Shown here piece by piece: positions 1 to 57,742 of a stretch of 57,742 nt of DNA (the first letter of the stretch is position 1; every line of letters starts with the position of its first letter). The notes below the pieces were generated by a model. That model was not told the DNA's origin. It was given only the letters and a program-made list of their open reading frames with translations, and did not search any database. Source of the DNA: Planctomycetales bacterium (GTDB taxonomy: Bacteria > Planctomycetota > Planctomycetia > Isosphaerales > Isosphaeraceae); the NCBI GenBank assembly GCA_027449865.1, contig DAIDKV010000154.1, positions 1-57,742 on the forward strand, read 5' to 3'. Position numbers and translations under genes: made by a program.

Positions 1-48
1 GTTGAGGAGGGCGTTCCAGCGAAGATCGACGACGTGGACGCGCGGCAT
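1..48 (-). CDS. 5' end of a gene running off the left edge
   Basis: An ATG at 48-46 opens a leftward frame that stays open to the window edge and gives MPRVHVVDLRWNALLN. A GGGAG motif about 12 bases upstream could serve as ribosome binding site. Only 16 residues are visible, so the product cannot be named. The gene follows the C39 operon on the same strand after about 220 bases without a recognisable gene. The call rests on an open frame and a plausible start only. Confidence 0.35.
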   Translation of the reverse strand, partial: MPRVHVVDLRWNALLN

Positions 49-272
49 GGGGTGGGCTCCCGGCCGGGGCGGTCGGCCCCGACTGGAGCAGCATCGCCGG
101 AGCGTGCGACGATTACCAGATGCACTTTACCGGACGGACACTGGCCAGGTGCGATGCCGAGGCGCGAAATTGTCGCGACGACCATCCGGACAAAAGGAAC
201 GACGCCGACAGGCGCTGGCTCAGGTGGGATCATCAGGCAGGGTCGGCGCGAAGTGATGGAACAGCCCGCCCG

Positions 273-881
273 TCATGCCGGACCTCCGCGGGACGGATGC
301 GCCCCAAGGACCAGGATACGGTGGTTCCGAAGCCGACCCGTGATACGGAACAGGAGGATCGCAAGGCAGAAGGCGGAAACAAGGAATTCCATCCACCGAA
401 TCCCGTTTCCCTGGCTCGGAGTCAACACGAGGCCGGTCCACGCACGCGATGCGAACAGGACGTCGGCGTCCACGACAACGGGCTCTCTGTCACCGTCAAT
501 GACCTGAACGAGCATGCCTGTATGCCCTACCGGCCGGACGACGAGGAAATGGCCTTCGCCCTCTCCCTTGACGAAGGCAAGCAATGGCCCTCGGATCTCG
601 GAACGTCGCCTGGGAAGAAGGACGGCATCGAGCGAGAGCCCCAGTCGCCGCGCGCCTTCGCGAAGGTCTTGGAAGGAATGACTCCCATCCATCGAATCCG
701 GGAGCACCTCGAAGACCCTGTCCAGATTGACGGAGTGGCCACGCAGCCGGAGGATCTGGTAGAGCGCGGTTGTACCGCAATCTCGACGTACGGAAGCCGG
801 CGTTTCTGGAGCGACGCGGGAATCCGAAGGCGCGAGGCCCAGCAGCACCGCGAATAGAGAATAGGTCGACCACCCTGTCAT
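273..881 (-). CDS. Membrane-anchored C39-like cysteine peptidase
   Basis: The 202-residue protein has a peptidase C39-like core. The nucleophile region reads DCGTTALYQILRLRGH with Cys35, the catalytic His111 lies in GHFLVV, and an Asp follows in VIDGD. C39 domains classically cut leader peptides after a double glycine, usually fused to an ABC transporter; here there is no transporter domain. The N-terminus (TYSLFAVLLGL) looks like a signal or anchor, and a C-terminal segment (MEFLVSAFCLAILLF) should span the membrane, so the active domain probably faces the periplasm. The start was chosen because its ATG overlaps the TGA of the upstream gene (TGATG), which implies translational coupling. It is the last gene of a five-gene leftward operon that also encodes a Cys-rich exported protein with a Gly-Gly-Gly site, a possible substrate. 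Fold confidence is fair; the substrate link is inference. Confidence 0.75.
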   Translation of the reverse strand: MTGWSTYSLFAVLLGLAPSDSRVAPETPASVRRDCGTTALYQILRLRGHSVNLDRVFEVLPDSMDGSHSFQDLREGARRLGLSLDAVLLPRRRSEIRGPLLAFVKGEGEGHFLVVRPVGHTGMLVQVIDGDREPVVVDADVLFASRAWTGLVLTPSQGNGIRWMEFLVSAFCLAILLFRITGRLRNHRILVLGAHPSRGGPA

Positions 882-2029
882 CAACGCCTCCGGTAGAGGA
901 GGAAGGCACCACCGAGAAGAACGACTCCGGTCACGCCGAGCCCGATCGCGGTCCATTCCGACCAGCCAGGACCAGCCCTCGCCGCCGAGGACGCTTCCAG
1001 GCGGTCGGCCTGACGGTCGGCCTCCTCAAGCGCCTTGTCAAGTTGCCTCTGGCGACCCTCCGCATCGGAAGGTGGACGCTCCGCCCTGGGCTCCGTCCGA
1101 GACTCGAGCTGGCGTTGAAGCCTTCGAAGTCCCTCGTCGTCCGCGACCTTCGCGTGATTCTTAACCGAGAAAAAACGATCTCCAAGACCTTGATTAAACT
1201 TCACGGTATTGAGCAAGATTTGGTGTACTCCAATCGACTGAGGCTCCTTGGTAGAAAACTCCCTTCGATCCTTGCTCAGATTACCGACGTAAATCCAACT
1301 TTTCCCCGTGGCTGGGAACCAGAGGTGACGCCCACTCGGAAGAATCATCCTTTCGAGGTGTGAGATCTGGACCCGAGACTGAAGTACGTTGCCGGCATAG
1401 AATTCCCATCGAAGCGGGTAGCCGTCACGTTCCAGGTCGACCCAGAGCTGAATGTAGGGCAGTTCACCCACCCAACCCTTAAGAAGAGATTTCGGCTGCT
1501 TCAGCATCCGGATCCTCAAACAACGATGACCATCGATGATCTCCCATCCCTGGATCTCTGGCTCGTGCTCCGGCGCCTCACCGAGCCACGAGAAATACCA
1601 GGGCAGAAAAATGGTCTCCGGACTCGTCGTGATGGCCAGCGTTCCTGGCCCACCCGGTTTGGTAACAGGCTCGCGCCTCGCAACAGGCACCGATTGCGAA
1701 TCCGGCGAAGCGTTCAGGAATTCAGCGCGATCGTGGAGGATGGCAAAAATGGTCCGACTCAAGGGTCGGTCGGTTCTGCCATAGCCAAACACGTCCAAAA
1801 GGGTGGCGCCATCTGCGCTACGATAAGCGTAATATGTCTGAAATCGATTGGCACTTTGTGACTCATTCGCGCCCGGCCCACCCCGAGCCAATGTGCCTTC
1901 GTGAAGGAACGAGACATCGTGGAAGGATGAGCGATACCGCTCGAACAAGGCGAAGACCGCCCTGGAATCGATTCCAACGTCGCCACGTGCCACAGAAGCC
2001 AGGACGAGGGCTAGCGAGGCCGCAAACAT
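881..2029 (-). CDS. LolA-like exported protein with C-terminal membrane anchor
   Basis: The 382-residue product starts with a signal peptide (MFAASLALVLASVARG). The ATG at 2029 was chosen because it opens directly on this signal; an in-frame upstream ATG at 2173 would overlap the preceding gene. The middle of the protein has the beta-rich pattern of outer-membrane lipoprotein sorting (LolA-like) folds: GWEIIDGHRCLRIRM, then LWVDLERDGYPLRWEFY, then a strand ending in HLWFPATG. A charged coiled-coil stretch (about residues 300-345, rich in R, E, Q and D) precedes a C-terminal transmembrane helix ending in LLYRRR, so the protein is probably held in a membrane with its bulk outside. It overlaps the C39-like gene by one base. 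The LolA-like assignment rests on pattern only; no lipid-carrier function is shown. Confidence 0.65.
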   Translation of the reverse strand: MFAASLALVLASVARGDVGIDSRAVFALFERYRSSFHDVSFLHEGTLARGGPGANESQSANRFQTYYAYRSADGATLLDVFGYGRTDRPLSRTIFAILHDRAEFLNASPDSQSVPVARREPVTKPGGPGTLAITTSPETIFLPWYFSWLGEAPEHEPEIQGWEIIDGHRCLRIRMLKQPKSLLKGWVGELPYIQLWVDLERDGYPLRWEFYAGNVLQSRVQISHLERMILPSGRHLWFPATGKSWIYVGNLSKDRREFSTKEPQSIGVHQILLNTVKFNQGLGDRFFSVKNHAKVADDEGLRRLQRQLESRTEPRAERPPSDAEGRQRQLDKALEEADRQADRLEASSAARAGPGWSEWTAIGLGVTGVVLLGGAFLLYRRR

Positions 2030-2081
2030 GGATAAGCCCCTAATCGATACGGAGTACGAGAGTGTCTCCCCATTAGTATCA

Positions 2082-2612
2082 CTACTGAGCAGGGGGCACG
2101 CCTTGGGCATTGTAATCGATGGCGGTCGTATAGCAGTCCCACACTCCAGTCGCAACACACTCGAAGGCACCATTAGGCAGGACCGTGCATAAACCTAGTT
2201 GCCCCCCATTGTCCGAACCACAGTCCTGGAGTTGGGGATTGTTGGGATCGACGGCAACATTGCCGAACTGCATTTGCTTAATCGTATAATTCGACATGAG
2301 ATTGCACACAATGCACGCGGATCCAGGAATCCTGCAGCCGCCGCCCAAGCCGCTGACGTAGGGACCTGTACCGGGAGGTGGCGGAGGATTTGATAGATTG
2401 GCCGTATTGACATTTTCGGTCGTGCAATTGCCTGAAATCGATTTCATCGTCTTCGGGTTGGAACCTCGGATTCGGGGCAGGAGATGGTCAGGAATGGGAG
2501 AAGTGTCCCCCGCGGAGACGAGCATTTCGATGAGGAGCAGGCTGGCGAGCAGAATCACGTAAGGCGTCCACAACGAGGAGATCAGAAAGACGATCTTCAG
2601 GTAACGAGTCAT
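2082..2612 (-). CDS. Small Cys-rich exported protein with Gly-Gly-Gly motif
   Basis: I do not recognise a family. The 176 residues begin with a long hydrophobic segment (about residues 5-33), which could be a signal or an N-terminal anchor. A Pro-rich stretch (NPPPPPG, about residue 75) follows, then GLGGG at residues 88-92 directly before Cys93. Eight cysteines lie at about 63, 93, 100, 103, 131, 142, 152 and 160, which suggests a disulphide-stabilised extracytoplasmic domain. A good ribosome binding site (AGGAG, about 9 bases upstream) supports the start. It sits between a DUF1559 protein and a LolA-like protein in an operon that ends with a C39-like peptidase. C39 enzymes cleave after Gly-Gly, so cleavage before Cys93 to release a Cys-rich fragment is an attractive inference, not shown by sequence alone. 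Confidence 0.7.
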   Translation of the reverse strand: MTRYLKIVFLISSLWTPYVILLASLLLIEMLVSAGDTSPIPDHLLPRIRGSNPKTMKSISGNCTTENVNTANLSNPPPPPGTGPYVSGLGGGCRIPGSACIVCNLMSNYTIKQMQFGNVAVDPNNPQLQDCGSDNGGQLGLCTVLPNGAFECVATGVWDCYTTAIDYNAQGVPPAQ

Positions 2613-2651
2613 GAATGGCTCCTGATAGAGAATCCTGGGAAACCTGTCGGT

Positions 2652-3683
2652 TCAATCCGCGATCTCTCCTCCATTGCGAGTTCCGAAGGCTCGCCAGGTG
2701 GAGAGATCAATCCTTTCATGGACAAAACGAACCGATCCATCGGCCATGAGCATGTTGATGCCGCCACGATGCCAGCTCCGGGCCGTTGTCATTCCCATGG
2801 AGAGAATGGCGTGGGGCATCAGGCAATCCGGTACGCGGCCGTTCGGAACTTGAGTGTGTGTGTACAGGGTCTGTTCGCGGCCGAGCCAGAACCACCACTG
2901 ACCGCCAATCGTAAAGACCGACTTCGCGACGGGATGTGCCGACACGCGGCAGCTCTGAAGGAGCTGGTTGGCCGAGACCGCCCCCGGATACATCGGCCAA
3001 AAATCCCGCGACGGGACGGGTCTGTCGGATTGCCCCGAACCCCTCAGCCGCTCGGAAAACGCCGCGGTATGACTCAATCCGTCAGTCACGTACGATGGCC
3101 TGACCAGTCCGATCTCAAGAAGGAAGCCATTCCCGCTATCGCGGTATTCCGCCCATTCGCAGCAATTCGGGCCAAGACCAACATTCGCTCGATAATTGTT
3201 CCCTGACCCGGCGAAAGGACCACCATCGGACGGGCAAAGAAACGTGGAAACACGGACTCGGAGTGCCGTGGATTGAAGCGAGAACAGGGATTGCATCAAA
3301 GGAGTCGGACCGACAGAAAAATTGTCAATAGGTATTGTTCCCGCACTGAAATTCACCGCGTCATAAATATCAGGGAGATCCAGGTAGGGGAGCAAGCGAA
3401 CTTGAGGCGAGAAGCATCCCTCATAGACGGTCTCTGTCGCGGAAGGATCGACCTTCGAGCGGATACCCCAGGTTGTGTTGCAAATGGGATAGCACTGCGA
3501 ATCGGTATCGTAGCGGTGAAGGGCCAGCCCGATCTGGTACAGGTTGTTCTGGCAACTTGCCCTTCTAGCTGCTTCTCGGGCCGACTGCACCGCGGGGAGG
3601 AGGAGGGAAACGAGGATGCTGGTGATCCCGATGATGACCAACGCCTCGATCAGCGTGAAGCCCTGATTTTTATACACATACAT
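2652..3683 (-). CDS. DUF1559 protein with prepilin-type N-terminal signal
   Basis: The 343-residue product starts MYVYKNQGFTLIEALVIIG, a type IV prepilin cleavage and methylation signal (G/FTLIE) followed by the pilin hydrophobic helix. Next comes the DUF1559 hallmark LLPAVQSAREAARRASC and, at the C-terminus, a GGINMLMADGSVRFV segment typical of that planctomycete-expanded family. The ATG at 3683 was chosen because it immediately precedes the prepilin signal; the longer upstream frame has no support. It starts 4 bases after the stop of the DUF1573 gene without a clear Shine-Dalgarno, so translation is probably coupled. DUF1559 proteins are thought to be secreted or surface-assembled pseudopilins, but their role is not known. 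Confidence 0.88.
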   Translation of the reverse strand: MYVYKNQGFTLIEALVIIGITSILVSLLLPAVQSAREAARRASCQNNLYQIGLALHRYDTDSQCYPICNTTWGIRSKVDPSATETVYEGCFSPQVRLLPYLDLPDIYDAVNFSAGTIPIDNFSVGPTPLMQSLFSLQSTALRVRVSTFLCPSDGGPFAGSGNNYRANVGLGPNCCEWAEYRDSGNGFLLEIGLVRPSYVTDGLSHTAAFSERLRGSGQSDRPVPSRDFWPMYPGAVSANQLLQSCRVSAHPVAKSVFTIGGQWWFWLGREQTLYTHTQVPNGRVPDCLMPHAILSMGMTTARSWHRGGINMLMADGSVRFVHERIDLSTWRAFGTRNGGEIAD

Positions 3684-3687
3684 GTCA

Positions 3688-4753
3688 TCAATCCATTGTA
3701 GCGATGATGAATACACGCAACCTGGCCGTGGGCTCGTCGGGGCGATCGGTCTCGATGGCCATGGTCCATTCGCGACAGTTCGCGACTCGTTCACGAACAA
3801 ACCGTATCGTGATTTCGTGACTCGACCTCGCTTCCCGGCTGAACGAGGCTTCGGCCAAGAAGTCGAGAGGGCCGATGGTCTTGATGCGAAACGGCTGATT
3901 ATCGCATGAGCGGACTGTGATACACTGGGGCCGCCGCACCTCATCCACGCTGATCGCTAGATTCCTCGGCCTGATCTCGAGGGGGACAGGTACAATCCAG
4001 GACACTCCTATCGATCGCTTCCGTCCTTGCGGCCAACCCAAGGTGATCGAGCCACGTTGAATGCCGGAATGATCACAGGGAGGCAATTCCACTTCCACGT
4101 CACGGCGACTTGCCGTGAACCGACCGTTTTCCAACGTCGTCTGAATCCCGTGAATGAACCTGGCCCTCAAAGGGAGTTCGGCATCAACCCATTCGGGTGG
4201 TACCTCACCTTCCTCGCCGATCCGACGGGTGACGACCTTCAGGACGTACCGACCGGATCGATTCATCGGAAGCGTAAGTGTCTGATCGCCCGGATTCTGA
4301 ATTTCCAGCCCCGGGTAAAGATCGGCTACGAGCACAAAGGTGCTGACTTTGGGATGATTGCCGTCCGTCTCGATGATAAAGCCGGCACGCTTCCTCTCAT
4401 ATCGATCGCTCAGCACCTTCATCGCGGTGGGAATCAAGCATTGTCCACCAGGAGGGACAACATCCCGCGATAGGGCACCGATCTCCGAGCAGCATGGAAC
4501 CGTGGCCGTGGACCCTAGAATTCGAATCGCGCGGCGGGTCGAATTCCTCAATAGGAAATCGTGGCGTAGAGTCTGTCCACGGGCGAGAACGGGGCCAAAG
4601 CTGTATTCTTCATAACCCCCCCCCTTGCTTTTCATTAGTTGCGGAAATCGCGACAGCCTCGTCGACGACGGCGGATATGTCCGGCAGCGGGCGCTCCCCA
4701 GAGCAACCAACAAGTGGGATGACGGCCAGCAGGAAGATCCGGCTTGCACGCAT
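3688..4753 (-). CDS. DUF1573-like lipoprotein, interrupted by a frameshift in a G9 tract
   Basis: An ATG at 4753 opens a classic lipoprotein signal (MRASRIFLLAVIPLVGCSG, lipobox Cys). That frame ends at 4610 after ATNEKQGGG. The rest of the protein lies in the next frame, entering as GGGYEEYSFGPV, and runs to 3688. The two frames meet exactly at a run of nine G on this strand (4616-4624); eight or eleven G would give one continuous protein of about 354 residues. The body looks like DUF1573, with beta-sandwich repeats about the relation of a mean force or value: FLLRNSTRRAIRILG, a conserved CC motif, then PPGGQC. DUF1573 proteins are periplasmic or outer-membrane associated in planctomycetes and Bacteroidetes. 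It is the first gene of the operon. The break may be a sequencing or assembly slip, a real pseudogene, or a phase-variable switch; the sequence alone cannot decide. Confidence 0.7.
4616..4624 (-). repeat. G9 homopolymer at the frameshift point
   Basis: Nine consecutive C on the plus strand (G on the coding strand) separate the lipoprotein signal frame from the DUF1573 body frame. Loss of one base restores the reading frame. Confidence 0.9.
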
Positions 4754-4810
4754 CAGGTAGCGCTCCTTGACACAAGGACAACCATGACTGGGGAGCGGCC
4801 TCAAATCATT

Positions 4811-4846
4811 TAGAATACGATATTCTACGTTGAGATCGAAAGTCAA
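4811..4846 (-). promoter_or_regulatory. Promoter with palindromic operator candidate upstream of the DUF1573 operon
   Basis: On the minus strand TTGACT (4846-4841) is followed after 18 bases by TATCGT (4822-4817), a sigma-70-like pair about 60 bases upstream of the lipoprotein ATG. The -10 box lies inside a perfect palindrome, TAGAATACGATATTCTA (4811-4827, 7-base arms and 3-base centre), which is a natural position for a repressor. The regulator is not identified and none is encoded next to it. Confidence 0.45.
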
Positions 4847-4990
4847 GAAACCTCTGGACGGCGTTTTTCAAATTCCGGAAAGATTTTGACTTGCATTCCG
4901 CCCCGATCTTCGACGAAAGTAAGAGGCCGATCGGCCGGGTCCGGCGGATTGGCCCGGCGGGTTTGGTTCCTCGCGCGAGGGGACTTCCGA

Positions 4991-6931
4991 ATGGAAAGCC
5001 AGAGCCTGCGACGCGGCCGATGGTCTCCCTGGCGGCTGGTCCTGCCGGCGCTCGCCGTTGGGATCGCCGCGAGCCCCGCCCCGGGATGGGCACAGGCCGA
5101 GAAAAAGGCCGACGCCTCCTCTGTCTTCGACGACGACAAGAACAGCGACAGCGAGGCGACGAAGAAGACGGACGACCCGGTGAAGAAGGCCGAGGCCGCC
5201 GCGAAGAAGGCGTCGACCTCCGAGCGCGCCGTCATCGGCTTCACCCAGCAAAACGCCGCCTCGCAGATGACCGAGCTGGAAGAGCGGATGTTCCGGCTCG
5301 CCGAGGCCCTGCGCGGGCTCGAGCCCGAAAACGCCTCGCGACTCAGCCTCGCTCTCCGGTTCTCACGCGAGGAGCTGATCCTCGAACAGATGCGCGAGAC
5401 CTCCAAGCTCCTGAACGACGAGCAACTGAACCGCGCCGAGACCGAGTCAAAAGAGCTGATCGCCAAGCTGGAGCATCTGCGCAACCTTTTGCTCGCCGAG
5501 GACCTCGACTTCCAGTTGAAGCTCGCCCGGCTCCGACAGATGCGGGAGACGCTCGGCCAGCTCGACCGGATCGTCAAGGAGCAGCGCCGGGAGCTGGGGT
5601 GGTCGCGGTTCGCCCTCGAACAGCGAAAGCGGCTCGATCGGATGTCGACCCGAAGGCCCGACCTCGACGCCCTCGCCCGCGATCAAAAGGCCCTGATCGC
5701 GGCGATCGAGAAGGCGAAGGCGAAGAAGGATTCATCCGCCCGGTCGGCGGCCCGCGAACAGGCGTCGAAGCTGCGGGGAGCGGTCGCGGCGATGGCCGGC
5801 GACCCGTTATTTGCGGATCTGCAACCGCCGCACCTCCGCCAGGCCGACGCGCACCTGGCCGACGTCCTCGCAGCGCTGGAAAAATCCAGCGGTGACCTCG
5901 AAGCCGAGAATCGGAAGGCGATCGAGGCCGGGTCGAAGGCCCTCGATCTTATCGAGAAGGAGCGAGCCCGGTTCGACGAGCAGGTGAAGCAGGCCCGGGA
6001 GACGATCGCCGAACCGGCGTTTCGTCGACGGGAGCAGGACCAGGTGAAGAACCGGGAGACCGCCGAGAAGCTCGGCGTGACCTCCGCCCGGCTCGGCGAT
6101 GCGGGCGTGGCGCTCCGGAAAGACCTGATCCGGGCCTCGGCCGTGATGGAAGTCGCGGCCCGGAAGCTGGCGAAGGTGACGCCCGGTCCGGCGGCCGAGG
6201 ACCAGTCGACCGCGCTCGAGGCGCTCGGGCGGTCGCGCGACGACCTGGCGCAGTCCGTCGAGCGGCTCCTGGAAGAGTTGCGGGGCGAGCTTCGCACCCG
6301 GCTGATCGGCGACCTGATCGAGATGCACGAAAACGCCCAGTTCCTCCGAGAGACCACCCAGGCCCAGGCGCCCCGGGTCGCGAAGAAGTCGCGGACGGCC
6401 CTGCTGGCGGTCGCCGGGCTCTCGAAAAAGCTGGTGGAGATGGCCGAAAAAACCGAGCACCTGCTCGCCCTGGTGGAGGAGGTCGAATACGGAATCGCAC
6501 TGCCGACCACCCTCCGCATCCTCGGCCGGGAGATGCGATGGATCGGCGGCCGGCTGGAGTCGGGCGACGTCTCGGACCGATCGATCGCGATGGAGACCCG
6601 GATCGAGCAGGACCTGGCCGGAATCGCCGGAGCGGTGCGCCGACTCCCCTCGGAAACGCCGCCCCCGCCCGGAACACCACTCTCCACCAACCCCCGCGAA
6701 CGGGAACGCGAGCTGAACCGAATGATCGCCGAATTGACGATGGTCCGGATGCTCCAGGCCCGTCTCAACGACGACACGGTCGGCGTGGACAGAGATCGAC
6801 CCGCCGCGAAGAACCTCCCTCCGGCGGTCCGGCGCGAGATCGAGGGCCTGGAAGCCACGCAGGACGAGGTCCGAGAGGCGCTCGCAAAGATCGGGGACCG
6901 GCTGAGTATCCCGTCGGACGATGAGCCTTGA
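4991..6931 (+). CDS. Exported coiled-coil protein of unknown function
   Basis: I do not recognise a named family. The ATG at 4991 gives MESQSLRRGRWSPWRLVLPA, a basic start and hydrophobic core ending in a cleavage-like GWAQA, so the 646-residue protein is probably exported; an in-frame upstream start at 4886 would bury this signal. The mature part is almost entirely helical and charged, with long heptad-like runs rich in E, R, K, A and L (for example LEERMFRLAEALRGLEPE and EKERARFDEQVKQARETI). No enzymatic motif was found. It is divergent from the DUF1573 operon. A smaller exported protein follows on the same strand after about 440 bases of repeats. A structural or scaffolding role in the envelope is a guess. 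Confidence 0.75.
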   Translation: MESQSLRRGRWSPWRLVLPALAVGIAASPAPGWAQAEKKADASSVFDDDKNSDSEATKKTDDPVKKAEAAAKKASTSERAVIGFTQQNAASQMTELEERMFRLAEALRGLEPENASRLSLALRFSREELILEQMRETSKLLNDEQLNRAETESKELIAKLEHLRNLLLAEDLDFQLKLARLRQMRETLGQLDRIVKEQRRELGWSRFALEQRKRLDRMSTRRPDLDALARDQKALIAAIEKAKAKKDSSARSAAREQASKLRGAVAAMAGDPLFADLQPPHLRQADAHLADVLAALEKSSGDLEAENRKAIEAGSKALDLIEKERARFDEQVKQARETIAEPAFRRREQDQVKNRETAEKLGVTSARLGDAGVALRKDLIRASAVMEVAARKLAKVTPGPAAEDQSTALEALGRSRDDLAQSVERLLEELRGELRTRLIGDLIEMHENAQFLRETTQAQAPRVAKKSRTALLAVAGLSKKLVEMAEKTEHLLALVEEVEYGIALPTTLRILGREMRWIGGRLESGDVSDRSIAMETRIEQDLAGIAGAVRRLPSETPPPPGTPLSTNPRERERELNRMIAELTMVRMLQARLNDDTVGVDRDRPAAKNLPPAVRREIEGLEATQDEVREALAKIGDRLSIPSDDEP

Positions 6932-6946
6932 AAATTCAAGACAGAA

Positions 6947-7020
6947 TCACAGCGCGGCCGAGCCGCAACCGATCGGAACGGATTCACAGCGCGGCCGAGC
7001 CGCAACCGATCGGAACGGAT
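6947..7020. repeat. Two tandem 37-bp units
   Basis: A 37-base unit starting TCACAGCGCGGCCGAGCCGC occurs twice without a gap (6947-6983 and 6984-7020). It lies just after the stop of the coiled-coil gene and runs straight into a CACAGAG-type repeat tract. Confidence 0.9.
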
Positions 7021-7304
7021 TCACCACAGAGTCACAGAGGGCACAGAGGGCACAAAGAAGAAGAATTTTATGATACTTTGCTCGAAAAACTGGTTGCGTG
7101 ATTTGCAGTGATGAGATTGTGCGCGGCGTACAGGATTCTCAAACTTCGTCGTACAGAGGCTCGATGTTGCTGGGTTTTCTCTGTGTCTCTGTGTCTCTGT
7201 GGTAAATGAACGTCCGAGAGTCACCGTCATTTATCGAGGAGACACAATGGTTCGATGTTGCTGGGTTTTCTCTGTGTCTCTGTGTCTCTGTGGTAAATGA
7301 ACGT
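7021..7304. repeat. CACAGAG-type repeat tract with two identical 53-bp copies
   Basis: A 53-base segment (start TCGATGTTGCTGGGTTTTCT) occurs at 7161-7213 and again, identical, at 7252-7304. Both copies contain TCTCTGTGTCTCTGTGGT, and a related reverse-oriented CACCACAGAGTCACAGAG tract sits at 7022. Short open frames here spell the spurious peptide TTETQRHRENP, so they were not called as genes. Confidence 0.85.
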
Positions 7305-7370
7305 TTGAGAGCCACAGAGGATACTTTCGGTTTTGGTGCATTCCTTGAACCCCCAGAAGGCGAGGTGACG

Positions 7371-7910
7371 ATGAGGCGCGATCTCGGGATTCTGGCCGTC
7401 GCCGCGATGTCGGCGCTGCCAATGACGATGACGATCGGGCTCCGGACCGCCAGGGCGGCCGAGCCGCCAGCCACGGCGATCACGGAAAAGATGGTGGGCG
7501 TCACCGACGAGCTGAACCGGAAGCAGACCGGCAAGCCCGTCCAGACCGAGCAAAAGACGATCGTGGACGACCTGGACAAACTGATCGCCTCGCTGGAGAA
7601 GAAGTGCGAGGCCTGCCGGAACGGGATGAAGCGAAACCGTCCGACCCGGCCGCTCCCCGACTCGATGATCCGCCAGGGCACCGGAGGCGTCGGCGACCTG
7701 GTCGACCCACGCGAGTCGGCCAAGGACTGGGCGAAGCTCTCCGACCGCGAGCGCGACCGGATCTTGCAATCGATGTCCGAGGGCTTCCCGCCCGAGTACC
7801 GGGTGGTCCTGGAGCGCTACTATCGCCGTCTCGCCGAGGAGAAGCGCGGCCCCGAGGCGAGCCCCTCGGCCGAGTCGAAACCCGCCGAGAGGAAGCCGGC
7901 CGGGAAATAA
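7371..7910 (+). CDS. Small exported protein of unknown function
   Basis: The 179-residue product begins MRRDLGILAVAAMSALPMT and has a signal peptide ending near ARAAE. The ATG at 7371 was preferred to 7206 because the longer form would start inside the CACAGAG repeats. The mature protein has a short CEAC motif (about residue 80) and a helical C-terminus, SDRERDRILQSMSEGFPPEY followed by RVVLERYYRRLAEEK. Similar ends, in which a pellet of charged helix follows a FPPxYR motif, are common in exported planctomycete proteins of unknown role. No catalytic motif is visible. It may function with the larger coiled-coil protein upstream, but only proximity suggests this. Confidence 0.72.
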   Translation: MRRDLGILAVAAMSALPMTMTIGLRTARAAEPPATAITEKMVGVTDELNRKQTGKPVQTEQKTIVDDLDKLIASLEKKCEACRNGMKRNRPTRPLPDSMIRQGTGGVGDLVDPRESAKDWAKLSDRERDRILQSMSEGFPPEYRVVLERYYRRLAEEKRGPEASPSAESKPAERKPAGK

Positions 7911-8066
7911 AGCCAGGCCATCGCGAAAGCCTCGGAGCCGGGCCGGTTTGGGTCGGCTCGGCTTCCGGGCCGCGGGGTGGGTCTGGCTTTTGCCAGGAAA
8001 TCGACGATAAACTGGAACGTAGGCCGAGGAGTTTCGCGGTTCCGGCCGGGGAGTTTTGCGGTTCCG

Positions 8067-9044
8067 ATGAGCATGGCGATCGGTGAGGCGGGGACGATCC
8101 GGATCGGGACGCGGGGGAGCCACCTGGCCCGCTGGCAATCGACTTGGGTGGCGGAGCGGCTCCGCGAGTGGAGACCGGGACTCTCGGTCGAACTGGTCGA
8201 GATCCGGACACAGGGCGACCGCGACCGCAACACGCCGCTCGCGGCGATGGCGACCGCCGGCACCGGCCTCTTTACCAAGGAGATCCAGCGGGCCGTCCTT
8301 GAGGGCGCGGTGGATGTCGCCGTGCATAGCTTGAAGGATCTTCCCACCCAGGGCCCCGACGGCCTGATCCTCGCTGCCGTCCCACCGCGCGAGGACGTTG
8401 CCGACGCCCTGATCGCGCCCGTGCATCAAACCCTCGATGCCCTGCCGCCTGGGGCGCGTGTCGGGACCAGCTCGCCGAGGCGTCGGGCGCAGCTCCTGCA
8501 CCGACGGCCCGACCTGGAGGTGGTCGCGCTCCGGGGGAACGTCGAGACGCGGCTGAACCAGGCGCTCGACGGCCGGCTCGATGCGGTGGTCCTGGCCTGG
8601 GCCGGTCTGCACCGACTGGGGCTGGACCGGCACGTCACCGACCGCCTCGAACCGCCCCGGTTTTTACCGGCGGTCGGACAGGGGGCGCTCGGGATCGAGT
8701 GCCGGAGCGACGACGATCACGTGCGCGGCCTGCTCTCGGCGCTCGATGATCCGGCGACGCATCGAGCCGTCCTCGCCGAGCGCGCCGCGCTCGCGGAGCT
8801 GGAAGGAGGCTGCATCATCCCGATGGCGGCCTGGGCCCGCGACGTCGACCGCGACGAGTCGGGCACCTCGGGCGACTGGCTGGCGATCGACGCGGTGGTG
8901 CTCGACCCCGACGGCCGCGATCGCGTGGCCGCCTCGGTCGCCGGACCTCGCGACGCCCCCGAGGCCCTGGGCCAACGCGCCGCAAAGATCCTGCGCGACC
9001 GCGGCGCCGAGCCGCTGCTGGCGCGGTCGCAGTCGGACGGGTAA
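8067..9044 (+). CDS. hemC: Hydroxymethylbilane synthase (porphobilinogen deaminase)
   Basis: This cytosolic enzyme joins four porphobilinogen molecules into hydroxymethylbilane in tetrapyrrole (haem) synthesis. The 325 residues match the family length. Motifs in order are IRIGTRGSHLARWQ at the N-terminus, TAGTGLFTKEIQRA, the active-site VAVHSLKDLPT, VGTSSPRRRAQLL, LRGNVETRLN and the cofactor-binding LEGGC, where Cys249 should attach the dipyrromethane cofactor. The ATG at 8067 was chosen over 7977 because it lies just before the first conserved strand; a second ATG at 8073 is also possible. Two near-identical 16-base words (8029-8044 and 8051-8066) lie just upstream. No other haem gene is next to it, so it seems to stand alone. 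Confidence 0.96.
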   Translation: MSMAIGEAGTIRIGTRGSHLARWQSTWVAERLREWRPGLSVELVEIRTQGDRDRNTPLAAMATAGTGLFTKEIQRAVLEGAVDVAVHSLKDLPTQGPDGLILAAVPPREDVADALIAPVHQTLDALPPGARVGTSSPRRRAQLLHRRPDLEVVALRGNVETRLNQALDGRLDAVVLAWAGLHRLGLDRHVTDRLEPPRFLPAVGQGALGIECRSDDDHVRGLLSALDDPATHRAVLAERAALAELEGGCIIPMAAWARDVDRDESGTSGDWLAIDAVVLDPDGRDRVAASVAGPRDAPEALGQRAAKILRDRGAEPLLARSQSDG

Positions 9045-9282
9045 TCGCCGAGGACTCGGAGTGAGAGATCCGGGACGCCGGACGGGTTGCCGAGGACTTT
9101 GCCCGAAGATCTCGACTCACTGAAAATCACGGAAGGCGTCCGCGTCGATGATCTGGAGCCTCGGTACGTTCGAGAACACGTGGCCCAGGGATTCGGGCGG
9201 TCCCGACGGGCAGATCTCGTGCTACAATCGGGATGATCCCGCACGGCCGGAGATGCGGTCGGGCTGGGACCGTCGAGGGCCC

Positions 9283-9567
9283 ATGATGAGCGAATGGATC
9301 GTTACCTATCCCGATGACCTTGCCCAGGCGATCCGCCTCACGCCCGAGGAGCTCCCAGCGCACCTCCAATTGATGGCGGCGCTGAAGCTGTTCGAGCTGG
9401 GCAAGCTCTCCTCGGCCAAGGCCGCGGAACTCGCGGGGCTCTCCCGCGGCGAATTCTTTGAGGCCTGCGGGCGCTATCGCATCTCCATCTTCAATTACCC
9501 GGATGAAGAGGTCGAGGGCGAGCTTCTGGCCGACCTCCGGGCCATCGGCGAGGGCGCCGGCCCGTGA
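9283..9567 (+). CDS. UPF0175 family antitoxin-like protein
   Basis: The 94-residue protein has the UPF0175 pattern: a helix-rich body with LKLFELGKLSSAKAAELAGL and SRGEFFEACGRYRIS, ending in a conserved Y-P-D/E region (FNYPDEEVEGEL). The helix-turn-helix-like core suggests DNA binding. UPF0175 genes are repeatedly found directly upstream of DUF3368 (PIN-like) genes and are regarded as the antitoxin half of a toxin-antitoxin pair. Its TGA is embedded in the GTG start of the downstream gene (GTGA at 9564-9567), which fits tight co-expression. Start at 9283 (MMSEW) is favoured; 9286 is equally possible. A second copy of this gene type occurs at 23714. Confidence 0.88.
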   Translation: MMSEWIVTYPDDLAQAIRLTPEELPAHLQLMAALKLFELGKLSSAKAAELAGLSRGEFFEACGRYRISIFNYPDEEVEGELLADLRAIGEGAGP

Positions 9568-10061
9568 CCACTGTCAGCAACACCGGCCCGATCGTCGCAC
9601 TGGCGAAGGCGGATCATCTCCGGCTGCTCCGATTCCTTTTCGGCGAGGTCGTGATCCCGCCAGCCGTCCACCGGGAGTTGCTCGCGAAGGTCGGACCCGA
9701 GGCCGGTCGCATCGACGACGGCCTCTCGGAATTCCTACGCGTCACTCCGGATCCCGCAGTCCCGCCGGAGGCCGAGCGACTGATCTCCGGCCTCGGCGCG
9801 GGGGAGCAGCAGGCGATCGGCCTGGCCCTGGAGGAGGGCGGACTGCTCTTGATCGACGACCGCGCCGGCCGCAAGGCCGCCGCACTCCTCGGAATCCCAA
9901 CGACAGGGGCCATCGGCGTCCTGCTGAAGGCGCGGCAGGAGGGCCATATCCCGTCGGTCGGTCCCATTCTTGAGTTGATCCGCCGCCAGGGTTACTGGCT
10001 CTCGGATTCTGTCGTGGAAACCGCGATGCGATTGGCGGGCGAGACACTACCTCCGTCGTGA
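9564..10061 (+). CDS. DUF3368 PIN-like toxin
   Basis: The 165-residue product has the DUF3368 fold, a PIN-like nuclease relative. The N-terminus carries VSNTGPIVALAKADHL with Asn/Ser in place of the first PIN Asp pattern, then VVIPPAVHRELL. A central acidic patch (GAGEQQAIGLALEEGG then LLIDDRAGR) should hold the metal-binding residues. The C-terminus ends GYWLSDSVVETAMRLAGE. The GTG start overlaps the stop of the UPF0175 gene by four bases. In such pairs this protein is taken to be an RNase toxin neutralised by its partner; the activity is inferred from family context. The copy looks intact, unlike its paralogue at 23956. Confidence 0.88.
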   Translation: MTTVSNTGPIVALAKADHLRLLRFLFGEVVIPPAVHRELLAKVGPEAGRIDDGLSEFLRVTPDPAVPPEAERLISGLGAGEQQAIGLALEEGGLLLIDDRAGRKAAALLGIPTTGAIGVLLKARQEGHIPSVGPILELIRRQGYWLSDSVVETAMRLAGETLPPS

Positions 10062-10132
10062 ACGACACGCTCCATCTCGCTCGCTTCGAAATCTCACCAG
10101 AATTGACCCGCTGGCCAGATCCCTACCCATCC

Positions 10133-13100
10133 TCACCCCGTCAACTCGCTCGCCCGCTTCAGCCCGGCCGGCTTGCCATAGGCCAGGAACGCCTTCACCG
10201 CCTTATCGAGGAACGTCCGGAAGCCCTCGGTCTCGAAGTCGGCCAGCGCGTGGCCGACGATCGCGACCTCGTGGAACGGCCCGAGGTCGCCAATTCGGAT
10301 CCTCGGCAGGTCGCTCAGCACCGGCGGGTCGACCTCGTGAAAAGGTCGCAACGCCAGCAGCTTTTCCACCGCGCCGGTGCGGAAGGTCGTCCTTGGGACG
10401 AAGAACCGGAGGGTGACCACCCACTCCGCCGACGTCGTCGCGTGGAAGAACGGGAAGCGGATCATCGATCCATCCCCGGGATTGATCCGAACCACCCCGC
10501 GCTGCGTCCATTCGGTCGGTGCGAATTGCTCCTTTCCCAGCTCCTCGATCCGGTCGACGATCTTTTCCAGGATCTGGCCGTCCCACCGCGGCGGCTTCCC
10601 GTTCGCCGCGATCCGGTCGCGGGTATGCCACTTTCGGCCGTCCACTTCCCAGGGCGATTTGTCGATGGGTCGGTTGTCGGCGGGCCCGGTCGATCGCTGC
10701 TGGGACGAGCGATCCGCCTGCTTCGCGGCCTTCGGGTCGAAGCGAGGGCGCTCGGCCATCGGGCCGGCTTCGAGTACCGGCTTCAGAAACCGAGACGTGT
10801 GGCCCCGGCCCAGGGCGACAATCGCCTCGGGCGGCCCCTCGCCAACCAGGTCGCCGCCGCCCTGGCCGGCCTCGGGACCGAGTTCGATGATCCAGTCGGC
10901 CGTCTTGATCACGTCGAGATTGTGCTCGATCACAACCACCGTGTTTCCCAGGTCGGCCAGGCGGTGCAAAACGGTCAGGAGCTTTCGGACGTCGTCGAAG
11001 TGCAGGCCGGTGGTCGGCTCGTCGAGGATGAAGAGCGTTTGGCCGGTGTCGGGACGGGCGAGCTCGGCCGCGAGCTTCACTCGCTGCGCCTCGCCGCCGG
11101 AGAGCGTCGCCGCTGACTGGCCGAGCGAGACATACCCAAGACCCACGTCGGAAAGCGTCTGCAAGATTCGGCGGATCTTCGGAACGCTCGCGAAAAGTTC
11201 GAGCGCCGCGTCGACCGACATCCTCAGCACATCGGCGATCGACTGGCCGTGGAACTTCACCGCGAGCGTTTCGGGCGTGTACCGGGCACCGTCGCAGGCG
11301 TCGCAGGTGATCCAGACATCGGGCAGGAAATGCATCTCGATTTTTTTCTGACCGGCGCCCTCGCAGGCCTCGCACCGGCCGCCGGCCTGGTTGAAGCTGA
11401 AGCGTCGCGAGGTATAGCCGCGCATCCTCGCCTCGGGGATCTTCGCGAAGAGTTCGCGGATCAGGTCGAAGGCGCCGGAGTACGTCGCTGGGGTTGAGGT
11501 CGGAGTGCTTCCGAGCGGCGATTGATCGACGCTGATCACCTTGTCGATGTAGCCAAGTCCCTCGATCGACTCGTGAGCGCCCGGGGTGAGCTGGGCCCGG
11601 TGCTTGGCCCGCGCGGCGGCCTTCCAGAGGATGTCCTCGACGAGTGAGCTTTTGCCCGAGCCCGAGACGCCCGTCACGGCGGTCAGGACGCCGATCGGGA
11701 AGCGGATGTCGATGTTGCGGAGGTTGTGCTGGTGCGCTCCTTTCACGACGATCGCCGGAACTCCCGACTCCGCCGAGGCCGGGCGCCGGTTGGTCGGGAC
11801 CGGGATGGCGGCCTTGCCCGAGAGGTACTGGCCGGTCAGCGAGTCGGCCGAGGCGCCCACCTTCTCGGGCGGGCCGGCCGCGGTGATCCGACCTCCTCCC
11901 TCGCCCGAGCCGGGGCCGAAGTCGACGAGGTGGTCGGCCGCCTCGATCACCTCGCGGTCGTGCTCGACCAGGACGAGCGTGTTCCCCAGGTCGCGCAGGT
12001 GCCGAAGGGCGGCCAGGAGCCGGCCGTTGTCGCGCGGGTGCAGGCCGATCGTCGGCTCGTCGAGGACGTAGACCACGCCCGTCAGCCCGCTCCCGATCTG
12101 GCTCGCCAGGCGGATTCGCTGGCTCTCGCCGCCGGAGAGCGTCGGCGTCCCGCGCGCGAGCGTCAGGTAATCGAGGCCGACGTTCACCAGGAACGTCAGC
12201 CGGTCGCGGACCTCGCGCACCAGGTCGCCGGCGATGTGCCGCTCGTCCTCGCCGAGCGGGAGATCCCGGAAGAACGCCAGGGCCCGGTCGAGCGGCCACC
12301 GGCTGATCTGGTCGAGCGTGAAGCCCTGAAACCGGACCGCCGCCGCGTCGTCCCTCAGCCGGGCTCCCATGCAGCCGGCGCACGGGACATCGTCGACCAT
12401 CCCCTGCAATTTATATCGATAGATGAACGAAACACGGCCTGCTTCCTCGATCGCCGGAAACAGCCCCTTGTACTGGAACGAGAACGAGGGACCGAGTCCG
12501 GAAACGTGATACCAGGTCTCGCCGGCGCCGTGGAGAATGATCCGGCGGGCCCGGCCGTCGAGGTCGTCGAACGGGACCGAGATGTCGAATCCCTCGGCGA
12601 TCGCGATCGCGGCGATCATCCGGGCGAAGTCGGGGTTCGAGGCGAAATCGGGCCAGACGGCGACCGCTCCATCGCGGAGGCTGAGCCGGCCATCGGGGAC
12701 CAGGACCGCCGGGTTGGCTCCGTGCTGCACGCCGAGCCCCTGGCAGATCGGGCACCAGCCCAGCGGGCTGTTGAACGAGAAGTGGTGCGGCTCCATCTCC
12801 TCGAAGCTTCGCCCGCAACCGTCGCAGACCCGGTGCTGGCTGTATCGGTCGACCGGCCAGCTCGCCTCGTCGGCCTCGTCGCCAACCCTCGCGACGTGGA
12901 CCACCCCCTTGCCCAGGTCGAGCGCCGACTCGATCGAGTCGGCCAGTCGCGACCGCGTGGAACGCCGGACCACCGCCCGATCGACGACCACCTCGACCCG
13001 ATGCTTCCGGCGGTGCGTCAGCTTCGGCGGTTTGTCCAGGTCGACCGACTTCCCGTCGACCCGGACCCTCGCGAACCCCGAGGCTCTTAAATCATCCCAG

Positions 13101-16100
13101 AGACTTTCATACGTTTCCCCGTCGCGCCGATCGACGGGCGCCATCACGTAGACCTTCGACCCCTCGGGCAGGTGCAGCACCTTCTCGACGATCTCGTCGG
13201 CCGTCTGCGTCCCGATCGGGACGTTGCACTTCGGGCAATGCGGCTGACCCAATCTGGCGAACAAAATGCGCAGATAATCGTGGATCTCGGTGACGGTGCC
13301 GACCGTGGATCGAGGGCTCTTGCTGGTCGTCTTCTGCTCGATGCTGATCGCCGGCGAGAGGCCCGTGATCCGCTCGACCTTCGGCTTCTGCAACGGGGCG
13401 AGGAACTGCCGGGCGTAGCTGGAGAGACTCTCGACGTACCGCCGCTGCCCCTCGGCATACAGCGTGTCGATCGCGAGCGAACTCTTGCCCGACCCGCTCG
13501 GGCCCGAGCAAACCGTCATCCGGTCGCGGGGGATGTCGACGTCGATCCCCTTCAGGTTGTGCTGAGCGGCGCCCCGGATCTCGATCGTCGTGAGCCCGGC
13601 CTCGGACGAGCCGCTTTTCTTCGGAGCCTTCTTCGCCGCCACTTTTTTCCGGCGCTTCGACTTCTCCTCGCGGACACGGTCGAAGAGCTTGCGAAGGGCC
13701 TGGCCGGTGTGGCTCGCCTCGACCCCGGCGATGACCTCGGGCGGTCCCTCGGCGATCACCCGGCCGCCGCCGGCGCCTCCGTCGGGGCCCATGTCGATGA
13801 TCCAGTCGGCCGTCTTGATCACGTCGAGATTGTGCTCGATCACGACGACCGTGTTCCCCTGCGAGGTGAACCCGTGCAGGACCTCGAGCAGCTTCCGAAC
13901 GTCGTCAAAGTGCAGGCCGGTCGTCGGCTCGTCGAGGATGTAAAGCGTCTTGCCGGTCCCCCGTTTGACCAGCTCTCGGGCCAGCTTGATCCGCTGCGCC
14001 TCGCCGCCGGAGAGCGTCGGCGAGGGCTGGCCGAGCTTCAGGTAATCAAGCCCGACATCGTGAAGCGTCCGGAGCATCCCGGACACTTTCGGCAGGTTCG
14101 CGAAGTGGTCCAGCGCCTCCTGAACGTCCATGTCGAGAACGTCGCTGATGCTCTTTCCCTTGAACCGAACGTGCAGCGTCTCGCGGCCGAACCGCTTCCC
14201 GCCGCAGACCGGGCACGTCACCCAGACATCGGCCAGGAAGTCCATTTCCAGCTTGTTCGAGCCGTTCCCCTCGCAGGCCTCGCATCGGCCGCCGGGAACG
14301 TTGAAGCTGAACCGGCCGGGCGCGTAGCCCCGCGCCTTCGCCTCGGGAAGCTGAACATACAAATTCCGAATATGATCGAAGATCTTGGTATAGGTCGAGG
14401 GATTCGACCGGGGCGTCCGGCCGATCGGCGACTGGTCGATATCGATCACCTTGTCGAGCTGGTCGAGGCCCTCGATCCCGTCGTGCTCGCCGGGCGAGGT
14501 GAGCGCGCCGTTGAGGTCGCGCGCCAGGGCCTCGCGAAGGATGTCGCCGACGAGCGAGCTCTTGCCCGAGCCCGAGACACCCGTCACGCAGATGAACGTC
14601 CCCAGTGGGAACGTGACATCGATATTCTTGAGGTTGTTCTGCCGGGCGCCCCGGATGATGATCGATCGGCCGTCGGGCTGCCTGCGGGTCTCGGGAATCG
14701 GGATGGTTTTCCGCCCGGACAGATAGGCGCCGGTGAGGCTCGGCTCGGCTCGCGCCAGGTCGTCGAGCGTTCCCTCGGCGACGACCTCGCCCCCCTTCAC
14801 GCCCGGACCCGGGCCGAAGTCGACCAGGTGATCGGCGGCCCGCATCGTGTCCTCATCGTGCTCGACGACGACCACCGTGTTGCCGAGCCGGGCGAGCCGG
14901 CGGAGGGTCAGCAGGAGGCGGTCGTTGTCGCGCGGGTGCAGGCCGATCGAGGGCTCGTCCAGGATATACAGCACGCCGACGAGCCCGGCGCCCACCTGGC
15001 TCGCCAGCCGGATCCGCTGCGCCTCGCCGCCGGAGAGCGTCGGCGCGGCGCGGTCGAGGGTCAGATAATGCAGCCCGACGTCGATCAGGAAGGTCAACCG
15101 GGCCCGGATCTCCTTGAGCAGCTCCTCGGCGATCGTCCGCGAGACAGGGTCCAGCGGGCTCGGGGCCTCGCCGGTGGCGTTCCCCTCGGCGAGGCCCTCG
15201 AAGAAGCGGGCGACATCGCCGATCGGCAGGGAGCCAAGGTCCACCAGGCTTTTGCCGCCGACCGTGACGGCGCGAGCCCTCGGATTCAGCCGCGCCCCCC
15301 GGCAGTCGGGACAGGTCACGCTCCGCATGAACGGTTCCAGTTGCGCCTTGATCGGCCCGCCCGAGGCGCCCTTGTACTTCTCGACAAGCTCGTTCGCGAC
15401 ACCAGACCACTTCTCGGCGTGCGACCAGACCTTGCCGCGCCCTCGCCAGCGCTGGACGATCACCCGGTCGCCGGTCCCGTACAACCAGGCCCGCCGCCAC
15501 TTCTCATCGAGGTCGCGCCATTTGCCCTTGAGCATCTTCCCCTTCGGCGGACCGTCGGGGTCGGATTCCAGGTTGGACGCGACCCCCTCAAACAGGTGCC
15601 GGCGCCACTTTCCCAGCTCCTTCACCGGCCCGAGCGGCGCGATGGCGCCCTCCCAGACCGATTTCGAGGGGTCGGGCACAAGCAAATCCGGGTCGAAGTC
15701 GTGGCGGATGCCAAGCCCGTCGCAGGCCGGACACATCCCCTGCGGACTGTTGAAGCTGAAAAGCTGCGGACTCGGCGGATCAAAGCCAATCCCGCATCCG
15801 GGACACGCGTACCGAGACGAGAGGAGCAAATCCGGCCGATCATCCCGGGCGACGATCACCGTCCCCTCGCCAAGCCTGAGCGCCTGCTCGACGGCCTCGG
15901 CCACCCGGCCGCGCAGAGCCTGGCTGTTTGCCATTTTTAGCCGATCAATCACCACCTCGATATTGTGCTTGATCTGCCGGTCGAGCGCCAGGTGATCGGA
16001 GAGGTTGACCACCTGCCCGTTGACCCGCGCCCGGAGATACCCGGCTCGCGAGAGTTCGGCGAAGAGGTCCTTGTACTCTCCCTTCTGGCCTCGGACGACC

Positions 16101-16567
16101 GGGGCAAGGATCAGGAACCCCGCGTCCTCGGGAAGGTCGTCCAGAATCCGGGCGACGATCTGCTCGCGGGTCTGGGCGGCGACGGGCTCTCCGCAGTTCG
16201 GGCAGTGGCCCAGCCCGACCCGGGCGAAGAGGACGCGGAGATAGTCGTTGATCTCCGTGATCGTGCCGACCGTGGACCGAGGGTTGCGCCCGCCGGTCTT
16301 CTGCTGGATCGAGATCGAGGGGCTCAGTCCGTCGATCCGGTCCACCTCCGGCTTCGGCATCTGTCCGAGGAACTGCCGGGCGTAGCTGGAGAGACTCTCG
16401 ACGTACCGCCGCTGCCCCTCGGCATACAGGGTGTCGAAGGCGAGCGAACTCTTCCCCGAGCCCGAAACGCCGGTCAGGCAGATCAGCTTGCCGCGAGGCA
16501 GCGTCAGCGAGATGTCACGTAGATTGTGCTCGCGCGCGCCCCGGATCACGATGTCCGATGCGGCCAT
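10133..16567 (-). CDS. uvrA: Double-length UvrA (two fused excinuclease A proteins plus extra domain)
   Basis: UvrA is the damage-recognising ATPase of nucleotide excision repair. Ordinary UvrA has about 940 residues; this protein has 2144 and holds two complete copies. Copy 1 (about residues 1-955) has Walker A GVSGSGKSS at 33-41 and again near 665, signatures LSGGEAQRIRLASQ and LSGGEAQRIKLARE, and zinc-finger pairs (CPGC/CPAC, CEAC/CPVC). A Lys/Arg-rich linker (KRRKKVAAKKAPKK, about 955-985) joins copy 2 (about 988-1935), with Walker A GPSGSGKSS near 1025, another near 1636, LSGGESQRIRLASQ and LSGGEAQRVKLAAE, and its own CDGC/CPIC and CEAC/CDAC fingers. All four ATPase sites look intact. 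UvrA normally works as a dimer, so the fusion may act as a built-in dimer. A C-terminal segment of about 200 residues (1936-2144) has no UvrA match I recognise. A GGAGAGGAA motif precedes the ATG. Confidence 0.97.
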   Translation of the reverse strand: MAASDIVIRGAREHNLRDISLTLPRGKLICLTGVSGSGKSSLAFDTLYAEGQRRYVESLSSYARQFLGQMPKPEVDRIDGLSPSISIQQKTGGRNPRSTVGTITEINDYLRVLFARVGLGHCPNCGEPVAAQTREQIVARILDDLPEDAGFLILAPVVRGQKGEYKDLFAELSRAGYLRARVNGQVVNLSDHLALDRQIKHNIEVVIDRLKMANSQALRGRVAEAVEQALRLGEGTVIVARDDRPDLLLSSRYACPGCGIGFDPPSPQLFSFNSPQGMCPACDGLGIRHDFDPDLLVPDPSKSVWEGAIAPLGPVKELGKWRRHLFEGVASNLESDPDGPPKGKMLKGKWRDLDEKWRRAWLYGTGDRVIVQRWRGRGKVWSHAEKWSGVANELVEKYKGASGGPIKAQLEPFMRSVTCPDCRGARLNPRARAVTVGGKSLVDLGSLPIGDVARFFEGLAEGNATGEAPSPLDPVSRTIAEELLKEIRARLTFLIDVGLHYLTLDRAAPTLSGGEAQRIRLASQVGAGLVGVLYILDEPSIGLHPRDNDRLLLTLRRLARLGNTVVVVEHDEDTMRAADHLVDFGPGPGVKGGEVVAEGTLDDLARAEPSLTGAYLSGRKTIPIPETRRQPDGRSIIIRGARQNNLKNIDVTFPLGTFICVTGVSGSGKSSLVGDILREALARDLNGALTSPGEHDGIEGLDQLDKVIDIDQSPIGRTPRSNPSTYTKIFDHIRNLYVQLPEAKARGYAPGRFSFNVPGGRCEACEGNGSNKLEMDFLADVWVTCPVCGGKRFGRETLHVRFKGKSISDVLDMDVQEALDHFANLPKVSGMLRTLHDVGLDYLKLGQPSPTLSGGEAQRIKLARELVKRGTGKTLYILDEPTTGLHFDDVRKLLEVLHGFTSQGNTVVVIEHNLDVIKTADWIIDMGPDGGAGGGRVIAEGPPEVIAGVEASHTGQALRKLFDRVREEKSKRRKKVAAKKAPKKSGSSEAGLTTIEIRGAAQHNLKGIDVDIPRDRMTVCSGPSGSGKSSLAIDTLYAEGQRRYVESLSSYARQFLAPLQKPKVERITGLSPAISIEQKTTSKSPRSTVGTVTEIHDYLRILFARLGQPHCPKCNVPIGTQTADEIVEKVLHLPEGSKVYVMAPVDRRDGETYESLWDDLRASGFARVRVDGKSVDLDKPPKLTHRRKHRVEVVVDRAVVRRSTRSRLADSIESALDLGKGVVHVARVGDEADEASWPVDRYSQHRVCDGCGRSFEEMEPHHFSFNSPLGWCPICQGLGVQHGANPAVLVPDGRLSLRDGAVAVWPDFASNPDFARMIAAIAIAEGFDISVPFDDLDGRARRIILHGAGETWYHVSGLGPSFSFQYKGLFPAIEEAGRVSFIYRYKLQGMVDDVPCAGCMGARLRDDAAAVRFQGFTLDQISRWPLDRALAFFRDLPLGEDERHIAGDLVREVRDRLTFLVNVGLDYLTLARGTPTLSGGESQRIRLASQIGSGLTGVVYVLDEPTIGLHPRDNGRLLAALRHLRDLGNTLVLVEHDREVIEAADHLVDFGPGSGEGGGRITAAGPPEKVGASADSLTGQYLSGKAAIPVPTNRRPASAESGVPAIVVKGAHQHNLRNIDIRFPIGVLTAVTGVSGSGKSSLVEDILWKAAARAKHRAQLTPGAHESIEGLGYIDKVISVDQSPLGSTPTSTPATYSGAFDLIRELFAKIPEARMRGYTSRRFSFNQAGGRCEACEGAGQKKIEMHFLPDVWITCDACDGARYTPETLAVKFHGQSIADVLRMSVDAALELFASVPKIRRILQTLSDVGLGYVSLGQSAATLSGGEAQRVKLAAELARPDTGQTLFILDEPTTGLHFDDVRKLLTVLHRLADLGNTVVVIEHNLDVIKTADWIIELGPEAGQGGGDLVGEGPPEAIVALGRGHTSRFLKPVLEAGPMAERPRFDPKAAKQADRSSQQRSTGPADNRPIDKSPWEVDGRKWHTRDRIAANGKPPRWDGQILEKIVDRIEELGKEQFAPTEWTQRGVVRINPGDGSMIRFPFFHATTSAEWVVTLRFFVPRTTFRTGAVEKLLALRPFHEVDPPVLSDLPRIRIGDLGPFHEVAIVGHALADFETEGFRTFLDKAVKAFLAYGKPAGLKRASELTG

Positions 16568-16626
16568 CCCTGGGTGTTCCTCTCCGCCGGTTGGTGTCGT
16601 CGTCGCTCGGTCCGAACGGAAGGGAT

Positions 16627-16655
16627 ACTATACGCGTGTTGCCCGCGATCGTCCA
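16627..16655 (-). promoter_or_regulatory. Sigma-70-like promoter candidate for uvrA
   Basis: TGGACG (16655-16650), a 17-base spacer and TATAGT (16632-16627) lie about 60 bases upstream of the uvrA ATG on the same strand. No LexA-type box was recognised. Confidence 0.4.
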
Positions 16656-16723
16656 GTGCTCTTCGAAAATCCCGATCGTCGACCGCTCCGATCGATCACA
16701 CTCCCGACGGAGGCGGAATCGCC

Positions 16724-17203
16724 TCACTCCGAGGCTTCCTCGACCCTCGCCGATTCGGCCCCCTTCTTGATCGTCTCGATCGCGCTGGCGCAGTCGCGCT
16801 TGTCCTTATATCCCTGCCCCGCCGTGGCGATGATCTGCCCGTTGGTCGACTTCAGCCGCCACCGGTACTGCTGTTTCGCGTCCTGATAGGTCTCGAATGT
16901 CAGCTTCGCGGCGGCGTCCTTCTTGATCCGATCGATCGCGGCCCGGCAGTCGCGACTATCCTTGTAACCCTGTCCAGACGTGGCGATGATCTGGCCGTTG
17001 CTGGATTTGAGCCGCCAGCGATGTTCCTTGCGAGCGTCCTGATAGGTCTCGAACTTCAGTGTCCGGCTCGCCTGGGCCTTGCCCGCCTTCGCCACCTGCG
17101 GCGAGGCCGAGCCGGTCGTCGGCAGGCCCATCGCCGCAACCGCGACGATCGCCCCGATCCACGCCCCTGCCAGCATCCGGCCTCGCGATCGTGATTGTCC
17201 CAT
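16724..17203 (-). CDS. Exported protein with two DUF1508 (YegP-like) domains
   Basis: The 159-residue product has an N-terminal signal (GRMLAGAWIGAIVAVAAMGL) followed by two tandem copies of the DUF1508/YegP fold. Each copy reads FETYQDA, WRLKSxNGQIIATxGQGYKD and a closing RDCxxAIxxIKK helix (about residues 50-100 and 103-150). The ATG at 17203 has a strong GGAGGA site 8 bases upstream. YegP-like domains are small alpha-beta units of unclear function; cytosolic versions lack the signal peptide, so export is the unusual point here. The two copies are close to identical and probably arose by duplication. Confidence 0.88.
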   Translation of the reverse strand: MGQSRSRGRMLAGAWIGAIVAVAAMGLPTTGSASPQVAKAGKAQASRTLKFETYQDARKEHRWRLKSSNGQIIATSGQGYKDSRDCRAAIDRIKKDAAAKLTFETYQDAKQQYRWRLKSTNGQIIATAGQGYKDKRDCASAIETIKKGAESARVEEASE

Positions 17204-17281
17204 GATCGTCCTCCGATCGATGTGAAAGGGAACCCGGAACGAAAACACAGACAACAAACCCCCGGTGCCGTTAGCTCCGGC

Positions 17282-17791
17282 CTAGGCGGTCGAGACTCCG
17301 TTGGAGGTGGGGGCCTCGGGATAGACCCGATTGGCCGAACCGTTCGCGGCGAGGCCCGACGATTCCACCGGCTCCAGCTCCGAGGGCCCGTGATCGCCGC
17401 CATTGGGACGCCGGTATTTCGCTCCGCAAAAGCGGCACCTCAAATAGCGAAAGGGAGCCGGTTTTCCGTCCTTGAACCGCTCGCTGGTCCACTCCAGCTC
17501 CTTCCGACGGCACGACGGGCAGGGATCGTCGATCCATTCGTCGGTGGTGATCATCAGAAGGGCGAGCAGATAAACCGACGGATACGCAAGCACCAGCACG
17601 ATGAGGGCGCCCCCCACGAGGACGAGCGTGGTTTGAAGCCCTCCCGGCGATCGCAGGACCTGAACGAACATCAAGACGATCGTCGCCCCGAGCAGGCCCA
17701 TCACGGCCAGCCCGATCAGAACGATCGTGACGAGCACCGCCCAGGTCGGCATCTGGGAAATCCAACGTCGTATCCTGTTTTGGAAAGGCAT
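17282..17791 (-). CDS. Membrane protein with zinc-ribbon domain, unknown function
   Basis: The 169-residue product has two hydrophobic segments in its first 80 residues (AVLVTIVLIGLAVMGLLGAT and LVLVGGALIVLVLAYPSVYL). They are followed by a cytosolic zinc-ribbon-like region with CPSC (about residue 91) and CRFC (about residue 119). The C-terminal tail is low in hydrophobics and rich in S, N and G. No family is recognised. It lies about 80 bases upstream of the DUF1508 gene on the same strand and may share its transcript. Confidence 0.78.
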   Translation of the reverse strand: MPFQNRIRRWISQMPTWAVLVTIVLIGLAVMGLLGATIVLMFVQVLRSPGGLQTTLVLVGGALIVLVLAYPSVYLLALLMITTDEWIDDPCPSCRRKELEWTSERFKDGKPAPFRYLRCRFCGAKYRRPNGGDHGPSELEPVESSGLAANGSANRVYPEAPTSNGVSTA

Positions 17792-17859
17792 TCCTTCGTC
17801 TCACCTGGTCGTGGTCGATCTCCGGCCGGGCCTCCCCCGCGCCGGGCGTGCCGGGGACA

Positions 17860-18012
17860 TCAACCCGCGGCGAATCTGGTCCGCCGGCGCATTTCCGGCG
17901 AGCGGAAGGCGAGGGCCATCCGGAGCCGGAGATCGCCCTGGGCATGGGAGATGCGGGCGTATTCGGTCAGGAGCCGCTCGATCATCGGGCGATCGGATGC
18001 TCGGGTATCCAT
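17860..18012 (-). CDS. Possible 50-residue protein
   Basis: A short leftward frame from an ATG at 18012 gives MDTRASDRPMIERLLTEYAR and ends RRRTRFAAG. The composition (R-, L- and E-rich helix) looks like a real small protein more than a random shadow, but there is no domain and no clear ribosome binding site. It could also be noncoding. Confidence 0.3.
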   Translation of the reverse strand: MDTRASDRPMIERLLTEYARISHAQGDLRLRMALAFRSPEMRRRTRFAAG

Positions 18013-18959
18013 CAAGGGATGGTCTCTGTTTCGGGGTCGAAGACGATCCGACGGAGCCCTTCGACAGACAGGACGAGATCGCGCGCGGGCATCGACACGC
18101 CTCGTCGAGAGCCTGTAAGTAAGGCATCCGCCACTACCTAAGACAGTCGCCACCGTTGAGTATAAACCGGGCGATTGGCCCCGCCAATCCGAGGCGCTGC
18201 CTGGCGCGCCGGAGATCGCTTCTTTTGAGGGCCGGCGATTCATCGTGCGCGACCCTCACCAGGGTGGAAACGAGATGCCCTCCGGCGTGTCGGGGGGCGA
18301 GCCCCGGACGCCGGAGGGTCTTTGGTAGCCATCGCCGGGCGGAGGGTCAGACCGGCCGCGGGTGGCCCAGGGAGATGAGAGAGAGAAGGTGGATCAAAAC
18401 GTGAAATTTTTCAATAATTTCTTCGAATGCTTGTCCTTTTTCGGGGCTCCAGCTCCCGACCCGGACGAAGTCGCGAAGATCGCCGGCTGGAGCCGGCTCC
18501 TACAAAATACAGGATCGGACATGGCCATATCTCTCGTATCGATCGCAGGCACGAGAATGCGGTTGTTCTCCCCTTGTGGCCGGATCGCACGCCTACACCG
18601 GATGGGTGGATCAGACCGCCCCTCGATTGCGTCGCCATGTTACCGCCGGCCGATGTTGTCGTGGTGTATCGCCGACGAAAATCCCGGGAAGCTTGAACGA
18701 ATCGCCGGGAAACTGGTGGATGCCCGGCCTGGCGGTCGCACAATCGACGCCATTCCCAGACGACAGGGCCGCGGAATTCTCGGTTCAGACCTCCGTGCCT
18801 CCGTGGTTCCCATCGAATCAGCGTGAGGATCTGGCGTGGCGGGTTCGCTTGACACCGTCCAGGCGGTCCGGCCAAACTCGGGACAGGTCCCTCGGCCGGA
18901 TCGATTCCGCCGGACGCGTGCCGAACCTGTCGTCCCGTAGTGCGAGGCCTGATCGACCG
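18013..18959. other. Long gap with repeats and no supported gene
   Basis: About 950 bases hold no gene I can support. Open frames exist on both strands but run through a REP-like repeat (18443-18504) and through a CACGGAGG-type repeat (CCTCCGTGCCTCCGTGG, 18792-18808), so they are not protein-like. Confidence 0.6.
18443..18504. repeat. REP-like palindromic element, copy 1 (left end lost)
   Basis: The core GGGCTCCAGCTCCCGACCCG and the right end CCGGCTGGAGCCGGCTCC then TACA match the family at 30193-30384. The left TGTAGGAGG end is missing. Confidence 0.9.
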
Positions 18960-19493
18960 ATGAGTCCTCCACCAACCCCCCCCGAGCCGATCCTGGAGGA
19001 GACGGATCCCCGATTTCCGTCCGGCCCCTGGACCGGGTTCTTCCTGATGGACCACTGGCCTGGCCGGCACAAAATGGATTTACATCTGAGCTTTCGCCAG
19101 GGGACGATGACGGGCGAGGGTCGCGACCGCATCGGCGCGTTCCGGATTCGGGGCAAGTACCATCTCGACGACGGCAAATGCCACTGGTCAAAGCGATATA
19201 TTGGCCTGCACGACGTCGCCTACCAGGGATTCAATGAAGGAAAGGGTATCTGGGGAATCTGGGAGATCCCACCGTCATCGAAGGGAGGATTTCACATCTG
19301 GCCCGAGGCGATGGGCGACCCGACTCAGCCCCAGCGCGCCGAGTCGGCGGATCCGCCCGTCGAGGAGTCGGCAAATCCCGAACCGGAGGGTCTGGAAGTC
19401 GGCGCCGGAGCCGGCACCGGGGTTAGCACTCCTGAACTCGTTCCAATGGGCGCGCGGGGCAGGTTCACGAACGAGGTTGGCCTGGATGGGTGA
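18960..19493 (+). CDS. Conserved planctomycete-type protein of unknown function
   Basis: The 177-residue product has a compact N-terminal domain of about 110 residues with GPWTGFFLMDHWPGRHKMDL, FRQGTMTGEGRDRIGAFRI and RGKYHLDDGKCHWSKRYIG. The pattern of alternating strands and repeated Gly/Asp turns suggests a beta-barrel domain of unknown ligand. The C-terminus is Glu/Pro/Gly-rich and probably disordered. I have the impression that this domain is common in planctomycetes, but I cannot name a family. The ATG at 18960 was chosen because upstream sequence in the same frame is repeat-derived. No signal peptide is visible. It converges on comF, six bases away. Confidence 0.65.
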   Translation: MSPPPTPPEPILEETDPRFPSGPWTGFFLMDHWPGRHKMDLHLSFRQGTMTGEGRDRIGAFRIRGKYHLDDGKCHWSKRYIGLHDVAYQGFNEGKGIWGIWEIPPSSKGGFHIWPEAMGDPTQPQRAESADPPVEESANPEPEGLEVGAGAGTGVSTPELVPMGARGRFTNEVGLDG

Positions 19494-19498
19494 TCCGG

Positions 19499-20275
19499 TC
19501 AGGTCCAGGCTCGATCGGTGCGGGCCATCACGGCGACGACGACCTTCTTCGCACCGGCACGCTTGAGGGCCCGGGCGGCGGCGCCGCAGGTGGCGCCAGT
19601 GGTCAGGACGTCGTCCACCAGCAGGACGGTCCGGCCCCGGATCGCGGAGGATTCGCGGGCGCGGAAGGCCTCGCGAAGGACCCGGGCGCGGGCGGGCGCC
19701 GAGAGGGTCGCCAGCTTCGGCGCGTGGATGACCCGGCGCAGGGGGGCATGAAACGACCGGTCGAGCCGACGGGCCAGCTCGCGCGCCAGGGCCTCGGCCT
19801 GGTTGTACCCGCGCCCGTAGTGCCTGCGCCAGTGGAGCGGGACCGGGACGACCCAGGCATCGGTTGGGAGGGCCATTCGGTCGATCGCGTCGAGGCGTGT
19901 TCCGGCCCAGAGGTCGCAGAGCGGCGGCGCGAGCCAGGCGTTTCGCCGATGTTTGAGCCGGAGGCAAAGCTCGCGGAGCGTCCCCTCGTAGGGTCCGAGT
20001 GCCACCGCGGCGTCGAAGCCCAGCGGGCGCCCCCGGCAGACACCGCAGCCTCGGCGGAAATTGGCATGCGGCCCCGCGGGCAGCGCGCACCGCGGGCAGA
20101 CCGACGCCCCGGCCTTCACCGCCCGATCCCAGAGCGCATCCAGGCAGCCCGGACAGAAGGCCCCCGGCGCTCCGTCGACTCCGCAGAGAACGCACGACCA
20201 GGGAAACATCACCGCCTCGAACGCCGATCGAAGCGAGCCCACGACCGCCCCTGCCCTCGCCCACGATCGGATCAT
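19499..20275 (-). CDS. comF: ComF family phosphoribosyltransferase-like protein
   Basis: ComF proteins act in the cytosol in uptake of transforming DNA in naturally competent bacteria, though they are also found in non-competent ones. The 258-residue protein has two N-terminal zinc-binding CxxC pairs (CVLCG with CPGC, then CPRC with CGVC, about residues 25-85). The phosphoribosyltransferase part includes VVPVPLHWRRHYGRGYNQAE and the PRPP loop VLLVDDVLTTGAT near residue 225. The ATG at 20275 has AAGGA seven bases upstream; a longer start at 20347 has no support. It follows the sigma factor gene by about 80 bases and may belong to that transcript. Confidence 0.93.
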   Translation of the reverse strand: MIRSWARAGAVVGSLRSAFEAVMFPWSCVLCGVDGAPGAFCPGCLDALWDRAVKAGASVCPRCALPAGPHANFRRGCGVCRGRPLGFDAAVALGPYEGTLRELCLRLKHRRNAWLAPPLCDLWAGTRLDAIDRMALPTDAWVVPVPLHWRRHYGRGYNQAEALARELARRLDRSFHAPLRRVIHAPKLATLSAPARARVLREAFRARESSAIRGRTVLLVDDVLTTGATCGAAARALKRAGAKKVVVAVMARTDRAWT

Positions 20276-20354
20276 CGTTTGTCCTTCGACCCATCGCCAC
20301 CAAGGGAGTGGCGGCCTTCGCCCTCCCCGACAGCGATTCCGGGTCAAAACGGAC

Positions 20355-20996
20355 TCAAGAACCGCTCAAATAGGGAGTCAACTGTTCGCGGAGCTGGTTG
20401 CGGGCGCGGGCGAGGAGCGACTTGATCGCCTCGGGCGAGCGGTTCATCACCTCGGCGATTTCGGCGTAACTCATATCTTCAAACTTGTTCAGGAGGACGG
20501 CGATCTTCTGGTCCTCGTTGAGCGTCGCCAGGGCGTCGCGGACCACGTCGGAGAGCTCGGCCTTGCGCATCTGGGCCGACGGCGTTCCCTCGCGGCCGAT
20601 CGGGGAGATCGCCTGCGAGCCGCTGCCGACGGAGAGAGGAACGCTCGCATGGCGTCCCTTGCGCCTCAGGTAGTTGAGCGCCAGGTTGTTCGCGATGGTG
20701 AACAACCAGGTCGCGAACTTCGCCCGGGCCCGGTATCCCTTGCGCGCCTTGTAGATGCGCAGGAAGACCTCCTGGCAGAGGTCCTCGGCCTCGTCCTTGC
20801 TGCCGACCAGATGGAAAAGGATGCCGACGAGCCGGTTCTGATACCGCTCGACCAGCTCCTCGAAGGCGCCCGGGTCGTCGTTACGCACCCGGACCATCAG
20901 CCGGACGTCCGGGTCGCGCGCCTCCAGTTGCTGTTCGAGGGCCTGGATCTCTCGACTCACCGGCGAGTCCTCCCGGTCGTTCGGCTGGCCATCCAT
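20355..20996 (-). CDS. ECF-family RNA polymerase sigma factor
   Basis: The 213-residue protein has sigma-70 region 2 (about residues 44-112: FEELVERYQNRL, then DEAEDLCQEVFLRIYK, then FATWLFTIANNLALNYLRRK) and region 4 (about 150-207: LNEDQKIAVLLNKFEDMSYA, then a DNA-binding helix RSPEAIKSLLARARNQLREQ). It lacks regions 1.1 and 3, which is typical of ECF sigma factors that drive stress or surface regulons. No anti-sigma factor is adjacent. Its ATG lies two bases after the TAG of rlmN, so it is probably translated from the rlmN transcript, which is unusual for a sigma factor. Confidence 0.95.
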   Translation of the reverse strand: MDGQPNDREDSPVSREIQALEQQLEARDPDVRLMVRVRNDDPGAFEELVERYQNRLVGILFHLVGSKDEAEDLCQEVFLRIYKARKGYRARAKFATWLFTIANNLALNYLRRKGRHASVPLSVGSGSQAISPIGREGTPSAQMRKAELSDVVRDALATLNEDQKIAVLLNKFEDMSYAEIAEVMNRSPEAIKSLLARARNQLREQLTPYLSGS

Positions 20997-20997
20997 C

Positions 20998-22107
20998 CTA
21001 CCCGACGGCGGTCGGCACCCGACGCCGAAGCTGGCCGCAGGCGGCGTCGATCGCCCGTCCCTTGGTCTTGCGAACCGTTACGCTGATCCCTCGGTCGCGG
21101 AGCGTCGCGACGAACCGCCCCACGTCCTCCGGCTCCGGACGGCCGTAGGGCAGCCCAGGCACCGGGTTGTACGGAATCAAATTCACGTGCGACCGGCGCC
21201 CCGAGAGCAGCCGCGCGAGCGCGGCGGCGTCGGTCGGGCGATCGTTGATCCCTTTTAACATCACATATTCGTAAGTCACCTGCCGACCCGTCTGTTCAAA
21301 ATAGGTGTCGGCGGCCTTCATCACGGCCGAGAGCCCGACCGACTCGTTCACCGGCACCAGCTCGTTCCGAAGTTCCTCGGTGGGTGCGTGCAGCGAGACC
21401 GCCAGGTGATACTGTCGGTCCATCCCGGCGAGCCGGACGATTCGCGAGGGGAGTCCAACCGTCGAGATCGTCACCCGGCGCTGGCTGATGCCGAGCCCCT
21501 CCATCGGCGAGCAGATCCGGTCGAGCGCGACGATCAGGTTGTCGAGGTTCGCGAGGCTCTCGCCCATCCCCATCACGACGATGTGCGTGACGGTCTCCTC
21601 GGGCGGCAGAAGGTTGCGCAGATGCAACACCTGCTCGATGATCTCGTCGGAGTCGAGATTGCGCTCGACGCCCTTCAATCCGCTGGCGCAGAAGACGCAC
21701 CCCATCGCGCAGCCGACCTGGGTGCTGATGCAAACGGTCCGGCGCGTCTCCTCGGCCATCAGGACGCACTCGATCCGGCGGCCGTCCCGGCATTCGACGA
21801 GGAGCTTGTCGGTGCCGTCGGGGGCGACGTCGTGAAAGGCGGCGCGCGTCCCGAAGACGGTCCAATCGTCGTCAAGCTGCCGGCGGAGGGATTTGGGCAG
21901 ATCCGAGATCGTCTCGAACGCGGTCGCCCGGCGGCGGATCACGCCATCGAGAACCTGCCGGGCCCGATACGCCGGATGGCCGCGCTCGATCATCCAGTCA
22001 CGCCAGTCGTCGGCGCTGGCCGAGAGAACCGGGCGCTTCGCGGGCGCCTCGGCCGGCTCGCGGCCGGGAGCGGAGTCGTCAACGATGGGAATCGGAGTGG
22101 GGCCCAT
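20998..22107 (-). CDS. rlmN: 23S rRNA adenine-C2 methyltransferase RlmN
   Basis: RlmN is a radical SAM enzyme that methylates A2503 of 23S rRNA and A37 of some tRNAs, affecting translation fidelity. The 369-residue length fits. The radical SAM cluster CAMGCVFC uses Cys133, Cys137 and Cys140. Other family marks are FETISDLPKSLRRQL in the N-terminal region, ECRDGRRIECVLM, the MGMGES stretch and the C-terminal NLIPYNPVPGLPYGRP. The first about 30 residues are Pro/Ala-rich and may be non-conserved. It starts 9 bases after the stop of the upstream gene and is followed one base later by a sigma factor, so the three are likely one transcript. Confidence 0.96.
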   Translation of the reverse strand: MGPTPIPIVDDSAPGREPAEAPAKRPVLSASADDWRDWMIERGHPAYRARQVLDGVIRRRATAFETISDLPKSLRRQLDDDWTVFGTRAAFHDVAPDGTDKLLVECRDGRRIECVLMAEETRRTVCISTQVGCAMGCVFCASGLKGVERNLDSDEIIEQVLHLRNLLPPEETVTHIVVMGMGESLANLDNLIVALDRICSPMEGLGISQRRVTISTVGLPSRIVRLAGMDRQYHLAVSLHAPTEELRNELVPVNESVGLSAVMKAADTYFEQTGRQVTYEYVMLKGINDRPTDAAALARLLSGRRSHVNLIPYNPVPGLPYGRPEPEDVGRFVATLRDRGISVTVRKTKGRAIDAACGQLRRRVPTAVG

Positions 22108-22116
22108 GAGGCTATT

Positions 22117-22755
22117 CTATGTCGACACCGCCCCGGATTCCATTCCCCGGGCCGGCACGGGCCCGTCGCGGCCGAGGATCCGACGGAAGACGGCCAGGAT
22201 GGCACCGACGTTGTCGATGTAATACCGGCGGACATCGATCTCGGCGCGGTCGCCGTCGAGGCGGAGGAATTGCCAGGCTTCTCCGTTGGTCACGCACCCA
22301 AAGACGGGCGCCGGGGGCCGGCCGGCGCGCTCGTTGAAGACGCGGGCGCCGACCATTTGAGCGATGCACTGCCAGATGCCCCCCTCGACGTCGTTCTTCT
22401 TCGCCTCGACGACGACCATCAACGGGGCGCGGAGGGCCGGCACGGGGACGGTCGCGGCCAGGATGAAGTCGCACTCGCCGACCAGCCCGCGGCCCGGGTC
22501 GACGTCGAGCCGCTGGCCGGAATAGATGCTGATCGGGCCGGGATCGAATTCCTCGCAGGCGAGCAGGACCGGGACGACGAGGAACTCGCTCCGGGCCTTC
22601 TCGCTGAGCAGGACCTGGCGCATCCCTCGGTCGAGCATCTCGCGGAGCCAGGCCGGGACCGGCTCGGGCTCGATCGCCGGGAACAGCTCCCCCGGCTCGA
22701 CGGTCACGCCGAGGGATGTCGAGATCGTCTCGAGGGAGAAGTCGTTGTATGGCAT
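22117..22755 (-). CDS. PD-(D/E)XK nuclease-like protein of a widespread uncharacterised family
   Basis: The 212-residue protein starts MPYNDFSLETISTSLGV. It has a core with GECDFILA and VVVEAKKNDVEGG, the D...ExK arrangement of PD-(D/E)XK nucleases, followed by GIWQCIAQMVGARVFNERAG and VFGCVTNGEAWQFLRL. I recall very similar proteins being common in cyanobacteria, where none has a known role; that is memory, not a search. The C-terminal end is encoded by a 27-base repeat (22130-22156) also found twice upstream. It leads the rlmN gene by nine bases. Nucleolytic activity is inferred from the motif only. Confidence 0.72.
   Translation of the reverse strand: MPYNDFSLETISTSLGVTVEPGELFPAIEPEPVPAWLREMLDRGMRQVLLSEKARSEFLVVPVLLACEEFDPGPISIYSGQRLDVDPGRGLVGECDFILAATVPVPALRAPLMVVVEAKKNDVEGGIWQCIAQMVGARVFNERAGRPPAPVFGCVTNGEAWQFLRLDGDRAEIDVRRYYIDNVGAILAVFRRILGRDGPVPARGMESGAVST
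22130..22156. repeat. Copy A of a 27-bp repeat
   Basis: Begins GCCCCGGATTCCATTCCCCG. Two further copies lie in the 111-bp repeats (22831-22857 and 23615-23641). This copy forms the 3' end of a coding region, while the other two are intergenic. Confidence 0.85.
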
Positions 22756-22861
22756 GGAGCGAGCCCGATCCTCCGCGATCCTTTCCGGGCCGTTGACGAG
22801 AGGACCGGAGGCTGATTCTACGTCGCCGACGCCCCGGATTCCATTCCCCGGGCCGGCCGAT
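22751..22861. repeat. 111-bp perfect direct repeat, copy 1
   Basis: Begins GGCATGGAGCGAGCCCGATC and includes the start codon and upstream region of the nuclease-like gene. It is repeated identically at 23535-23645, enclosing one gene. Confidence 0.92.
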
Positions 22862-22872
22862 GGCCCGAGTGC

Positions 22873-23442
22873 TCAGTCCGTCAGAAGTTTGATCCCGCGA
22901 CAGGATGCGACTTCACGCAGGAAGGGAAGGCCGTTCTCGATGAGTCTCCTGATCGCATCGGAAACCGCCGGTCCGACTCGTTGCAGTGCCTCGTCCAGCG
23001 GCATCTCATCCATGGAGCCCCGTGACACGAGGTCCTTCAGTCGTTGGGCTAACTCTCGGTGGGATGGGTGTGGAGTAATCTCCCACCAATAGTCCATGTA
23101 CTTCTCGCCCTGCCTCCAGAGATGGGCCAGGTTGAGACGCCAGGACGGGTGTGACGCGAGCGCAGGAACGCCAACATTGGCGAAGTTGAATGGGAGGAGC
23201 GAAAACATCTCGATCGGGTAACGCCCATCGCTGCTGAACGCCACCTCCAGGGTGAACTCCTCAAGCGCTTTGGTCGAGACCTGGAGCATAACGAAGAAGG
23301 TGAGGTCCGGCGAAACTTGCCAGGAGTAGGGGTAGCAGCGCGATCCGATCTTCTGCCCCTTGAGGGGACGGAACTGGGGCAACTCCTTCGCGAGTTGAGC
23401 GGAGAACTCCTGCCGTACCGCCAATGCTAACTCTCGCCTCAT
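22873..23442 (-). CDS. Protein of unknown function between direct repeats
   Basis: I do not recognise a family. The 189-residue soluble protein (no signal, no membrane segment) has a mixed alpha-beta pattern: an N-terminal helix with FSAQLAKELPQFRPLKGQKI, strands such as LTFFVMLQVSTKALEEFTLE, and a C-terminal helix with VGPAVSDAIRRLIENGLPFL. The start at 23442 has GGGAG eight bases upstream. It is flanked by identical 111-base direct repeats about 784 bases apart, so it may have come with a duplication or insertion. Its base composition is lower in GC than its neighbours. Confidence 0.72.
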   Translation of the reverse strand: MRRELALAVRQEFSAQLAKELPQFRPLKGQKIGSRCYPYSWQVSPDLTFFVMLQVSTKALEEFTLEVAFSSDGRYPIEMFSLLPFNFANVGVPALASHPSWRLNLAHLWRQGEKYMDYWWEITPHPSHRELAQRLKDLVSRGSMDEMPLDEALQRVGPAVSDAIRRLIENGLPFLREVASCRGIKLLTD

Positions 23443-23534
23443 GATACGACTCCCGAACCCGCTGAATCGCAGGCATCGCTCGCATCCGGTCGCGCGATTT
23501 GCCTAACGTTGTCCGAATGAAGGAGTTCCCATAA

Positions 23535-23645
23535 GGCATGGAGCGAGCCCGATCCTCCGCGATCCTTTCCGGGCCGTTGACGAGAGGACCGGAGGCTGAT
23601 TCTACGTCGCCGACGCCCCGGATTCCATTCCCCGGGCCGGCCGAT
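23535..23645. repeat. 111-bp perfect direct repeat, copy 2
   Basis: Identical to 22751-22861 and in the same orientation. Here it has no coding partner and looks like a displaced copy of the nuclease-like gene's upstream region. Confidence 0.92.
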
Positions 23646-23713
23646 CTCGTTGCGGACGGAGGCTTGCGGTAAGTTGAAGAGGAGATCCCCAGCCATCGGG
23701 AGGACGCGCCGAG

Positions 23714-23959
23714 ATGACCTTGCTCATCCCCGACGACATTTTGCAGGCGAGCCGCCTCTCGGAGCGGGAGCTCAGGACCGAGATCGCGGTGATGCTCTTC
23801 GAGAAGGAGAAGCTGACGCTCGGCCAGGCGAGCCAGCTAGCGGACATGGGCTACCTGGAGTTCCGGCACCTGCTGGCGAGCCGTCAGATCCCCCTGCATT
23901 ACGACGTCGAAGACTTCGAGCAGGATCTGCGGACCCTCGATGAACTGGGGCGTTCATGA
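23714..23959 (+). CDS. UPF0175 family antitoxin-like protein (second copy)
   Basis: The 81-residue product has the same family pattern as the gene at 9283: MTLLIPDDILQASRLSEREL, then EKLTLGQASQLADMGYLEF, then PLHYDVEDFEQDLRTL. It should be the antitoxin of a toxin-antitoxin pair. The stop codon overlaps the start of the next gene by four bases (ATGA). Its toxin partner is broken, so this antitoxin may be an orphan. The paralogues differ strongly in sequence, so this is not a recent duplication of the first locus. Confidence 0.88.
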   Translation: MTLLIPDDILQASRLSERELRTEIAVMLFEKEKLTLGQASQLADMGYLEFRHLLASRQIPLHYDVEDFEQDLRTLDELGRS

Positions 23960-24185
23960 TCGTCGTGAGCAACGCCTCGCCGCTCGTTAGCCTGGCCGCG
24001 ATCGGGCGGTTTGATCTGCTTCAAGCTCTCTACGGTACGATCGAGATTCCTCAGGCCGTCCATCACGAGGTGGTGATTTTGGGCCTCGGGCGCATGGGCC
24101 GATCCTGGACGAACTTCAGGATCGCGCCGGCTTCCGGGTGAGCGATGCTCTGCGAGAGCGGGTACTTCGGGCCGCGGGCGAGTAG
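23956..24185 (+). pseudogene. DUF3368 toxin with internal deletion and frame change
   Basis: The first 40 residues (MIVVSNASPLVSLAAIGRFD, then YGTIEIPQAVHHEVV) match a DUF3368 N-terminus and end near 24075. The C-terminal family end follows in another frame: GPILDELQDRAGFRVSDALR, then ERVLRAAGE, stopping with TAG at 24183-24185. In the intact paralogue at 9564 about 95 residues, including the acidic catalytic patch, lie between these two parts. The junction is around 24075-24095. Either end alone would be inactive. The reading frame kept after the deletion continues only to 24141. Confidence 0.85.
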
Positions 24186-24249
24186 CGAAGGGTGTCGGGC
24201 TCCTCAACGAATCGGGAGGCCCGACAGCCCTTGGATTCATCGCACCGAC

Positions 24250-25581
24250 TCAGCCGATCTCATATCCCTTCCGCTGCGGGCGGCTGAGGAAGGCGTTGGC
24301 CTCCGAGTCGCCGATGATCTGCTCCTTCTCGGCGTCCCATTCGAGCTTCTTGCGGTCGAGCCGAAGCGCGATGTTCGCCAGGTGGCAGGTGCTGAGCGCC
24401 CGGTGGTGACTCCAGACGTCGGAGACCGGCACCGACCGATCCGCGAGGCAATCGAAGAAGTTCTCCATGTGGCCGGAGACCGGTTTCCCCTTGCGCAGCT
24501 CCTTCAGCAGCGACTCGGAGACCGGGTCCCTGTACAGGGCATTCACCGCGCCGCCGTCGAGGTCGATCCGATCTCGGGTGACGAAGATGTGGCCGTGCTC
24601 GCCCTGGAACCGGACGCCGTTCTCGGTGTCGTCGCGGATCTCCAGGACGACGCCGTTGGGGAAGGTCGCGTGGACGATGAAGGCGTTCGCCGTGTTGTAC
24701 CGGTCGTCGACCGTCGGATAGCCGCCCTTGAAGTCGACCGGCAGGACGCGCTTTTTAACCTCGATCGTCTTCGGCCCGGAGTGCTCCATGCCGATGGCCC
24801 ACTGGCCGATGTCGACGTGGTGCGCGCCCCAGTCGGTGAGCTTGCCGCCGGAATACTCGTACCACCAGCGGAAGTTCCCGTGGCAGCGATCGGTTCGATA
24901 GGCGGTCTTGGGGGCCTGGCCGAGCCAGATCTCCCAGTTCAGCTCGGCGGGCGGGTTGGTCGCGGGGAACGGTCCGCCGGAGGGTCCGCCGCCGATCGCC
25001 GCGGTGACTTTTCGGATCTTGCCGATCCGTCCCGCGCGGATCATCGCGACGGCCAGCAGGAAGACGCGGTTATGGTCGCTCCGCTGCTGCGTGCCGACCT
25101 GCACGACGCGCCCGGTCTCCTTGGCGACCTGGCCGAGTTCCTTCCCCTCGTCGATCGTGAGGGTCAGCGGCTTCTCGCAGTAGATGTCCTTGCCGGCCCG
25201 CATGGCATCGATGCAGATCTTCGTGTGCCAGTGGTCGGGCGTTCCGATGATGACCGCGTCGATGTCCTTGCGGTCGAGGAGCTTGCGGTAATCCTCGTAG
25301 ACCTCGGCCTTCCCCTTGCCGATGCCCCGGTGGTTCTTGGCGTTCTCGGCGTGACGGCGGTCGACGTCGCAAACGGCGAGGAAGTCGCCGTGGTGGGCGG
25401 CCGATCGGGCGTCGCCCGAGCCCTGGCCGCCGGCGCCGATGAGGCCGAGACGGGGCCGGTCGTTCTTCGCCACGGGCGCCGCGGCGGCCGGACGACCGAA
25501 CGGGTAGAGGAACGGGAGCAGCGCGGGACTGGTCGCCGCGACGCGGAGGAAATCGCGGCGGTGCTGGGTGCGGACGGTCAT
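24250..25581 (-). CDS. Tat-exported Gfo/Idh/MocA family oxidoreductase
   Basis: The 443-residue protein begins with a twin-arginine signal (RRDFLRVAATS), then a Rossmann fold LGLIGAGGQGSGDARSA that binds NAD(P). The EKP motif CEKPLTLTIDEGK supplies the usual catalytic Lys, and DWGAHHVDIGQWAIGMEHSG is the substrate-pocket region. Family members oxidise or epimerise sugars and inositols; the substrate here cannot be told. The ATG at 25581 was chosen because it lies directly before the signal and has GAGG upstream; the longer frame to 25863 would destroy it. Tat-exported members are greatly expanded in planctomycetes. No sugar-pathway gene is next to it. Confidence 0.93.
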   Translation of the reverse strand: MTVRTQHRRDFLRVAATSPALLPFLYPFGRPAAAAPVAKNDRPRLGLIGAGGQGSGDARSAAHHGDFLAVCDVDRRHAENAKNHRGIGKGKAEVYEDYRKLLDRKDIDAVIIGTPDHWHTKICIDAMRAGKDIYCEKPLTLTIDEGKELGQVAKETGRVVQVGTQQRSDHNRVFLLAVAMIRAGRIGKIRKVTAAIGGGPSGGPFPATNPPAELNWEIWLGQAPKTAYRTDRCHGNFRWWYEYSGGKLTDWGAHHVDIGQWAIGMEHSGPKTIEVKKRVLPVDFKGGYPTVDDRYNTANAFIVHATFPNGVVLEIRDDTENGVRFQGEHGHIFVTRDRIDLDGGAVNALYRDPVSESLLKELRKGKPVSGHMENFFDCLADRSVPVSDVWSHHRALSTCHLANIALRLDRKKLEWDAEKEQIIGDSEANAFLSRPQRKGYEIG

Positions 25582-25802
25582 TGGTGGGGCCTCGGAGCGT
25601 GAAGGAGGGAAAGGACGCGACCCGGCCGGACGGCCCCGAGGTCGGATGCAACGCCCGAGGGCCCGGCCACGCCATTCGCGAAGTTTAACCGACCCCAACC
25701 CGTCTCGAAATGGGCGACTCCCCGGCGTCCCGGACGGATCCCGTTTCGGATGGCGGGAGCCGCCGGATGGGCTTTGGAGCGTGGCGCGGGGGGCCTGGTC
25801 GA

Positions 25803-27197
25803 TCAGCGACCGGCGCGGCCCCAGGAGCGTCGGGCGGCGTGGGGGGTCTCGCCGCGGATCCAACGGCGGAGGTCGTCCGCGAGGGCTCGACAGTCGGGGT
25901 ATCGTCGATCGGGAGACTTGTCCAGGGCCTTCAGGCAGACCGAGGCCAGCGCCCGGGGAATCCGGCGGTCGAGCTTTCGGGGAGAGACTGGTTCGTGGTG
26001 GATCGCGTGATAGAGCACGTACGAGGGCGGCCCGACGAACGGCGGGCGACCGCAGAGCAGCTCGTAAAAGACGGCGCCCAGGCTGTACTGGTCGCTGGCC
26101 GGCAAGGGGTCCATGCGCCCCCCCTCGGCCAGTTCGGGTGCGATGTAGGCCGGTGTTCCCACGATCGAGCCCGGCGACGACGGCAGCTCGTTCGAGTCGG
26201 GGCGATAGGCGATCCCAAAATCCATGAGGTGGACATCGCCCCGGTGATCGACCCGGATGTTCGCCGGCTTGACGTCGCGGTGAACGATCCCGAGGTCGTG
26301 GGCGTAGGCCAGCGCCTCGGCCAGGTCGGCGGCGACCCGGGCGGCGTGGTCGGCCGCGAAGGGTCCGTCGTCGCCAAGTTGCTCGTCGAGCCCGCGGCCC
26401 TCGATCAGGGCCATGGCGAGGTAATGCCGGTCGCCCGCCGAACCGGCCTCGTAAACCGGGACAATCCGGGGATGACGAAGCCTCGCCTGGGCGCGGGCCT
26501 CGCCCAGGAACCGCTCGAACGCCCGCTCCGTGCGCAAGACGCCCGGACGCGGAACCTTCAACGCGACCTCGCGGTCGAGCGTCGCGTCATAGGCGCGGTA
26601 GACCGTCGCGTATTGCCCCTGCCCCAGCTCGCCGAGGAGCCGGAACCGCCCAAGCTGGCCCGTCTCGCCCGACCCGACGGCCAGACTCGGCGACGAAACG
26701 GCCGCCGATCGCGAGGCGGTGCTCCACGCCGAGACCCGGCTCCCCTGGTGCGAGATCGGCTCGATAACCACCTCGCCACTCTCATCCGGACCGAGGAAGC
26801 GATCGGAGCCGAAGCCGTAGGTGCTCCGGAAATCGGCCGCCGAGGCCTCGCCCAGTCCCGAACCCAGACCCAACCCCGAGCCGGAACCCAACCCCGACCC
26901 GAACCCGGCGGCGAACTCGGCCGATTCGTCGTCGGCGAAGGTGAGCCCCCGGTCCTGGCCCGGGCGGTCGCCTCGATCCCAGGCGTACGCGAGAGCCCCA
27001 GCGCCCCGGTTCCGGCGCCCAGCCGATCGGAGCCCCGGCCGCGCGACCGAGGTCCAGCCCGCATCCGCCGAGGCCGAAGGCGCGCTCGGAAGCCGGGTCC
27101 GACATCGGGGACACCGGAAGATCCGGCCAAGCGGGTCATCCACCAGCCGGGAGACGTGCCCGCAGGCCACGTTGGGACATCGTGCAGTTGTGGGCAT
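25803..27197 (-). CDS. Cytosolic Ser/Thr protein kinase with N-terminal zinc ribbon
   Basis: The 464-residue protein starts MPTTARCPNVACGHVSRLVD, and the CPNVACG and FRCPRC motifs form a zinc ribbon. A Gly/Ser/Leu low-complexity stretch (GFGSGLGSGSGLGLGSGLGE) follows. The Hanks-type kinase domain spans about 185-455, with a Gly loop GELGQGQYATVYR, Lys214 in VALKVP, the catalytic HRDVKPAN with His306-Arg307-Asp308, DFGIAYR near 325 and TPAYIAPELA. There is no transmembrane segment and no sensor domain beyond the ribbon. The start at 27197 has GGAGGAGGGGAG 8 bases upstream. It is divergent from trpC; targets are unknown. Confidence 0.95.
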   Translation of the reverse strand: MPTTARCPNVACGHVSRLVDDPLGRIFRCPRCRTRLPSAPSASADAGWTSVARPGLRSAGRRNRGAGALAYAWDRGDRPGQDRGLTFADDESAEFAAGFGSGLGSGSGLGLGSGLGEASAADFRSTYGFGSDRFLGPDESGEVVIEPISHQGSRVSAWSTASRSAAVSSPSLAVGSGETGQLGRFRLLGELGQGQYATVYRAYDATLDREVALKVPRPGVLRTERAFERFLGEARAQARLRHPRIVPVYEAGSAGDRHYLAMALIEGRGLDEQLGDDGPFAADHAARVAADLAEALAYAHDLGIVHRDVKPANIRVDHRGDVHLMDFGIAYRPDSNELPSSPGSIVGTPAYIAPELAEGGRMDPLPASDQYSLGAVFYELLCGRPPFVGPPSYVLYHAIHHEPVSPRKLDRRIPRALASVCLKALDKSPDRRYPDCRALADDLRRWIRGETPHAARRSWGRAGR

Positions 27198-27672
27198 CCG
27201 CGAATCTCCCCTCCTCCGTGTCGCCTGACCACCGCGCCGGTCTTCATGCCGGCCGGTCCGCCGTTGCCCCCCAGTCCGGGAATCATCCACGATCGATCCG
27301 GGTCAATCCCCGGCCACTCGTCGCCGGATCCCCAACGACCCTCCCGACGCCCCGAGGGACATCAGTCGGACCGCATGTTTAGCTATAACCGATACTTGCC
27401 AGACCGCAAACCATCTTCCAGTGAAAGGATGCGACGAATCCCAGGTCGACGCCTCGCACTCGTTAGCCGCGTGCGAATCCGTGCAATCGCCAAAGAATGC
27501 CTGGTCTCCCGGACCGTCCTGATCGACACCCCCTCCGCCGTGGCCGCCCGAGTTGTTAAAGTTGATGCATCGGGCCGTCGTGGCGATCGGCACGGCGGGG
27601 AATAATCCGGCGCCAGCAGGCGTCGAATCGCTCGGGAACAACCGTTGGGTTGAAGGGAGTCGAGGCACGTCG
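27198..27672. other. Gap between kinase and trpC, no supported gene
   Basis: About 475 bases separate divergent genes. A leftward frame through 27303-27707 has an oddly protein-like patch (CINFNNSGGHGGGG) but lacks a start near it and overlaps trpC, so it was not called. No promoter was convincing. Confidence 0.5.
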
Positions 27673-28464
27673 ATGAGGTCCATCCTGGAGGAGATCGTCG
27701 CGTCCAAGCGTCGTGAGGTCGAGGCGGCTCGTCGTCGGATGCCGATGGAGGAGCTGGAAGTTCAGGCGGCCTCGGCCCCGCCGACCCGGGATTTCCGGTC
27801 GGCCCTGGCCGGGCCCGGCTCGATCCAGCTCATCGCCGAGGTGAAGAAGGCCAGCCCCTCGGCGAAGGTGATCCGCGCCGACTTCGACCCGGTCGCGATC
27901 GCTCGTACCTATCAGCAACATGGTGCCGCTTGTTTGAGCATACTCACCGACGCTCCCTATTTCCAGGGGCATCTCTCCTATCTGGCGCGGGTCCGGGCGT
28001 CGGTGGCGATTCCGCTCCTGCGCAAGGATTTCATGATCGATGAATACCAGATCGTCGAGGCTCGCCTCGCCGGTGCCGACGCCATCCTTCTCATCGCCGA
28101 GATCCTCACCGACGCCGAGCTGGTGAGCCTTCGCGAGCGATCGACCGCGCTGGGGATGTCGACCCTGGTCGAATTCCACGACCCGGACAACCTGGAACGA
28201 GTGCTGGCCTCGGGCGCCGACCTGGTCGGGATCAACAACCGCGATTTGAAGACGTTCGTCACCGAGATCGACCACACCCTCCGCCTCCGCGACCGGATCC
28301 CCGCGAACGTGGTCCTGGTGAGCGAGAGCGGCATCCGATCGCGGGCCGACGTCGAGCGCCTGCAATCGGCCGGGATCTCGGCCATCCTTGTCGGCGAATC
28401 GCTGATGAGAGAGCCCGATATCGGCCTCGCCGTTGAACGATTGCTCGGCCTAACGTCAGTGTAA
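27673..28464 (+). CDS. trpC: Indole-3-glycerol phosphate synthase
   Basis: This cytosolic TIM-barrel enzyme closes the indole ring in tryptophan synthesis. The 263 residues match the family. Key motifs are LIAEVKKASPSAKVI (catalytic Lys and phosphate region), LLRKDFMIDEYQI, AGADAILLIAEIL, GINNRDLKTF and VSESGIRSRADVERL. The ATG at 27673 follows a GAGG motif seven bases upstream and starts the family's SILEEIVASKRREVE helix; the frame open from 27553 would add about 40 unrelated residues. No other trp gene is adjacent, so the pathway is split across the genome. Confidence 0.97.
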   Translation: MRSILEEIVASKRREVEAARRRMPMEELEVQAASAPPTRDFRSALAGPGSIQLIAEVKKASPSAKVIRADFDPVAIARTYQQHGAACLSILTDAPYFQGHLSYLARVRASVAIPLLRKDFMIDEYQIVEARLAGADAILLIAEILTDAELVSLRERSTALGMSTLVEFHDPDNLERVLASGADLVGINNRDLKTFVTEIDHTLRLRDRIPANVVLVSESGIRSRADVERLQSAGISAILVGESLMREPDIGLAVERLLGLTSV

Positions 28465-28485
28465 GAGGGACAAACCACGAAAAGA

Positions 28486-28508
28486 GAGCCGGTCGCGACC
28501 CCCGGCTC
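28486..28508 (+). terminator. Possible terminator hairpin after trpC
   Basis: GAGCCGG (28486-28492) pairs with CCGGCTC (28502-28508), 22 bases after the trpC stop. There is no T run, so it is only a weak candidate. Confidence 0.3.
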
Positions 28509-28596
28509 GCCTTGCCTGCCAACCCCTGAGACCCCTATCATCATCACGAGGTTCTGGTCGCGATAACCGAGTTTTCGGCCGAGAGAGCGAACAGTC

Positions 28597-29934
28597 ATGA
28601 TTGCGCCTGATACGTCCCGCGTCTGGACGTTAGCCGCCTTTCGGTCCGTGGTCGAGCGTGTGATGCTGGCCTGGCTTCTGCTGACGACGACAGGATTCGT
28701 CGAGGCGCAGGAGCCGGCGGCTCCGGCCGCGTCGCAGGAGGGGTCTCGACCGCTACCAGCCGAGGGAGCGGGAGCGGCTGCGGGAGCCGCGGCGGGTCCG
28801 GAATGGATCGGCAAGCGGGTGATCCAGAAATATCGACAGTTTCAGCTCAAGGTTGAGGACCGGATTGTCGACCGCAAGCATGAAATTCTGACCTACCGTG
28901 TGAAGAAGGTGGACGGGCCCTGGCTCTGGCTCGAGGCCGAGGGGCTCGGCCTCGCTGGCTGGGCGATGGCCGAGCAGGTTGTCCCGGTCGAGGAGGCTAT
29001 CGTCTTTTTCACGCGATACATCCGCGAGTTTCCCGACGACGTTCACGGCTTCTTCATGCGGGCGATTGTCTGGTATCAGGAGCGGAACGAGCCCGAACTG
29101 GCGCTCGACGACCTGAACGACGCGATCCGACTCGATCCGACGGCCGCCTACCTCTGGAACGACCGTGGCGAGGTCTGGCGAGCCCGGAAGAACTACAACA
29201 AGGCCATCGGCGATTACACCGAGGCCATCCGCCTGGCCCCCGACCGTCCCGGTCCCTACAACAACCGGGGCCTCGCCCTGTACGCTCTGAAGGAATACGA
29301 TAAGGCGATCGCCGATTACACCGAGGCCATTCGCCTCGACCCGAAGAACTCGCTGACCTTCGGCAACCGAGGAAACGCCCGGCTCGCCCGCAAGGACTAC
29401 GACCGGGCGATCGACGATTACGAGCAGGCGATCGAGCTGGATCCGAAGTTCGTCTCGGCCTATCGCAACCGGGCCCGCGCCCTGCTGCTCGACCGTCGGG
29501 GGGCCCTGGCGGTGGAATCGGCAAGGGAGGGGCTAAAAGTCGGCACATGGGACGGCGAGATCCCGGTCTACACGGCGATCATCGGCCAACTCTCAGCGCT
29601 TCAGGCCGGAGATCCCGCCTCGGCCAAATGGTTTCTCGACGAGGCCGCCGCGCACGCCGACCATGAGGAATGGCCCTATCCGGTCATTTCCTACCTCCGC
29701 GGCGAACTCAGCGAGGCCGGCCTGCTGGCGAAGGCCGGCGAAAACAACGACCACCGCACCGAGGCCCACGGCTTCCTCGGATACGAGCGGCTTTTAAAAG
29801 GCCGAGACGAAGAGGCCCTGCGCCACTTCGTCTGGGTCAAGGAGCACGGCGACTCCACCCGAGCCGGCTACCTGATCGCGATCGCGGAACTCGATCGGCT
29901 CGAGGCCAAACAGGTCTCGTCGCGTCATCCCTGA
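28597..29934 (+). CDS. Exported TPR-repeat protein
   Basis: The 445-residue protein has a signal-like N-terminus (MLAWLLLTTTGFVEAQ) and an Ala/Pro/Gly linker, then a small domain (KRVIQKYRQFQLKVEDRIVD) and at least four TPR repeats at about residues 150-310. The cores read DLNDAIRLDPTAAYLWNDRG, NYNKAIGDYTEAIRLAPDRP, EYDKAIADYTEAIRLDPKNS and DYDRAIDDYEQAIELDPKFV. TPRs bind partner proteins, so the protein is probably a periplasmic adapter. GAGAGAG lies upstream of the ATG at 28597. Proteins of this layout are frequent in planctomycetes, with no known partners. It is followed by REP elements. Confidence 0.88.
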   Translation: MIAPDTSRVWTLAAFRSVVERVMLAWLLLTTTGFVEAQEPAAPAASQEGSRPLPAEGAGAAAGAAAGPEWIGKRVIQKYRQFQLKVEDRIVDRKHEILTYRVKKVDGPWLWLEAEGLGLAGWAMAEQVVPVEEAIVFFTRYIREFPDDVHGFFMRAIVWYQERNEPELALDDLNDAIRLDPTAAYLWNDRGEVWRARKNYNKAIGDYTEAIRLAPDRPGPYNNRGLALYALKEYDKAIADYTEAIRLDPKNSLTFGNRGNARLARKDYDRAIDDYEQAIELDPKFVSAYRNRARALLLDRRGALAVESAREGLKVGTWDGEIPVYTAIIGQLSALQAGDPASAKWFLDEAAAHADHEEWPYPVISYLRGELSEAGLLAKAGENNDHRTEAHGFLGYERLLKGRDEEALRHFVWVKEHGDSTRAGYLIAIAELDRLEAKQVSSRHP

Positions 29935-30192
29935 ACCAACCGGGTCAGACTCGATCGAAATCAAACCGACCCTCGGTCCCCTCCGGCCAGAGAAGAGAGT
30001 CGTCCGCGCGATCGGAAGCGCCGGAAATCCGACCGAGGGGATTTGGTCGATGAAGCCGGATCTCGATGAGGATCGGACCGCCCTCCAGCCGATCTCATGG
30101 ACGAGCACGGTGATCCTTTCCGGCTTGTGATGGCCGGGATGGCTCAGCCGGCGAACGGTCCGCCGATGGCGCACGACCGATCCAATGGTCCT

Positions 30193-30384
30193 TGTGGAGG
30201 GAACTCCAGCTCCCGACCCGGACGGAGCCCAAGCTCTCGCGAAGATCGCCGGCTGGAGCCGGCTCCTACATAAGTCTTTTCCCATTCGACATGTGAATCT
30301 ACCCCTGTAGGAGGGAGCTCCAGCTCCCGACCCGGACGGAGCCCAAGCTCTCGCGAAGATCGCCGGCTGGAGCCGGCTCCTACA
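30193..30384. repeat. REP-like palindromic doublet, copies 2 and 3
   Basis: Two 78-79-base elements (30193-30270 and 30306-30384) share TGTAGGAGGGAGCTCCAGCT at the left end and GCTGGAGCCGGCTCCTACA at the right end, which pair as a hairpin. The 35-base linker (ending ATGTGAATCTACCCC) is also found at 39325-39359 with few changes. Confidence 0.93.
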
Positions 30385-30391
30385 CGGTATC

Positions 30392-30443
30392 CGACCCGGA
30401 CGGAGCAAAGGAGTGCCGCGAAGATCGCCGGCTGGAGCCGGCT
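30392..30443. repeat. Degenerate REP-like copy 4
   Basis: CGACCCGGACGGAGC and GAAGATCGCCGGCTGGAGCC are present, but the outer ends are lost. It lies upstream of the PH-like gene. Confidence 0.8.
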
Positions 30444-30538
30444 TTGGCATGGATCCAGCGGCCCGAACGAGGCATCGGAAGGTGCAGAGGCGATCGACGG
30501 TCTCCATTCACGATCCCCCGCGAAAGGGAGCACCCGCC

Positions 30539-31048
30539 GTGATCCGTCACGATACGAAGTCCCGAAATCGGGAGTTTTTCCGTCTCTTCGCGATGGTCCT
30601 GGCCATGGCCGCGCTGGCCGGTGTTCCGGCGAGGGCGCAGCATCCGTCGCTATTCCGGTCGCGGATCGACGTCGGGCCGGACGGACTCCGGATCGACGGA
30701 GCCTTGTTCCGGGAGTCGATCCCGAGAACCGAATGGCGGCTCGACCTGGCCCGGATCGTCGACCTTGACCAGGAACCGGGTCTGCGTCCCGGGCTGAAGC
30801 TCTACGGGGCCGGGCTCCCCTCGTATCACGCGGGATGGTTCCGGCTGAAAGACGGCCAGAAGGCGGTGGTGACGATCGGCCGATCGAACCTCGCGGTCTA
30901 CATCCCGACAAACCGAGGCCGGGCGGTCCTGGTCGGCCCCGACGACCCCGCCGACTTCCTCGACGCTCTCCGGAATCCCAACGGCGACCGCGTCTTCTGG
31001 GTGGGTGCCTCGCACGGATCGGGTCGGACCTCGAAGAGAACCCGTTGA
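30539..31048 (+). CDS. Small exported protein with a PH-like domain
   Basis: The 169-residue product starts with GTG and has a signal (FRLFAMVLAMAALAGVPARA). The start has AAGGGAG 8 bases upstream, while upstream frame is REP-derived. The mature part (about residues 37-155) has the bacterial PH-like strand pattern: FRSRIDVGPDGLRIDGALF, then LKLYGAGLPSYHAGWFRLKD, then LAVYIPTNRGRAVLVGPDDP, closing with a helix ADFLDALRN. Such domains occur in planctomycete and other bacterial envelope proteins with unknown ligands. The closing Gly/Ser/Arg tail is disordered. There is no partner gene next to it. Confidence 0.7.
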   Translation: MIRHDTKSRNREFFRLFAMVLAMAALAGVPARAQHPSLFRSRIDVGPDGLRIDGALFRESIPRTEWRLDLARIVDLDQEPGLRPGLKLYGAGLPSYHAGWFRLKDGQKAVVTIGRSNLAVYIPTNRGRAVLVGPDDPADFLDALRNPNGDRVFWVGASHGSGRTSKRTR

Positions 31049-31229
31049 GCCTCGGGCCTGGACGGCCCCCGGTCGCGGCGAATCACCGAGGAAGATCGGC
31101 TGGATGACAGATTCCAGATGGATCAAAGCTCAGGGTACCGAGGGATTCCATTTAGGAAATCTTGAATAGGGAATCTTCCATCGGATTCTTTCACAAACTC
31201 TGAGAGGGAACCTCCTCGGTGATCCCCGG

Positions 31230-32432
31230 TTAATGCGTGCTGATCAATCGAGCGGTTGGCCCGCGGCGAGAGGGGGATGGTGGAGCGAGCAAAATCCGGA
31301 TTCGGTCGCCGAGCAACGGGTGAAGGCCGGGCTGGTCGAGGATCGATCGGACCTGCGTGCGTGTGGTCTCTCGGAGGCCGGCGGGGACCTCGTGATTGTG
31401 GAAGAGGAGAGCCAGGGGCCGGATCGCCTCGGCGCGCTGGCGGGGCTCGATGATCGGGTCGGCAAGGACGGCCACGAGGGCCTCGGCGGCCTGGGCGCAT
31501 CGCGAGGGTTCCACGCAGATCACGGCCATCGCCGCGCCCGTGCGCTGGGCCGGGGGCCCGGTGGCCAGCATCGCCCCGAGCGCGGGCACGGCGCCCTGGG
31601 CGAGCGGCCCGAGGTTCGCCAGCCAGATCGCCACCCGTACACGAACCTCGGGGTCATCGTGGCCAAGCCAGCCGACAAACGTCGGCACCAGTTCGCGACA
31701 GATCGACGGGTCGATCCGATAGAGCAGGCTCATCGGCCGGAGGACCTCGGTGGGCCTTTCGGGGTGCGCCTCCACAACCATCGCCCGGAGCGTGGGGACC
31801 ACCCGGTCGCGATGCTTCGGGTCGAGCCAGAAGACGGCCTCGGCCGCCGCCAGTCGGACCGCCCAATCCGGGTCCTTCAGCCAGGGACCCGGGTCGAACT
31901 CGATCGCCTGGGCGTTGATCATCGCCTGAAGAACGGCGCTTCGGACCATCGCGGAGCCGTCGTGGCCCGCCGTTTTCAGCGAGTTGAGGATGCGTTGCCT
32001 TCGACCGGATGGATCGGCCCGCGAGAGGAACGCCGTGGGACCAAGGCCGCACGCCGCCATCGCCCGAGCCCGAGGCTCGACGTCGTCCCTGAGCCCGCCC
32101 AGGCAAAGCTCCACCGCCTCATCGGTGATCGGCTCGGTGCTCGACAGATAGGCGTACGCCTTCTCACGGACCCGGGGATCCGTGTCGTGCGTCAGGGCCG
32201 GCATGTAAGCCGCGGCCTCCTCCCCGAACTCGGCCATCCTCTGCGCGGCCTCGGCCCGCGCCCGGGAGCTCAGGCTCTGGTCGCGCCGCATCCGGTCCAG
32301 CTCGTTGAGCCGCCGGTACGTCTGGATCCTCGGCCAGACCTCCATGCCCCCGTAGATCGCCCCCAGCAACAGGATCGAAAGGCCCAGCGTCGCCGGAATC
32401 GGCCGCCGGAATCGCCGAGGTATCCGCACCAT
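31230..32432 (-). CDS. Membrane-anchored HEAT-repeat protein
   Basis: The 400-residue protein has one N-terminal transmembrane segment (ATLGLSILLLGAIYGGM) after a basic start, then a helical-repeat body. HEAT-like units read ALTHDTDPRVREKAYAYLSS, then DPDWAVRLAAAEAVFWLDPK and HDDPEVRVRVAIWLANLGPL. Such superhelical proteins serve as binding platforms. The ATG at 32432 is preceded by GGAAGGGGG; the open frame to 32537 has no signal. The C-terminus (PSPSRRGPTARL) is basic. No enzymatic motif is seen. The gene is divergent from the methyltransferase across a 480-base gap. Confidence 0.82.
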   Translation of the reverse strand: MVRIPRRFRRPIPATLGLSILLLGAIYGGMEVWPRIQTYRRLNELDRMRRDQSLSSRARAEAAQRMAEFGEEAAAYMPALTHDTDPRVREKAYAYLSSTEPITDEAVELCLGGLRDDVEPRARAMAACGLGPTAFLSRADPSGRRQRILNSLKTAGHDGSAMVRSAVLQAMINAQAIEFDPGPWLKDPDWAVRLAAAEAVFWLDPKHRDRVVPTLRAMVVEAHPERPTEVLRPMSLLYRIDPSICRELVPTFVGWLGHDDPEVRVRVAIWLANLGPLAQGAVPALGAMLATGPPAQRTGAAMAVICVEPSRCAQAAEALVAVLADPIIEPRQRAEAIRPLALLFHNHEVPAGLRETTRTQVRSILDQPGLHPLLGDRIRILLAPPSPSRRGPTARLISTH

Positions 32433-32910
32433 GCCGCGCCCCCTTCCGGAGCCCGCCCTTGTGCCGCGGTAGCCATCATGATGACTTGCCGTCGCTATAT
32501 GGCAGGACCATACATCCTCTGATCCGATCCACGCCACCCCGTCTTCTCAAAGACGTACACCATCGCGACGTCCACGGCAAGGGAGTCGTCCCGCTCGCGA
32601 CGACCGGCGAGGCCACCCGAGGCCCACGCGCCGGCCGCGACGGACTGGGCAGCATCGTTCTCGGGTTGAGGGTGAGAACCCCGCGGGAACGCCGCGGGCC
32701 TTAGGGATCCCTTTGCGTCGCCAGTCGATCCCACCGGAGCAGGATAGGGCAGCAGGTATCCCACTCTTTCGACGGCATCTCGCCCGTCTTGACCGGGCGA
32801 CTGATAACCGCGCTGCTCGGGATCATCCGGTGACCGAACTTCGGCGGGCTCGGCCGTGTCTCATCCGGGCACAACCTCATTCTCACACACTCGGGGCGCG
32901 CGAGACTCAC
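32433..32910. other. Divergent gap, no supported gene
   Basis: About 480 bases between the HEAT and methyltransferase genes. A leftward frame (32495-32764) has no start signal or domain. A small hairpin, CCCGCGG (32680-32686) pairing with CCGCGGG (32692-32698), is the only structure seen. Confidence 0.5.
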
Positions 32911-33615
32911 ATGAAATCGACCGTTGAGCAGATCCGGGCTCGATTCGACAACGACGTGGAGCGGTTCAGCAACCTGGAGACCGGTCAGTCGGCCACGATC
33001 GACGCGCCGCTGGTCCTCGAGTTGATTTCCCAGGCCGCGGCCGCCACGAGTCCGAGTGCGACAGACTTGCTCGACGTAGGTTGCGGCGCGGGCAATTACA
33101 GCCTCAAACTCCTCCAAAGCCTCCCCGACCTCAACGTCACGCTGATCGACCTGAGTCGGCCGATGCTCGAACGTGCCGAGCAGCGCCTCCGGCCCGCAAC
33201 GAAACGACACATAGAGACCTTCCAGGGCGACGTCCGGGACCTGGACCTCGGCGAAGCCCGCTTCGACATCATCGTGGCCGCGGCGGTGCTGCACCACCTT
33301 CGAACCGTCGCGGAATGGGAGGCGGTCTTCGCGAAGTGCTTCAAGGCGCTCCGGCCCAGCGGCTCGATCTGGATTTCCGACCTGATCGAGCACTCCTCGA
33401 CCGCGATCCAGGAAATGATGTGGCGACGCTACGGCGAGTACCTCGTCGGGCTGAAGGACGAGGCCTATCGCGACACCGTCTTCGCCTACGTCACCCGGGA
33501 AGACACGCCCCAGCCGCTGATGTACCAACTCGACCTGTTGCGCAAGTCGGGTTTCCGCGAGGTCGAGATCCTGCACAAGACCAGCGTGTTCGCAGCCTTC
33601 GGCGCGTGGAAATAA
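32911..33615 (+). CDS. Class I SAM-dependent methyltransferase
   Basis: The 234-residue protein has the class I Rossmann methyltransferase motifs: motif I LLDVGCGAGNYSLKLL (about residues 52-67), an acidic end to the second strand in VTLIDLSRPMLERAE, QGDVRDLDLGEARFD, and the post-motif FDIIVAAAVLHHL. An N-terminal helix with VERFSNLETGQSATID resembles small-molecule or tRNA methyltransferases of the Methyltransf_25 group. The substrate cannot be assigned. The ATG at 32911 begins MKSTVEQIRARFDNDV; the frame open from 32713 would add unrelated residues. The C-terminal region (about 150-234) contains EHSSTAIQEMMWRRYGEYLV. Confidence 0.9.
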   Translation: MKSTVEQIRARFDNDVERFSNLETGQSATIDAPLVLELISQAAAATSPSATDLLDVGCGAGNYSLKLLQSLPDLNVTLIDLSRPMLERAEQRLRPATKRHIETFQGDVRDLDLGEARFDIIVAAAVLHHLRTVAEWEAVFAKCFKALRPSGSIWISDLIEHSSTAIQEMMWRRYGEYLVGLKDEAYRDTVFAYVTREDTPQPLMYQLDLLRKSGFREVEILHKTSVFAAFGAWK

Positions 33616-34178
33616 GCGGATCGGATCGCCCCCTTCCCTAACAGGAGAAGAGAACGACCCAAAAAAGTCGGACGCAAGAAGCCCCGATCGTCGAGTCAAA
33701 CAGGGCTGCGGGCATGGTCGCGACCGCCGCACTCTGGGCGAGACCCGCGACGAGCAAGTGCGCCGCAGCGCCGGGCCAGGGCAGGTCAACCGGACCCGTA
33801 GCCGCTCCCGCGGCCAGGAGAGCCGGGGGAAAAGGGTTGGGCCCATCATGGCTCACCTCCGGAGTAGCAGCCTCAACCGAGACGAATCCTCTTAAGCTAC
33901 AAGACTTCCAGGTCCTCGCTCTGTCTACCGGCCGAACTCCTGCGCGTGTCGGCCCGGCATACCGGAGCCGTCGAGGGCGAAGCCCCCGAGAGGGCGCGGC
34001 CCGGACCGGATTCCGGCCTACCGGCATCATAGGAACGTCGAGTTGCGAACCCAGACGACTGGGGCATTCCACAAATGTCAGAAGTTTGTCGTTGACAGGG
34101 CCCGGTCGCCGGGGATACACAATTGTCAGGGGGAGTATCGATCGACGAGGCGCCCTCGGAAGCGGGAGGATCGCACCG
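33616..34178. other. Intergenic region with unresolved structure
   Basis: About 560 bases precede the DUF1549 gene. A near-perfect Shine-Dalgarno, GGAGGTGA, lies at 33853-33860 on the minus strand. Apart from the low-confidence small frame listed separately, I see no gene or riboswitch. Confidence 0.4.
33638..33856 (-). CDS. Possible small hydrophobic protein
   Basis: A leftward frame from a GTG at 33856 gives VSHDGPNPFPPALLAAGAAT and a hydrophobic end with CVRLFWVVLFSC. The composition is protein-like and more hydrophobic than usual shadow frames, but the start is weak: the strong GGAGGTGA motif overlaps the GTG and would instead serve an ATG in another frame. It could be noncoding. Confidence 0.25.
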   Translation of the reverse strand: MSHDGPNPFPPALLAAGAATGPVDLPWPGAAAHLLVAGLAQSAAVATMPAALFDSTIGASCVRLFWVVLFSC

Positions 34179-35825
34179 ATGAGAGTCCGAGTCGCGGGGT
34201 CCTGGATGGTCGCGATGCTGGCCCTGGCGATCGCGTCTCTGACCACACCAGCCCGGGCTGGCGGGCCGACCGGCACCGAGGCCCGACGGCCCGAGATCCA
34301 GACCGATCCGGTGGAATCGGCCCGAGACGCCCGGGCCCTGGCCGCCCGGATTGATGCCGTCCTCGCCGCCCGATGGGCGAAGGCCGGAATCCGGCCCGCG
34401 GCGATCTCCGATGACGGCGAGTTCCTCCGGCGCGTCTCTCTTGATCTGGTCGGCAAGATTCCGACCGCCGCCGAGGCCCGCGACTTCCTCGACGACCCGG
34501 CCCCTGGCAAGCGGGCCGCGCTGATCGACCGATTGCTCGACAGCCCGGCATACACGTCGCACGCCACCGAGGTCTGGCGGCGGATGCTCCTGCCCGAGGC
34601 CGACACCGACGACGACGCCCGCCCGTTCGCCTCCACCTTCGCCGGATGGCTCCGCCGCAAGGTCGTCGAGGACGCCGGATACGACCGAATCGTCCGCGAG
34701 ATCCTCACCGCGAAGCTCGACGCGCCCCAGTCGGACCTCGATATCGCCAACGGCGTCGTCCGGGCGGTTCCCTCGCCCTCGCCGGCTGCCTACTACCTGG
34801 CGAAGGGCCGGAAGCCCGAGAGCCTCGCCGCCGGCACGGCACGCGTCTTTCTGGGCGTCCGGCTCGAATGTGCCCAGTGCCACAACCACCCGTTCGCCTC
34901 ATGGAAACGCGAGCAATTCTGGAGCCTCGCCGCCTTCTTCGCCGAGGTCCCCGGCGAGGGGAACGATCCCACCCGAATGATGCGCAGGGAGCGGCCAGCA
35001 CCCGTCCGTGAACTGACCATCCCCGGGACGAAAAAGGTCGTCGCCGCGACCCTCCTCGATGGGACCAAACCCGAGTGGCGCCCCCGCGCCGGTACCCGCG
35101 AAATCCTCGCCGAGTGGGTCACCTCGCCCGAGAATCCGTATTTCGCCCGGGCGCTGGTCAACCGCGTCTGGGCCCGGTTCCTCGGCGCCGGACTGATCGA
35201 ACCGGTCGACGACCTCGACGGCGAGACCGATCCCGAACTCAAGGCCCTGCTCGACGAGGTCTCCGACCAGTTTCGCGCCCACGGCGATCGACTCAAATTC
35301 CTGATCCGAACCCTGACCGCGACCCGAGCCTACCACCTCAGCAGCGCGGGCAACGGAGCCGGACGCGATACCTCCGCGACAGGCCCGATGTTCGCCACAA
35401 TGCCCGTCCGAGGGCTCACGCCGTTGCAACTCTTCGACAGCCTGACCCGGGCGACAGGATCAGGACAACCGGGCGACCGTGCCCGCTTTCTGGAGCTGTT
35501 CAGCGGCGGACAGGAACGGCCGAGCGAGGCCGAGACCACGATCGTCCAGGCACTCACCCTGATGAACGGCTCGTACATCGAGGCCGCCACGAATCCGACC
35601 ACGGGCCGGATCCTCGGCGCCATCGTCGACGCCCCGTTCCTCGACACCAGGGGCCGGATCGAAACGCTGTTTCTCGCCACCCTCACCCGACGCCCCACAC
35701 CCGACGAGATGGCAAAGCTGGTCGAGTACGTCGAGCGAAGGAAGTCAAACGACGACCGCTCCAAAGCCCTCGCCGATATTTTCTGGGCGATTCTGAATGG
35801 GCCCGAGTTTCCTTTAAATCATTGA
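34179..35825 (+). CDS. Exported DUF1549/DUF1553 domain protein
   Basis: The 548-residue product has a signal peptide (MVAMLALAIASLTTPARAGG) and the two planctomycete-enriched domains. DUF1549 (about residues 70-265) includes FLRRVSLDLVGKIPTAAEAR, ALIDRLLDSPAYTSHATEVW and a cytochrome-like CAQCHNHPF heme-like motif near residue 230. DUF1553 (about 310-530) includes PYFARALVNRVWARFLGAGL and LTALQLFDSLTRATG-type sequence. These proteins usually occur beside DUF1501 proteins, as here, and are of unknown function, with suggested roles in extracytoplasmic polysaccharide or redox work. The start has GGGAGGA 8 bases upstream. The CxxCH motif suggests covalent haem attachment, but this is not certain. 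Confidence 0.92.
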   Translation: MRVRVAGSWMVAMLALAIASLTTPARAGGPTGTEARRPEIQTDPVESARDARALAARIDAVLAARWAKAGIRPAAISDDGEFLRRVSLDLVGKIPTAAEARDFLDDPAPGKRAALIDRLLDSPAYTSHATEVWRRMLLPEADTDDDARPFASTFAGWLRRKVVEDAGYDRIVREILTAKLDAPQSDLDIANGVVRAVPSPSPAAYYLAKGRKPESLAAGTARVFLGVRLECAQCHNHPFASWKREQFWSLAAFFAEVPGEGNDPTRMMRRERPAPVRELTIPGTKKVVAATLLDGTKPEWRPRAGTREILAEWVTSPENPYFARALVNRVWARFLGAGLIEPVDDLDGETDPELKALLDEVSDQFRAHGDRLKFLIRTLTATRAYHLSSAGNGAGRDTSATGPMFATMPVRGLTPLQLFDSLTRATGSGQPGDRARFLELFSGGQERPSEAETTIVQALTLMNGSYIEAATNPTTGRILGAIVDAPFLDTRGRIETLFLATLTRRPTPDEMAKLVEYVERRKSNDDRSKALADIFWAILNGPEFPLNH

Positions 35826-35958
35826 GTTTTTCGGTTTTCCGTTATCGGAACTGGTCCGGTCTAAAAAGCGGGTTGTAGGGTGGGCTCCACCCACCGGCGG
35901 AAGCTTCTCATCGGTGGACGACAAAAGACCATCCACGACCGCCGAAACCATCGACCCC

Positions 35959-36036
35959 TGTAGGAGGGGCTCCAGCCCCCGATCCCCACAATCCAAAAGC
36001 AAACGCCAGGATCGCCGGCTGGAGCCGGCTCCTACA
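35959..36036. repeat. REP-like palindromic element, copy 5
   Basis: TGTAGGAGGGGCTCCAGCCC at the left pairs with GGCTGGAGCCGGCTCCTACA at the right. It lies between the DUF1549 and DUF1501 genes. Confidence 0.92.
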
Positions 36037-36073
36037 GAAAACCAAGGACCGCTCCCTAAAGGAGAACCTCCCG

Positions 36074-37447
36074 ATGAATCGAGACCTGTTCCGAGCCAGT
36101 CGGCTCTCCCGTCGCGAGGCCATGCGGCTCTCGGTCGCGAGTGCGATGGGGGTTTTGGGGGCCTCGTCCTCGGGGTGGTTCGAGGCCCTGGCAGCCGACG
36201 CGGCGAGCCATCCGGGGCGGCGGAAGTCTTGCATTTTGCTCTGGATGTCGGGCGGACCGAGCCAGACCGACACGTTCGATCCCAAACCGGGTCACGCCAA
36301 TAGTGGTCCGTTCAAGGCGATCGAGACGGCCGTCCCGGGCATTCGGATGGGTCCGCATCTGCCGAAGCTCGCGAAGCAGATGAAGGACCTGGCCCTGATC
36401 CGATCGATGAACACAAAAGAAGGCGACCATAGCCGGGCGACGTACTACCTCCGCACCGGGTATCTGCCGCAAGGGGCGGTCCGATACCCGACCCTCGGCT
36501 CGCTGGTCGCCAACGAGCTCGACGACGACTCGGTCGAACTGCCGGGTTTTGTAAGCATCGGCCCGGTCCGTTCGATCAATCCGGCCGCGTTCAGCTCGGG
36601 CTTTCTCGGCCCGAAGTGCGCGTCGCTGAACGTCGGCGAGCGAACGATCGCCGGAGCCACGGCCGGTGACGGCGGAGCGTCCTCGCTTCGGGTCGACGAC
36701 ATGGAAATCCCGCGCGGGATCGGGCGGACGCGCGCCGACGACCGAATCGGCCTGATGCGGGAACTCGGCGGCGGCTTCGTGGAGAGCCGTCCTGGCGTTC
36801 CGACCTCCAGCCACCGGAGCGCCTATTCGCGTGCGGTCCGGATGATGCGGTCCGAGGCAGCGAAGGCGTTTGACCTCGACACCGAGCCCGCCGCACTCCA
36901 GGACGCCTACGGCCGGAACCCGTTCGGCCAGGGGTGCCTGCTCGCCCGCCGACTCGTCGAGCGCGGGGTTCCGTTTGTCGAGGTCACGCTCTCATCGGTC
37001 GACGGCAACAGCAACGGCGGCCTCGGCTGGGACACCCACGCCCAGAACTTCGACGCTGTCGCGAAACTCTGCGAGGTGCTCGACGCCGGATGGTCGACAC
37101 TGATGACCGACCTGCGCACCCGCGGCCTGCTCGATCAGACGTTGATCGTCTGGATGGGCGAGTTCGGCCGGACGCCGAAGATCAACGAGAACGCCGGCCG
37201 TGACCACTTCCCGAACGCCTGGTCGACCGTGCTGGCTGGCGGCGGCCTTCGCGGCGGCCAGGCCATCGGCGACACGGGCGTCGACGGCGAGCAGATCAAG
37301 AATCGCCCGGTGAGCGTTCCGGACCTGCTCGCCACGATCGTCAAGGGGCTGGGGATCGACCCGATGAAGCAAAACCTCGCCACCGACGGCCGGCCCATCC
37401 GGATTGTGGACCTCAAGGCCGAACCCATCAAGGAAGTTCTCGGATGA
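36074..37447 (+). CDS. Tat-exported DUF1501 protein
   Basis: The 457-residue protein starts with a twin-arginine-like signal (SRREAMRLSVASAMGVL) and belongs to DUF1501, sulfatase/phosphatase-superfamily proteins abundant in planctomycetes. Marks are CILLWMSGGPSQTDTFDPKP near residue 55, MNTKEGDHSRATYYLRTGYL, PFVEVTLSS and LIVWMGEFGRTPKINENAGR, and a metal-site-like NAGRDHFPNAW. Function is unknown; the pairing with DUF1549/1553 suggests an extracytoplasmic complex. AAAGGAGA lies about eight bases before the ATG. The final TGA overlaps the ATG of the EF-hand gene (ATGA), so the two are coupled. Confidence 0.93.
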   Translation: MNRDLFRASRLSRREAMRLSVASAMGVLGASSSGWFEALAADAASHPGRRKSCILLWMSGGPSQTDTFDPKPGHANSGPFKAIETAVPGIRMGPHLPKLAKQMKDLALIRSMNTKEGDHSRATYYLRTGYLPQGAVRYPTLGSLVANELDDDSVELPGFVSIGPVRSINPAAFSSGFLGPKCASLNVGERTIAGATAGDGGASSLRVDDMEIPRGIGRTRADDRIGLMRELGGGFVESRPGVPTSSHRSAYSRAVRMMRSEAAKAFDLDTEPAALQDAYGRNPFGQGCLLARRLVERGVPFVEVTLSSVDGNSNGGLGWDTHAQNFDAVAKLCEVLDAGWSTLMTDLRTRGLLDQTLIVWMGEFGRTPKINENAGRDHFPNAWSTVLAGGGLRGGQAIGDTGVDGEQIKNRPVSVPDLLATIVKGLGIDPMKQNLATDGRPIRIVDLKAEPIKEVLG

Positions 37448-39099
37448 CCGCCGCCGCGGCCTGGCTGATGCTGGCCCTCTCGGGCGCTCCGGCCGAGGGC
37501 GAGGAGACCGTCCGAATGCTGGTCTTCCTCGCCGAGCGCCGGCCGATTTTTCTGCGGCTCCGGATCACGTCGGGCGGGCATCCGCTCGAAGCCGCCTGGC
37601 TCGACGCGGTTCGATCGGTCCACGCCGGCCTCGACCGCGACCACGACGGCAAGCTCTCGAAACAGGAGCTGGACGAGAAGGCGTTCGCGGCGATCGTCCG
37701 GCTCGCGACGGGCGTTCCGAGGAGCCCCACCACCTCGCCGCCCGACGCCGACAAGGACGGATTCATCACGGTCGACGAGCTGGCCGAGGCGTGGAAGCCC
37801 GCGCTCGGTCCGTTTCGGCTCGGATCGAGGCCCCGGCGGACCTCGGGGCGAACCGATGCGCTCTTCGAGCAGCTTGACCGCGACAAGGACCAGGCGCTCA
37901 GGCGCCTGGAGCTGGCGACGATCGCCGGCTCGCTTCGACCGCTCGACCTCGACGACGACGAGATGATCGCGGCGACCGAGATCGAGGCGCCGGGGGCCTC
38001 GGCGGCCTCGGAGCTGATGGAACAGGTGGGAGGCCGCCGCTCTCGCGAGGCGGCATTGCCTCCGGCGATCGAGCTATCGCCCGGCGAGTCGTCGCTCCGG
38101 CTGGCTCGCACTCTGATCCGCAGGTACGACCGGGCGCCCGACGGCCGCCCGATCCGGCTGGATGACCGACTCTCGCCCGAGGAGTTCTCCATCGGCACAG
38201 CCGCGTTCGAGAAGGCCGACACCAACCACGACGGCGACCTCGACGCCCGCGAACTGCGTGCCTACCTGGCACAGGCACCGATCGACCTCTCGCTGGATGT
38301 GGATATCTCGCCGGATGCGGCCGGTCGATCGACGATCCAGGTGTCGGGCGGCGGCAAGCTGGCCGAGGGCGCCCGCGTCCGGCAGCTCGCCGATGGCGAC
38401 ATCGAGCTGGCGGTCGGGCCGATCCGCCTGGACATCCGGATCGAACCGCCATCGGCCGGCGCCGACGAGGTGCGCAGGGTGCTGACCAACCGGTTCAAGG
38501 CAGCCGATGTGAACAGGAATGGTGTTCTGGAAGGCAAGGAACGCGAGACCCTCGACGCCGCCCGATCGCCGCTGGCCGGGCTTGGCTCGGTCCTCGATCG
38601 CGACGGCGACGGCAAGATCACTCTGCCCGAACTGCTCGACCTCGGCGACCGCCAGGCCGCGGCGGCCAGGCGGCGGCTTCAGGCCACCGTTGACGACGAG
38701 GCGCGGGCCATCTTCGGCATCCTCGACACTGACCGAGACCGTCGATTGAGTGCGCGCGAGGTGATGCGAACGGTCGACCGGGTGTTAACCTGGGACGCCG
38801 ATTCCGACGGCCGGGTGACGCCCGACGAGATCCCCTATCACTTCCTGGTGACGATCGCCCGTGGCGGACTTCCCGGCCTGACGGGTCTGAATGCCAACGT
38901 GAACGCGCCGGCGATTTCGACATCCGAAACGCACAAGTCGGCCCCGGACTGGTTCCAAAAGATGGACGCGAACCAGGACGGCGACATCTCGCGCCGGGAG
39001 TTCCTGGGCCCTCGCGACGCCTTCGAGCGGCTCGACCGCGACAAGGATGGGTTGATCGACGCCGACGAGGCCCGGGCGGCGGTGCCGGGCAAGGGGTGA
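37444..39099 (+). CDS. Exported multi-EF-hand calcium-binding protein
   Basis: The 551-residue product has a signal-like N-terminus (TAAAAWLMLALSGAPAEG) and about eleven EF-hand-like loops. Clear canonical ones are DRDHDGKLSKQEL, DADKDGFITVDEL, DTNHDGDLDARELR, DRDGDGKITLPELL, DADSDGRVTPDEIP, DANQDGDISRREF and DRDKDGLIDADEA. Others (DLDDDEMIAATEI, DTDRDRRLSAREV) are weaker. Such proteins bind Ca2+ outside the cell. The gene overlaps the DUF1501 stop by four bases, which suggests that the two products act together, perhaps with Ca2+ as structural ion. No catalytic domain is seen. Confidence 0.93.
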   Translation: MTAAAAWLMLALSGAPAEGEETVRMLVFLAERRPIFLRLRITSGGHPLEAAWLDAVRSVHAGLDRDHDGKLSKQELDEKAFAAIVRLATGVPRSPTTSPPDADKDGFITVDELAEAWKPALGPFRLGSRPRRTSGRTDALFEQLDRDKDQALRRLELATIAGSLRPLDLDDDEMIAATEIEAPGASAASELMEQVGGRRSREAALPPAIELSPGESSLRLARTLIRRYDRAPDGRPIRLDDRLSPEEFSIGTAAFEKADTNHDGDLDARELRAYLAQAPIDLSLDVDISPDAAGRSTIQVSGGGKLAEGARVRQLADGDIELAVGPIRLDIRIEPPSAGADEVRRVLTNRFKAADVNRNGVLEGKERETLDAARSPLAGLGSVLDRDGDGKITLPELLDLGDRQAAAARRRLQATVDDEARAIFGILDTDRDRRLSAREVMRTVDRVLTWDADSDGRVTPDEIPYHFLVTIARGGLPGLTGLNANVNAPAISTSETHKSAPDWFQKMDANQDGDISRREFLGPRDAFERLDRDKDGLIDADEARAAVPGKG

Positions 39100-39178
39100 A
39101 ATGGCCCTCCGGTTCCCCGTTGCGTATCATGGGGGGATCGTAAGCCGAGGCCCGAGGAGCCGTGCATGAATCTGCCCC

Positions 39179-39256
39179 TGTAGGAGGGAGCTCCCGCTCC
39201 CGATCCGAACGCAGCCTAAGCGAACCTGAAGATCGCCGGCTGGGGTGGGCTCGGAC
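39179..39256. repeat. REP-like element, copy 6 (right end degraded)
   Basis: The left end TGTAGGAGGGAGCTCCCGCT is intact; the right half reads GCCGGCTGGGGTGGGCTCGG, so it no longer pairs fully. Confidence 0.85.
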
Positions 39257-39290
39257 AGGGGCTCGATCCGCATGACGATCGATCAGAGTG

Positions 39291-39438
39291 TCGCGAAGAT
39301 CGCCGGCTGGAGCCGGCTCCTACATAAGAGCAATCCCTTTCGAGATGTGAATCTGCCCCTGTAGGAGGGAGCTCCCGCTCCCGATCCGAACGCAGCCTAA
39401 GCGAACCTGAAGATCGCCGGCTGGAGCCGGCTCCTACA
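39291..39438. repeat. REP-like doublet, copies 7 (partial) and 8
   Basis: A right-half copy (39291-39324) and a full 79-base copy (39360-39438) are joined by a linker with GATGTGAATCTGCCCC, as at 30271-30305. Confidence 0.92.
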
Positions 39439-39454
39439 TATTACGGCGGCAAGA

Positions 39455-39486
39455 AAGTAGGTCAGGCTTTCCAGCCTGACCTACTT
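39455..39486. repeat. Perfect inverted repeat, 14-bp arms and 4-base loop
   Basis: AAGTAGGTCAGGCT (39455-39468), loop TTCC, and AGCCTGACCTACTT (39473-39486). It would form a very stable hairpin and could end transcription from either side. The copy is probably one of a dispersed family. Confidence 0.92.
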
Positions 39487-39790
39487 GAGCTTCTTCTTCG
39501 CCGGCGTCATATTTCCCGTTCTGATCTCCGGGTCCGTCCGCGGGTTGTCAGGGTACGGGCCGAGTCGAATATCGCGGCAGGTAGCGTGAGTATCCGCCGC
39601 CGCCCATGTAGGCCCAGGTCGAGGAAGGGTGTACGAGACGTCCGAAGTCGATCAGGCTTTCCTGCCGACGTTCGACAACCCATTTCGCACAGATTTTCCG
39701 ACGCGAAGGCCCACGGCCTGGGTGGTCAAAGTCGAAGAACAGCGCCCCGAAGGTCCGCGTCGGCGAGCCCTGAAATCGTATCGTTCGTCC
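39487..39790 (-). pseudogene. Possible decayed gene fragment
   Basis: Two leftward frames together look like one broken coding region. One (to 39548) contains TFGALFFDFDHPGRGPSRRK and HPSSTWAYMGGGGYSR; after a Gly-codon run the sequence continues in another frame as TCRDIRLGPYPDNPRTDPEI and stops after TPAKKKLK at 39482-39484. No family is recognised and the N-terminus runs into repeats. It may equally be noncoding. Confidence 0.25.
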
Positions 39791-39796
39791 GTTGTC

Positions 39797-39962
39797 TTTT
39801 CGTGAATTTCGTGTTTTTCGTGGTTCCTCCCCCGACTCTTCAGAATCGCGGGGGAATCCTGCCCTCGGATCGCTTTCCTCGGTGGGCGGAGCCCGCCCGA
39901 CAAGGCTCGTCCGCACGCCGAGGATTCGCTCTCTTTTCGTGCCCTTCGTGTTTTTCGTGGTT
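39797..39962. repeat. Two CACGAAA-type short repeats
   Basis: 39797-39825 and 39934-39962 share TTTTCGTG, TTCGTGTTTTTCGTGGTT. On the minus strand they spell the spurious peptide NHEKHEIHEK. A related GTGGGCGGAGCCC word follows each copy (near 39887 and 39993). Confidence 0.85.
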
Positions 39963-39990
39963 GCTCCTCAACACCTCACCTTTGCATCTC

Positions 39991-40329
39991 TCAGTGGGCG
40001 GAGCCCAGCCGCGATTCGACCTCGCGGCGAAGGGCGTCGAGGTACGAGGCCAGGTCGGGCTGAGTCCGGGAATCAACCCGATGACGAAGGTCGAGAATCC
40101 TCGGCTGGAGCGCGGAGAGTTCGCGACGCGCGGCGTCGACCTCGGGACCTTTCAGCGCCCGGACGGCCCGGTGCGATCGCGCGGCCAGCTCGCGGAGCGA
40201 GGCGGCCAGGTCGGACGGGTCGCCGTGCGCCTCGCGATCGGAGATCGGCCGGCTTGTTGCGTGGGCGTGGGCGGGCGGGAACAGAGGGCGGCGGGTGGGC
40301 GTTGGCGTTCTGGGTCGTGCAGTCGTCAT
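39991..40329 (-). CDS. Small Arg/Ala-rich helical protein, unknown function
   Basis: The 112-residue frame starts MTTARPRTPTPTRRPLFPPA with GAGGA about ten bases upstream. The second half is a plausible amphipathic helix (DLAASLRELAARSHRAVRAL, then ARRELSALQPRILDLRHRV). The last residues are encoded by a dispersed GTGGGCGGAGCCC word, so the true end may have been altered by a repeat. No domain is recognised. It stands alone between repeat tracts; its strand matches the MurE-like gene. Confidence 0.55.
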   Translation of the reverse strand: MTTARPRTPTPTRRPLFPPAHAHATSRPISDREAHGDPSDLAASLRELAARSHRAVRALKGPEVDAARRELSALQPRILDLRHRVDSRTQPDLASYLDALRREVESRLGSAH

Positions 40330-40613
40330 CGTGCGGTCCTCGCGCGTTCCGTGTCGAGTGGCACGGCCTTCCTGGCCGAGGTCCCCCGGCGCTACGGCGC
40401 CGGACGTCCGGCGGGAGAGCCCCAGTCCCGGAATCCAGGTCGATCGAGCCCGGAGCGAGTGGCCCCACGCAGGCGATCGACCGGTCGGATATCGTAAGAA
40501 GACGCTCTCCGCTTCCCTTTTGTTCGCGGTCGAAGCCCGATCGTTCAGGCTGCTTTACAAAAATTATCGAGAGCGGGATCGTCGTCGATCCTCGATTCCG
40601 GAGTTCAACCTGT

Positions 40614-42221
40614 TCAGGCCGATCGGGTTACGGGCCGGATCGGTCGGGCGTGGCGACGGAGCCAGGCGCGGGCGATGGCGACGTCGTCGAACGGGACGGC
40701 GTGATCGGCGAGGATCTGGTACGTGTGCCGACCCTTGCCCGCGATCAAGACCGCGTCGCCGGGTCGGGCATCGGCGAGCACCGCCTCGATCGCCCGGCGC
40801 CGATCGGGCTCCAGGCGCACCTTCCCCGGCCGTCGGAACCCGGCCAGGATTTGATCGAGGATCTGGTCGGGATCCTCGGATCGGGGATTGTGACTTGTTA
40901 AAGTAATCCGATCCGCGCAGGCCTCGACGGCCTCGGCGATCCGTCGACGGTGGTCGGGGTGGCTGCCTCCCTCGGCGCCGACGACACAGTGGACGCGTCC
41001 CGCGGCGACGGCCCGCGCGGCGATGAGGGCCTCGGCGATGGCCTCGGGGGTCTCGGCGGCGTCGACCCGAACATCGAAGTCCTGCCCTTCGTTGATCGAT
41101 TCGAGTCGGCCGGCGACGGGTGCGACGCGTTCCAGGCCGAGGGCGATCGCCTCGGCGTCGATCTCCATGGCCCTGGCCATCGCGGCGGCGGCCAGGGCGC
41201 AGGCGGCGGCCCTCGGGCCGACGGGTCGGAGGTCCACCGTGATCTCGCGGTCGAGCCCGCGAACGATCATCCGCGTTCCGTCGGCGTCGAGCCGGACGAT
41301 CCGGCCGGTGAGATCGGCCGGGCGATCGGGCCGCGCGGCTGGCTCCATTGCGTAGGAGAGCCGATCGGCGTCGAGGTTCACCCCGCCGAGGATCTCGGCG
41401 TTCGGGTCGTCGGCGTTGACGATCACGACTCCGCCCGGGACCACCTGGCGCACCAGTCGAGCCTTGGCGCGTCGACGTTCGAGCCGGACCTCTTCCGGGA
41501 AGCCCCAGGGCGCGGAGACATCCGTGACGAGCGCCGCGTGAAGCCCGACCCCGTCGAAGGCGCGGTGCTCGATCGCCTCGGCCGAGGCTTCCAGAACGGC
41601 CGCCTCGCAGCCGCGGTCAACCATCTCGGCCATCATCGCGGCGAGGCTCGCGGCGTCGGGGGCGAAGGCGGTATCCGTCCGGTCGAGCCGGGTCCGGCCG
41701 GGACCGCCGCCCGGACGCCGGATCGCGGCGCCCAGCGCGTGGGGTCCCTCGCCGTCGAAGAAGCCCAGCGCTCCGACGAGCCCCGATCGATGCCCGGCCG
41801 CCTCGAAGATCGATCGAACGAACACGGCGGCGAGGGTCCGGCCGAAGCTCCCGGTGACGGCCGCCGCCAGCAGGTGCCGCGAGGGATCACCGGCGAGCGC
41901 CTGGCAGATCCTCGCGTGGGCCGCGGCGGCGTCGTTGACGACGACCTGGAGCCGACCGGCGTCGGGACAGGGGCGCTCGACCACCACGCCAGCGGCGCCT
42001 CGTTCGAGGGCCTCGCGAACGTGGGCGTGTCCGTCGTAACCCGGTCGGGCGCTCCGGGTCGCCACGAAAACCTGGCCCGGGTCGAGTCGACGATGATCGT
42101 CGGAGCAGCCGGAGACTTCCCAGTCGGCGCAGCCGACGAACTGGGCCTGCGGGAGCAGCCGCCTCAGGCTCACTGAAGGGATCCCCCGCTGGGGCAGACG
42201 ATCAACGAACCAGCGCGCCAT
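40614..42221 (-). CDS. Divergent MurE-like Mur ligase
   Basis: The overall layout matches UDP-N-acetylmuramyl-tripeptide synthetase (MurE), a cytosolic enzyme adding the third residue of peptidoglycan stem peptides: an N-terminal UDP-binding domain (DPGQVFVATRSARPGYDGHA), a central ATPase domain and a C-terminal domain (VHCVVGAEGGSHPDHRR, then DPDQILDQILAGF, VLIAGKGRHTYQIL). But key sites differ. The P-loop is GSFGRT with Arg128 where MurE has Lys, the DHLD-type motif is replaced by SAPWGFP, and the DNPR amino-acid motif reads HNPR with His444. The 535-residue start at 42221 (MARWFVDRLPQRG) was chosen as the longer frame is unrelated. It may be a MurE paralogue with altered substrate or lost activity. 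No other cell-wall gene is adjacent. Confidence 0.8.
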   Translation of the reverse strand: MARWFVDRLPQRGIPSVSLRRLLPQAQFVGCADWEVSGCSDDHRRLDPGQVFVATRSARPGYDGHAHVREALERGAAGVVVERPCPDAGRLQVVVNDAAAAHARICQALAGDPSRHLLAAAVTGSFGRTLAAVFVRSIFEAAGHRSGLVGALGFFDGEGPHALGAAIRRPGGGPGRTRLDRTDTAFAPDAASLAAMMAEMVDRGCEAAVLEASAEAIEHRAFDGVGLHAALVTDVSAPWGFPEEVRLERRRAKARLVRQVVPGGVVIVNADDPNAEILGGVNLDADRLSYAMEPAARPDRPADLTGRIVRLDADGTRMIVRGLDREITVDLRPVGPRAAACALAAAAMARAMEIDAEAIALGLERVAPVAGRLESINEGQDFDVRVDAAETPEAIAEALIAARAVAAGRVHCVVGAEGGSHPDHRRRIAEAVEACADRITLTSHNPRSEDPDQILDQILAGFRRPGKVRLEPDRRRAIEAVLADARPGDAVLIAGKGRHTYQILADHAVPFDDVAIARAWLRRHARPIRPVTRSA

Positions 42222-42538
42222 CGGCTTGAGCCTCCTTGCTTCGCCACGCTCTCGCCCGTTCGGGACGGCCGACGGCGGGCCTAACGGGTCCGTCCGGCGC
42301 GGGATGGATATCCCGCCCGTCCCGCCCTTTCGTGCCCGACCGTCACGATCTCCCGATCGCGGGCGGTCATCCTCCGCGTTCCCTCGCGCTGGATGCCTCG
42401 CCTGAAGGTGGGCGGCATTTTGGCCGATCCCCGGAAAAAGGCAATGCCAGACTGCCACAATCGCCGATAACCGTCGGTTGGGTCGCGAGCAAGCCGGGAG
42501 GATCGGCGAGGTCTGGCGGCGGTGGGGTCCTGACTCGA
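42222..42538. other. Gap without gene
   Basis: About 320 bases between the porin end and the MurE-like start. I see no domain, promoter or terminator. Confidence 0.5.
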
Positions 42539-44308
42539 TCAGAAATCGGTGAGCATCTGGAGCTGAAAGAGCGTTCCGCTCTCTCCGGCACGGTAACCGG
42601 TGAGCTCGTTTTCGGCCGGCGAGTGATTGATCCGGGTCACGTCGAAGGTCATCCGCCAGTTGCGCCGGGCCAGCACGTACCAGTTGAGCCCCCCGCTCCA
42701 CTCATCGCCGCCGCCGAATGGGCCGGTCACGAAGGAGTGTCGCGCGTAAAGCTCCAGTCGCTTCGGGACGAGAAAATAGGATCCCTGGGCGTAGGCGCCC
42801 GAATCGAAGAGACCGCGGATCGGGAGCGGACCGCCGGTGTACCGGAAATCATTCAGCCATCGGAAGTAATACTCGCCCGAGAGGCTGAGTCCTCGGTACT
42901 TGAACGCCGCGTCGACGGCCCAGAGCTGCGCGCTGGTCTTGTAGACATCGACCCCAGGCGCCAGCGCGCCGGCGGCGGCCAGGGGAGTGCCGTCGGAGAG
43001 CCGGAAGATGGTGTTCTCGGGATTCGCCTGAACGGCCGCGGCCCCCGCGAGGATCTCTCGGGCGAGCGTCAGGCTCGATCCGATCCGAACGACGGGCCGC
43101 TCGTGCTCCTCGATATCCGAGGGACCAGGCCCAAAGGCGCCGAGCGGCTCCCACCACGTACTGCCGGCGAAGGCCATGTTGTTGCCGACCCGGTTATTCG
43201 TCAGGACCAGGCCGTTGAACGAATTGGCGGCCATCGCGACGTAATGCAGACCGGTCACCGGTTCGCCCGAGGCCCAGATCCCCGGGCTCATGTCTGGCCG
43301 GAAAAAGGTGGTCGCCATGGTCCGGTCCGCGCCCATCGTGTAGCGGAACGAGTCGTACCATTCGCGACTCCCGGGAACCTTGTAATATCCCGCCGAGAGC
43401 GTGAAGGCCCGGTTGAACCGATAATCGAGCCAGCCGAGGAAGAGCGTCGCGTTGTTCGTCGAGGAGCTGAAGACCACGGCCATGAACTGGAGCCGCGGGT
43501 CGAGGGCATAGCCGCTGAACTGGAACCAGTTTCGATTGACCTGAACCGTGTCGTAATTCCGGACCGGCAGGACGACGCCGGCGCTGTCGGTCCAGGTCGG
43601 CGTCGAGCGAGCGAAGCCGGTGAAGCGCACCTGGGTGATCAGATCGAAGTTGAGCGCGAACGGCGTCCGGTCGGGGTCGCGCGGCTGGGCCAGAATGAAC
43701 TGGCTTTTATCGCGGTCATATCCGCCGAGCAGGAATTCGGATCCGGCCCAAATCGGGCCGGAGGCGGGTCGATCCTCGCCCGGTGGGTCGGGCGGCGGAG
43801 CGGGCACATAAGCCCCGCCGTCGGTCGCGGCCGGAGACGGCAAGGGCGGAGGCGCCGGCGAAGGCACGGGCACGGGCGCCGGCACTGTCACTGGAGCCGG
43901 AGCCGGAGTCGTAGTCGGTGCCGGCGCGGCGAGGCGATCGAGCCGGCTCGACAGCTCCTCATGCCGCCGATTCATCTCCTGCAACCGCCGCGCGAGCCCC
44001 CGGTTTTCGTCGGCGAGTCGCCGATTCTCCTCGGCGAGGCGGCGATTCTGTTCGAGAACGGTCGAGCCGAGGGCCTCCAGCCGTCGGATTCGATCGTCCA
44101 GACCGGCCGGCTCGCGGCCCGACTCGGGAGTCGATGACCGCGCGGAAGACCCTCCCGGATCGTCCTCGGGCGGCGAATCCGCGCCCGCTCGGGTCGCGAG
44201 ACACGCCAGGACGATCAGAACCCGCGCGATGGCCCACCCGAAGCGCGCCGGTCGGAACCGATCACGCCGGATCCCTGGGCCATCCCGGAGCCCGGACCGA
44301 TCGATCAT
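42539..44308 (-). CDS. Outer-membrane porin (phosphate-selective OprO/OprP-like)
   Basis: The 589-residue protein has a signal peptide (FGWAIARVLIVLACLATRAG), a coiled coil (RRLEALGSTVLEQNRRLAEE, about residues 75-125), and a Pro/Ala/Val-rich linker. The beta-barrel part starts near residue 200, with SQFILAQPRDPDRTPFALNF, DTVQVNRNWFQFSGYALDPR and a C-terminal aromatic Phe (LQMLTDF), typical of outer-membrane proteins. The order SLH-like coiled coil then barrel resembles planctomycete O/P porins. An ATG at 44308 has GGGGGA upstream; 44329 is also possible. Such porins pass phosphate or other small anions. It is upstream of no transport partner. Confidence 0.85.
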   Translation of the reverse strand: MIDRSGLRDGPGIRRDRFRPARFGWAIARVLIVLACLATRAGADSPPEDDPGGSSARSSTPESGREPAGLDDRIRRLEALGSTVLEQNRRLAEENRRLADENRGLARRLQEMNRRHEELSSRLDRLAAPAPTTTPAPAPVTVPAPVPVPSPAPPPLPSPAATDGGAYVPAPPPDPPGEDRPASGPIWAGSEFLLGGYDRDKSQFILAQPRDPDRTPFALNFDLITQVRFTGFARSTPTWTDSAGVVLPVRNYDTVQVNRNWFQFSGYALDPRLQFMAVVFSSSTNNATLFLGWLDYRFNRAFTLSAGYYKVPGSREWYDSFRYTMGADRTMATTFFRPDMSPGIWASGEPVTGLHYVAMAANSFNGLVLTNNRVGNNMAFAGSTWWEPLGAFGPGPSDIEEHERPVVRIGSSLTLAREILAGAAAVQANPENTIFRLSDGTPLAAAGALAPGVDVYKTSAQLWAVDAAFKYRGLSLSGEYYFRWLNDFRYTGGPLPIRGLFDSGAYAQGSYFLVPKRLELYARHSFVTGPFGGGDEWSGGLNWYVLARRNWRMTFDVTRINHSPAENELTGYRAGESGTLFQLQMLTDF

Positions 44309-44414
44309 CGCGGGTCCCCCAGCGATCAAGAGGGTTGGGGAACGAGCCTCCCGGACAGCGCCCCCCAGACCGCCAGCGAATCACCCGGCGCGGGTTCGCC
44401 ATCAAAATCCCAGG

Positions 44415-46064
44415 TCAGCCCCGCGCCCCTTCGGCGCCCACGCTCGTCGAGGCCGGGCGCAGGTGCGGCGCCGGCGTCGTCGAGGTCGTCCCCACGCTCG
44501 ATCGCTTCCACTCGCGGCGGAGCATCAGGCCCAGCCCGACCACCAGCAGAATCGCCGGAACAAACAGGTTCCCACACGCCTGCGCTCCCTTCGGCGCCAC
44601 GATCGCGAACATCGGAATCGTCAGCACCGCCGAGATCCAGGCGATCGCCCCTCGACTCCTCGGCCGATCCGCCGCGCCCGGCTCGCCCAGAATCCGATGC
44701 AGCGCCAGGGCTGTCGGATACATCAGCCAAACGTACGCATAATTAAACGAAAGCGGCGAGAAAACGACGGTCAGCAGGGCGACGATCGCGAATTCGAGGG
44801 CGTCTGTTTCGCGAGTCCGAAGCCGGAGCGGCGGGAGCATTGCCCAGGCGAAGAGCGAGAGCGCGGCCATGGTCGCCAGGGTGACGAGGGTGACGGACCG
44901 GAAGTCGAGCGAGACGAGGTTGACTCGCCAGGAGGCCCGAAGTGCCGGCTCGGCGCGCCGGATATCCTCTTCCCACCGGGCCGCCGGCTCGGCCGGAGAA
45001 TTCTCCCCTTCGCCTCGGTGGTGGGGCTTGAGAAAGGTGAGCAGATCGGTGGAGGGATCGACCGGCGGGAGTCCCTTCGTCGGCCGAACGGCCCCCGGCG
45101 CCGCGTGCGACCGGCCCGAAAGGATCGCCTCGCCGTCGGCCGGAACGTCGCGGAGCATCCGGTGCATCACCGCCATGATCGACTGGTTCTTGTAGCTGTA
45201 CGAGCGCAGAGGGCGCTGGGCGATCCCGTGCTTGTCGTAGGTGAAGAGCATCCCCTGGGACCAGACCGAGACGTCGTCGACGGCCTGGGCCAGTGTCCGG
45301 AAGGGGAGCGGAGCGATCAGCAGCCAGGCGGCCAGCGAGAGAACCGTCGCGATCGAGGCCCGCCACATCCGCCGATAGACGAAGTACCCGAGGATCAGGA
45401 GCGGAAACGCCTTGACCGCCGCGGCCGTCGCGACCAAAAATCCCGAGGCGACCGGCCGGTTGACCCGCAAACAGGCAAACGCCCCGAGGACCATCGCCAG
45501 AAGCATCAGGTTTGGCTGGCCGAGCAGGTAAATATTGTGGATCAGGACGATCACGGAGAGCGTCGGAACGATCACGACGAGCGGATGTCGGCGTCCTCCC
45601 GGCCCGGCGGCCAGGTAAGTGGACAGCGCGATGCAGGCCAGCCACGAGGCCGAGTTGATCGCGACCAGGGCGACCAGCATCCCGACCGGCCCAAGCCGGG
45701 CGAGCACGCCGAGCATCGCCGCGGCCGAGGGCGGGTACATGAATGGAAAGAGCCGGCCGGTCTCGGGCCTCGGGTAGACGTCGAACCCCTGCCCCTCCGC
45801 CAGCCCGACCTGATACCAGAGGCCGTAATCCTTCGTGGAGAGTCCCAGGGCGAGGTTCACGATCGGGAGGGCTGAGAAGATCCCCATGGTGACGACCAGC
45901 GCCACCCACCAGAGCCGCTCGATCCGGGCCCATCGGGCGGAGATCCCGCCGCCGCTCGGCGAGCCGTCGCGACGGGTTGTCGCTCCGGCAACCTCCGATC
46001 GCTCGTCGCCGTCCTTGTTTCCGATCCCGATCCCCGGCACTTCCCGCGAGTCGTTCGACATCAT
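44415..46064 (-). CDS. GT87-type membrane glycosyltransferase
   Basis: The 549-residue protein has many hydrophobic segments (WVALVVTMGIFSALPIVNLA, then MLVALVAINSASWLACIALS and others, about ten in all) and the glycosyltransferase family 87 (DUF2029) hallmarks. These include KDYGLWYQVGLAEGQGFDVY, FMYPPSAAAML, LGQPNLMLLAMVLGAFACL and AAVKAFPLLIL. GT87 enzymes are polyprenyl-phosphate mannose transferases that build cell-envelope glycans. The acceptor is not known. The ATG at 46064 was preferred to a GTG at 46070. It may share a transcript with the porin about 106 bases downstream. Confidence 0.88.
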   Translation of the reverse strand: MMSNDSREVPGIGIGNKDGDERSEVAGATTRRDGSPSGGGISARWARIERLWWVALVVTMGIFSALPIVNLALGLSTKDYGLWYQVGLAEGQGFDVYPRPETGRLFPFMYPPSAAAMLGVLARLGPVGMLVALVAINSASWLACIALSTYLAAGPGGRRHPLVVIVPTLSVIVLIHNIYLLGQPNLMLLAMVLGAFACLRVNRPVASGFLVATAAAVKAFPLLILGYFVYRRMWRASIATVLSLAAWLLIAPLPFRTLAQAVDDVSVWSQGMLFTYDKHGIAQRPLRSYSYKNQSIMAVMHRMLRDVPADGEAILSGRSHAAPGAVRPTKGLPPVDPSTDLLTFLKPHHRGEGENSPAEPAARWEEDIRRAEPALRASWRVNLVSLDFRSVTLVTLATMAALSLFAWAMLPPLRLRTRETDALEFAIVALLTVVFSPLSFNYAYVWLMYPTALALHRILGEPGAADRPRSRGAIAWISAVLTIPMFAIVAPKGAQACGNLFVPAILLVVGLGLMLRREWKRSSVGTTSTTPAPHLRPASTSVGAEGARG

Positions 46065-46070
46065 GTCCAC

Positions 46071-46692
46071 GCCGCCCCGCTCTGATGGTTTTTGACGATC
46101 AGAATTTGTAGAATATCTGTTCAGTATAGGTCGATCTTCGATTGTTTTTAATGCGTGTGTGACGCGCTAGCCGATCGATGCACCTACCGATTTTCAAGGT
46201 CAAAATCTATTAGATCTCGATGGTTCCGTTCGATCCGTCGCACGGCGCGCCGAGGCGCATCCGGCGCGCATGCTAATCGAGATCCCCCCGTTCGAGAACC
46301 GCAATTCGGAGGATTCTTCGGAAGACCCGGTTGAGCCGGAATCCACGTGGATGGCCTCGCGACCGGGCCCGAAAACCCAGGGTCGGCCCGCTTGCCGTCG
46401 CGGCCGTCTTCTCACGCCGGCAAGAAAGAGGCTCGAGCGAGCCGGCCAGGAAAACCTGACCTCCTTCATTGGGGCCGTCTCAAGGCTTTCGTTTTATTAA
46501 GGATTTGTGAGAAAGTCCTGTCAAACCGGGCAGCGCGGGGATATACTTTTCGCCGGAATCCTCCGAAATCCCTTCTGACGAGGAATGCCGATCGGACCGA
46601 GACCGATCGCTCCGGCGATGGATCGGTTCGCTCGACCCGTTTCGCCGTTCGCGCACATCCTACTTTGATCGCGCCACAAAGGAGTGACACCC
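46071..46692. other. Gap without gene
   Basis: About 620 bases hold only short open frames and the promoter candidate below; the segment near 46100 is AT-rich. No gene is supported. Confidence 0.5.
46518..46547 (+). promoter_or_regulatory. Promoter candidate of the S53-like protease gene
   Basis: CTGTCA (46518-46523), an 18-base spacer and TATACT (46542-46547) lie about 145 bases upstream of the GTG at 46693. The -10 box is close to consensus. Confidence 0.45.
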
Positions 46693-49290
46693 GTGGGCTC
46701 GAAATCGGTTCGCCGTTCGCTCCGTTCGCGTTCCGAGCGCCTCCAGAATCCCGCGTCTCGCGTGGAGCCGCTCGAAACCCGAACGCTGCTCAGCACGCTT
46801 CCGATGGTCCAGCCAACGTATCGGCTGGCGCCGCTGGTCACCTACACGAGCCCTCCCTCGGGGAGTTTCGTGCCGGCGCAGATCCAGCAGGCGTATCAGT
46901 TCACCCAGGTTAGCGGCAATGGTAGTGGCGAGACGATCGCGATCGTCGACGCTTATAACGACTCGAACATTCAGTCGGACCTCAATGCGTTCGACGCTCA
47001 GTTCGGTCTGCCGTCCACCACGGTCGGCGTGGTCAACCAGACGGGTGGCAGCAAGCTTCCCTCGGGCGACTCGACCGGCGGCTGGGAGATGGAGGAATCG
47101 CTTGATGTCGAGTGGGCGCATGCCATGGCGCCCGGGGCGAAGATTCTTCTGGTGGAGGCGAACTCCCCGAGCAACTCCGACCTGCTGACGGCCGTTGACT
47201 ACGCCTCGCAGCACGCGAACGTCGTCTCGATGAGCTGGGGGGGCGGCGAGTTCTCGGGCGAGACCTCGTACGACAGCCATTTCAGCACGCCGGGCGTCGC
47301 GTACGTGGTGGCCTCGGGCGACAATGGCGCCCCGGCCGAATGGCCGGCGGCCTCGCCGAACGTCCTCAGCGTCGGCGGCACGGCGCTTGCGCTCAACAGC
47401 AGCGGCGGCTGGGGGAGCGAGACCGGCTGGAGCGGCAGCACCGGCGGTCCGAGCGCCTATGAGCCTCAGCCAGCGTACCAGGCCGGCGCTTCCACCGGCT
47501 CGACGATGCGAGCCACGCCCGACGTCGCCTACGACGGCGCGTCGACGGGCACTTATGCCGTCTACGATTCGTATCCGTACCAGGTCAGTTCTCGACGCAC
47601 CCAGAGCCTCGGCTGGGTCGCGGTCTATGGAACCAGCGCGGGCGCTCCGCAATGGGCCTCGATCCTGGCGATCGCCGATCAGGCTCGAGCCTCGGCCGGC
47701 CTCTCGGCTCTCAACGCATCCAGTCCTCAGCAGGTCATGAGCCTCCTCTATCAGAACCCTGGCGACTTTCACGACATCACCAGCGGAACCAGCACCGGCA
47801 ACCCGCAATACAGCGCCGGGCCGGGCTACGACTATGTGACCGGGCTGGGGACTCCGATGGTCAACCTGGTCGTCGGCTCGCTCGCCGGCGGCGGCGGGAC
47901 CACGTCCGATAAAATCGTCGTCTCGACGAGCAGGAACACCACCACGGCGGGCACCTCGATCAGCTACACGGTCACGGCCGACGGCGCCAACGGGTCCGTG
48001 GACACCGGCTTCACCGGAACGATCTCGCTCTCCAGCAGCGATGGCAAGATCCAGGGATTGCCGAGCAGCTACACGTTCACGACCGCCGATGCTGGGACAC
48101 ACACCTTTACCGTCACGCTGGAGACCGCCGGCTCGCAGACGATCACCGAGACGAGCGCCTCGGGGTCGGTTGTCTCGACGATCACGGTGAGCCCCGCCGC
48201 GGCAAGCAAGCTGGTGATCTCGGGCCTCTCGACGGCCACGGTGGGGACGCCCCAGTCTTTCACCGTGACGGCCGAGGACAGCTACGGCAACATCGCCACC
48301 AACTATACCGGCACCGTGGCGTTCAGCAGCACCGACAGCACGGCGACCCTGCCGGTCAGCACCACGTTCGCCTCGGCCGACGCCGGCCAGAAAGCGTTCT
48401 CCGTCACCTTCGGAACATCCGGACCTCAGTCTCTGACGGTGGCCGACACCAGCCAATCGAGCCTGACGGCAACCCAGACAGTGAACGTCTCTGCTCCGCC
48501 GCCGCCCGGGCCTCAATCCCTCTGGGGAACCTCGTACCCCGCCACGGTGAATACCAAATATCAGGGCCAAAGGGGGCAGACGTTCGAGCTGGGCGTTCAG
48601 TTCGAGGCGAGCGTCGCCGGCAATGTCACCGGCGTCCTCTTCTACAAGCAGCCCAGAACCAGCGGGACCAACGTCGGCCACCTCTGGTCCTCGACCGGAA
48701 CTCTGCTCGCCTCGGTGACATTCAGCAACGAGACGAAATCGGGCTGGCAGGAGGCGAACTTCGCCAAGGCGGTGCCGATCCTGGCCAACACGTTCTACAC
48801 CATCTCGTACGACACCGGCAGTCCCATCTTTTACTACGACTCGGGATACTTCGCCAGCAGCGGGGTCACCAACGGGAACCTCTCGGCGCCGACCTCGACC
48901 GATCTCAACGGGAAGCTCCTCGAGAACGGGGTGTACAACTACGGCGGGCAATTCCCGGTCGCCAGCCAGAACTCGGCGAACTTCTGGGTGGATCTGGTGT
49001 TCTCGCCGACGACGACCGGCGCGGCGGTGGGCGTGAAGACATCGAGCCCCACCGCTCCGAGGAACGGGCGCAATGGGTCGGTGAGGGTGACGTCGGGCGA
49101 CATTGGCACCTCGACCGGATCGCCCACGCCCGCGGGACCGATGGGCGTCTTGCCGGGCTCGCAGGAGAGCCCGTCGACGACGGCGAAGCGGCCGTCCTTT
49201 AGTTTTGCCGTGGTGAGTTACCGCCCCGTGGTCCGGCAGGCGCGGATGCCGGTTCTCTGGGGCCATCGGTCGACCTCGTTGTCGAGCTGA
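46693..49290 (+). CDS. Secreted S53 (sedolisin)-like serine protease
   Basis: The 865-residue protein starts at a GTG with AAAGGAG (46678-46684) 8 bases upstream. The N-terminus has VEPLETRTLLS, the planctomycete LEPRxLLS-type export signal. The protease domain (about residues 80-400) has the sedolisin set: Glu134 and Asp138 in EESLDVEW, an oxyanion Asp in GDNGAPAEW, and Ser315 in GTSAGAPQW. S53 enzymes are acid-active endopeptidases. Ig-like filler repeats follow (about 410-610, e.g. ISLSSSDGKIQGLPSSYTF), then a DUF4082-like domain (about 615-780: LWGTSYPATVNTKYQGQRG, WQEANFAKAVPILANTFYTI). It probably acts at the cell surface or outside. The C-terminus is low complexity. Confidence 0.9.
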   Translation: MGSKSVRRSLRSRSERLQNPASRVEPLETRTLLSTLPMVQPTYRLAPLVTYTSPPSGSFVPAQIQQAYQFTQVSGNGSGETIAIVDAYNDSNIQSDLNAFDAQFGLPSTTVGVVNQTGGSKLPSGDSTGGWEMEESLDVEWAHAMAPGAKILLVEANSPSNSDLLTAVDYASQHANVVSMSWGGGEFSGETSYDSHFSTPGVAYVVASGDNGAPAEWPAASPNVLSVGGTALALNSSGGWGSETGWSGSTGGPSAYEPQPAYQAGASTGSTMRATPDVAYDGASTGTYAVYDSYPYQVSSRRTQSLGWVAVYGTSAGAPQWASILAIADQARASAGLSALNASSPQQVMSLLYQNPGDFHDITSGTSTGNPQYSAGPGYDYVTGLGTPMVNLVVGSLAGGGGTTSDKIVVSTSRNTTTAGTSISYTVTADGANGSVDTGFTGTISLSSSDGKIQGLPSSYTFTTADAGTHTFTVTLETAGSQTITETSASGSVVSTITVSPAAASKLVISGLSTATVGTPQSFTVTAEDSYGNIATNYTGTVAFSSTDSTATLPVSTTFASADAGQKAFSVTFGTSGPQSLTVADTSQSSLTATQTVNVSAPPPPGPQSLWGTSYPATVNTKYQGQRGQTFELGVQFEASVAGNVTGVLFYKQPRTSGTNVGHLWSSTGTLLASVTFSNETKSGWQEANFAKAVPILANTFYTISYDTGSPIFYYDSGYFASSGVTNGNLSAPTSTDLNGKLLENGVYNYGGQFPVASQNSANFWVDLVFSPTTTGAAVGVKTSSPTAPRNGRNGSVRVTSGDIGTSTGSPTPAGPMGVLPGSQESPSTTAKRPSFSFAVVSYRPVVRQARMPVLWGHRSTSLSS

Positions 49291-49347
49291 TGCCGATCGA
49301 GGGAGGTGATCGGCGAGGCCACCCGGGGCCCGCCGAACGCCCTCGCA

Positions 49348-52119
49348 TCAGCGGGCACGTGGACCGGGCGCCCCGGATCCGAGCCGGGCCCTCGCCAGTT
49401 TGATCACCTCGACGATCGTGGCGGGGAGAAGCGCCATCGGCAGGAGGACAAGCCAGCGCCCCGGGGCAACGGCCGGGACGTCGAAGATCGCGCGAACGGG
49501 CGGGATCGTCATCGCCGAGAGCTGAAGCGCCGCCGAGGCGACAATCGCCCCGCACAGGTACGGGTTCGAAAAGAGACCAAGCGCGGGCAGCGTCCGCGAC
49601 GGACTTCGGCAGGCAAAGGCGAAAAATAACTGAGCGAAGGCCAGGGCGCCGAAGGTGACGGCCCTCGCCTGCGCCGGGTCTTCTCCGTGCTGATAAGTCG
49701 CCGCGAAGGCCGAGGCCCCAACCGCCGCCATCAGCGCCCCCTGGCAGAGAATCATCAGGCCAATCCACCGGGTGACCACGGGTTCGCCGGGCGGTCGTGG
49801 CGGCCGGTCCATCAGGTCACTCTCGGGCGGCTCCATCCCCAGGGCCAGCGCGGGGAGCCCGTCGGTCACCAGGTTCACCCACAGGAGTTGCACCGCCGAG
49901 AGCGGCGCCGGCCAGCCAATCAGCGCCGCCAGAAGCATCAACATCACCTCGCTGGCGTTGCTCGCGAGCAGGTAATGAATAAACTTGCGGATGTTGGCGA
50001 AGATGCCGCGACCCTCCTCGACGGCGCTGACGATCGAGGCAAAATTGTCGTCGGTGAGAACCATGTCGGAGGCTTCACGGGTGACATCGGTCCCGGCGAT
50101 CCCCATGGCGATGCCGATGTCCGAAGCCTTGAGGGCGGGGGCATCGTTGACGCCGTCGCCGGTCATGGCGACCACCTGCCCGCGAGCCTTCCACGCCTGG
50201 ACCACCCGCAGCTTGTGCTCGGCCGAAACGCGGGCAAAGACCGCGACCTGATCGACGGCCGAGGCCAGCTCGGCGTCGGCCAGGCCGTCAAGCTCTCGAC
50301 CGGAAAGGGCACGGTCGCCGGGGCGTGCGATCCCCAGCTCCCGGGCGATCGCCAGGGCCGTGATCGGGTGGTCGCCGGTAATCATGACGGGGCGAATTCC
50401 GGCGCCTCGGCAGAGGCCCACCGCGACCCTCGCCTCGTCGCGAGGCGGATCGATCATTCCGACCAGTCCGGCGAAGATGAGGTCTTCCTCGCGACGCGCC
50501 GACTCGTGATCCGCGTCGGGATGGTGGCGTTCGGCCAGCCCAAGGACGCGCAGAGCCTGCGCCGCCATCGCCTCGGCCATCGCTCGAATCTCGGCCCGGC
50601 GTTCGGGTGAGAGCGGATCGGCCTGCCCGTGGCGCCACTCGTGTCGGCATTTTTCAAGGATGACCTCGGGGGCGCCCTTGGTGTACATCGTGGCCGAGCC
50701 CGCGGGACCTCGGACAAGAACCGACATCGCCCGCCGCTCGGAATCGAAGGGGATCTCGTGGAGAACGTGGTCGTCCCGGTCTCTTGCCTCGATCTCGGCC
50801 TTCCGCGCCGCGACGACCAGCGCGCCCTCGGTCGGGTCGCCGATCACCTTCCAGCCTCCTTCACCACTGGAATGGCGGGTCACCTGGGCGGCGTTGCACC
50901 AGGCCGCGATCCGCATCGCCCGGATCAGGTCGGGGCGGTCGCGCGGGTCGATGGGCGAGCCGTCTCCGTCCTTCGGGTGGAAACCGCCCGTCGGCTCGTA
51001 GCCGGCGCCGCTGACGTGGTAGTGGGCGCTCCCGGTGACCACCTCGCGGACAGTCATCTCATTCCGGGTCAGCGTTCCCGTCTTGTCCGAGCAGATCACG
51101 GTCACCGAGCCGAGTGTCTCGACGGCCGGCAGCTTGCGCACCAGCGCGTTCCGGCCGACCAGGCGCTGGAGGCCCATCGCCAGAACCAGCGTGACGACCG
51201 CGGGGAGCCCCTCGGGTACCGCCGCGACCGCCAGGCTCACCGAGAGGAGAAACGATTCCAGGAACGCACCGCCACGGATCAGCCGGAGCGCCAGAATCAG
51301 GGCGACGATCACCAGAATCACCCCGATGAGCGCCTTGCCCAGCTCGTCAAGCCGGCGCTGGAGGGGTGTCGGCTCCCGATCGGCGCGGGCGAGCAGGCCC
51401 GCGATCTTGCCCAGCTCGGTCTCCATCCCGGTCGCGACGACCAGGGCGTCGGCCTTCCCAGAAGCGATGGCCGTTCCCATGTAGAGCATGTTGGCACGGT
51501 CGCCCAGCACCGTCTCGAGGTCGAGGTCGTCGTCGGCGTCCTTCTCGACGGGAACCGATTCGCCGGTCAGCGAGGCTTCCTCGGCGCGAAGGGCAAATGA
51601 GCGCAGAAGTCGGGCGTCGGCCGGAACGCGATCGCCGGCCTCCAGAACAATTCGGTCGCCGGGAACGAGCTCTCTCGCCGGGATCGAACCCAGCGTCCCG
51701 TTTCTCAGAACCTTCGCCAGCGGCGCCGAGAGCCGACGAAGCGAGGCCAGGGCCCGCTCGGCGCGTTCCTCCTGAACGAAACCGATCACGCCATTGAGGA
51801 CCACGATGGCGAGGATCGCGACGGTGTCCACCAGGTCGCCGAGCGCCCCCGAGACGATGGCCGCGACGAGCAGGATGGCGACGAGGGGCTCGGCGAACTG
51901 GGCGAGGAATCGCCGCCAGGCCGGCGGCGGCGGGGCCTCGCGCAGTTCATTCGGGCCGAAGGTGGCGAGCCTCGACTGGACCTCGGCGGCGGCAAGTCCC
52001 CGGTCGGGATCGACGCCGAGGCGGGCGAGCAGGACATCGGTCGGCTCGGCGTGGGGAGCGATCGGCCGGGACGAATCCGGTTCGATCCACGGGCTTTCTT
52101 CGCGGGTCGCTCGGCTCAT
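49348..52119 (-). CDS. Ca2+-type P-type ATPase
   Basis: The 923-residue membrane pump has all P-type marks: LTGESVPVEK, the phosphorylated Asp345 in SDKTGTLTRNE, GDGVNDAPALKASDIGIAMG, and the Ca2+-site PEGLP helix (AVAAVPEGLPAVVTLVLAMG). The C-terminal NLVTDGLPALALGMEPPE is typical of the SERCA/PMR1-like group, so Ca2+ (or Mn2+) is the likely cargo, exported from the cytosol at the cost of ATP. The start at 52119 (MSRATREESPW) was preferred because the frame to 52308 adds unrelated sequence. The tail contains ALQLSAMTIPPVRAIFDVPA. A PAP2 gene lies upstream on the same strand. Confidence 0.95.
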   Translation of the reverse strand: MSRATREESPWIEPDSSRPIAPHAEPTDVLLARLGVDPDRGLAAAEVQSRLATFGPNELREAPPPPAWRRFLAQFAEPLVAILLVAAIVSGALGDLVDTVAILAIVVLNGVIGFVQEERAERALASLRRLSAPLAKVLRNGTLGSIPARELVPGDRIVLEAGDRVPADARLLRSFALRAEEASLTGESVPVEKDADDDLDLETVLGDRANMLYMGTAIASGKADALVVATGMETELGKIAGLLARADREPTPLQRRLDELGKALIGVILVIVALILALRLIRGGAFLESFLLSVSLAVAAVPEGLPAVVTLVLAMGLQRLVGRNALVRKLPAVETLGSVTVICSDKTGTLTRNEMTVREVVTGSAHYHVSGAGYEPTGGFHPKDGDGSPIDPRDRPDLIRAMRIAAWCNAAQVTRHSSGEGGWKVIGDPTEGALVVAARKAEIEARDRDDHVLHEIPFDSERRAMSVLVRGPAGSATMYTKGAPEVILEKCRHEWRHGQADPLSPERRAEIRAMAEAMAAQALRVLGLAERHHPDADHESARREEDLIFAGLVGMIDPPRDEARVAVGLCRGAGIRPVMITGDHPITALAIARELGIARPGDRALSGRELDGLADAELASAVDQVAVFARVSAEHKLRVVQAWKARGQVVAMTGDGVNDAPALKASDIGIAMGIAGTDVTREASDMVLTDDNFASIVSAVEEGRGIFANIRKFIHYLLASNASEVMLMLLAALIGWPAPLSAVQLLWVNLVTDGLPALALGMEPPESDLMDRPPRPPGEPVVTRWIGLMILCQGALMAAVGASAFAATYQHGEDPAQARAVTFGALAFAQLFFAFACRSPSRTLPALGLFSNPYLCGAIVASAALQLSAMTIPPVRAIFDVPAVAPGRWLVLLPMALLPATIVEVIKLARARLGSGAPGPRAR

Positions 52120-52234
52120 CGGATTCGAAGCCCTTCGGCCTGGTTCGGCCTGGAAGACCGTTTTTGAGGAACGCGTGGTCGCGCGAGTCGAACCGATCGA
52201 GGCGGGGCCCCTGCCCCGTGGCCTCGCCGGCAAG

Positions 52235-52930
52235 CTATCGAAGCCGGTGAGCGACCAACCAGCAGACCATCGCCCACGAGAGTCCCGCGGCCCATCCCGC
52301 GAGGACATCGGTGGGATAATGAACGCCGAGATAGATCCGGCTCATCCCGACAAGGCCGGCCAGCACCATCGCCACGGAGAGGATATATAGCTTCAGCCGC
52401 TTTTTCGGCAGGGATTCGGCCAGGATGGCCCCGATCGTCAGGTAGAGCACGACCGCGACCATCGAGTGGCCGCTCGGAAAGCTCGCGAGCTGGGCCCGGG
52501 TCAAACCAGGGACCAGCGCGGGGCGAGGCCTCGCGAAGAATCCCTTCAAAAGGAGGCAGAGGATCTGGCCGCCAACCGTCGAGCCGACGACCAGCAAGGC
52601 GGCTCGATGGCCTTGCACGATCAAGAGGAACCCGAGCACCGCCGCCACCACCAGACCCACCACGATCGGGCTGCCAAGGGCGGTCAGGTCGCGGACCGAC
52701 TCCTCGAACCAGACAGGACCGATCGGGTCGGACAGGTCGCGGGGATTGCGGAGCGAGCGAAGCAATCCCTCGTCGATCGCGTGCGTCTCGCCTTCCCGCA
52801 CCTCGTCGGCCAGCTCGATGAAGGCCCAGGCCCCGGCGACCGCGACCAGCGCGGCGGCAAGCACCACCAGGTCGAGATGAACCTTCCAGGCCCAGGCTCG
52901 TCCCAGAGCAGCGCGAAGGTCGATCGCCAC
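52235..52930 (-). CDS. PAP2-family membrane phosphatase
   Basis: The 231-residue integral membrane protein has the three PAP2 motifs: KX6RP-type KGFFARPRPA, PSGH in LASFPSGHSMV, and SRIYLGVHYPTD. It has about six hydrophobic segments. Members remove phosphate from lipids such as undecaprenyl diphosphate or phosphatidate on the outer face. The specific substrate is unknown. The start GTG at 52930 has AGGGGG 9 bases upstream; longer frames read through a divergent gene and were rejected. It is divergent from the USP gene, with about 120 bases between. Confidence 0.92.
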   Translation of the reverse strand: MAIDLRAALGRAWAWKVHLDLVVLAAALVAVAGAWAFIELADEVREGETHAIDEGLLRSLRNPRDLSDPIGPVWFEESVRDLTALGSPIVVGLVVAAVLGFLLIVQGHRAALLVVGSTVGGQILCLLLKGFFARPRPALVPGLTRAQLASFPSGHSMVAVVLYLTIGAILAESLPKKRLKLYILSVAMVLAGLVGMSRIYLGVHYPTDVLAGWAAGLSWAMVCWLVAHRLR

Positions 52931-53050
52931 GGTCGGGCCCCCTGTGCTCGGATTCTCGAGGGATCTGGCGCCCACGGATCGGCGCCGGGCGGTTGCCCGG
53001 TTTCTCGCCCTAGCATATCCTGGAACCCTGGGACAGGGAGAGTCCTCACC

Positions 53051-54073
53051 ATGACAACCGCGTCCGCTGCCGGACGCCTGAAATCGGAGGGCCTCCCCGT
53101 GCATCGGTTCGCCAACATCCTCGTGTGCAGCCGGACCGGCTCGCCAACGCCGGCGGCCTTGCGTCGTCTGGACGACCTGGCGGCGAAGAGCGGCGCCTCG
53201 ATCGAGCTGATGGACGTGATCGAGCCGTTCCCCTGGTACACCCGGCTGATGCTCCCGCGCTCGAAGGAGCTTCAGCACCTTCAGGCCGAGCATGAGGCCG
53301 CGCGCCTCGACGCGTTCGCGGCGGCGATGAAGCGGAAGGAGCACAAGGTCGCCACGAAGGTTGCCAGCGGGCGACCGGGCCTGGAACTGATCAAGGAGGT
53401 GCTCAGGGGCCGGTATGACCTGCTCGTGAAGGTTGCCGAGCCCGACCACGCGACCTCGTTCGGCTCGACGGACATGCGGCTCCTGCGCAACTGCCCATGT
53501 CCCGTGCTCATTCTGCACCCGGAGACGCAGGAAAAGGCATTCCAGAAGATCCTCGTGGCCGTGGACCCCACTCCCGAGCCCGACATCCTCGACGAGCTTC
53601 ATCTCCGCGAGGAGATCCCACCCGAGGCACACGCCCTGAACCACACGCTCGTCCGGCTGGCGACCGCGCTCGCCGAGATGGAGGGGGCCGAGCTCCACCT
53701 GGTCCACGCGTGGTCGGCCCCTGGCGAGGACCTCCTGCGTGTGGAGGGACGGGTGGCCCACACGGAGGTCGATACGTATGTCGCGAGCCTCTGGGACGAA
53801 CACCGACGCGCGATGGACCGGCTGCTCGCCGAGTGTCCGATCGGCCAGGCCAGGCGACACGTCCACCTGATCAAGGGCCAGCCAGCGGATGTCCTCACGG
53901 AATTCGCGAGGACGAATGGCGTCGACCTGATGGTCATGGGAACGGTGGTGCGCACCGGCATCCCGGGGCTGCTCATCGGGAACACCGCCGAGACCGTCTT
54001 CCACCGGGTCAAGTGCTCGATTCTCGCGGTCAAGCCGGAGACGTTCGTCAGCCCGGTCACACTGGAGGGTTGA
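53051..54073 (+). CDS. Tandem universal stress protein (two Usp domains)
   Basis: The 340-residue cytosolic protein has two Usp domains. The first (about residues 18-155, ANILVCSRTGSPTPAALRRL) has lost parts of the ATP loop and ends CPCPVLILHP. The second (about 160-330, KILVAVDPTPEPDILDELHL) keeps the G-2x-G-9x-G(S/T/N) end motif: MGTVVRTGIPGLLIGNTAET. Domain two probably binds ATP. GGGAGAG lies 8 bases before the ATG at 53051. Usp proteins respond to stress by unknown means. The divergent PAP2 gene may share regulatory sequence, nothing more. Confidence 0.93.
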   Translation: MTTASAAGRLKSEGLPVHRFANILVCSRTGSPTPAALRRLDDLAAKSGASIELMDVIEPFPWYTRLMLPRSKELQHLQAEHEAARLDAFAAAMKRKEHKVATKVASGRPGLELIKEVLRGRYDLLVKVAEPDHATSFGSTDMRLLRNCPCPVLILHPETQEKAFQKILVAVDPTPEPDILDELHLREEIPPEAHALNHTLVRLATALAEMEGAELHLVHAWSAPGEDLLRVEGRVAHTEVDTYVASLWDEHRRAMDRLLAECPIGQARRHVHLIKGQPADVLTEFARTNGVDLMVMGTVVRTGIPGLLIGNTAETVFHRVKCSILAVKPETFVSPVTLEG

Positions 54074-54142
54074 TGTCCGGGACGCCGCGAGGCCGAGGAA
54101 ATCCCTCGCCGCGGCGAGGTGCCTCGCACGGGCCCTCGGGAG

Positions 54143-54724
54143 TCATCGGGCCGGGCCGGTGCCGGACGATCCGACCAGCTCGGCGGCCATCTCCGCGAGC
54201 CTGGCGATCGTGTTGATGTTCCGCGCCGTGCCTGAGGCGGCGGCGGGGATCTTCAGCCGGGACCGGCCCATCCCCTCGCCGTAATGGACGTAGATTTCCC
54301 GGCTCCCGAGGCGGATCTCCTCGTCGACGCGGCCCGTCGCCCGCTCCTCGGCGTCTCGGGGCGGCGGCTCGTCGAGGAAGATGGCGACGGTTCGGCTCGG
54401 CGAGGCCTCCGGGAATGGGTTGCCGGCGACGACGGCCGCCATCTCGGCGGCGGTGCGCACCAGCACACCGACGGGATTGCCGGCGTACGCCTCCAGGGCC
54501 GCCTCAAGCGTCGCCTTGACCTCGGCCTCCGAGATCGGGCTCGCGAAGACGACGTTGCCGCTGGCGATGTAGGTGCGGACCTCGGCGAACCCGGCGCGTT
54601 CGCAGAGGGCCTTCAGGTCGCCCATGGGGAGCTTGCCGGTGCCGCCGACGTTGACGGCCCGGAGGAGGGCAACGTAGGCGTTCGGGGTCCTGACGGTCGC
54701 GCGCTTCCTGGCGGGCCGGCTCAT
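54143..54724 (-). CDS. DUF1697 protein
   Basis: The 193-residue product has the DUF1697 pattern: [20 protein letters not shown], then [20 protein letters not shown] near the N-terminus, and [10 protein letters not shown] in the middle. A conserved end [20 protein letters not shown] closes the domain. DUF1697 proteins are soluble and of unknown function, found in many soil bacteria. The ATG at 54724 overlaps the TGA of the upstream gene by four bases (ATGA), so the pair is coupled. The tail is S/G-rich. Confidence 0.92.
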
Positions 54725-55257
54725 AGTCGCTCGATCCAGCGATCCGAGGGCAGGACCTCGCTCAGGAGCTGGGCCTGCGCGGCCAGGATGGAGCGCTGTA
54801 GCTCCTCGGCCGTTACCTGACCTCCGGCGTTCGAGAGGGGAAGCGTCCCGGTGGCGTCGCTGAGGAACTCGGACCGAAACCCGAGGTGGACGGCCTGCCG
54901 GGCGGTCGTGTCGCAGCACATGTGGGTCATGTAGCCGACGATCGCCACGGTATCGATCCCGCGTGCCCGGAGCCACTCCTCGAGCGCGGTGCCGGTGAAG
55001 CTTCCGGGGAGCGACTTCTCGACGAGGAGGTCGCGAGGACGGGCCGCGACCTCGGGGTGCAGCTCCCACTCCCGGCTCCCCTTACGGAAGATCGGGAGGC
55101 CCTCGGCATGGTGCTGGACGACCACCGTCGGGATGCGGCCCGCGGCGGCGTCCATCACCCCGAGGATCCGATCGAGGTGCCCGACCGGATGGGTGATCGG
55201 CAGGGCGCCGGTGAAGTACTCGTTCTGCACGTCGATGACGAGGAGGGCGCGACTCAT
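54721..55257 (-). CDS. Isochorismatase-family cysteine hydrolase
   Basis: The 178-residue protein has the isochorismatase-like triad: Asp9 in VIDVQNEYF, Lys81 in VEKSLPGSF and Cys114 in [10 protein letters not shown]. Family members hydrolyse amides such as nicotinamide, ureidoacrylate and pyrazinamide, or isochorismate. HHAEGLPIF near residue 50 lies where metal- or substrate-binding residues sit. The substrate cannot be told. It forms a coupled pair with the DUF1697 gene. The next gene upstream is on the other strand. Confidence 0.92.
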
Positions 55258-55651
55258 GGGCGGCTCATTCCTACGCTCAGGGCCATCGCCACGAGGCCGA
55301 GGTCGCGGGCGAGGTGGATCCGTTCGAACCTCCCGATCTCGTCTCGTGCCGACCCATTATCCCTCGGCGGGATCGACGTCGCCAGTATCCGGGGAGGCGA
55401 GGTCCTCGGCCTCGCAGACCACAGACTTCGGGAGAACAACGGGGATCGTGACAGCCGGGCCGCATTCCTGAAGAGAGGGAGGCGAGAGGCCGCCCGATCG
55501 AACCGCCTCTCTTTCCCCGACTTTCCCTGTTCGCGGCCTCCTGGCGGTCAGGTGGGCCACATCCGATGACCTCGCCTTCCGACTCCCTCTGTCGTAGAAT
55601 CCGGTGGACACGCGGTCGAAAGCACCCCGGGATTTAATAAGAAATGTACTG
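55258..55651. other. Gap before the ATPase/TOPRIM pair
   Basis: About 390 bases hold only short shadow frames. The last 70 bases are AT-rich (ATTTAATAAGAAATG near 55632), which contrasts with the surroundings and could be a promoter or transfer boundary. Confidence 0.5.
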
Positions 55652-56818
55652 ATGGAAATATTCCAAATAAATGTTAATAATTTCAAATCGCTGGTCGGCT
55701 TCGGGACGCCGCTGGCGAAGTTCTCCTGCCTGGTCGGGATGAACGGCGTTGGCAAGTCCACGGTGCTCCAGTTCCTGGACTTCCTGGCGCAGCAGGTCCG
55801 CGGCGACATGGAGAGATGGCTGGACGATCGGCACTGGAAACGGTCGGAGCTGACTTCACAACTCTCGGCTCACAAGAACATCGAATTCCAGATCCAGTTC
55901 CGTCTCGAAGGGGAGACATCCGCGCCGGGCTACTGGAGTGGCCGTTTCAACACAGCAAAGCTGCGCTGTACCGAGGAATTCATCAAGGTTCCGCCGGCCG
56001 AGATCGTGGTGAAGGACGGGCGTTACCGCATCCTGGAATCCCCCGTCACCGATATCAAGAAGGTGAAGGCGACCGAGATTTCGTTCAGCTACGAGGGCTC
56101 TGTTCTCTCTCAGTTGCGAGAGGCAATCCTGCCCCTCAGCCTGTTCAAATTCAAGCGGTACTTCTCGAGGGTTCGGTCGTTCGACCTGCTTTCTCCCGAG
56201 GCGATGCGACAGAGGGCCAGGGGATCAGACGAGTCGATCGGCCGGGCCGGAAAGGGACTGGCCTCTTTCCTGCATTATCTGGAGCCGGAGTCACGCGAGG
56301 GAATGACGGCCCGGCTGAGGAAGATTTTCCCCCGGCTCGAGTCGGTGGACACCCGAGCGTTCCGGGCGGGATGGAATCAACTCGAGGTTCGGGAATCGTT
56401 CGGCGAGAAAAGTCTGACCACCGAGGCCCGCCACGTCAACGAGGGGATGCTCCGAATGATCGCCATCCTGGCCGGACTGGGGCAGGACCGCGATCCGCTC
56501 CTGATGTTCGACGAGATCGAGAACGGGGTCAATCCAGAGGTCGTGGAGTTCCTCCTCGATGCCCTCGTCTCGGCCCCGCAGCAGATCCTGGTGACAACGC
56601 ATAGCCCGCTGATCCTCAATTACCTGGACGACGATGTGGCCCGCGAAGGGGTGATCTTCCTCTACAAAACCAACGTGGGGCAGACCCGGGCCGTCCCCTT
56701 CTTCCGGATCGCCTCAATGGCGGAGAAGCTGAAGTACATGGGCCCCGGCGAGGTCTTCGCGGACACGGACCTCTCGGCCCTGGTCGACGAGATCACGAGG
56801 GTTCCGGGGGCCCGCTGA
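55652..56818 (+). CDS. OLD/AAA_15-like ATPase, possible defence protein
   Basis: The 388-residue protein is an SMC/ABC-type ATPase. Walker A is VGMNGVGKST with Lys35, a signature-like NEGMLRMIAIL lies near 270, Walker B is LLMFDEIENGVNPE near 290, and the switch His is in TTHSPLIL. There is no C-terminal TOPRIM, so it differs from one-chain OLD nucleases. The ATG at 55652 (MEIFQINVNNFKSL) was chosen; a GTG at 55604 is possible and no strong ribosome binding site is seen for either. A TOPRIM-like gene follows directly, TGA then ATG with no gap. Two-gene layouts of this kind (PARIS, AbiL and similar) act against phages. Its base composition at the start is AT-rich. Confidence 0.88.
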   Translation: MEIFQINVNNFKSLVGFGTPLAKFSCLVGMNGVGKSTVLQFLDFLAQQVRGDMERWLDDRHWKRSELTSQLSAHKNIEFQIQFRLEGETSAPGYWSGRFNTAKLRCTEEFIKVPPAEIVVKDGRYRILESPVTDIKKVKATEISFSYEGSVLSQLREAILPLSLFKFKRYFSRVRSFDLLSPEAMRQRARGSDESIGRAGKGLASFLHYLEPESREGMTARLRKIFPRLESVDTRAFRAGWNQLEVRESFGEKSLTTEARHVNEGMLRMIAILAGLGQDRDPLLMFDEIENGVNPEVVEFLLDALVSAPQQILVTTHSPLILNYLDDDVAREGVIFLYKTNVGQTRAVPFFRIASMAEKLKYMGPGEVFADTDLSALVDEITRVPGAR

Positions 56819-57538
56819 ATGTACTTCCTGCTCAGCGGCGAGGGGTCGGGCGACATCGGCTCGTGCGACGAAGGCGGCGAACCCTGCGAAGGAGAGGGGT
56901 TCCGTCACGGCCCGATGGCGCTGTTCGTCGATCGCCTTGTGCAGGCGAAGCACGGCTATTCGCCGAGGGAGGCATCGTGGTGGGGCTTCGTCTCGGAGAG
57001 CGCCCTCGCTCGCCGGGCGTTGGAGCTGAAAGAGGCGAAAGAAATGCGGCTTCCGGGCAAGAAGCGCGGAAGGGAGACCGGTTACTTCTTCAAGAATGCC
57101 CGTGTCCTGGCCCGGATCGCCGTCGAGATCGGCCGGAAGAAGAACGATGAGATCGTGGCCGTTCTCTTCCGCGACGCTGACGGCACAGCGTCCTCAGAGC
57201 GCGGGCTCTGGGAGCGAAAATATCAGTCGATGCTCGACGGATTCGCCGAGGAGGGTATCCGCCGGGGCGTCGCGATGATCCCGAAGCCGAAGTCCGAGGC
57301 ATGGATCCTCTGTGCCCTCCGGCCGGATCTCTACCAGGGCTGCGGAGTCCTCGAGGATCGCTCCGGCAACGATGATTCCCCGGATTCGCTCAAGAAAGAA
57401 CTGCGGAAGCTCCTCGGCCTGGGAGTAGCAGTGACCGAGACCCTCGTTGCCCGGATCGAGGACGGATCGATCGATCCCCTCCACATCGAGATGCCGAGCT
57501 TCACGGCGTTTCGGAAACGGTTGGAAGACGTCATATGA
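56819..57538 (+). CDS. TOPRIM-like partner of the ATPase
   Basis: The 239-residue protein starts MYFLLSGEGSGDIGS. The SGEG with Glu8 and the later LFRDADG with Asp119 and Asp121 have the Glu and DxD spacing of a TOPRIM nuclease fold. A conserved MIPKPKSEAWIL (about 153-164) follows. A CDEGGEPCEG stretch (Cys16, Cys23) is present. I have the impression that similar proteins accompany AAA ATPases in other bacteria; I could not search. Function as a nuclease effector is inferred. It has no gap to the ATPase gene, so the two are co-translated. It converges on the next gene with only five bases between stops. Confidence 0.8.
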   Translation: MYFLLSGEGSGDIGSCDEGGEPCEGEGFRHGPMALFVDRLVQAKHGYSPREASWWGFVSESALARRALELKEAKEMRLPGKKRGRETGYFFKNARVLARIAVEIGRKKNDEIVAVLFRDADGTASSERGLWERKYQSMLDGFAEEGIRRGVAMIPKPKSEAWILCALRPDLYQGCGVLEDRSGNDDSPDSLKKELRKLLGLGVAVTETLVARIEDGSIDPLHIEMPSFTAFRKRLEDVI

Positions 57539-57543
57539 TCGCC

Positions 57544-57742
57544 TCAGACCTTCTTGCTCGGCCGGAACGATCGGGTGAGCACGCGGTTGAGCTGGTCGGG
57601 AACTTCCAGGCCGAGCGAGAATAGCTCGTGGCTGAGGTCGCCCGGGCCGTCGAAGTTGATTTGATGGCCTCGGGGAGCGTGCCAGAGGACGTATCGCTCG
57701 CTCCCCTGGAAATCCAGGTGCGCGATCACCAGGCTGTTGTCC
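57544..57742 (-). CDS. 3' end of a gene running off the right edge
   Basis: The frame is open from the window edge and ends at 57544. Visible residues include LVIAHLDFQGSERYVLWHAP, then INFDGPGDLSHELFSLGLEV, and the basic end SFRPSKKV. No family is recognised. An internal ATG at 57729 is not needed. The gene converges on the TOPRIM-like gene. Confidence 0.55.
   Translation of the reverse strand, partial: DNSLVIAHLDFQGSERYVLWHAPRGHQINFDGPGDLSHELFSLGLEVPDQLNRVLTRSFRPSKKV

Follow-up and report, generated by a model that had tools for sequence, protein, structure and literature searches.

A putative lipoprotein gene divided at a G tract, and the operon behind it

Inspection of the window, a 57,742 nt stretch of DNA from a Planctomycetales bacterium of the family Isosphaeraceae (contig DAIDKV010000154.1, positions 1–57,742), showed a putative lipoprotein gene on the minus strand whose two parts lie in different reading frames. 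The leader frame (4610–4753, minus strand) starts at an ATG at 4753–4751 and runs for 43 codons, MRASRIFLLAVIPLVGCSGERPLPDISAVVDEAVAISATNEKQ, up to a tract of nine G residues (G9; 4624–4616, minus strand). Past the tract it reads TTA and stops at a TGA at 4612–4610, giving a peptide of 47 residues. Judged by eye, this peptide contains a signal peptide that ends in LVGC, which we take to be a lipobox. The body frame (3688–4614, minus strand) is free of stops from just past G9 to a TGA at 3690–3688, and comprises 308 codons plus the stop. An earlier note on this DNA had placed the meeting point of the signal frame and the body frame exactly at the nine G, and had calculated that G8 or G11 would give a continuous protein; both statements were borne out when leader, tract and body were read in their frames. 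A GTG at 4749 opens the longest ORF containing the body; this ORF takes the leader out of frame and has no signal peptide, an example of how genes of this kind can be split or mis-started in annotation. A Shine-Dalgarno-like AAGGAG is seen upstream of the ATG (4763–4768, minus strand), and a possible promoter, recognized by consensus match only, lies further upstream (TTGACT, 18 bp, and a weak -10, TATCGT; 4817–4846, minus strand).

The earlier note had also described the body as DUF1573. This label fits the family to which the gene belongs (see below) better than it fits the window protein: 19 of the 21 family members matched the Pfam model DUF1573 (PF07610) weakly (best E 1.2e-7), while the window protein gave no match to it at E ≤ 1. 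The Pfam search of the window body returned nothing solid, and an NCBIfam hit to OS_HP2_seleno was discarded, its 20 bits being far under the cut-off of 100. The AlphaFold2 model of the body is all-beta (mean pLDDT 90.4, pTM 0.69). Its N-terminal 100 residues matched the Ig domain of VesC (Z 10.5, rmsd 2.5, 96 residues aligned) and, as the N-terminal domain, the PapD-like domain of HYDIN (Z 8.8, rmsd 2.5, 96 aligned). In the model, the N-terminal domain is thus a HYDIN/VesB-like Ig fold, an assignment of fold that says nothing on function. A sequence match to PF22544 was found in seven of the 21 family members, the window protein not being among them. The hits of Foldseek and VIA-align were mostly Ig-like repeats in many different proteins, and beyond the N-terminal domain the Z scores of 7–8 mean little. 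Judging by the ranges that the fold matches cover, the modelled body probably consists of three Ig-like domains, and is likely to be a lipid-anchored rod.

The lipoprotein gene is followed on the same strand by four further genes. The first encodes a DUF1559 pseudopilin (2652–3683, minus strand), the ATG of which lies 4 nt past the lipoprotein stop; it matched Pfam PF07596 (E 1.5e-42, 147 bits against a cut-off of 23.3) and N_methyl (E 3.5e-5, 23.6 bits against 21.2). Behind it come a small Cys-rich exported protein (2082–2612, minus strand) and a membrane protein without Pfam match that we call LOL (881–2173, minus strand), both delimited as ORFs; that LOL is LolA-like is a guess. The last is a membrane protein resembling C39-type peptidases (273–956, minus strand; Pfam PF03412, E 1.4e-6, 28.6 bits against a cut-off of 22). 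The start codons of these last three genes are uncertain. When the window proteins were compared by tblastn with the 20 other family loci, the pseudopilin was found behind the lipoprotein in all 20, although in G038:C46 only its first residues precede the contig end (E 0.001). LOL was found in 16 loci and the Cys-rich protein in six; C39 was found in 15, and the five loci that lack it are truncated at contig ends. The core of the operon is therefore lipoprotein, pseudopilin, LOL and C39. A pseudopilin start motif was found in 18 of the 21 loci, the other three giving no motif hit. In 14 of these 18 the pseudopilin starts between -4 and +4 nt from the lipoprotein stop, and in the remaining four at 16–34 nt. 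This proximity indicates that whatever happens at the G tract happens at the head of an operon. Elsewhere in the window (10133–16567, minus strand), an open frame of 2144 amino acids reads, by eye, like two tandem copies of a UvrA-type excinuclease.

Runs of G are depleted in the window, with seven overlapping G7 matches against 30.8 ± 7.4 in dinucleotide shuffles. The genome as a whole (8.48 Mb, 278 contigs) contains 33 overlapping G9 matches, which collapse to 20 tracts, and three of these 20 fall within the 5′ portion of lipoprotein genes that belong to operons of this kind: that of the window (contig C154) and those in contigs C61 and C76. The three copies carry G9, G14 and G10, respectively. 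In C61 the G14 comes right after an ATG, the gene is out of frame from its ATGs, and tblastn identified lipoprotein, pseudopilin, LOL and C39. In C76 a shorter lipoprotein carries the G10 at its ATG, in frame; within 6 kb downstream lie, as judged by eye, a 665-aa membrane-protein frame, a DUF1559-like pseudopilin, and LOL-like, Cys-rich and C39-like genes. A further lipoprotein, in C111, belongs to the wider DUF1573 kind; it is intact and has no repeat. Proteins of the MutS family, which would restrain slippage, are present in the genome.

Long G tracts were also seen at other genes of this genome. Three leaders, in contigs C174 (L096:5773), C184 (L097:6777) and C224 (L098:7478), contain G9, G11 and G9, respectively, and stop just past the tract, the body being open in another frame; all three are near contig ends. 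The C174 and C184 bodies are 54% identical over 186 aa, and those of C224 and C184 78% over 55 aa, so that these genes are possibly a second phase-variable (poly-G) family. In C132 (L089:3679) an open frame of about 1170 aa has a G9 within its apparent signal peptide, in frame in the assembly. In C93 (L088:3567) and C20 (L094:3983), tracts of G10 and G11, respectively, precede a possible start codon by a few bases and could thereby alter the spacing of the ribosome binding site.

Simple repeats at the 5′ end of the gene family

The window body was searched for in 148 genomes, and a 21-row family alignment was run on 45 genomes of the same bacterial family. The lipoprotein family comprises at least 21 loci in these 45 genomes, each scoring at least 269 bits, the next locus having 166 bits; since at most 51 first-look candidates were scored per genome, further members may have been missed. 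Simple sequence repeats (SSRs) were counted when they reached nine units for mononucleotides, seven for dinucleotides, six for trinucleotides and four for tetra- to heptanucleotides, and the 5′ region was defined as the 290 bp from 260 bp before to 30 bp into the body. With all 21 rows used, 18 members carried an SSR in this region. These repeats are of six kinds: runs of G, of C and of AT, and three pentanucleotides (CCTTG in three loci, GCTGT, CTGCT).

The G tracts are G9 in the window, G13 in G004:C208, G12 in G008:C407, G10 in G038:C214, G9 in G031:C231, G10 in G001:C440, G14 in G000:C61, G9 in G037:C126, and G10 and G12 in G044:C38 and G044:C120; G008:C361 has a G23 at a contig end that may be an artefact. 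The pentanucleotide arrays are (TTGCC)5 in G038:C433, (CCTTG)6 in G017:C81 and (CTTGC)7 in G017:C20, which represent a single unit in three phases, plus (GCTGT)9 in G020:C228 and (CTGCT)4 in G038:C46. Two loci carry other repeats, namely C11 (G044:C89) and (AT)9 (G007:C334). Those relatives that have been named are all metagenome-assembled genomes, two of them with a coverage near 1 given in the contig name, and any single tract length may be wrong. Three members lack a counted repeat: G043:C12; G004:C1170, in which a short CCGA repeat marks the frame break; and G028:C42, which has an A8 that falls below the threshold.

These repeats, in 18 of 21 members, fall within 5,759 bp of 5′ region, against six repeats in the other 235,304 bp of those loci. 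One of those six, a G21 in G044:C89, adjoins a run of N and looks like an assembly artefact; it was nevertheless kept in the background. The expected number of repeats in the 5′ regions was 0.15 (P 1.4e-31, with loci assumed independent and thresholds set after a first look). When the window, as the row of discovery, and the contig-edge rows G008:C361 and G031:C231 were removed, 15 of 18 members still carried a repeat (expected 0.16, P 8e-25), and two alternative thresholds applied to this reduced set gave 16 and 13 of 18. In a control of 16 distant DUF1573 relatives, most of which show a YDFGTVARGS-like motif, no repeat was found at the start; L022 (G006:C37), a second-tier locus with a G25 at a contig end, was left out of this control, and its inclusion gives one of 17.

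The earlier note had proposed comparing tract length among homologues. In the clade of the window, which allows a comparison at the species level, four of the other six rows have G9, G10, G12 and G13 at the equivalent site, a fifth has the contig-end G23, and one (G043:C12) has none. Along the tree of the family the type of repeat was somewhat clustered, with nine changes among eight labels compared to 12.1 in shuffles; despite this clustering, several gains of repeats are needed because the units differ. That repeats of differing type share one place suggests that instability, and not a particular peptide, has been selected, and different unstable repeats at the same gene end in relatives look like a random on/off switch. 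Between the options left by the earlier note (frameshift, error or phase switch), the phase switch is strongly favoured by the G tracts of the clade together with the G tracts and other unstable repeats near the start in more distant members.

Among 15 second-tier or distant loci, C8–C10, pentanucleotide or AC repeats were present near the start in five (G004:C130, G044:C136, G028:C289, G016:C1 and G008:C349), contig-end runs of G in two (G006:C37 and G031:C510) and weak repeats only in one (G020:C26); start-proximal repeats were absent in the other seven. The second-tier lipoprotein of G028:C289 (L132) has 21 perfect ACGAG units directly after its ATG, the longest array seen, with a variant unit and another run behind them. 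The more distant lipoprotein of G016:C1 (L137), from a single-contig assembly, has a C9 near its start and, two bases further on, a T7.

The G9 of the window could be a mistake of sequencing or assembly, the true tract being in frame, the gene constitutively ON and the tract a mere nuisance. Single units of homopolymers are a common indel error, the contigs of two relatives have coverage near 1, and the G runs at the contig ends of G008:C361, G006:C37 and G031:C510 look like artefacts. An error of this type would, however, account for one tract length and not for differing repeats concentrated at the 5′ end of one gene; it fails on the pentanucleotide and AT arrays, and two of the three copies in this same genome are out of frame from their ATG. 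We therefore regard an error as unlikely.

Reading frames and the state of the gene

The frames of the 21 rows were tallied by eye, by hand and by script. Leader and body share a frame in four (G038:C214, G037:C126, G001:C440 and G043:C12, the last from a TTG and without any counted repeat). In eight the leader is clearly out of frame: the window, G004:C208, G008:C407, G031:C231, G028:C42, G044:C38, G044:C120 and G004:C1170. Another eight (the five pentanucleotide rows, G000:C61, G044:C89 and G007:C334) are out of frame from an ATG, or from a GTG in G020:C228, but have a nearby in-frame GTG or TTG that might serve as start, so that OFF is uncertain for these rows, one copy of the window's own genome included. 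The leader of the remaining locus, G008:C361, is cut by the contig. By eye, many family members have lipobox-like ends similar to the LVGC of the window, while at least one leader, that of G037:C126, resembles a lipobox-free membrane anchor. Both ON and OFF frames thus occur, across relatives and paralogues only, the in-frame set also including G000:C76.

Of 19 rows compared, 16 have a TTGAC upstream; two of the 21 have no room for it. This comparison of 19 rows revealed no convincing common -10, and it was therefore used for G001:C440 only. There the frame is intact and the G10 begins four bases after a TTGACA, as it would in a promoter spacer; the best -10 of this putative promoter matches three of six letters.

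An off-frame tract could also be read through by programmed recoding, RNA polymerase or the ribosome slipping on the G tract so that every cell makes some full-length protein. RNA polymerase and ribosomes, like DNA polymerase, can indeed slip on homopolymers, as stated for poly-AT (PMC3711429), and a fixed off-frame tract would fit. Nevertheless, tract lengths vary and both frames occur in the family, and ribosomal frameshifting leaves unexplained the AT and pentanucleotide arrays and the putative promoter tract of G001:C440. These observations make recoding very improbable.

The closest pair of loci, 80% identical, consists of G038:C214, with G10 and an intact frame, and G031:C231, whose G9 is out of the corresponding frame; the leader of the latter is cut by a contig end, and its frame was judged by alignment with the former. 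This pair showed a dN of 0.125 and a dS of 0.63. Such values bear on whether the window gene is an ordinary pseudogene, hit by a one-off frameshift and on its way out, as the missing in-frame signal peptide might suggest. The dN is well below the dS even though one copy is out of frame, the 308 codons of the window body are free of stops and the operon genes follow it, and the frame breaks of the family coincide with repeats. Decay of the gene therefore appears the least credible of the explanations considered. Intact bodies behind broken leaders rather fit the prediction of a reversible switch.

Taken together, the G9 of the window is very probably an SSR contingency locus that is OFF in this assembly. 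Slipped-strand mispairing at replication would add or drop repeat units at the junction of leader and body, and the change in repeat number would shift the frame between one giving the full lipoprotein (ON) and one giving only the 47-residue leader peptide (OFF), the sequenced copy being in the latter state. As the pseudopilin start adjoins the lipoprotein stop, termination in the leader should lower the pseudopilin too, and OFF would perhaps also lower the rest of the operon. Slippage in living cells, its reversibility, surface exposure of the protein and polarity within the operon are what we infer from these arrangements.

Relation to known switches and implications

On/off switches based on repeat tracts are well known from pathogens such as Neisseria, where the repeat of the opa genes sits in the signal-peptide region. 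The present family resembles opa in being a multi-copy family of probable surface proteins, each copy of which would be switched through the frame by its own repeat number, and in having CCTTG and GCTGT arrays (four loci) within the signal-peptide region. The opa repeat ranges from (CTTCT)2 to (CTTCT)30 and differs between strains (PMC5320596). In contrast to opa, the family described here belongs to a different phylum, encodes an unrelated lipoprotein with Ig-like domains, uses several types of repeat and has an operon behind it; further, switching is established for opa, while here it is predicted. Poly-G tracts of G8–G15 switch pilC1, pilC2, hpuA and other neisserial genes (PMC5320596), and the G9 of the window equals the modal poly-G length of nine given for the gonococcus and meningococcus (PMC5953494). 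The window gene is not homologous to pilC1, pilC2 or hpuA, and its tract lies past the lipobox, between leader and body. Tracts in promoter spacers are described for fetA and porA (PMC5320596); G001:C440 would be similar, with an intact frame and a G10 shortly after TTGACA, although its -10 match is poor. Homopolymer tracts at gene starts inactivate genes across prokaryotes according to the survey by Orsi et al. (2010; PMC2831843), which dealt with poly-A and poly-T, whereas long G or C tracts plus other repeats are seen here in one gene family. As a mechanism this is classical; what looks new is the gene family, the phylum and the mix of repeat types. Among the matches listed in a literature search, no paper on phase variation in Planctomycetota was recognized from its title or the start of its abstract, and none with both DUF1573 and DUF1559 was found; most subscription journals lie outside that search, which makes this weak evidence of novelty.

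For the Isosphaeraceae as a whole, we lean towards a picture in which a genome holds several operon copies that switch independently, a repeat at the start of each copy flipping that copy ON or OFF at random. The operon would put a pseudopilin and an Ig-domain protein with a lipid anchor on the cell surface, and a clone would be a mix of surface types. Cells might benefit by evading phages, predators or grazers, or by following a mixed strategy of adhesion. Since these bacteria are presumed to be free-living, presumably in soil, selection would likely come from phages, from predatory bacteria or from grazing protists. Ocean and soil bacteria are singled out in a 2025 review as a gap that has yet to be closed (PMC11868660). 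If the picture drawn above is true, Planctomycetota would have their first described contingency-locus system; a family with such varied repeats in an environmental lineage makes the use of these switches without a host testable, and the switch gives a handle on a conserved, uncharacterised operon.
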